Source: a virus
Reading direction: 5' to 3' (one strand)
IMG/VR virus record: IMGVR_UViG_3300032240_000516
Location: 1-24,683 of that record
Length of the DNA: 24,683 bases
Shown: piece after piece, positions 1 to 24,683 of the stretch
Layout of the letters: each line of letters begins with the position of its first letter
Numbering within the stretch: the first letter of the stretch is position 1
Position numbers and translations under genes: made by a program
Notes under the pieces: generated by a model
What the model was told of the DNA's origin: nothing
What the model saw: only the letters and a program-made list of their open reading frames with translations
Database searches by the model: none

Positions 1-1728
1 AGGTTCTGGGGCGACGTCTGGTGCAGGTGCAGGTTCTGGTGCAGGTGCTGGTGCGGGTGCTGGAGCGGGTGCTGGTGCTGGAGCGGGTGCTGGAGCGGGT
101 GCTGGTGCTGGAGCGGGTGGCGGAGGTGGCATGGGTATTGAACTAATAAATGTTTGTGCTTCTTGAATAATTGTTGGGGCGGCTAATACTTTTTCAACAG
201 CAGTTGACACTATTTCAAGAGCTGCTATTTTATTATTTAATTCTGTACTTGCATTATTTAAAGAAACTATTGCATTGTGTGAAACAGTTGCTATTGGTGC
301 AATAACTGTATTTGCATTAACTGTATTTGCTGTAACAACTGTTGTAATTGTTGAATTTAATGTAGCAATTTGAGCGTTAGCAGTTTCAACTGCTGCTTGA
401 ACAGCAGCGGTACTTGGGTCTGGAATTGGTACAAATGGAGCACCTTGTGCAACAACTCCGTTAAAACCAGGACCAGGATTTGTATCAACAATAGGAATAA
501 TTGTTCCGTTGGTAGTAGGGCGAATATTAAAACGAGCACCGTTAGGAATAGGTCCAGTAACGCTTACATCTGCTGCCCAAGCTCCATCTGATGGATTTAC
601 ATCTGCATTAAATCTAATTTGAGTCATTTGTGTGTCTGCAGTAAATTGTGGGTAAGGACGTACATCCCAGGCAACAGTAAGAGTATTTGTGGTTGTTGAA
701 TAAGTCACTCCAGAACCACTGCTCCATGTAGTCCAGTCATAGCCCGCTACAGAAATTGATGGTGCGGTTGGAGTAGAATAATAATTTTGTCCTTCATTTA
801 CGCCAAACATTATTGTTCCATTAGATCCTACATAAACATTGTTATAAACAGTGTTACCCATTCGTAAATTAAATGGAAGGTTCATGCGAACACCAGCATC
901 GTCTGTGTTTGCCAAAACATTAGTTGATGCTCCAATTGTTGCTGCTAGGGCATTAACTGCATCTTGAGCATTATTAATTGCAACATTTGCTTGAGTTAAT
1001 TGTGTTTGTGCTTCTGTACGTGCAGGTGTTACTGCTGCCACCGCCGTAGTTGCTGTAGCAACTGTTGCAGTAGCAGTATCTATTGCTGTTTGTGCTGTTT
1101 GAATTGCAGCGGTTGCTGTTGCTGCTTGTGCAGTCTCTGTTTCTACATGAGTTGCAACCTGTGTAACATTTATATTTGGAGCAGGATTTTGTGTTGTAGT
1201 AGGAGTTGCTAATTCAACTACTGCTTGTACTAAAGTTGTTGCTGCTTCTGTAACTGTTGATACCGCCGCAGTTACTGCGGCTTGTGCAGTTGCAACCTCT
1301 GGGGTTGCTGTTGTTGCGGCCGCTGGTATTGCTGCTACTGCAGTAGTTACTGCTGCTACTGCACTAGTAACGTTTTGCGTTACTACTGTTGCTGTTTCAA
1401 CTATTGGGGTTGTATTTGCAACTTCTGCCACTGCTGCCACTGCTGTTGTTACTGCGGTATTGGCTGTTGCTACTGCTGTATTTGATGCTGTAACTAAAGT
1501 TACTGCCGTTGCAACTGTTGCTGTTGCTGTCTCTGATGCTGCTACTGCTTGTGCTACCTCTATGGTTGCGGTAGCAAGTGCTGTATTAACTGCTTGTTGT
1601 GCTGGACTTACAATAACTTGCTCTGCTGAAGCTGGAACTTCATCAGCATGAGCAGATTTAATTGGAAATAGAAAAAGCCAACCTATTACAAAAAGGCTGG
1701 CAAATAATAGCTTTACTTTCTTAGTCAA
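1..1728 (-). CDS. Exported Ala/Thr/Pro-rich surface or fibre-like protein, 3' end cut by window
   Basis: The frame is open for 576 codons from a TTG at 1728 to the window edge, with no stop. TTG is chosen because GGAGAG lies 5 bases upstream and the first residues form a signal peptide: LTKK, a hydrophobic run to about residue 24, then an SAHA-type cleavage site. Residues ~35-270 are low-complexity Ala/Thr/Val with heptad-like spacing, suggesting a helical stalk. Residues ~277-400 look like a compact beta-rich domain (Trp/Tyr/Gly pattern, motif VYVGSNGTIMFG). A second Ala/Thr stretch follows, then from ~534 a run of Pro-Ala dipeptides. It could be a virion fibre or a protein placed on the host surface. 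A signal peptide is unusual for a virion protein and favours export. I do not recognise a named family. Confidence is high for coding and low for role. Confidence 0.85.
   Translation of the reverse strand, partial: MTKKVKLLFASLFVIGWLFLFPIKSAHADEVPASAEQVIVSPAQQAVNTALATATIEVAQAVAASETATATVATAVTLVTASNTAVATANTAVTTAVAAVAEVANTTPIVETATVVTQNVTSAVAAVTTAVAAIPAAATTATPEVATAQAAVTAAVSTVTEAATTLVQAVVELATPTTTQNPAPNINVTQVATHVETETAQAATATAAIQTAQTAIDTATATVATATTAVAAVTPARTEAQTQLTQANVAINNAQDAVNALAATIGASTNVLANTDDAGVRMNLPFNLRMGNTVYNNVYVGSNGTIMFGVNEGQNYYSTPTAPSISVAGYDWTTWSSGSGVTYSTTTNTLTVAWDVRPYPQFTADTQMTQIRFNADVNPSDGAWAADVSVTGPIPNGARFNIRPTTNGTIIPIVDTNPGPGFNGVVAQGAPFVPIPDPSTAAVQAAVETANAQIATLNSTITTVVTANTVNANTVIAPIATVSHNAIVSLNNASTELNNKIAALEIVSTAVEKVLAAPTIIQEAQTFISSIPMPPPPPAPAPAPAPAPAPAPAPAPAPAPAPAPEPAPAPDVAPEP
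59..118. repeat. Perfect 30-bp tandem duplication in Pro-Ala coding region
   Basis: Bases 59-88 and 89-118 are identical 30-bp units, and shorter related GGTGCTGG/GAGCGGGT units flank them from about 20 to 125. They code on the minus strand for alternating Pro and Ala. The stretch is much richer in G+C than the rest of the window, and repeats of this type change length easily by slippage. Confidence 0.9.
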
Positions 1729-1742
1729 CTAGACTCTCCAAC

Positions 1743-1777
1743 ACAAGGCACGAAGTTGTGCTTGTATTATAATTATA
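1743..1777 (-). promoter_or_regulatory. Tandem TATAAT -10 boxes and leader hairpin before the surface protein
   Basis: On the minus strand two abutting TATAAT hexamers occupy 1772-1777 and 1766-1771. Directly after them a hairpin (1743-1765) pairs ACAAGCAC with GTGCCTTGT, with one bulged base and a 6-base loop. If the first box is used, the transcript would begin with this hairpin. No good -35 is visible, so promoter strength is uncertain. The TTG start follows 15 bases after the hairpin. Confidence 0.4.
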
Positions 1778-1785
1778 CCATTACA

Positions 1786-1968
1786 TTATTTAGAATTATC
1801 TGTTTTATAGAAGCCAGAACCCTTAAATTGAACACCAACAGAACCATAATGTCTTTGCATTGTTCCTTGACAATTTGTGCAAATTGGTGCAACATCTGGA
1901 TCATTAAACCCTCTTGTAACCTCTACATTACTGTTGCAATTCATGCACTTATATTCGTATACTGGCAT
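1786..1968 (-). CDS. FmdB-type zinc-ribbon protein
   Basis: A 60-residue protein that matches the FmdB/CxxC_CxxC small zinc-ribbon family along its whole length. It has the MPVYEYKC start, two CxxC pairs (C8/C11 and C30/C33) expected to bind one zinc, and the family's closing GSGFYKTD motif. Family members are often labelled putative regulators, but their biochemical role is poorly known. The ATG is preceded by AGAAAG 6 bases upstream. It lies downstream of hsp20, past a weak terminator-like hairpin, and directly before the promoter of the surface protein. Family assignment is confident, function is not. Confidence 0.85.
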   Translation of the reverse strand: MPVYEYKCMNCNSNVEVTRGFNDPDVAPICTNCQGTMQRHYGSVGVQFKGSGFYKTDNSK

Positions 1969-1983
1969 TATAAGCTTTCTGTT

Positions 1984-2014
1984 AAAATGAGCAGTTTATG
2001 ATAGGACATGCTCA
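1984..2014 (-). terminator. Weak intrinsic terminator after hsp20
   Basis: On the minus strand, TGAGCA (2009-2014) pairs with TGCTCA (1988-1993) across a 15-base loop and is followed by TTTT. It lies 11 bases past the hsp20 stop. The stem is short and the loop long, so read-through into the zinc-ribbon gene is likely. Confidence 0.35.
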
Positions 2015-2025
2015 GGTCCTTAATG

Positions 2026-2454
2026 TTACTTGATCTTAATTGTTTTTGGCTTCTTGTCTTCTGGGACAATACGTTCCAAGGTGATCTTCAACATTCCGTT
2101 TTCAACTGTTGCAGCAGTTACCTCAACAAATTCACCAAGGGCAAATTCACGAGTAAACTTTCTTGCAGCAATACCACGATAAGCATACTTTGGTTCCTCG
2201 TCATCAGAAGACTTGATTTCTCCCTTAACAGTAAGAACCTGCTCATGAGCAGTTACTTCAAGTTCTTCTTTTGAGAATCCAGCAACTGCAACTTCAACGT
2301 AGAATAGATCTTCGTCGTCAGTTTTGATTACATTGTATGGTGGATAGTTATTTCCTGTAGCATGGGTGTGAATTCTTGACAACTTGTCAAAGTCACGATT
2401 AAACCCGATAAAAAAAGGATCATTAAAAAGATCCATAGTAAATTGTGTTACCAT
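2026..2454 (-). CDS. Small heat-shock protein, Hsp20/alpha-crystallin family
   Basis: A 142-residue small heat-shock chaperone that would hold unfolded proteins in soluble complexes without ATP. A variable N-terminus (~1-38) is followed by an alpha-crystallin domain (~39-132) of bacterial class A (IbpA-like) type, with motifs VEVAVAGFSKEELEV, YRGIAARKFTREF and ENGMLKITLER, then a C-terminal IKIK that fits the I-x-I anchoring motif. Length is normal for the family. The start has a strong AAGGAGG site 6 bases upstream. Its own promoter and a structured leader lie between it and the exported HNH-like gene. Hsp20 genes are known in some tailed phages, often near structural genes, so a role in virion folding or host stress is plausible. 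Confidence 0.93.
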   Translation of the reverse strand: MVTQFTMDLFNDPFFIGFNRDFDKLSRIHTHATGNNYPPYNVIKTDDEDLFYVEVAVAGFSKEELEVTAHEQVLTVKGEIKSSDDEEPKYAYRGIAARKFTREFALGEFVEVTAATVENGMLKITLERIVPEDKKPKTIKIK

Positions 2455-2483
2455 TTTATTCCTCCTTTTTAAGCGAATAAGTA

Positions 2484-2516
2484 ATATAGGTACCCCCCGA
2501 AGGCAGATACCTATAT
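2484..2516 (-). promoter_or_regulatory. Leader hairpin of hsp20, possible RNA thermometer or operator
   Basis: ATATAGGTA at 2508-2516 (minus strand) and its complement TACCTATAT at 2484-2492 form a 9-bp inverted repeat with a 15-base loop holding CCTTCGGG, a UUCG-type tetraloop. It begins next to the -10 box, so the outer pairs may lie upstream of the transcript start. The loop segment CTGCCTT (2500-2506) can instead pair with the AAGGAGG ribosome site (2461-2467) at six of seven positions. Confidence 0.4.
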
Positions 2517-2545
2517 ATTATAGCATTTACTTTTAGTTATCGGAA
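2517..2545 (-). promoter_or_regulatory. Extended -10 promoter for hsp20
   Basis: The minus strand reads TGCTATAAT at 2517-2525, an ideal extended -10 box. With a 17-base spacer the -35 position is TTCCGA (2540-2545), a poor match, as is common with extended -10 promoters. Predicted transcription starts near 2510. The upstream gene ends at 2533, inside the promoter. Confidence 0.6.
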
Positions 2546-3078
2546 GTATCTGGAGCTTTTGAATCTGCTGCAGTTACATACTTTTTATATGCTGAAGGCC
2601 AATCTAAAATAGCTTTTTGAGCATCAGCCAATTTAATTGTTCCCGCACATACTAAACGCTTAAGTGCTGTTTCTACAACATCCTTTTTACGTGCACCGTT
2701 TCCAGCATATGGCTGAGGCCACAAATTCTTTGGGTCTGAAGGATTGCCTCCAAGTTGCAAAGAAATTAGGTGATCTTCTTCGTATCCCGATGCTGATGGT
2801 CCCCACATTTTTGTGTATGCCGCATAAGTTGTCTTTAGCTGAGTATCTTTTAACTTGTTTGTGTATGTAACTGTTGGACGAATTGTTGCTGTCCATCCAG
2901 ACTTACAAACAGTTGTTGAGATATTTGCTTGAGTTACAGAAGCATTTAAAGCTCCTGGAGTAACAGCATTATTTTGAACAACCCAATCAAGTGTTGCTGC
3001 TGGCTTAGTAGCTGCTGATGCTGAAGCACCTGCTGCAACTAATGAAATAAAGAAAGCAAATACGATTCCCTTTTTCAT
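2533..3078 (-). CDS. Exported protein with HNH/His-Me-finger-like nuclease domain
   Basis: A 181-residue protein. Residues 1-22 form a signal peptide (MKKG, hydrophobic core, ASASA cleavage site), so it should leave the cytoplasm. The C-terminal half holds a motif set seen in secreted and phage-encoded HNH-like domains: EEDHLISLQLGG, then DPKNLWPQP, then an Arg-Lys-Lys helix and LVCAGTIKLADAQKAI. The His after Asp is a likely metal or catalytic residue. Two Cys (in VCKSGW and LVCAG) could form a disulfide after export. The ATG overlaps the endolysin stop by one base (TAATG), so the two are translationally coupled. That context suggests a role at lysis or outside the cell, such as cutting released DNA. 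Nuclease activity is inferred from motifs only. Confidence 0.75.
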   Translation of the reverse strand: MKKGIVFAFFISLVAAGASASAATKPAATLDWVVQNNAVTPGALNASVTQANISTTVCKSGWTATIRPTVTYTNKLKDTQLKTTYAAYTKMWGPSASGYEEDHLISLQLGGNPSDPKNLWPQPYAGNGARKKDVVETALKRLVCAGTIKLADAQKAILDWPSAYKKYVTAADSKAPDTSDN

Positions 3079-3587
3079 TACTTAGTTGGCCACTTTGGAC
3101 GAGCAATTGCCATAACTAAACCATAATTGCGAGATTTCTTGAAGGCACCGTCGCCATTTGCTTGTGATCCCTTAACATCTCCGCTAGTATTTCCCTCAAA
3201 AGTTGTTAGTACATGTTTTGCTGGATCATTAGCGTAAACAATTCCTACGTGCTCTGCTGTTGTTGCATCTGCATCAAAATTAAAAAATACTATATCTCCT
3301 GGTTGTGCTTGTCCCACTGGAACAAGTTGCCCGTTCTTTCCAAACCATTTTACACCAGCGTTGCATGATGCAAATCCCTTTGGTCCCTGTGCTGCAACAA
3401 GATTGACTAATCCCGCTTCATTAAAACAGTATGAGACAAACATTGCACACCATGGTTGATGATTTAATCCAAACCACTTACCCATAATTGTGTCATTGTT
3501 TTCGCCTTCTTTGTAACCTTGATCTACAAACTTTTTTGCTGCAGCTAAAACTTTTACTGCATTTGGATTTCTTGTATCTTCTGCCAT
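3078..3587 (-). CDS. CHAP-domain endolysin (peptidoglycan hydrolase)
   Basis: A 169-residue single-domain protein of CHAP (NlpC/P60-like cysteine amidase/peptidase) type, expected to cleave peptide bonds in peptidoglycan at the end of infection. The nucleophile is C47 in QPWCAMFVSYCF. The partner His is H113 in AEHVGIV, and the third polar residue is near E131-N133 in FEGNTS. GDIVFF (97-102) is the usual strand before the His. No signal peptide, membrane segment or wall-binding repeat is seen, so release would need a holin, which I do not find here. AAGGAG lies 7 bases before the ATG. It has its own extended -10 promoter right after tRNA-Arg and is coupled to the exported HNH-like gene downstream. 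A virion-associated or other hydrolase role cannot be excluded. Confidence 0.85.
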   Translation of the reverse strand: MAEDTRNPNAVKVLAAAKKFVDQGYKEGENNDTIMGKWFGLNHQPWCAMFVSYCFNEAGLVNLVAAQGPKGFASCNAGVKWFGKNGQLVPVGQAQPGDIVFFNFDADATTAEHVGIVYANDPAKHVLTTFEGNTSGDVKGSQANGDGAFKKSRNYGLVMAIARPKWPTK

Positions 3588-3617
3588 TTATATTCTCCTT
3601 TTTTGGCTTACATTATT

Positions 3618-3626
3618 ATTATAGCA
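3618..3626 (-). promoter_or_regulatory. Extended -10 promoter for endolysin
   Basis: The minus strand reads TGCTATAAT, only 5 bases past the mature 3' end of tRNA-Arg. The -35 position (17-base spacer) falls inside the tRNA and reads TTCCTG, much like TTCCGA at the hsp20 promoter. The leader before the endolysin ATG is about 20 bases and holds AAGGAG. Confidence 0.6.
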
Positions 3627-3631
3627 TTTTG

Positions 3632-3704
3632 TGCCCTCGGCAGGAATCGAACCTGCGACGCAGACCTTAGAAGAGTCTCGCTCTATCCCCTGAGCTACGA
3701 AGGC
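3632..3704 (-). tRNA. tRNA-Arg (anticodon TCT)
   Basis: The 73 bases fold as a full cloverleaf. The acceptor is GCCTTCG with CGAGGGC, the D stem GCTC/GAGC, the anticodon stem AGACT/GGTCT around loop CTTCTAA, and the T arm GCAGG-TTCGATT-CCTGC, with discriminator A. CCA is not encoded. Anticodon TCT reads AGA, a codon common in AT-rich phage genes and often rare in their hosts, a usual reason for phages to carry this tRNA. Confidence 0.95.
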
Positions 3705-3707
3705 ATA

Positions 3708-3735
3708 AGTAAAGGCTAAGTTTCCTTAGCCTTTA
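3708..3735 (-). other. 12-bp perfect hairpin with GAAA tetraloop before tRNA-Arg
   Basis: On the minus strand GTAAAGGCTAAG, loop GAAA, CTTAGCCTTTAC forms a perfect 12-bp stem capped by a GNRA loop. Only three bases separate it from the first tRNA base. It has no following T-run, so it is a poor terminator. It may stop upstream structure from disturbing the tRNA, or mark processing. Confidence 0.65.
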
Positions 3736-3804
3736 CGTAACCATAATCATCCCAAGGTAGCGACCCGAATGCGTAGGGGGGTTAGCACCTACAGGATAAT
3801 TATA
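3736..3804 (-). promoter_or_regulatory. Promoter and G/C-rich leader of the tRNA-Arg transcript
   Basis: TATAAT at 3799-3804 (minus strand) lies 13 bases past the Dps gene and no clear -35 is seen. The following ~55 bases up to the hairpin hold runs of C and G and several alternative pairings, for example GTAGG with CCTAC, TAACC with GGTTA, and CCC with GGG. They have no open frame of use. The stretch could be a small structured RNA or leader, and I recognise no known riboswitch. Confidence 0.35.
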
Positions 3805-3816
3805 TTGCTTATTTAA

Positions 3817-4263
3817 TTATGACATGGTGGCTTTAAGGCTTGCCTTAATTTGCCAATCCCAAAATTGATGTTGATCAATTCTTTCTGCAATAAAGTTTGC
3901 TACACCTTGTTCATCAATAGCATCTGCTTTATCAAATGCATCCTTTAAAGAAGCAAGCATAACTAAGTTTGTTGCTTCCAAACTTTGAAGTAAAGGAATA
4001 GCTGTATATGGAATATCTTCATATGCCATATTAGAATTGCTCATCCATTCTGTCAACTTGTATGGAGCTGGTTGCCCAAGCTTTCTTAAAATTTCAGAAA
4101 ATGTATCTAAAGAATCATATACATCTTCATAGATCTCCAAAAAGAATGCATGGAATTGCTTAAACAAAATTCCTTCTATATTCCAATGGTATCCATGTGC
4201 TTTGCTATACATTACTACTACATTTGCCTGCACTAATCGCAAGGCATCAATTAATTCCTGCAT
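3817..4263 (-). CDS. Dps-like ferritin-fold protein
   Basis: A 148-residue protein with the Dps/ferritin-like four-helix pattern. AHGYHWNIEG (23-32) carries the His-Trp of the Dps ferroxidase entry helix, followed by FKQFHAFFLEIYEDVYDSLDTFSEILRKLGQP, in which His, Asp and acidic residues are spaced as in Dps. A C-terminal helix ends in IDQHQFWDWQIKASL. Dps proteins oxidise and store iron with peroxide and many coat DNA. The usual lysine-rich DNA-binding tail is missing here. AGGAG lies 5 bases before the ATG and the gene follows the small acidic gene by 8 bases. A phage copy could protect incoming or packaged DNA from oxidative damage, which is inference. Confidence 0.85.
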   Translation of the reverse strand: MQELIDALRLVQANVVVMYSKAHGYHWNIEGILFKQFHAFFLEIYEDVYDSLDTFSEILRKLGQPAPYKLTEWMSNSNMAYEDIPYTAIPLLQSLEATNLVMLASLKDAFDKADAIDEQGVANFIAERIDQHQFWDWQIKASLKATMS

Positions 4264-4271
4264 TTTATCTC

Positions 4272-4586
4272 CTAATTATTTGGTATTTCTTCTTGATTAA
4301 TTTCAAGCGGCATAAGCCCGTGCTCTTTGGCTACTTGTAAACCTTCCTCGGACAAAGTAAAGATTGCTTCTAAGTCTTCGTTATAGTCTACATTAAGCAT
4401 TCCAGCCTCATATAATCCTAACAAAGTTTCATCAACATGTTCAACATGTGCTGCCCACAAATCTGGAGCAAGATCTTTGGCTCTTTCTGTAATGCCAAGA
4501 ATAAACTCGCCAGTTTCGTCAACACCGACTACCTCTATAGCACCTATCTCAATATAATGATCTAGTTCTGACATCTCTTCATCCAT
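4272..4586 (-). CDS. Small acidic protein of unknown function
   Basis: A 104-residue, strongly acidic protein with no Cys. The middle (about 35-100) alternates predicted helices with a short strand pair near FTLSEEGLQVAKEHG, which could be a winged-helix-like fold, but I recognise no family. The gene begins 13 bases after the 3' end of tRNA-Met/Ile, and its AAGGAG site overlaps the place where the tRNA is trimmed, so it appears to be made from a tRNA-mRNA transcript. Dps follows 8 bases later. Confidence 0.75.
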   Translation of the reverse strand: MDEEMSELDHYIEIGAIEVVGVDETGEFILGITERAKDLAPDLWAAHVEHVDETLLGLYEAGMLNVDYNEDLEAIFTLSEEGLQVAKEHGLMPLEINQEEIPNN

Positions 4587-4599
4587 CTCTTTCTCCTTG

Positions 4600-4673
4600 T
4601 GCGGCAGGTAGGACTTGAACCTACGATTACCGAATTATGAGTTCGGGGCTTTAACCAACTAAGCTACTACCAC
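4600..4673 (-). tRNA. tRNA with CAT anticodon (elongator Met or Ile2)
   Basis: The 74 bases fold fully: acceptor GTGGTAG with CTGCCGC (two G-T wobbles), D stem GCTT/AAGC, anticodon stem CCGAA/TTCGG around loop CTCATAA, T arm GTAGG-TTCAAGT-CCTAC, discriminator A, no encoded CCA. The paired first base and the lack of three G-C pairs in the anticodon stem argue against initiator tRNA. It may be elongator Met, or Ile2, whose CAT is modified to read ATA. Confidence 0.92.
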
Positions 4674-4682
4674 AGTTGGTTA

Positions 4683-4712
4683 ATTATAGTTGCCCGTCAC
4701 TGTTTTTGTCAA
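4683..4712 (-). promoter_or_regulatory. Consensus promoter for the CAT tRNA operon
   Basis: The minus strand has TTGACA at 4707-4712, an 18-base spacer and TATAAT at 4683-4688, a perfect match at both boxes. The -10 box contains the TAA stop of the upstream gene. Transcription should begin a few bases before the mature tRNA 5' end at 4673. Confidence 0.82.
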
Positions 4713-4932
4713 TAGTATCTTCTACAAGTTGCTGAACATATTCAGAAAAATGTTTTCTGATACTACCTGTAGGACGGGAACCAATTTGCTTCCATATCCT
4801 AGTATACTCTATTGCATTTGCATATGTTGTTGGGCAGACCATTATGCCATTATAGTCACGTAAAACAGTTGGCATTGGCACATGCTTCCCACAACACTTG
4901 CATTCTTTTGCTCTCTCCTGATATTGGTTCAT
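4684..4932 (-). CDS. Small Cys-containing protein of unknown function
   Basis: An 82-residue protein that overlaps the end of the large terminase by four bases (ATGA). The N-terminus has a cluster of Cys (C11, C13, C14 in KECKCCGKH) and C33, which may bind a metal. The rest is helical and polar. No family is recognised. Its coupling to terL suggests a packaging or head-related accessory. Its 3' end doubles as the promoter of the tRNA behind it. Confidence 0.75.
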   Translation of the reverse strand: MNQYQERAKECKCCGKHVPMPTVLRDYNGIMVCPTTYANAIEYTRIWKQIGSRPTGSIRKHFSEYVQQLVEDTIDKNSDGQL

Positions 4933-6725
4933 AGCATAAGCATCCTATCTATTGCATCTTGCAGATCATTTGGCATATTTTTTGGAGGTTTAATTAAGTT
5001 ATACGATTCCTCTTTATTTGGCCCAAAGTCTGCTTCATAACTCATTGATTCATAAGTATGAACTCTAATCTCCCTATCTGTTGGAACAAAAGTTCTTGAG
5101 ATTGCGTTGTAGATTGATCCACAAACAGCATCCGCAAGGTCCTTTGAACCTTTTCTTGGGTGATCTACTTTGTCTCTCATAATTCTAAGTTGAAGTAGTT
5201 CATCAATTAACAACTTTATGTGTGGGCCTTTAATTCTTTCTTCAAGAACAACCATGGCCATATCATCATAATGTTTTTTAGCGACAGATAGAATCTCTGT
5301 ATTGATGCCATATTGTTTTAGTTGTTGCATCATATCATGAGAGTTCCATCTGTCAAAGGTACACATCTTTATATTAAATCCAGCACTCTTTAAAGAAAGA
5401 ATATAGTCTTTAACCTCAGTAAAGTCTACTGATTTTTCTGCTGTTGGAGTCCAATACATTACTGCATCTACTTCTACAATAGGTGCTGGTTGAGAATATT
5501 CATTAGTTACTTTAACATTAACCCAGTCTTTAACATGAGCTAAAGAAACTGCACAATGGTCATGCTTTTGTGCAAGGTCAACGTGTATGAAGTAATCAAC
5601 ATCTACTTGTGGTTTAAACCACGACTCAAGTCTTCCAAATTGATCTACGGCAATACCAGCATTACTAAATGCAGTTTCAACTTTTTCTCTAGACTTAAAG
5701 AAAGCATCAATTGCATCAGATGGCATACAAGCAAAACGACCTAATGCATCTGGCATATTCTTATAAAAGTCTACTTTAAAATCTTCAATCTTTTTAGTTG
5801 GGTTTACTTCCCATGTTGGACGTTTTAACGCATATGTCTTAGGATAAAGATAAGACACAATATTGTCTTCTTCCCATTCAACTGTTACTTCATTTCCTTC
5901 TGTTCCGTCTGGAAGATCGTCATCCATCTTTAATGTCTTGCTTCTTAAAATAGTTTCTTTTTCTCCAATGACTGACTCATAAAATTTTTGAATTGGATCG
6001 TTTTTAAAACGTGGAAATGAAAGTAGGATAACCTTACCGAAGTCTGGAAAACGTGACATAACCGATGCACGATACATATCATACAATGCGTCAGCTGTTT
6101 TTGCTTGATCATGCCCAGATGTGCTTTCAATAGCAAAACCTGAAATCTCATCAAGGATCACAATAATTACGTTATAACCTTCCCAAGCTTCTCTTTCTGA
6201 GTGACCTGAGTGAACTGTAATTGCTTTATCAAATTTCATTTCAGAAGCCTTTGATTCATACTTCCCTGCAAACCAAGGCGACCTATCAATGCGAGTTTTA
6301 AATCCCTTAAAGAAAACATTGTTTGCCTGTTGAGCATTAATAGCAATGTTAAGGATATCAATTGAATCCCCAGGAGGCTTACCATAGTATGTGGCTGGAT
6401 CTTTTAAACATAACAACAAATAAACTATGTATGCGGTAGCAATGGTTGAGGAGTAATCTTTTCCAGAACCTTTACCTAGTTGAGCAATAACTTCATTACA
6501 AGTTTGTTTAAATCTTCGTCCGCCTTCTTCGTCGCCAAAAAGTTTCTTTAGCGTTGCTTCTTTGTAAATTTGAGAAGATTTTTCAATTAAAATATATTGC
6601 AAATCAGATAATGGTGGTAGGGCTAAATATTCTGGACTTGTTACAAATGTACGCAAATCAACTGGGCGTTCTTCAAACTCTTCGCCATCCAGCATATCAA
6701 TGAGATCATTGAAATCAAATTCCAC
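4929..6725 (-). CDS. terL: Terminase large subunit (ATPase and nuclease)
   Basis: The motor that pumps phage DNA into the procapsid and cuts it. I place the start at a GTG (6725) because AGGA lies 5 bases before it. A TTG at 6737 in the same frame has no ribosome site. The product is 598 residues. The N-terminal ATPase has Walker A GKGSGKD (84-90) and Walker B VIIVILDE (186-193). The C-terminal RNase H-like nuclease has D383 in FIHVDLAQ, D458 in CTFDRW and D529/D532 in SKDLADA as the likely metal-binding acids. It overlaps the small-subunit candidate upstream by 11 bases and the small Cys protein downstream by four. Length and motif order are normal. Confidence 0.95.
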   Translation of the reverse strand: MEFDFNDLIDMLDGEEFEERPVDLRTFVTSPEYLALPPLSDLQYILIEKSSQIYKEATLKKLFGDEEGGRRFKQTCNEVIAQLGKGSGKDYSSTIATAYIVYLLLCLKDPATYYGKPPGDSIDILNIAINAQQANNVFFKGFKTRIDRSPWFAGKYESKASEMKFDKAITVHSGHSEREAWEGYNVIIVILDEISGFAIESTSGHDQAKTADALYDMYRASVMSRFPDFGKVILLSFPRFKNDPIQKFYESVIGEKETILRSKTLKMDDDLPDGTEGNEVTVEWEEDNIVSYLYPKTYALKRPTWEVNPTKKIEDFKVDFYKNMPDALGRFACMPSDAIDAFFKSREKVETAFSNAGIAVDQFGRLESWFKPQVDVDYFIHVDLAQKHDHCAVSLAHVKDWVNVKVTNEYSQPAPIVEVDAVMYWTPTAEKSVDFTEVKDYILSLKSAGFNIKMCTFDRWNSHDMMQQLKQYGINTEILSVAKKHYDDMAMVVLEERIKGPHIKLLIDELLQLRIMRDKVDHPRKGSKDLADAVCGSIYNAISRTFVPTDREIRVHTYESMSYEADFGPNKEESYNLIKPPKNMPNDLQDAIDRMLML

Positions 6726-7251
6726 TAGCTTCCTCAATCACAATTGGCTCAACAACGCCAGAAATTTGTGACAATCTTTTTGCTACATCCATCTTACACT
6801 TAGGGCATGAAGATGTTACTTCCTTTAATATCTTTACAAGGATTTCTTGCTTGCGTTCTGTTTCAGCAATTTGAGTTGCTATTTCTGTATTTTCGAGAAC
6901 ACCTACTGCTTGAAGCATGCCAATTCTTTTGGCTTCAATATCAGCAATAAGCTTTAAAGTTGAAGATTTAACATTAAGGGCATCTTGAACATCCGCCTGC
7001 TCTACAGTTCTCCAAGCCTCTTTGATAAGCATATTATAATGTTCGTCTGCACCTACTAAGGCTTCCTTAGCTCTATCTCTTATGCTGGAATCGTTTTTGA
7101 CAACGCCCTTCCATTCTTCAATAAGATCTAGGACTTCGGCTCTTTTGATGCCAGTTATAGATGCAATTTGAGTTGGGTTGCTACCTTTTAGTGACTCTGT
7201 AATGACCTTATTCATTCGATCAAAATGGTCAGCTAATTCTATTTCACTCAT
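6715..7251 (-). CDS. Probable terminase small subunit
   Basis: A 178-residue protein directly before and overlapping terL, the usual place for the DNA-recognition subunit. Residues ~20-50 (GSNPTQIASITGIKRAEVLDL) form a helix-turn-helix, as in many small terminases. The middle (60-145) is long helices able to oligomerise, and a CPKC pair sits at ~153-156. The ATG has no ribosome site: it falls about 7 bases after a TATAAT box, so the message appears leaderless. The assignment rests on position and HTH. A plain DNA-binding regulator is the alternative. Confidence 0.65.
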   Translation of the reverse strand: MSEIELADHFDRMNKVITESLKGSNPTQIASITGIKRAEVLDLIEEWKGVVKNDSSIRDRAKEALVGADEHYNMLIKEAWRTVEQADVQDALNVKSSTLKLIADIEAKRIGMLQAVGVLENTEIATQIAETERKQEILVKILKEVTSSCPKCKMDVAKRLSQISGVVEPIVIEEASGI

Positions 7252-7258
7252 ATAGTAT

Positions 7259-7287
7259 ATTATACTTTTAGTCGACTAAAATGTCAA
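7259..7287 (-). promoter_or_regulatory. Consensus promoter for the terminase operon
   Basis: The minus strand reads TTGACA (7282-7287), exactly 17 bases, then TATAAT (7259-7264). The -35 box includes the TGA stop of the upstream gene. The predicted start is within a base or two of the ATG at 7251. This is the best promoter in the window by consensus. Confidence 0.88.
7266..7281. promoter_or_regulatory. 16-bp perfect palindrome in promoter spacer (operator candidate)
   Basis: TTTTAGTCGACTAAAA fills all but one base of the spacer between -35 and -10. A dimeric repressor bound here would block RNA polymerase. I found no second copy of the full palindrome in the window. Confidence 0.65.
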
Positions 7288-7607
7288 TTCTGTAAAGCAA
7301 TTTTAAATAAAATTAAATAGCCAATCAAATCATCAATATCGTTGTCTCCAGCATACCCTTGATTATTCATAACTCTATTAAGCTTGTCATCAATGCGAAC
7401 CTTTAATTGTTCTGTTGGATCCGCCTGTGAAAATATTCTTGCAGGGTTCAAAGCTGAATCTCCATAAGATATATTCTTTTCAATAAGAAGGTGTGCAATT
7501 TCATGGCATGCTGACCAAATCTTATTTCCAGACGGAGCACCTACTGAATGCAAATACAGGTCATTACAATTAAAGTTTGTAACATCTTCAAATACTGGCT
7601 TTAACAT
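7284..7607 (-). CDS. Phage protein resembling DUF1599/MazG-like nucleotide-associated family
   Basis: A 107-residue helical protein. The central motifs HEIAHLLIEKNISYGDSALNP, IFSQADPTEQLKVRIDDKLNR and DIDDLIGYLILFKIAL match, from memory, small phage proteins grouped with the nucleotide-modification-associated domain 1 (DUF1599) or MazG-like folds. Acidic residues in RIDDKLNR and DIDDLIGY could hold a metal for nucleotide hydrolysis. Its ATG overlaps the methyltransferase stop by one base (TAATG). The stop codon lies inside the -35 box of the terminase promoter. Family assignment is moderate and no activity is shown. Confidence 0.6.
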   Translation of the reverse strand: MLKPVFEDVTNFNCNDLYLHSVGAPSGNKIWSACHEIAHLLIEKNISYGDSALNPARIFSQADPTEQLKVRIDDKLNRVMNNQGYAGDNDIDDLIGYLILFKIALQN

Positions 7608-8158
7608 TATTCCACCTTTTTGTTTAATGTTGCAATAAAATGATCGTCAATTGGATTGTTAGGATCTCTTGCATACTCTATGGTGTCAATTATAAAATAT
7701 TGTTCTACAATTGGCAAGACCTGTGATGCTGAATGATCAATCCATGTTCTGCTATGAAGAACTAGTCTGTCCGCTATTTGAGACAAATCTTTTAGGTAGG
7801 AATCTAGTTCTGAATCTTCTATATGCTGAAAAACAAGGCTTGCCAATACAGTATCAAACTTAAAAGATTTTACATAATCCCAGTCGGTTGTATATTCTAT
7901 ATTGCTTAGTTTATTATCTACTGGAACCAAACTTATCATACTTGGCAAATCAAAAGCAATAACCTTATCATATGTATCTGATAAGGCTACAGAGTTTCTT
8001 CCTACCCCGCATCCAAAATCTAAAGCTGTTGATCCATGTCCAAATAGCGATCTAATTTCATCATATACTGGCATGTCTTGAAAAGGTCCAGTATATCCAG
8101 TAAGGATTAAATCTCCTGCATTTTCTTTATTGGCATTTAGCCATACGTCTTTACTCAT
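7607..8158 (-). CDS. Class I SAM-dependent methyltransferase
   Basis: A 183-residue protein with a Rossmann-type SAM site: motif I ALDFGCGVGRNSVAL (45-59), the acidic residue D70 at the end of strand 2 (VIAFD), and a later FDTVLASLVFQHI that corresponds to motif IV/post-IV. It lacks DPPY- or PC-type DNA methylase motifs, so small molecule, protein, RNA or sugar targets are as likely as DNA. It overlaps the HTH gene upstream by four bases (ATGA) and the next gene by one. The substrate is unknown. Confidence 0.8.
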   Translation of the reverse strand: MSKDVWLNANKENAGDLILTGYTGPFQDMPVYDEIRSLFGHGSTALDFGCGVGRNSVALSDTYDKVIAFDLPSMISLVPVDNKLSNIEYTTDWDYVKSFKFDTVLASLVFQHIEDSELDSYLKDLSQIADRLVLHSRTWIDHSASQVLPIVEQYFIIDTIEYARDPNNPIDDHFIATLNKKVE

Positions 8159-8301
8159 CTTTTTTTAATTAATCCAAACTGTTCTAAATATCTCTGTATG
8201 GTCATTGCAGAGACTCCACACTCTTTAGCTATTTCTGTTACCGTTTTCTTTTGTACCGCATACCTTCTAAATAACCACTCTTTACTTTGATATAGTTTCA
8301 T
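8155..8301 (-). CDS. 48-residue helix-turn-helix protein
   Basis: This short gene fills what would otherwise be the only gap between ruvC and the methyltransferase. It reads MKLYQSKEWLFRRYAVQK, then KTVTEIAKECGVSAMTIQRY, then LEQFGLIKKR. The middle is a clear Trp-less HTH (TEIAKECGVSAMTIQRYL) of the resolvase/homeodomain-like type. It shares ATGA junctions with both neighbours (8298-8301 and 8155-8158), a strong sign that it is translated. It is basic and likely binds DNA. It may be a regulator or a cofactor of a neighbouring enzyme. Confidence 0.8.
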   Translation of the reverse strand: MKLYQSKEWLFRRYAVQKKTVTEIAKECGVSAMTIQRYLEQFGLIKKR

Positions 8302-8864
8302 CGTTCTGTTAATACCTGATTTCCATAATGTGCAATACCAAAGCTATCTGCAACATCAAAATCAACAACTTTGATGCCGTACTTATTATTAAAATAGTCA
8401 GCAGTTCTTTGCTTTCTTATATTTCTTATTTGATTTTTATACCATGAATCTGCATAACCTGGATACTTTTTTCTTATTTCTTCTTTTTCAGCTTTTGTCG
8501 GGTTTTTATTTCCGATATATGCCTGCCAAGAAGTAGGAGATATAGTAATAACACTGGCACCAGTGGACATAAGCTCAGCAATAACAACTCCATAAACATA
8601 AGACAATTTTATCACAGCATCTGGAGATCTGACAAGCACAGCCCCTTCTACAACAATATAGTCTGCAGCCAATTCTTTTAGCATGGCATTAGTCTTTATT
8701 TTAGCATCGTACATCTTTTCATAAATATCCATGCCCTTTAATTCTATTTTTCCCCATTTTACTGGAACATCGTTGTCCATAAGACAAAATGCTATTGAAT
8801 TTGTTGAGGCATCTATCCCCAGAACTTTTACTGCTTTGCTTTTAATTAAACTAGCTAATCCCAT
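8298..8864 (-). CDS. ruvC: RuvC-like Holliday junction resolvase
   Basis: A 188-residue RNase H-fold nuclease that would cut four-way junctions made by recombination and replication before packaging. The start is set at ATG 8864, 7 bases after GGAG. A TTG three bases earlier is less well spaced. The catalytic acids appear as D18 in LGIDASTNS, E73 in YIVVEGAV, and D170/D173 in DFDVADSFGIAH. TSWQAYIGN fits the family's conserved middle. It overlaps the zinc-finger gene upstream by 14 bases and the HTH gene downstream by four. Confidence 0.88.
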   Translation of the reverse strand: MGLASLIKSKAVKVLGIDASTNSIAFCLMDNDVPVKWGKIELKGMDIYEKMYDAKIKTNAMLKELAADYIVVEGAVLVRSPDAVIKLSYVYGVVIAELMSTGASVITISPTSWQAYIGNKNPTKAEKEEIRKKYPGYADSWYKNQIRNIRKQRTADYFNNKYGIKVVDFDVADSFGIAHYGNQVLTER

Positions 8865-9126
8865 CAAGCATCTCCAAAAGACTTTTTCTAGTCTCTATCT
8901 TATTTTTAGATATGCAACTTGTGCATATCTTTGATTCGCTATACCTACTCAATTCGCTTCCGCATTTACAATGTCTTATGGCACCATTTCTGATGGCTTT
9001 CTTTTCATAATACTTTTCCATAATCCTACGATTAGTTGCAATACGACAACATTCGTCAGAGCAGTATTTTTGATTATGAGTTTTTGGATTAAACTTTTGC
9101 TTGCAGTCTGAGTTTGCACAAATCAT
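8851..9126 (-). CDS. Two-zinc-finger small protein
   Basis: A 91-residue protein with two metal sites. The first is C3, C8, C22 and C26 in a treble-clef-like arrangement (CANSDCKQKF, then KYCSDECC), followed by an Arg/Lys-rich helix. The second is C54, C56 with C68 and C71 (CKCGSEL, CTSC). Such fingers occur in phage DNA- or RNA-binding proteins, but no enzyme motif is visible. It overlaps the Cas4-like gene by four bases (ATGA) and ruvC by 14 bases, so it belongs to the recombination cluster. Confidence 0.75.
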   Translation of the reverse strand: MICANSDCKQKFNPKTHNQKYCSDECCRIATNRRIMEKYYEKKAIRNGAIRHCKCGSELSRYSESKICTSCISKNKIETRKSLLEMLDGIS

Positions 9127-9911
9127 ATAAGTGGTACCTTAAACATTTCTATTTCCACGGATCCTTCATCAGCTGTTTTAGACCAACAAGCTTTTTTGAT
9201 TGGACAATATGTGCATGGAGATTTGGTTTTAACTGCACCTTCTGGTCTTACTGGAAGATCTCCTTCTTTAAAATTATCCCAAACTTTACATAACCATTCA
9301 AAAGTGTCATCAATTATCTTTTGGTTTCTTTCATTCATGCTAATTGGTATAATCAAAAGTTCTTGAGTATTTTTATTTTCATACAAGAAAAATCCTTCTT
9401 TAGCACCAGTTAACTTCATATAAGTAAGTAATTGAAGCATGTGGTTTGCTGAAGATTTCATTTCAGATTGTCTTGTATCCCAAACTTCTTGCTTTGCAGT
9501 TTTAATTTCACCGATAACTGTTTCGCCATCATAGTTCATTACAAGATCAATGAAACCACGAATAGGTGGATATTCATTTTTAATTTCACGTTCTTCTTCA
9601 ACAAACTCTGGCATTGTTGCAATAAGTTTTTGTAAACGTTCGTGAGCTTGAGTTCCTTGTGCCATATTAGCAACTGCTTGTGCTTTGTTGTCGTCAACAA
9701 AATCTGCACCACTAAATGCCATGTACCAATATCTTGGGCAGTTTCCATGTCCATAACCAATTGTACTTGGACTAAACGAATACTTTGTCATCTCTCCATC
9801 AGCACGTTTAGTTGCAAGATAGGCATCCTCAAGTCTTTGTGAAAAAAGTTCTGCATCAAATTTGCCAGAATACTTTCTAAACTTTAAATTATTTACAATT
9901 CCTTTTGCCAT
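9123..9911 (-). CDS. Cas4/RecB-like PD-(D/E)XK exonuclease with Fe-S cluster motif
   Basis: A 262-residue nuclease of the Cas4/AddB/RecB type. The nuclease core has H90 in GTQAHERL, D122 in GFIDLV, E135-x-K137 in VIGEIKT and Q160/Y164 in LQLLTYM. Four Cys (C58 in GNCPRYW, and C233, C236, C242 in SPCTYCPIKKACW) match the 4Fe-4S clasp of this group. It would trim DNA ends to give single strands for RecA. No CRISPR array or cas1/cas2 is near, so a recombination role is favoured over spacer acquisition. AAGGAA precedes the ATG. Confidence 0.9.
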   Translation of the reverse strand: MAKGIVNNLKFRKYSGKFDAELFSQRLEDAYLATKRADGEMTKYSFSPSTIGYGHGNCPRYWYMAFSGADFVDDNKAQAVANMAQGTQAHERLQKLIATMPEFVEEEREIKNEYPPIRGFIDLVMNYDGETVIGEIKTAKQEVWDTRQSEMKSSANHMLQLLTYMKLTGAKEGFFLYENKNTQELLIIPISMNERNQKIIDDTFEWLCKVWDNFKEGDLPVRPEGAVKTKSPCTYCPIKKACWSKTADEGSVEIEMFKVPLI

Positions 9912-9918
9912 TTTTTCC

Positions 9919-10254
9919 TTAATAACTATGTCTTGCAGCGTACTTTAAAGCATCCACAAGTCTATCTAATGCTTCTTTTACAGAATAATAAACATTCTTT
10001 TTATTATTATTCATGGTTCCAGCTTTGTCTTTTGCAAAAGTAGCGTAGTAAGATGCTAAAATAGCAAGCTTTGCACTGATAGCCTGTAACTCAATAATAA
10101 GCATAGGTGCTTTTGCTGATGGAACATCTGGGTTCATAATCAATTTTACCAGAATTGCAAGAGCTCTGTCTAATTGCTCATCAGACATAAACTCATGCAT
10201 ATCGTTAAACTCAGTAATTTCACTAATTAGTTCTAATGTGCTTTTATCACTCAT
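9919..10254 (-). CDS. Conserved-looking helical phage protein, unknown function
   Basis: A 111-residue, all-helical protein without Cys. The C-terminal part (KLAILASYYATFAKDKAGTM, then NNNKKNVYYSVKEALDRL) is highly patterned and looks like a conserved core. I recall similar proteins beside exonuclease genes in other phages but cannot name a function. It overlaps the resolvase-like gene upstream by 8 bases and ends 7 bases before the Cas4-like gene, so a partner role in recombination or replication is possible. Confidence 0.75.
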   Translation of the reverse strand: MSDKSTLELISEITEFNDMHEFMSDEQLDRALAILVKLIMNPDVPSAKAPMLIIELQAISAKLAILASYYATFAKDKAGTMNNNKKNVYYSVKEALDRLVDALKYAARHSY

Positions 10255-10552
10255 GATTTTCCTCCCAGCATTCGATCAATTCTTCTAGAATAGACCATTC
10301 AATAATACCAAGTCTGACCTTGGATTCTTCTCCAATAATTATCTTTAAGGCTGGGTGCTTATCTCTGCTAACCTTAAAGGTATCAGTACAAATTTTAGAC
10401 CATACTGGCTTATTTAAGTTAAAAGATTTAGATGCTTCTTTATAATCAACAAGGAATTTCTTCCATTGTGCGTCACCCTTTTGATAGTCCCCACGCCCAG
10501 AATTTTTTTGTGCCTTTGCACCATCTCTTTTAATTTCAGAACGCTCAGACAT
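10247..10552 (-). CDS. Small PD-(D/E)XK nuclease, Holliday-junction-resolvase-like
   Basis: A 101-residue protein with the order of motifs seen in small phage and archaeal-type resolvase-like nucleases. A basic start is followed by QKNSGRGDYQKGDA (15-28), then FLVDYKEA with D36-x-K38 and E39, then a Ser-rich helix and ALKIIIGEE. D27, D36 and K38 are candidate metal and catalytic residues. If right, the phage has two junction-cutting folds (this and RuvC). A Vsr- or RecU-like nicking enzyme is an alternative. It is linked to the zinc gene upstream by TAATG. Confidence 0.55.
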   Translation of the reverse strand: MSERSEIKRDGAKAQKNSGRGDYQKGDAQWKKFLVDYKEASKSFNLNKPVWSKICTDTFKVSRDKHPALKIIIGEESKVRLGIIEWSILEELIECWEENHE

Positions 10553-10752
10553 TATTTAAACTTTACTGAAGAAAGATGACCTTTTGTACAGGTCCATTTT
10601 AATTTTTCTTCTTTTACATAGTGTGAAGCATTATTTACTTCTTCTTCACATTCCTGACATAAAAATGAACCACCATATACAGGAACAACTTCTTGCTCGT
10701 TCTTTATGTTTTTGCCCTTAACTTGATTCAACAAATTATTAAGATTTGACAT
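10552..10752 (-). CDS. Small zinc-finger protein after RecA
   Basis: A 66-residue protein. The start at 10752 is chosen because AAGGAGG lies 6 bases before it, while a longer frame from 10794 has no such site and would overlap recA by 56 bases. The ligand set is C32, C35, C55 and H59 (LCQEC, then WTCTKGH), a single zinc site. It overlaps the recA end by 14 bases and shares TAATG with the resolvase-like gene. The function is unknown, and a DNA-binding accessory is likely. Confidence 0.75.
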   Translation of the reverse strand: MSNLNNLLNQVKGKNIKNEQEVVPVYGGSFLCQECEEEVNNASHYVKEEKLKWTCTKGHLSSVKFK

Positions 10753-11737
10753 GAATTTCCTCCTTAAGCTTTCCAACCACCTCTGGATTTTCACGAAGGT
10801 ATTCTACTGCTTTAGCACGACCTTGGAATCTTTCTTCTCCAATTGTGTACCATGCACCGCCCTTTTGAACAATGCCCATCATTTCAGAGACATCTAATGT
10901 TTCTCCAACACTATCTACACCCAAAGAGTCCCCTTGGTAGTAAAAGTCATATTGTCCTGATAGATTAGGGGGGCCGAGTTTGTTGTAATCAATAATCCAG
11001 TTAACTGGTCTTCCGACTCTTTGTTCGATAATCTTGTCGCCAACTTTAATGCCAGCTTTAATAGCATTAGCTTCAGCTTCTGACGACCAAAGTTTAATGA
11101 CTGTTGAGGAAAAGAACTTGACTGCCATTCCACCCGTGGGGATGTGCGAAGCATGCATAGATCCAAACTGATTTCGTTGTTGTGAGATGAGAACAAGTAA
11201 TGTGTTTTTGTTTGCATAATTTAACATCTTGACCGCATGGGTCATATCCTTTGCTTCTGCTCCGATTTGCTTGGTGTCTTGCAAATCTTTCATTTCATTT
11301 CCATCTTTTTCAAAGTAAATAGCTGGAAGAAGTGCTGAGATGGAATCAACAACAATTAAATCTACTCCCGCCTCCATAAGCTTTGTAGCAACATCAACCA
11401 TATCATTTACAGTTTTTGCTGAAGAATAAATAAGAGAAGTTGAATCTACTCCCAATGATTCTGCCCATGACTGATCGTAAGATGCTTCAGCATCAATCCA
11501 AGCACAGGTCTTACCCTCTTGTTGTGCTAATGCAATCATTTGCAAACAAAACGAAGATTTTCCTGCTGACTTGTTGCCCCATACAAGAACTTGACGACCA
11601 TATCCAAGCCCGCCTTTTAATGCCATATTCAATCCAACACTTGGTGTAAGTTGCTTATCAACTTTTACATCAACTGCAGACTGAACTCTTTTTCTAGTTT
11701 TAGGATCTAAATTAGATAAAATATCTTCTATGTTCAT
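10739..11737 (-). CDS. recA: RecA recombinase
   Basis: A 332-residue RecA-family strand-exchange ATPase. It has Walker A GNKSAGKS (54-61), catalytic E84 in DAEASYD, Walker B VDLIVVDS (125-132), the loop SQQRNQFG (185-192) and GGMAVKFFSS (202-211), which matches the GGNALKFY region of bacterial RecA. It is somewhat shorter than host RecA, mainly at the ends. It acts with the Cas4-like nuclease, SSB and RuvC nearby. It has its own promoter just after the MazG-like gene and a weak AAGAG site. The start codon lies in a 12-bp palindrome. Confidence 0.95.
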   Translation of the reverse strand: MNIEDILSNLDPKTRKRVQSAVDVKVDKQLTPSVGLNMALKGGLGYGRQVLVWGNKSAGKSSFCLQMIALAQQEGKTCAWIDAEASYDQSWAESLGVDSTSLIYSSAKTVNDMVDVATKLMEAGVDLIVVDSISALLPAIYFEKDGNEMKDLQDTKQIGAEAKDMTHAVKMLNYANKNTLLVLISQQRNQFGSMHASHIPTGGMAVKFFSSTVIKLWSSEAEANAIKAGIKVGDKIIEQRVGRPVNWIIDYNKLGPPNLSGQYDFYYQGDSLGVDSVGETLDVSEMMGIVQKGGAWYTIGEERFQGRAKAVEYLRENPEVVGKLKEEIHVKS

Positions 11738-11743
11738 ATGAAC
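11732..11743. promoter_or_regulatory. 12-bp palindrome over the recA start codon
   Basis: GTTCATATGAAC is a perfect palindrome whose central ATG is the recA start. It could bind a regulator or pair within the leader. Its half-sites are in the opposite order to the Gram-positive SOS box (GAAC-N4-GTTC). Confidence 0.3.
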
Positions 11744-11758
11744 TCTTTTCTTTTCTTT

Positions 11759-11787
11759 AGTATAGCATTAAAACAAATTGCCGTGAA
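11759..11787 (-). promoter_or_regulatory. Promoter for recA
   Basis: The minus strand has TTCACG (11782-11787), a 17-base spacer, then TGCTATACT (11759-11767) with an extended -10. It overlaps the last codons of the MazG-like gene. The leader to the recA ATG is about 15-20 bases. Confidence 0.6.
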
Positions 11788-12172
11788 GCCTTGGACGGTT
11801 TTTATTTTTATTAATTTTAAAATCTAGAACATCATCTAATGAATCTTCAACCAATCCAGCATTTCTCATTGCTGCATAAACATCTAACAATCTAATAATA
11901 ACGTCAGCAATTTCTTCTGTAATTTCGTGGCTTCCTTTATCTTTTCTTAAAGCCTCTAAAACTTCTGTAACTTCTGAATGTACTAAAGCAAGTTTATTTC
12001 CTAGCTTATCAAATGTTGTTTCACCTTCCCAAAAACCCTTTTCAATAGCAGACTCATGCAAGCTTGCTGCAAATGAATCGAGACCGAACTCCATGATTGT
12101 GCTACTCGCTGTCTCCGTTGTTTTCTCCGAGTTCGCTTGCACTCTGAAGTTGTTCGTTGTTATTGCTCCCAT
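11768..12172 (-). CDS. MazG-like nucleotide pyrophosphohydrolase
   Basis: A 134-residue protein with one MazG domain (~38-130) that would hydrolyse nucleoside triphosphates to monophosphates, cleaning or reshaping nucleotide pools. The metal-binding acids appear as SEVTEVLEA (E67, E70) and EEIADVIIRLLD (E86/E87, D90, D97), and the C-terminal KNKNRPRLHG is typical. The start at 12172 has AGGAG 6 bases upstream. The first 26 residues are low-complexity and read in a second frame over the end of the previous gene. An ATG at 12094 would give the bare domain but lacks a good ribosome site. Confidence 0.85.
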   Translation of the reverse strand: MGAITTNNFRVQANSEKTTETASSTIMEFGLDSFAASLHESAIEKGFWEGETTFDKLGNKLALVHSEVTEVLEALRKDKGSHEITEEIADVIIRLLDVYAAMRNAGLVEDSLDDVLDFKINKNKNRPRLHGNLF

Positions 12173-12359
12173 TATTTTCTCCTAATTCAATTATAAATGT
12201 ATTTTTATCTGGATTGTAAGATACAACCAAACCTGTTTCTCCTTCTGGATTTAAGATCAATTCAGAAGGAACTTCAACTGACTTTAATGTTTTAAGCATA
12301 GCAACCATTAAAGATGTGACACTAATTTGTTGATTAATATCTACTGTCTCTTCTGACAT
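12102..12359 (-). CDS. Small acidic protein of unknown function
   Basis: An 85-residue protein. The first ~58 residues (helix, then ELILNPEG, GLVVSYNPDKN, FIIEL) look like a small alpha-beta fold. The tail is low-complexity and repeats ELGENNG twice. It is joined to the gene upstream by TAATG and overlaps the MazG-like gene by 71 bases in another frame. No family is recognised. Confidence 0.65.
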   Translation of the reverse strand: MSEETVDINQQISVTSLMVAMLKTLKSVEVPSELILNPEGETGLVVSYNPDKNTFIIELGENNGSNNNEQLQSASELGENNGDSE

Positions 12360-12589
12360 TACCCCTCCACATATATATCTACTTTATTATTTTCCTTTAG
12401 CCAATCAAAGGTTTTCATTAGATATTCTCTTGTTTCACAATTAGAGCATCCGTCAAACGGTTGATAAGGCTCAAAGCCTTCTGCTACCTCTTCCATATCA
12501 TATAGTGTATTAAAACATTGTTCCATATGATAAATTACAGTATCTTCTAAGCTTTTTGCTTCTTCTTCAGTTAATTTTACTTCTATCAT
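12359..12589 (-). CDS. Small acidic protein of unknown function downstream of dnaE
   Basis: A 76-residue acidic protein that begins in an ATGA overlap with dnaE. The N-terminal half is a helix (LTEEEAKSLEDTVIYHMEQC). The second half has a CSNC pair plus a preceding Cys, perhaps a metal site, and a helical end. The position suggests a replication accessory, but I recognise no family. Confidence 0.7.
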   Translation of the reverse strand: MIEVKLTEEEAKSLEDTVIYHMEQCFNTLYDMEEVAEGFEPYQPFDGCSNCETREYLMKTFDWLKENNKVDIYVEG

Positions 12590-15500
12590 TTTATTTCCTT
12601 TACTAATAAAGTTCCATCTTCTAATTTAGAAAGAGTAATATCGCAAATCATTCCTTCTCTCATTTTAGCCAAAGCAAACTTATACATTGTTGGAAATGCA
12701 ATTGCACGTTCCAACTCTCTATCCTTGTTGGTTAAAACAATGTGAGCCATCATTTTTCCAGCCTTAGTTTTGTAAGGCGTAAAATTTAATACCATGTATT
12801 GATCATCAGGTATATTATCATAACTTGCACGATATAGATAGTCCACAAAAACATCATCTGAATCTGGCTTAATATCAGAAACCTTTACGTATCTTGCAAT
12901 ACGATTATCTCCTACAAGGATAAAATACATCTGACCAATTTCAATTTGAGTTTGTTCATTATGAAATAGTCCTACGGAACCAGTTTCATCTACAAGCTCA
13001 ACTCTAGCCCAGCCAGTTCCTCTTTTAATTCCTTTAACCATTCCAAACATCACAAACGATCCAAGGTCTTCAAACTCTTCAATTGGTTTAGCTTGTGCCT
13101 TAATCCATGGTGGAAGGTCTAGTAAATTAAATTGTGGAATACCAAGGTATTCATAAAAATTGTCTTGCTCTAATCCTGATCTTGGATTGTCTTTAAACGC
13201 TGCCGCCCCAATAGAGTTAAGAGCACCAATAGCACGACTGTTGATACCACTGCCTTTAGCAGAGGCTTTTTTGGTAAAATCTTCATAACTTAAATATGGC
13301 CTTTCTTTAATAATTTTTGCAGAGATATTGTCAGAAATAAATTTAATATCTGCTAAACCAAACCTCATGGCTTGAGCTTGCAAAGAAAAATCAATTTCGG
13401 ATTCATTAATGTGTGGGAGAAGAACTTTTAACCCAAGTCTCTTACTCTCAATTAGATATTCAGTTCTTGAATCAATTGATTGTTCATTCTTTAAGATTGC
13501 GAACATAAACTCTAGTGGATAATAATGCTTAAGCCATGCTGTCCAATAGGATACCATAGAATAAGCAACAGCGTGTGAGCGGTTAAAAGAATATCCAGCA
13601 TGTGCTTCAAAATCATGCCAAAGATGTTCTGCTTGCTCTTTTGTAATGTGTTGAGATGCACCAGTAACAAATTGATCTTTAAACTGATCAAATTCTTTTG
13701 CATCTTTCTTTTTACCAATAATCTTACGAACCTTATCAGCTTCAGACCATGACATTCCGCCCAAATATACGCAAGCCTGCATAACCTGTTCCTGATAAAT
13801 GATTACTCCGTAAGTATTTTTTGTAAATGGTTGCATGATTGGATGAACAAACTCAATCAGCTCCTTGCCATTTTTACGGTTAATGTAAGAAGCACCTACA
13901 GTATTCATTGCTCCTGGACGAACTAAAGCATTTGATGCTGCAAGGTCTTCAAAATTATCTACTCCCATTTTAATTAAGAGGTTAGTGTATGGAGTTGCTT
14001 CCGCCTGAAAAACACCCTTGGTATATCCATCACTAAGATCTCTATACACTGCTCTATCATCTAATGCAATTTCTGAAAGTACAATATCTTTATCGTAACG
14101 GTCTTTAATTGAAGCCAATGTATCCGAAATGATTGATAGTGCTTTAAGTCCAAGTGCATCCAGCTTAATCAAACCAACATCTGCAACTTGATCCATATCG
14201 TATCCAACTACTGGAATACGACCAGAAACTTTATCTTGTGGGTCTTCACGAGTTTCAATTGGTGCATAGTTACGAAGGTCATCCTTTGCCACAACAACAC
14301 CTGCTGCGTGAACTCCAGTACTTCGAATTCTTCCTCGCCAATTATTAGCAAGCCATTCTACTTCTGGATACTTATTGCGAAACTCTCTAGTATTAGGTGA
14401 ATCAACATAATCTTCAAATGTATCTACTGATTTTAGTGCACGATTAACTTCCTGCAATGGAATCATAAATACACGAGCAGCATCACGAATTGCACCCTTA
14501 TCTTTAAAATAAGTAAAGGTTGAAATAGATGCTACGTGCTTAAACCGCTTCTTAAGATATTCTTTAACCTCTTTACGACGACGGTCTTCAAAGTCAGTGT
14601 CAATATCGGGGAAGTCATTACGCTCTGGATTAATAAAACGGAAGAAAAGTAAATCATATTTAATTGGATCAACTTCAGTAATACCTAGTGTATAGCAAAC
14701 TAGGGAACCTGCAGCAGATCCACGACCAGGACCAACTCGAATACCATTATCTTTAGCCCAATTAATCATATCTGAAACAATTAAGAAATAAGAAGCAAAG
14801 TTTTTTGAGGCAATTACAGCAAGCTCTTCTTCTAGTCTATCTAAGTAAACTTTGTCAGATGCCTTTCCTAGGCGTTGTAAGCCCTTTAGAGACAGTTTGC
14901 GAAGAGTTGTATCAGCATTGGTCTTTGGAACTGGCAAAAGGTCTAGGCCTTGATTAAAGTCGTATTCTTCAATCTGGTCAGCAATTAAATCTGAATTATC
15001 TAAAATATCTGTTCTGGTAATTCCAGTCTCTGCAAATTTGGTAGCCATTTCTTCACGACTCATAATAAACAAATCTAAATGCTCAAATGAAATACGACGG
15101 TCTGGCCAAAGATAATTAAATCTTTCAAACATATCAGTCATTGTACGTGATTTATCAAAATCAAGATCCTTGTTTACTTTAGGGGATGTTGATAAAATTA
15201 ACATAGCTTCTTCTGCAGACCTTTCACTTTCTTTTGAGAAGTGTGCATCTGCTGTTGCCACAGACTTAATTCCAGCCTCGTCTGCAAGTTGAAGCAACTT
15301 ATTGTTTACATCTACTGGATTGTCTGGCTGAACCTCTACATAAAAGTTGTCACCAAAATTTTGTTTAAACCATTTTAAAATCATACGTGCTTCTTGGTCA
15401 TCCTGCTTTTCAATTGCTTTGGATACCAAGCCATTTAAACAACCAGAAAGAATAATAATATCTTCTTTGTATTCTAAAAGAATCTCACGGTCAATACGTG

Positions 15501-15864
15501 GCTTATGATAAAAACCTTCTGTCCATGCAAGTTCTTGCAAACGATGAATATTATTTAAACCATTTTGATTTTTTGCAAGCAAGATAATGTGGTTGTATGC
15601 TTGAATTGTTTTATCAGTTTTAGATGAACGATCAAATCTATCTGTTGGAGAAATGTATGCTTCAACGCCAAGGATCGGCTTTATACCAAGTTCCTTTGCT
15701 GCTATTTGTAAATCTCTATGTGATGACAAAGTTCCGTGGTCTGTAATTGCAATTGCTGTTTGCCCATTATCTTTTGCAGCCTGCATCAATTCTTTTGGAG
15801 AGTTATATCCATCCATTAATGAGTAATAGGAATGTACATGTAAGTGCGTAAAGTCTTTATTCAA
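12586..15864 (-). CDS. dnaE: DNA polymerase III alpha subunit (family C), DnaE-like
   Basis: A 1092-residue replicative polymerase, slightly shorter than cellular DnaE (about 1160). The N-terminal PHP domain keeps its metal ligands (HVHS at 9-12, TDH at 41-43, E68, and DAH near 206), so it may proofread. The polymerase core has PGRGSAAGS near 377, catalytic acids PDIDTDFE near 420 and LDALGLK near 569. A helix-hairpin-helix region and an OB fold near 935-965 (GSFVMFGMVKG) follow. The start is TTG because it lies just before the PHP His motif and the first ATG would delete it. It overlaps the 47-residue zinc gene by 8 bases. Confidence 0.97.
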   Translation of the reverse strand: MNKDFTHLHVHSYYSLMDGYNSPKELMQAAKDNGQTAIAITDHGTLSSHRDLQIAAKELGIKPILGVEAYISPTDRFDRSSKTDKTIQAYNHIILLAKNQNGLNNIHRLQELAWTEGFYHKPRIDREILLEYKEDIIILSGCLNGLVSKAIEKQDDQEARMILKWFKQNFGDNFYVEVQPDNPVDVNNKLLQLADEAGIKSVATADAHFSKESERSAEEAMLILSTSPKVNKDLDFDKSRTMTDMFERFNYLWPDRRISFEHLDLFIMSREEMATKFAETGITRTDILDNSDLIADQIEEYDFNQGLDLLPVPKTNADTTLRKLSLKGLQRLGKASDKVYLDRLEEELAVIASKNFASYFLIVSDMINWAKDNGIRVGPGRGSAAGSLVCYTLGITEVDPIKYDLLFFRFINPERNDFPDIDTDFEDRRRKEVKEYLKKRFKHVASISTFTYFKDKGAIRDAARVFMIPLQEVNRALKSVDTFEDYVDSPNTREFRNKYPEVEWLANNWRGRIRSTGVHAAGVVVAKDDLRNYAPIETREDPQDKVSGRIPVVGYDMDQVADVGLIKLDALGLKALSIISDTLASIKDRYDKDIVLSEIALDDRAVYRDLSDGYTKGVFQAEATPYTNLLIKMGVDNFEDLAASNALVRPGAMNTVGASYINRKNGKELIEFVHPIMQPFTKNTYGVIIYQEQVMQACVYLGGMSWSEADKVRKIIGKKKDAKEFDQFKDQFVTGASQHITKEQAEHLWHDFEAHAGYSFNRSHAVAYSMVSYWTAWLKHYYPLEFMFAILKNEQSIDSRTEYLIESKRLGLKVLLPHINESEIDFSLQAQAMRFGLADIKFISDNISAKIIKERPYLSYEDFTKKASAKGSGINSRAIGALNSIGAAAFKDNPRSGLEQDNFYEYLGIPQFNLLDLPPWIKAQAKPIEEFEDLGSFVMFGMVKGIKRGTGWARVELVDETGSVGLFHNEQTQIEIGQMYFILVGDNRIARYVKVSDIKPDSDDVFVDYLYRASYDNIPDDQYMVLNFTPYKTKAGKMMAHIVLTNKDRELERAIAFPTMYKFALAKMREGMICDITLSKLEDGTLLVKEIK

Positions 15865-16000
15865 AGTCTACCTGATTTTCAAAGTGTTCTGAGAGAATTG
15901 TTTGCTTATCGTCATCCATGGCACCACAAGATACACAGGTTACTTGACCGTCAAGGTCCAGCTCAAAGACACATCCTTCTTTATTGCATGATATTGTCAT
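15857..16000 (-). CDS. 47-residue zinc-ribbon protein
   Basis: This short gene lies between the 68-residue gene and dnaE. The ATG has AGGAGG 6 bases upstream and forms TAATG with the previous stop, and its own end overlaps the dnaE start. The product begins MTISCNKEGCVFELD and has four Cys (C5, C10, C22, C25) in a zinc-ribbon spacing, then an acidic tail. A polymerase or SSB partner is possible by position only. Confidence 0.8.
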   Translation of the reverse strand: MTISCNKEGCVFELDLDGQVTCVSCGAMDDDKQTILSEHFENQVDFE

Positions 16001-16206
16001 TAGTACCCTCCTAAACATTCATTACGTGTATGATAAAGTCTAATCTTTGTCATAGTTTTTTTGTTTGGTGCATCTAAATCTTCACCACATGTGCTGCAAT
16101 TAAATGACCATTCTTTTGTAAAGAAGTTGTATCCATAACCATTAGACTCTCTGTATTTATTAGCTACAAAAGTCTCAAATGGATCTGGAATCTCTAAGTT
16201 AATCAT
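16000..16206 (-). CDS. Small Cys/His zinc-binding protein
   Basis: A 68-residue protein with CSTC (C37, C40) and a later HTRNEC, a likely single zinc site. The N-terminus is aromatic-rich (YRESNGYGYNFFTKEW). The ribosome site is weak (GGCGG, close to the ATG), so it may be expressed at low level behind the terminator that follows the SSB gene. It overlaps the next gene by one base. No family is recognised. Confidence 0.65.
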   Translation of the reverse strand: MINLEIPDPFETFVANKYRESNGYGYNFFTKEWSFNCSTCGEDLDAPNKKTMTKIRLYHTRNECLGGY

Positions 16207-16230
16207 TTCCGCCGTTTTCTAAATATAAGA

Positions 16231-16252
16231 TGGGGGTGGTTGCCCACCCCCA
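16231..16252 (-). terminator. Strong GC hairpin after the SSB gene
   Basis: TGGGGGTGG and CCACCCCCA form a perfect 9-bp stem with loop GCAA on the minus strand, 6 bases after the SSB stop. The following TCTTATATTT is only partly T-rich. It probably trims or protects the SSB message while letting some transcription through to dnaE. Confidence 0.6.
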
Positions 16253-16257
16253 CCGTA

Positions 16258-16932
16258 TTACCACTCTAGGTTGCTACCTGTTGAGGAAGATGACTCTTCC
16301 TTATCGCCTTCACCAAATAGGTAAAAGGTTTCTTGATCTGCATATGGCAGGTCTCGCACTGCAGTTTTTTCTAGTTCGAAGATTTCAAGCTTTGATGAAT
16401 CAAACTTAACTTCGTCCTTAGCAAGTGGGATGATTGTGTAACTTGTATCTGTTTTTGTACCACTACGCTTGATACGCCAAACAAGATTGCTGATGCTACC
16501 CATTTCACCAGCGTATTCAATTAATGTAGGCGTGACAGTCTTTCCGCTGCTGCCCTGTGAAAGGATTGCAACGTAAGGCTCCTCTTTGCCATCATCTACA
16601 AGAACATTAATATAGAGACGTGAACGTCCCTTCCAACCAGCCTTAAAGTCTTTGCGATGTTGTTCACAACCCCAGCACTTGCCTTGATCGTCCATAGAAC
16701 ATAAAGCCTTACGGCGATAGTCTTTTGGATTTGTGTGCTCAACAGCAATAAAGCCTAGTCCAGCTTTTTCTGAATAATCGGGTGAATCAGGATCTAGTTC
16801 CTGAAGGAATCTTACTTTTACGCTTTCGCCGTCTTCTAGTTTTACCCAACGGCCTTTAGCTGTATCGCCACCTGAAGACTGTGGCTTGTCCAACGTTTTG
16901 TTTAGGTCTTTTAATCCCTTAACGATACCCAT
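16258..16932 (-). CDS. Single-stranded DNA-binding protein, T4 gp32-like
   Basis: A 224-residue protein laid out like phage gp32. A basic N-terminus is followed by an OB-fold core with an inserted zinc site (C78, C86, C89, H92 in CSMDDQGKCWGCEQH), then a Ser-rich acidic tail (GDKEESSSS) of the kind that contacts replication partners. It would coat single strands for DnaE, DnaB and RecA. It has its own promoter and an AAGGAG site 6 bases before the ATG, and is closed by a strong hairpin, which fits the high level such proteins need. Confidence 0.85.
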   Translation of the reverse strand: MGIVKGLKDLNKTLDKPQSSGGDTAKGRWVKLEDGESVKVRFLQELDPDSPDYSEKAGLGFIAVEHTNPKDYRRKALCSMDDQGKCWGCEQHRKDFKAGWKGRSRLYINVLVDDGKEEPYVAILSQGSSGKTVTPTLIEYAGEMGSISNLVWRIKRSGTKTDTSYTIIPLAKDEVKFDSSKLEIFELEKTAVRDLPYADQETFYLFGEGDKEESSSSTGSNLEW

Positions 16933-16982
16933 ATGTATCTCCTTTATTATGTAGTTGATGGTGTAAATCCATCTGTATTACT

Positions 16983-17011
16983 ATTATATCATTGCCAACC
17001 AAGATATTCAA
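16983..17011 (-). promoter_or_regulatory. Promoter for the SSB gene
   Basis: The minus strand reads TTGAAT (17006-17011), 17 bases, then TGATATAAT with the -10 at 16983-16988. The TGA of the extended box is the stop codon of the primase gene. The leader to the ATG is about 44 bases. Confidence 0.72.
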
Positions 17012-17969
17012 TGTGCGACACTGAATTTTTTATACAGGTTTTAATTTCTTCATCAGTCATATCGCCTGCATCTTTTGCATCATGTGGGTATATCTTACCA
17101 TAAGATTCTGAAGCCCACAAGACATCTTTATTTCTTAATTTATGAACAATGTTATTGCCCAATGCTCTTCCAGCCTGATCGTTGTCAGTCATTATAATAA
17201 GTCTATTAAAATATTTATTAAGTAGACCCAAATTATTTGCAGAAATGTGTCCACCTAAAGTTGCCACAACATTTGGAAATCCAGCTTGATGAACTCTCAT
17301 AGCATCAAAGCTAGACTCCACAATGATACAAGTTGCACCGATACGCTTAGCACGATTAATGTTAAAGAGGGTAGCATTTCTTGGAAGCCCTGGGGAGTTC
17401 TTGAACTCTTTGGCCTTAACACTTCTGCCAACAATGCCAACACACATACCATCTGGACTATGAACAGGAACTGTAACCATAGATCTGTTATTAGAATAGC
17501 CAACATTAAAATACTCCAAAGTTTCATCTGTAAATCCACGAGTATACATATACTCTTTGCCTTCAGAAAATTCTTTCATCTCTAAAGAAAGTTTATCTAA
17601 TACATCTTTATCAAACTCAATAAAATCTGGTTTATCTTCTAGCACATCTTCAAGCAAATCATCGAAGTCTGCTAGGACTTCTGCCTCTTTTGCAGTAATA
17701 AATCTTAATGCTTCATAATCATTGCGATTTGTAATCCGCTTTACAAGATCATTAAGGGTTCCGCTTTCTCCACATGAAGGGTTAAAGCAAAGCCATGCAC
17801 CCTTTTCTCTACTAACGCTACAGCTTGGACTATGATTGTTAGAATGAAATGGGCAATACACAAGAAAATCATTCCCAGTTTCGCCAGCAATCTTTATATT
17901 GAGCGACTTAAGAATAGATTTAATGTGTGATGGCGTATAGCGGACGACATTACTTTGCAATATTTTCAT
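16989..17969 (-). CDS. dnaG: DnaG-like primase
   Basis: A 326-residue primase that would make RNA primers for lagging-strand synthesis. The N-terminal CHC2 zinc domain has C39, H42, C61 and C66 (YCPFH, LCFNPSC). The TOPRIM core has E218 in IIVESSFDAMR and D262-x-D264 in IMTDNDQAGR. It lacks the C-terminal helicase-binding domain of cellular DnaG, so it is a short phage form that may contact DnaB another way. It overlaps dnaB by 20 bases. Confidence 0.92.
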   Translation of the reverse strand: MKILQSNVVRYTPSHIKSILKSLNIKIAGETGNDFLVYCPFHSNNHSPSCSVSREKGAWLCFNPSCGESGTLNDLVKRITNRNDYEALRFITAKEAEVLADFDDLLEDVLEDKPDFIEFDKDVLDKLSLEMKEFSEGKEYMYTRGFTDETLEYFNVGYSNNRSMVTVPVHSPDGMCVGIVGRSVKAKEFKNSPGLPRNATLFNINRAKRIGATCIIVESSFDAMRVHQAGFPNVVATLGGHISANNLGLLNKYFNRLIIMTDNDQAGRALGNNIVHKLRNKDVLWASESYGKIYPHDAKDAGDMTDEEIKTCIKNSVSHIEYLGWQ

Positions 17970-19176
17970 AAATCTCTTTGATAATTCCTCGGTTGATATC
18001 CCAGTCTAGGTAAAAATCAAATGCATCTCCGTGACGATTCTTGCGAGATACAATTTCAATCATATTTGTATCTGTGTAGCGATGAATAGCAATAGCCATA
18101 TCAGCATCATATTCAATTGCCTTTGACCATGCAACTTGCGAAAGCATTGGTGGATTATCTTGATCTGATATATCATCCATTGTTGCTGCAGTAATATCAA
18201 TTACTGGAATATTATTATTCATAGCAAGCATTTTGAACTCACGAGAAATATTCATGTTACGTTCTGTTGCACCAGTACTACGTTTTGTATCAACAAACAG
18301 CTGATGATAATCTAAAATAACCATGTCTGGTTTATGCTGGTCAATCTTTGCTTGAACTGTATTGGCACTTACTTCACCCATACCTTCATTTGATACAAGA
18401 ACAAAACCATTCTTGTCAGCAAAATTCTTTTTACCCCATGAATGGAAATCGTCTACGTTTACATCACCTCTAGAAAAATCAGAAGCTTTAAATAAACCAG
18501 AGCCCATCATAGTATAGATACGGTTACGCATATCTTCTGGAGACATTTCAAGGGATACAATCATTGGCTTAAAGCCTTGCTCCCAAGCCTTACAAGCAAG
18601 ATATGATGTAAACCAAGTCTTACCCTTTCCTGGCCAACCAATAGCCACAATAAGGTGTCCTGGGGCCATACCAGTTGCATAGGCAGTATCAATTGCTTTA
18701 AACCCTGTAGGGATTCCTGGACTGCCACCCATGACTGCGGAACGTGCACGAAGTTGCTCAAAGTATTTTTCTGCTGATTCAAAATCAGTTACGTCAATAT
18801 CACGGACATTGCTTGTAAACTTAGAAAGACTGGCAAGGTCTGATTGCATTTGTGCAATAACTCTAGAAGGTGCATCTTCTTTAAGACCTGCACCACCACG
18901 TAAAATAATTGTCTTTAACTTATTGGCAAGATACTCTGTTTTAAGTTGGTCTAAATAATATCCAGTTTCTGCTTTTGGATCAGATGCCTCAAAATCTCTG
19001 AAACGTTCTTGGAGAATGCCAACTTCTGGAACAGCTTTAAACTTATAGTAGTATGACTTTAAGCCATCCCATACATCTTTATGAGAGGTAAATAGTTCAT
19101 CAACATTATCCGCAAGGATAGTGCTTATATCTTTATTCTTGCAAACCGCTGATATTAACGTTGCTTCTGTGTTCAT
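17950..19176 (-). CDS. dnaB: DnaB-like replicative helicase
   Basis: A 408-residue hexameric helicase of RecA fold. A divergent N-terminal helical part (1-120) precedes the ATPase. That has Walker A GWPGKGKT (180-187), catalytic E210 in SLEMS, Walker B MVILDY (285-290), and the later WSKAIEYDAD and RKNRHGD regions typical of DnaB. Phage SP-type and T7-like helicases differ in having fused primase. Here primase is separate and directly downstream. It overlaps the gene upstream by 44 bases. Confidence 0.93.
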   Translation of the reverse strand: MNTEATLISAVCKNKDISTILADNVDELFTSHKDVWDGLKSYYYKFKAVPEVGILQERFRDFEASDPKAETGYYLDQLKTEYLANKLKTIILRGGAGLKEDAPSRVIAQMQSDLASLSKFTSNVRDIDVTDFESAEKYFEQLRARSAVMGGSPGIPTGFKAIDTAYATGMAPGHLIVAIGWPGKGKTWFTSYLACKAWEQGFKPMIVSLEMSPEDMRNRIYTMMGSGLFKASDFSRGDVNVDDFHSWGKKNFADKNGFVLVSNEGMGEVSANTVQAKIDQHKPDMVILDYHQLFVDTKRSTGATERNMNISREFKMLAMNNNIPVIDITAATMDDISDQDNPPMLSQVAWSKAIEYDADMAIAIHRYTDTNMIEIVSRKNRHGDAFDFYLDWDINRGIIKEIYENIAK

Positions 19177-19510
19177 TTAACCGCCTCTCTCTTTCTTCCA
19201 CCATTGCCTTAGTCTTAGATCTTAGCATATCTCTATGTGTTTTGTCATCTTCCATATCTTTCCAAAGCTTGTCTAGCTTGTCAAAATTATAAAAGAACCA
19301 GTTTAATGGATGACCGTACTTAGATAGAGTAAAGTAATACCCTATAAGATCTTGTGCCCTGCTATATCCTACACTATCAATCAAATCTTGCATAGCCCAT
19401 TTTTCTTTAAAACGATTTAAAGTAGGCTTCTTTCCATATCTCTCTTCAAATAAAGATACGTAAAGAGTAATAAGAGCATGGGGCTCTTGATTACCTTGTT
19501 TAGTTGCCAC
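19133..19510 (-). CDS. Basic helical protein, candidate helicase loader
   Basis: A 125-residue, Lys/Arg- and aromatic-rich helical protein directly before and overlapping dnaB by 44 bases. It starts with GTG, 8 bases after AAGGA. Residues ~20-70 hold a patterned core (YGKKPTLNRFKEKWAMQDL, then GYYFTLSKYGHPLNWFFYNF). Phage helicase loaders are often small helical proteins encoded here, so that is my guess from position only. Confidence 0.7.
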   Translation of the reverse strand: MATKQGNQEPHALITLYVSLFEERYGKKPTLNRFKEKWAMQDLIDSVGYSRAQDLIGYYFTLSKYGHPLNWFFYNFDKLDKLWKDMEDDKTHRDMLRSKTKAMVEERERRLNEHRSNVNISGLQE

Positions 19511-19718
19511 CCTTTAATTCCTTTTCCATTTCATTTGCTTTCTGGACTAGTTTTTCTTCTACAAACTTATATACACGATCAGTTGCAGCATCTACATTCT
19601 CACCACTTCTTACGATGTCTTCCACTCCGATACCAATTCGAACGCTCTCGTAATTCCCCAGGTTCCTTGTGTAATGGAGATCTACCTTCACTATTGTGCT
19701 TGATGATTCTTGGCTCAT
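19500..19718 (-). CDS. Small protein of unknown function overlapping the gene upstream
   Basis: A 72-residue protein with a beta-like first half (IVKVDLHYTRNLGNYESVRI, then GIGVEDIV) and a helical second half. GAGG lies about 6 bases before the ATG. The whole first half is read in a different frame over the 3' end of the preceding gene (119 bases). The regular strand pattern suggests a real folded protein. No family is recognised. Confidence 0.7.
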   Translation of the reverse strand: MSQESSSTIVKVDLHYTRNLGNYESVRIGIGVEDIVRSGENVDAATDRVYKFVEEKLVQKANEMEKELKGGN

Positions 19719-19935
19719 TATTTTCCTCTTCCGTAGCAGCGAACCCCATTGGGAGTCCCTTTTTAGTTCTTGGTGTATCTGAAAGTATGCTGGCTACTTC
19801 CATCCATGCACCCGCAATTGTAATTAACCCAACAACATTTTTCTTTTTATTAGCATGCATAGATGCAATATCAAGATTATAAGCAATACGTTCAAGAGCT
19901 AGATCTTCATCTAGGTCTTCAAATTCTTCAGTCAT
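19600..19935 (-). CDS. Small protein of unknown function with overprinted C-terminus
   Basis: A 111-residue protein. ATG 19935 is preferred over a TTG at 19956 because GGAAAG precedes it and it gives a short 8-base overlap with the HTH gene. Residues 1-55 are helical (LDEDLALERIAYNLDIASMH, VVGLITIAGAWMEVASIL). The last ~40 residues are basic and disordered-looking (WYRSGRHRKKW) and lie over the start of the next gene. The function is unknown. Confidence 0.6.
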   Translation of the reverse strand: MTEEFEDLDEDLALERIAYNLDIASMHANKKKNVVGLITIAGAWMEVASILSDTPRTKKGLPMGFAATEEENNEPRIIKHNSEGRSPLHKEPGELRERSNWYRSGRHRKKW

Positions 19936-20419
19936 TAGCTTTCCAAACTGGGACAAACTGTCCCTCAGATGTCTTAGTATACAATATGATGTTGTGTTTT
20001 ATCAAGGCCTTTAACTCAGATTTTGTAGGAAGTTTTTCAATTTCCCTGCCTGCTGAAATTATATAATCATATAGTTCAAGAATATCGTCTTCGCTAAACA
20101 TATACTGAGACCATTTAAAGTTTTCTGCATTTCCAATAGGATAGACCTTTTGTGGTGCACGTACTTTACCCTCAAGTATGTAATCTTGAATTGTAACTCT
20201 GTGTTTATTCAGCATCTTGCAAACTTCTGCTAAAGTATAAGCATTTTGCTTATACTTTTTTACATCAGAAAATACATACAAGACTCTTTTCTTATCCTCA
20301 TAAGACCATGCGATCAAAGTGTTTTTAACCCTAGATGATTTCAAGACTTTATGAAGCTTTTTGTTCAGGTAGAAATACCGAAATTTTTCTTGTGGTCTTG
20401 TTCCTTTTGATCTAGCCAT
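19928..20419 (-). CDS. MerR/excisionase-like helix-turn-helix DNA-binding protein
   Basis: A 163-residue protein. The first ~55 residues (RYFYLNKKLHKVLKSSR, then IAWSYEDKKRVLYVFSDV) form a strand-rich part. Residues ~60-85 (AYTLAEVCKMLNKHRVTIQD) are a winged HTH of the MerR/Xis type, followed by a wing-like segment and SEDDILELYDYI. The C-terminus ends GQFVPVWKAND. I recall this architecture from other phage proteins labelled as HTH DNA-binding. It is a candidate binder for the operator-like sites in the window. It overlaps the zinc ribbon gene by 55 bases. Confidence 0.75.
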   Translation of the reverse strand: MARSKGTRPQEKFRYFYLNKKLHKVLKSSRVKNTLIAWSYEDKKRVLYVFSDVKKYKQNAYTLAEVCKMLNKHRVTIQDYILEGKVRAPQKVYPIGNAENFKWSQYMFSEDDILELYDYIISAGREIEKLPTKSELKALIKHNIILYTKTSEGQFVPVWKAND

Positions 20420-20553
20420 TTTCCGAATGCACTCGTTTCTTTACTAATCATCCATCTTTTACCGCACATCAAGCAGTAAAGTTCTATGTGAAGCTTCTGA
20501 GAGAATACTCTATCTACAAATACTCTTCCTCCGCATTTCTTACATTTCATCAT
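20365..20553 (-). CDS. Small zinc-ribbon protein
   Basis: A 62-residue protein with two CxxC pairs (C4/C7 in KCKKCGG and C27/C30 in YCLMCGK), a one-zinc ribbon, then a basic helix. It begins in ATGA with the phosphoesterase stop (a second ATG three bases on is also possible) and overlaps the HTH gene by 55 bases. The function is unknown. Confidence 0.7.
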   Translation of the reverse strand: MMKCKKCGGRVFVDRVFSQKLHIELYCLMCGKRWMISKETSAFGKWLDQKEQDHKKNFGIST

Positions 20554-21359
20554 GCTGAAAACTTCTTTCCATCAACATAGCAAGTATAGTCTTTTGCTAT
20601 TTCAATTAGTTGAATGTGTGGCTTTTCCCCATTCTCAATATGAGCAATAGCAAAAGCTTTCTGCCAGTTATGATTATTAGTATATTTCATTCCGTCACTA
20701 TTCTCATCACACATGTGGCCAATCTCATATCCACGAAGAGTTTCTCCTTCTCCGCCGTTGCGAAGTTGGAATGTCTGATAAAATGTTCCTGCTCTGTGAG
20801 AGTGTCCACGAATAATAGATACTCCAAAATTTTCTACATCTTTTCGAACTGACTCACCAGCATTTTGTGAAATAGCATTTCCATGATGTACGTGAATGTC
20901 TCCAAAGCGACGCTTTGGTGCATCATTATAATAGATATATTCATAGCCCAAAGAATCTAAAGACCACAATGCTTCTGGGGTTACATCTGCTGCATACTCT
21001 GGAAGTTTTTTATCTAGGTATTCAAAAATTCGAATATCGTGATTTCCAAGTGCAGAAAATAATTGTGCATTAGGCATCATATCTCTTGTCTTGGCGTAAA
21101 AATCTCTTGCAGCTTTTGCTTCGTGACGAATCATAGGAACAATAAGATCTCTGCTGTCATCTTTGTGCAACTGCATAAATTCTGCTGAACGTCCCTCTGT
21201 ATACTTACTATAGCATGCCTGATCGTCTGTATCTCCAAGGTAATCAATTACATCTGGCTTAAACCATTTCATTACCTGAAACCATAAAGCGATTGCTCTA
21301 TCATCTTGATAAGGGAACTGCTGATCGGATGAAAGCATCCATTTTAAATCATTTGACAT
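20550..21359 (-). CDS. Calcineurin-like metallophosphoesterase
   Basis: A 269-residue protein with the metallophosphoesterase motif order: D12 in SSDQQFP, GDTDD (42-46), GNHD (~105-108), VHHG (~157-160) and GHSH (~185-188), which together hold two metal ions. The first motif has Gln where D-x-H is usual, and DxQ is seen in some phage members. The substrate could be a nucleotide, a phosphorylated sugar or protein, or DNA ends. No ribosome site is visible before the ATG, and the gene lies behind a terminator-like hairpin. Confidence 0.88.
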   Translation of the reverse strand: MSNDLKWMLSSDQQFPYQDDRAIALWFQVMKWFKPDVIDYLGDTDDQACYSKYTEGRSAEFMQLHKDDSRDLIVPMIRHEAKAARDFYAKTRDMMPNAQLFSALGNHDIRIFEYLDKKLPEYAADVTPEALWSLDSLGYEYIYYNDAPKRRFGDIHVHHGNAISQNAGESVRKDVENFGVSIIRGHSHRAGTFYQTFQLRNGGEGETLRGYEIGHMCDENSDGMKYTNNHNWQKAFAIAHIENGEKPHIQLIEIAKDYTCYVDGKKFSA

Positions 21360-21384
21360 TAATAATATCTATTCTGTTAGACAC

Positions 21385-21408
21385 AAAAAGTCACGATTGC
21401 CGTGACTT
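21385..21408 (-). terminator. Intrinsic terminator/attenuator before the phosphoesterase
   Basis: On the minus strand AAGTCACG and CGTGACTT form a perfect 8-bp stem with a 5-base loop, followed by TTTTTG. It closes the structural module and also lies within the leader of any transcript from the promoter at 21421-21448. Confidence 0.75.
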
Positions 21409-21420
21409 GTTGTTTTGATA

Positions 21421-21448
21421 AGTGTACTATATTTTATTGGTTTGTCAA
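21421..21448 (-). promoter_or_regulatory. Candidate promoter overlapping a stop codon
   Basis: The minus strand has a perfect TTGACA (21443-21448) containing the TGA stop of the gene upstream, a 16-base spacer and TACACT (21421-21426) as a weaker -10. A terminator hairpin follows 12 bases later. Confidence 0.45.
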
Positions 21449-21888
21449 CCAGATTTTGCTACTGCAAAATAATGTAGGGTTACTGATGTTGGCTTTACAA
21501 TTGCTGAGCCCACTCCATTAGCCGCTCTAGTGATCCACACTGTAACTCCTGTGGCTGAGGCTGTTCCAGATTGAATAAAATGAATTAATTCTGAATCTGT
21601 TGAGGCAGTCTCTAATGTTATTTGAACTGTTGCAGGTTCTGCTGTTAATGGTGGGGTAAAATTAATTCTTACTGGATGTCCAGCCTTTGAAACATCAACA
21701 GTTCCAACTGGCCATGTTCCAGCAACCATTTTTCTAGAAATAGCTTTATCAGCCAGTGTTCCAAATGTTCCAGCAAATTGTGCAGCATTGGAATTAATTT
21801 CGTTTACATATGTGACAAGATCCTGTAATTGGCTGGCACTAATTGGTGCACCCTCTTGAAATGTAATATTTTTAAAATCCGTTGCCAT
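21445..21888 (-). CDS. Small structural-like (tail/fibre) protein
   Basis: A 147-residue protein. The N-terminus (ITFQEGAPISASQLQDLVTY) is helical, and the rest is rich in Val/Thr/Ile strands (RINFTPPL, ATVQITLE, VTLHYFAVAK) that suggest a beta-sandwich of fibre or baseplate type. GAGG lies 7 bases before the ATG. It follows two coiled-coil genes and the large fibre-like gene, so it probably belongs to the virion. No named family is recognised. Confidence 0.7.
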   Translation of the reverse strand: MATDFKNITFQEGAPISASQLQDLVTYVNEINSNAAQFAGTFGTLADKAISRKMVAGTWPVGTVDVSKAGHPVRINFTPPLTAEPATVQITLETASTDSELIHFIQSGTASATGVTVWITRAANGVGSAIVKPTSVTLHYFAVAKSG

Positions 21889-21890
21889 TT

Positions 21891-22073
21891 TTACCCCTCA
21901 ATTTTTTGAGCAATACTATCGCTGTAGTCTTGCATCTGCTGTTCTCTTTCTTGTTTTTCATTAATTAAGTTTGTTAGTTCTGCTCTAAGTACAGCAACCT
22001 TAACTTCATAATCCGATACAATTTCGCCAATGCGAGATTGCAAAGCGGTTATAATTAATTCCGCCTTTTCCAT
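21891..22073 (-). CDS. Small coiled-coil protein
   Basis: A 60-residue, fully helical protein with heptad-like Leu/Val/Ile spacing (VKVAVLRAELTNLINEKQ) and polar Gln/Glu surfaces, likely an oligomer. AGGAG lies 6 bases before the ATG. It is two bases away from both neighbours, so it is part of the structural operon. A fibre trimerisation or tail accessory role is a guess. Confidence 0.7.
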   Translation of the reverse strand: MEKAELIITALQSRIGEIVSDYEVKVAVLRAELTNLINEKQEREQQMQDYSDSIAQKIEG

Positions 22074-22074
22074 G

Positions 22075-22299
22075 TTATGCTCCTGCTGTTAGATCTGCCT
22101 TTTCAGAATCCAAGAGTGCTTTCTTGGCCTGTAATTCTGTAAGTCTTTCGTTTAGCTTTGTTGCGTATGAATTATCTTTATCAATAGATGCACCATATTC
22201 AATAATGTCTAGCTCTAAGCCGTAAATTGCATATTCAACATTTTTGATATGTTGATTAAGGATGCTTAGCTTATCCTCGTTTGTTAGTAGTGATGTCAT
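22075..22299 (-). CDS. Small coiled-coil protein
   Basis: A 74-residue helical protein with heptad-like repeats (YATKLNERLTELQAKKALL). It resembles the next coiled-coil gene in size and make-up and may be paired with it. AGGAGG lies 5-6 bases before the ATG and a good promoter is just upstream. The function is unknown. Confidence 0.72.
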   Translation of the reverse strand: MTSLLTNEDKLSILNQHIKNVEYAIYGLELDIIEYGASIDKDNSYATKLNERLTELQAKKALLDSEKADLTAGA

Positions 22300-22315
22300 T
22301 TGTTCCTCCTGTTAT

Positions 22316-22344
22316 ATTATAGCAAATTAACCCTATTGGGTCAA
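22316..22344 (-). promoter_or_regulatory. Promoter for the coiled-coil/structural operon
   Basis: The minus strand reads TTGACC (22339-22344), 17 bases, then TTGCTATAAT with the -10 at 22316-22321 and an extended TG. The short leader carries AGGAGG. It lies 10 bases past the stop of the fibre-like gene. Confidence 0.75.
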
Positions 22345-22354
22345 TACCCTTATT

Positions 22355-24683
22355 TTATACACCGTTATTTGCACCGCTATATTGAGTTACCCCAAGACCG
22401 TCTGTATAAACTCTTCTTACCTTCAACCAACGTGGGTTTGATGCAGCATTTGCAACTGTAATATCTATTGTTGTTGCTGTTGTTGTTGCACTATAGGAAC
22501 CAAAACCACCAGTTGAACTAGTTGAACTAATTGCATATTGATATCCAACAGCTGTACCACCAGTAACTGTACCTCCAGACCAGTTCCAACGCTTGTAGCT
22601 TGTAGATCCTGATCCAAAGTTTCCTACGAATGTTACCGTTGGGTTTGTTGATGAGTTTGTCACGGCAGCCCAAGTAGCATACAAAGTTACGTCAGCATTT
22701 AATGCATATGAACCTCCAGCTGAATAACTTGTTCCAGATCCATCAGCTGCTGTATTCCAACCCGCAAATGTACAATTTGTCCTTGTAAACCCATTTGCCC
22801 TAAGAGTAACAGAACCATTACCAGTTGTTGATGTTGTACTTCCTGAAGTACTTCCATTTCCAGCATATGTGATAGTATAGTTAGTTACCACAGTATTAGA
22901 AGTACCAGATGCAATTGCAGTTGTATCATTATATCCCGAAACAGATTTTGTAACTGTAATAGAGCTAGATACGTTAGAACCTAAACCTGTTACAGTTACG
23001 GCTCCAGTTGAAGAATTTACCGAATATCCAGTTGTTGCAGTTATAGAGTACGTTGCTCCTGTTTGAGCAGTAGCTACTGTAGCTGACCAACCACCATTTG
23101 CACTTACACCTGTATTATATGAAAATGCAACTGCGTCTGCTAAAGCAGAAGTAATTTGATTACTATAAAAATAATATGTAGTTCCATTTGTTCCAACAAC
23201 TTTATCTCTTACTGTAAATACATATGGAGTTCCTGATGGGTCCGCAGTTGATATTGTATAAGGATTTGATGTTCTCGTTAAAGAGTTAGTGTCTCCATTT
23301 GGAGATACTAGGTTTGCTGTATTTGTGCTATATATAAGAACTGATGTAATAGTTGAAGCATTATTATATGTACCAGCAGACCATGTAATTGTATCTCCAT
23401 ATTTAACTGTTGTAGTAGAGTTAGTGCCAGTTGCTTTTGCTGTTGGTGCGGTACTTTGTGAAACAGCTGGGTTGGAATTTGTAGTAAAAGATTTTGATGT
23501 AGAACCAGAATATAAATCATCGTAGTTCCAAGATCTCATATATATGGTGTAGTCAGTACTTGCGGACAATCCAGTTAAACTAATTGGACCAACATAAATA
23601 TTAGTCCAGTTTGTATTGTTTAAAGAATATTGATTCCAGTTAATTGTATTAGATCCAGGTGATGAAGTTGTTGTAAATGCAATACTTGCTGTGGTATAAG
23701 ACGAACCAGTTCCAGGAGTAATTGTTCCTATGCTCGGAGCAGAAGGATTTGTTCCATCAACATTTTTCCAAACTAAGCCAGTAGACGTTCCAGAATCACT
23801 ATACACTGCATTTGATAAACTGTAATCTGAACCTCTTCCACGAACAGTATATCTGTAATATCTATAGTATGGTGCTGTAAAGGTTTTACTTGTTCCAGAC
23901 AAGACATATGCCGAATTATCTAAAGTTTGAGATGATCCACCAATTGTTACATAACTCCATGTACTGTTATCTGTACTTCCTTGTAATGCTACTTCATATC
24001 CAACAGAATTTGCAGATGAATTCCATCCGACTGTAACTGTTCTATTTCCAGATGGTTCAGATGCAGATTGAATTGCTCCAGAAGGAAAACCTTTGCTTCC
24101 GCTGGTTGTTGTAAATGCACTAGGACCAGAAAGTGTATCAAATGTGGTTGTTCCGTAACTTGTAGAAGTTAATCCACTATAATTAACTCCTCTAATTCTT
24201 ACAGTATTATTAGTTGAACCTGTTGTTAAATTAGATATGTAAGCAAAAAGTTGATTTCCAATACCCACCCAGGATCCATTATTTACAGAATATTCGTATT
24301 GATAAAATTTTGTACTGCCTAAATTTAATGGAGCATTCCATCTAACTACCGCACTAGTTTGAGTAACAGAGTCATATGTAACGTTAGTTGGAGCAGAAGG
24401 TGCGGAAGGAATAAAACTCGTTAAAGTATAATATGTATCATCGGCAGAAGCATTTGAAGCAAGTTGTATCCATCCAGCCCAAGAAGAGCCTTTGTAAGAA
24501 AAACTTTTTAATATTAAAGTATTGCTTGTTGCGTCCAAATAAAATTGACTATCATTTCCATTTGCAGCATATGAATTTCCAATACTTTTTTTAATTCCAT
24601 TATAATAATATCCTGGATAATTTAAATCTTTTATTGTGTTATTTGTGATAGAAGAAAGTGAATAATATGCAAACACTACTGGG
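22355..24683 (-). CDS. Fibre-like protein with FnIII and InlB-type repeats, 5' end cut by window
   Basis: The frame is open to the right edge, so the start lies outside. A GTG at 24676 has no visible ribosome site. At least 773 residues are seen, numbered here from that GTG. After a Tyr/Asn-rich start come fibronectin type III-like domains (~92-180, ~183-300, ~309-399 and probably ~400-512), an Ig-like stretch (~513-590), a Listeria-Bacteroides/InlB B-type repeat (~600-670, with FAGWNTAADGSGTSYSAGG and VTLYATW), and a final FnIII-like segment (~675-773). Such domains bind sugars or proteins on cell surfaces. In a phage they suggest a tail fibre, head decoration or adhesin. No signal peptide can be judged, as the start is missing. 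Confidence 0.88.
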   Translation of the reverse strand, partial: PVVFAYYSLSSITNNTIKDLNYPGYYYNGIKKSIGNSYAANGNDSQFYLDATSNTLILKSFSYKGSSWAGWIQLASNASADDTYYTLTSFIPSAPSAPTNVTYDSVTQTSAVVRWNAPLNLGSTKFYQYEYSVNNGSWVGIGNQLFAYISNLTTGSTNNTVRIRGVNYSGLTSTSYGTTTFDTLSGPSAFTTTSGSKGFPSGAIQSASEPSGNRTVTVGWNSSANSVGYEVALQGSTDNSTWSYVTIGGSSQTLDNSAYVLSGTSKTFTAPYYRYYRYTVRGRGSDYSLSNAVYSDSGTSTGLVWKNVDGTNPSAPSIGTITPGTGSSYTTASIAFTTTSSPGSNTINWNQYSLNNTNWTNIYVGPISLTGLSASTDYTIYMRSWNYDDLYSGSTSKSFTTNSNPAVSQSTAPTAKATGTNSTTTVKYGDTITWSAGTYNNASTITSVLIYSTNTANLVSPNGDTNSLTRTSNPYTISTADPSGTPYVFTVRDKVVGTNGTTYYFYSNQITSALADAVAFSYNTGVSANGGWSATVATAQTGATYSITATTGYSVNSSTGAVTVTGLGSNVSSSITVTKSVSGYNDTTAIASGTSNTVVTNYTITYAGNGSTSGSTTSTTGNGSVTLRANGFTRTNCTFAGWNTAADGSGTSYSAGGSYALNADVTLYATWAAVTNSSTNPTVTFVGNFGSGSTSYKRWNWSGGTVTGGTAVGYQYAISSTSSTGGFGSYSATTTATTIDITVANAASNPRWLKVRRVYTDGLGVTQYSGANNGV

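Follow-up and report, generated by a model that had tools for sequence, protein, structure and literature searches.

Why should a phage tie the gene of its endolysin to that of an exported, nuclease-like protein? The question arises from a single virus record of 24,683 bases, analyzed here as a whole and referred to below as the window. Two genes lie together in it on the minus strand, at positions 2533 to 3587. The upstream gene (3078..3587, minus strand) encodes a CHAP endolysin of 169 amino acids that lacks a Sec-like N-terminus and belongs to the CHAP family by its match to PF05257 (E 3.7e-9, 37.4 bits against a cut-off of 26); it also matches PHROG 21357, annotated as endolysin, with an E value of 2.8e-56. 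The downstream gene (2533..3078, minus strand) encodes a protein of 181 amino acids, predicted to be exported and HNH-like, which we name EDH after its motif. The two genes overlap by one base in TAATG (3076..3080, minus strand), where the stop codon of the endolysin runs into the start codon of EDH, and relatives have the same junction. An earlier note, made from the sequence alone, had proposed that the protein is translated with the CHAP endolysin, and the gene layout together with both family matches bears this out.

The surroundings of the pair were also surveyed. No convincing membrane protein that could be a holin was recognized near the endolysin within the window, which is one virus record. 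Promoter-like sites around the gene pair were fewer than in shuffled sequences (6 versus 10.1). A perfect 12/12 sigma-70-like site, TTGACA-18-TATAAT, lies at 4712-4683 (minus strand), upstream of tRNA-Met and the endolysin region. A tRNA-Arg(tct) at 3631-3704 and a tRNA-Met(cat) at 4599-4673 (minus) are found between terminase and endolysin. Genes for a ferritin/Dps-like protein (3817-4263) and an Hsp20 (2026-2454, minus) flank the lysis pair, and both recur around the same slot in relatives. At the edge of the window (1-1728, minus) is an open-ended frame of 576 amino acids that begins like a signal peptide, has long stretches of Ala/Thr/Val and carries a Pro-Ala tail; a protein of our cluster c7, up to 937 amino acids long and with a similar start, lies downstream of the nuclease in many relatives. 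The host is probably an actinobacterium. The named-phage terminases closest to that of the window are from Streptomyces phages (63.7% identity), and terminase matches in 343 named-phage records include 127 Streptomyces phages and 97 Gordonia phages.

HNH-type motifs (EEDHLISLQLGG...NLWP...KKDVVE) had been read in EDH by the earlier note. The motif YEEDHLISLQLGG spans residues 99-111 (2746..2784, minus strand) and contains E100, D102 and H103; N118 (2725..2727, minus) is the conserved Asn of the HNH-like core, and K132-D133-xx-E136 (2671..2685, minus) lies on the core helix. These seven residues and the cysteines C58 and C144 show no variation among 160 EDH relatives, a set biased toward the motif because its loci had been retrieved by patterns that included EEDHLI and KDVVET. 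Among 15 relatives fetched without patterns (a 16th row, L441, was misaligned and left out), D102, H103, K132, C58 and C144 are kept in all 15, and E100, N118, D133 and E136 in 14. The acidic-His pair and following Asn expected of a His-Me finger are present, with D102, H103 and N118 kept in 15, 15 and 14 of the 15. The third His or Asn on the helix of classical HNH proteins is not, as positions 128-131 vary across the 160 relatives and K132, D133 and E136 are invariant instead. The dN/dS of EDH against 11 of 12 relatives was 0.08 to 0.25 (the 12th was left out, its dS being saturated), and by this measure EDH is under strong purifying selection.

Named families added little to this picture. 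EDH reached no Pfam family at the cut-off, the only match being a weak one to PF13930 (Endonuclea_NS_2; 14.8 bits against 27), and no HNH model was among the Pfam matches of 32 EDH members. NCBIfam gave nothing above its curated cut-off, PHROGs and PADLOC gave no match, and a PDB sequence search with EDH returned nothing relevant. Profiles of GmrSD_C (PF07510) likewise did not match EDH (hhalign E 0.27, probability 0.2%). Three of 28 BFVD matches were significant, one to an uncharacterized phage protein at 74% identity and two to phage proteins labeled "HNHc domain containing" at 38% and 27%, and EDH relatives in other databases bear the labels "HNHc" or "HNH endonuclease." The claim of HNH-type motifs thus held for the D-H pair, the Asn and an HNH-like core, but not for the third His/Asn or for membership in a named HNH family by sequence. 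A defense role was also considered, and PADLOC gave no match for EDH.

Structure prediction had been proposed to look for a beta-beta-alpha-metal fold with the His, and a fold without the His-Me site was to count against the idea. AlphaFold, run on mature EDH with 54 sequences, gave a confident beta-beta-alpha core (pLDDT 91.4, pTM 0.85) made up, in full-length numbering, of a strand at 99-103, a strand at 119-123 and a helix from about 126/127 to 144. In the predicted models H103 ends the first strand, as in the His-Me finger topology, so that the site is part of the predicted fold. Foldseek searches of the PDB with both EDH models gave no significant match (E>1). In a VIA second look, all 10 of the 10 PDB entries at Z≥2 were HNH/EXOG-type nucleases, with Z no higher than 4.1, and for the first model all six entries at Z≥2 were beta-beta-alpha-metal nucleases. 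The best alignments were with the Gme HNH nicking endonuclease (4h9d, Z 4.1, 86 residues, 5.1 Å) and the Rhs2-CT nuclease (9t38, Z 3.5), both at weak Z and 13-18% identity. What points to HNH is thus the VIA second look together with the residues and topology of EDH. Its motif and predicted topology make EDH HNH-like in the sense of the wider His-Me group, outside the named HNH families; it falls outside strict HNH because the classical third His/Asn is not conserved and K-D-xx-E is.

What occupies the position after the endolysin in other phages proved informative. The best 80 of 149 endolysin relatives were fetched, of which 77 had room for a gene directly downstream and 3 did not. The gene there encoded an SNase in 29 cases, EDH in 13 and a GmrSD_C-type HNH protein in 1, which is 43 of 77, and none of the three in the other 34. 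Elsewhere in the 80 stretches SNase was found 13 times, EDH once and GmrSD_C once. The search for the same pair in other phages, which the earlier note had suggested, therefore found EDH after the endolysin in 13 of 77, but not in the remaining 64. Pfam confirms the SNase (PF00565, E 1.6e-17) and GmrSD_C (PF07510, E 5.4e-13) assignments, and the catalytic residues of SNase are kept in 52 of 52. When the 80 endolysins were linked at ≥90% DNA identity they formed 34 groups, with EDH in 8, SNase in 5 and GmrSD_C in 1; one such group holds all three nucleases. Approached from the nucleases, a CHAP lysin lies directly upstream of SNase in 40 of 80 loci and of GmrSD_C in 9 of 24. A second endolysin type (CHAP + PG-binding) is directly followed by one of the three nucleases in only 5 of 77 cases (SNase 3, EDH 1, GmrSD_C 1). 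The fetched stretches contained no in-frame fusion of endolysin and nuclease. In INPHARED, the window endolysin had four weak matches, and in one of them, Actinomyces phage xhp1, the neighbors of the lysin are annotated as "hypothetical protein"; GmrSD_C had six matches, and in the three examined no annotated lysin lies beside it.

Comparison by blastn indicates that the occupant has been exchanged within conserved surroundings. The flanks can be aligned (68-89%), and the alignment breaks over the nuclease where the nuclease differs. The locus pair L206 (GmrSD_C) and L212 (SNase) has 83.7% identity across 2.4 kb of upstream DNA and 89% across the endolysin gene; the match ends at the nuclease and returns behind it (82.9%). 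L215 (EDH) and L212 show the same pattern, with 85.6% across the endolysin and downstream pieces of 78% and 86.6%. Between L206 and L215 the similarity (87.5%) continues past the start of the nuclease gene for about 70 bases, which takes in the signal peptide, before it is lost, so that the signal-peptide DNA is common to both and only the enzyme part differs. The gene order terminase, endolysin, slot, Hsp20, zinc ribbon is common to the window, L206 and L181. Exchange is also seen behind the second endolysin type (L002 with EDH and L328 with GmrSD_C, 78-79% upstream and 69% downstream), behind a Prim-Pol protein that is 62.6% identical (L039 with EDH, L331 with GmrSD_C) and behind DUF2061 (L003 and L131 with EDH, L305 and L299 with SNase). 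On these sequence comparisons, EDH, SNase and the GmrSD_C-type HNH are at least three unrelated putative nucleases that replace each other in one slot.

The three were not found together. Each of 40 contigs of 40-130 kb that had been chosen by nuclease family (26 EDH, 10 SNase, 4 GmrSD_C) carries only its own nuclease. Among 35 contigs chosen by lysin, 9 have SNase, 2 EDH, 3 GmrSD_C, 21 none and 0 two; the zero is not significant by itself, since about 1.5 doubles would be expected under independence. The combined 74 contigs (one is common to both sets) comprise 53 with one nuclease, 21 with none and 0 with two. At the rates of the lysin-chosen set, about 9 of the 26 EDH contigs would be expected, by our own arithmetic, to carry another nuclease, and 0 do, a result weakened by the relatedness of the contigs, many of which are fragments. 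No two nucleases were found on one fetched stretch among 261 viral stretches with a nuclease, some of them from the same contig.

The note's claim of export was followed with a simple rule of our own, based on hydrophobicity and charge. The signal peptide region covers approximately residues 1-23 (3010..3078, minus strand; cleavage site placed by eye), is hydrophobic and lies within residues 1-27, for which pLDDT was below 50 in the first model. The rule calls a Sec-type N-terminus in the EDH of the window and in 70 of the 75 viral relatives that could be tested (of 81 viral loci, 6 were left out for want of a usable start), which agrees with the claim. The same rule calls it in 16 of 20 GmrSD_C proteins long enough to test, in 0 of 80 endolysins and in 0 of 52 SNases. 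The two invariant cysteines of EDH would fit a disulfide formed outside the cytoplasm; 51 of the 52 SNases have no cysteine.

EDH is not confined to phages. One scan of viral sequences yielded 45 relatives and a profile scan 104; the best 80 of the latter were kept. Bacterial and archaeal genomes yielded 88 from many phyla, again with the best 80 kept. Plasmids contributed 52 EDH records, mostly "hypothetical protein" among the 40 matches listed. Of 296 genomes sampled from one phylum, 10 have EDH (the seed genome counts among them), and of 200 from another phylum only the seed does; in bacteria, then, the family is sporadic, and phages carry it too. Among nine bacterial copies examined for domains, an Excalibur end was seen in two and a DUF3761 end in two. 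No EDH relative was found among 50,697 INPHARED records, and in the nearest isolates the endolysin/EDH pair is absent from the region examined. One relative, on a conjugative plasmid of Sphingomonas paeninsulae (L442), lies next to a muramidase gene in divergent orientation.

Among the 81 viral loci, a lysin gene lies directly upstream of EDH in 28 of the 79 that have this position. At the seven other positions within four genes it was found 0 to 7 times each (63 to 79 loci each). Downstream of EDH, the adjacent gene is a lysin in 7 of 78 loci and the second gene in 2 of 71; upstream, the second gene is a lysin in 2 of 79 and the fourth in 1 of 75. The remaining positions never have one. A lysin is directly upstream of EDH more often than chance. 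These lysins are of three kinds, CHAP, M23 (L024) and Amidase_2 (L028, and L147 by clustering). EDH and the gene upstream of it share a strand and lie no more than 2 bases apart in 61 of 79 loci. Most relatives adjoin genes for something other than a lysin, including thioredoxin-like proteins (by eye), DUF2061 and Prim-Pol. An EDH tree of 132 rows (160 before near-copies were removed), built by a quick method and with many weak branches, places most phage copies in one group; among its phage rows there are at least 13 changes of the label "beside a lysin," so the pairing appears to have been gained or lost repeatedly. The lack of both activity and conserved pairing would have spoken against the original idea. 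The pairing turned out to be conserved in part, with a lysin directly upstream in the 28 loci but with the majority of EDH genes beside others. In another phage group (L150-L154) the order is EDH followed by CHAP. Three of these loci, L152-L154, also have, ahead of EDH, a short protein whose hydrophobic segment gives it a holin-like look; the L152 copy had no PHROGs match.

The reading that we favor, to which we give an even chance, is that EDH is a secreted HNH-like nuclease, coupled to the endolysin and exchangeable, that digests the DNA freed at lysis. Late in infection the endolysin and EDH would be translated together by translational coupling. EDH would leave through Sec and fold outside with a disulfide, and the endolysin would stay inside until the membrane opens. 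Once the wall is gone, EDH would meet the spilled DNA and cut it, the packaged genomes being safe in their capsids; cutting would free virions from the DNA tangle and destroy host DNA. SNase would stay inside and encounter that DNA once the cell has lysed. Calcium is required by known SNases, and SNase may therefore be quiet before lysis; export, and for SNase probably the low cytoplasmic calcium, would shield the replicating DNA of the phage until then. Of the roles that had been listed for the protein, the digestion of released DNA gains most, because unrelated SNase and GmrSD_C replace EDH in the same slot, and this replacement speaks against wall remodeling. Counting against a role in lysis are the 51 of 79 loci in which the gene directly upstream of EDH is not a lysin, the scarcity of nucleases behind the second endolysin type and the 21 of 35 lysin-chosen contigs that have none. 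The lack of a significant Foldseek match in the PDB and the Z values of at most 4.1, both for predicted models, also count against this reading.

That EDH acts before lysis at the cell surface, cutting the DNA of rival phages or digesting environmental DNA for nucleotides or phosphate, we consider unlikely, although several observations fit it. The signal peptide would give export before lysis, EDH also adjoins genes unrelated to lysis, and bacterial EDH copies appear to be exported with no lysin in their own name or tail domains. Against these stands the SNase in the same slot, which is not predicted to be exported and could not act outside before lysis. Lysis would be the one time at which an exported and a nonexported enzyme could both reach the DNA, and this is our main argument for digestion at lysis over surface exclusion; the lack of a signal peptide may also mean that SNase has a different job. 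Repeated coupling to three kinds of lysin would not be expected of a surface enzyme either.

It is improbable that the place after the endolysin is merely a permissive late-operon site whose nucleases are cargo with no lysis-linked role. As cargo would predict, the slot is empty or filled by a non-nuclease gene in 34 of 77 cases (in 72 of 77 behind the second endolysin type), and nucleases also travel behind DUF2061 and Prim-Pol genes. Random cargo would not, however, be so enriched for one activity that three unrelated nucleases fill 43 of 77 slots, nor would it be expected to leave every examined contig without a second nuclease or to be held under strong purifying selection. Still more improbable is a degenerate or repurposed domain that is no longer a nuclease and acts on the wall or on another protein; the absence of a named family, the weak structural matches and the missing classical third HNH residue would suit it, but conservation in EDH is highest at the putative catalytic residues, and SNase and GmrSD_C take its place. 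In cos phages a packaging-type HNH protein works with the terminase, and a terminase gene does lie 1.3 kb upstream of EDH on the same strand, but such a function deserves hardly any weight given the Sec-type N-terminus and two invariant cysteines, the relatives that adjoin other genes in other phages or stand alone in bacteria, and the different, unexported HNH found nearby in Streptomyces phages with related terminases (Gilson and Phredrick).

Several known systems come close to this arrangement. As in phage lysis cassettes (holin, endolysin, spanin or lysin B), the endolysin lies in a compact operon and overlaps the gene downstream; the partner here, in contrast, is nuclease-like and exchangeable among three families, and no holin was recognized nearby in the window. 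SNase/thermonuclease of phages (PF00565, PHROG 452), which in named phages is found mostly in cyanophages, shares the slot and the same kind of overlap with EDH, but its sequence is unrelated and it has no signal peptide. GmrSD_C/DUF1524-type secreted HNH proteins (PF07510) share the slot, a signal peptide, several cysteines and a D-H motif, but their profile does not match EDH. Exported EDH proteins of bacteria, from many phyla and plasmids, have the same domain at about 40-60% identity, and differ from the phage copies in their sporadic occurrence and in the Excalibur or DUF3761 ends of some. Prophages of Streptococcus pyogenes carry the secreted DNases Spd1, Spd3 and Sda, which are discussed as virulence factors of the lysogen (PMC4710455). 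EDH resembles them in being phage-borne, predicted to be secreted and putatively DNA degrading, and differs in that its gene overlaps the endolysin gene. Secreted DNases on prophages are thus already known. No described nuclease coupled to an endolysin, and no endolysin-coupled slot with unrelated, mutually exclusive nucleases, was found in the open-access literature searched; the remark of the earlier note that no lysis cassette of this form was familiar agrees with this search.

The replacement of EDH by two unrelated nucleases suggests that these phages need a DNA-cutting enzyme when the cell bursts. Tentatively, and a little short of an even chance, we propose that some actinobacterial phages have a further lysis component, an endolysin-coupled nuclease that clears DNA, of which three kinds are interchangeable and a phage carries at most one. 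What is required would be the activity and not a particular protein, so that three unrelated nucleases can be exchanged in one slot. Accounts of lysis usually deal with membrane and wall. Were the proposal true, the release of virions from tangled DNA would be a step under selection, and the phage would partly set the fate of host DNA after viral lysis. The exchange of three nucleases in one slot amounts to a natural experiment, and it predicts that they can substitute for one another.

Two further genes recur near these loci. In a subset of L282-L311, a small basic protein rich in Lys, Ala and Pro precedes SNase with a -1 overlap; the L282 copy has no Pfam family. A gene with the look of an Ntn-hydrolase (MTTIVAVQYKDKCVIAADNQVTG..., proteasome-like by eye) lies near the lysin or nuclease in many phages, after the second endolysin type in L349-L402 and after EDH in L009, L010 and L027.
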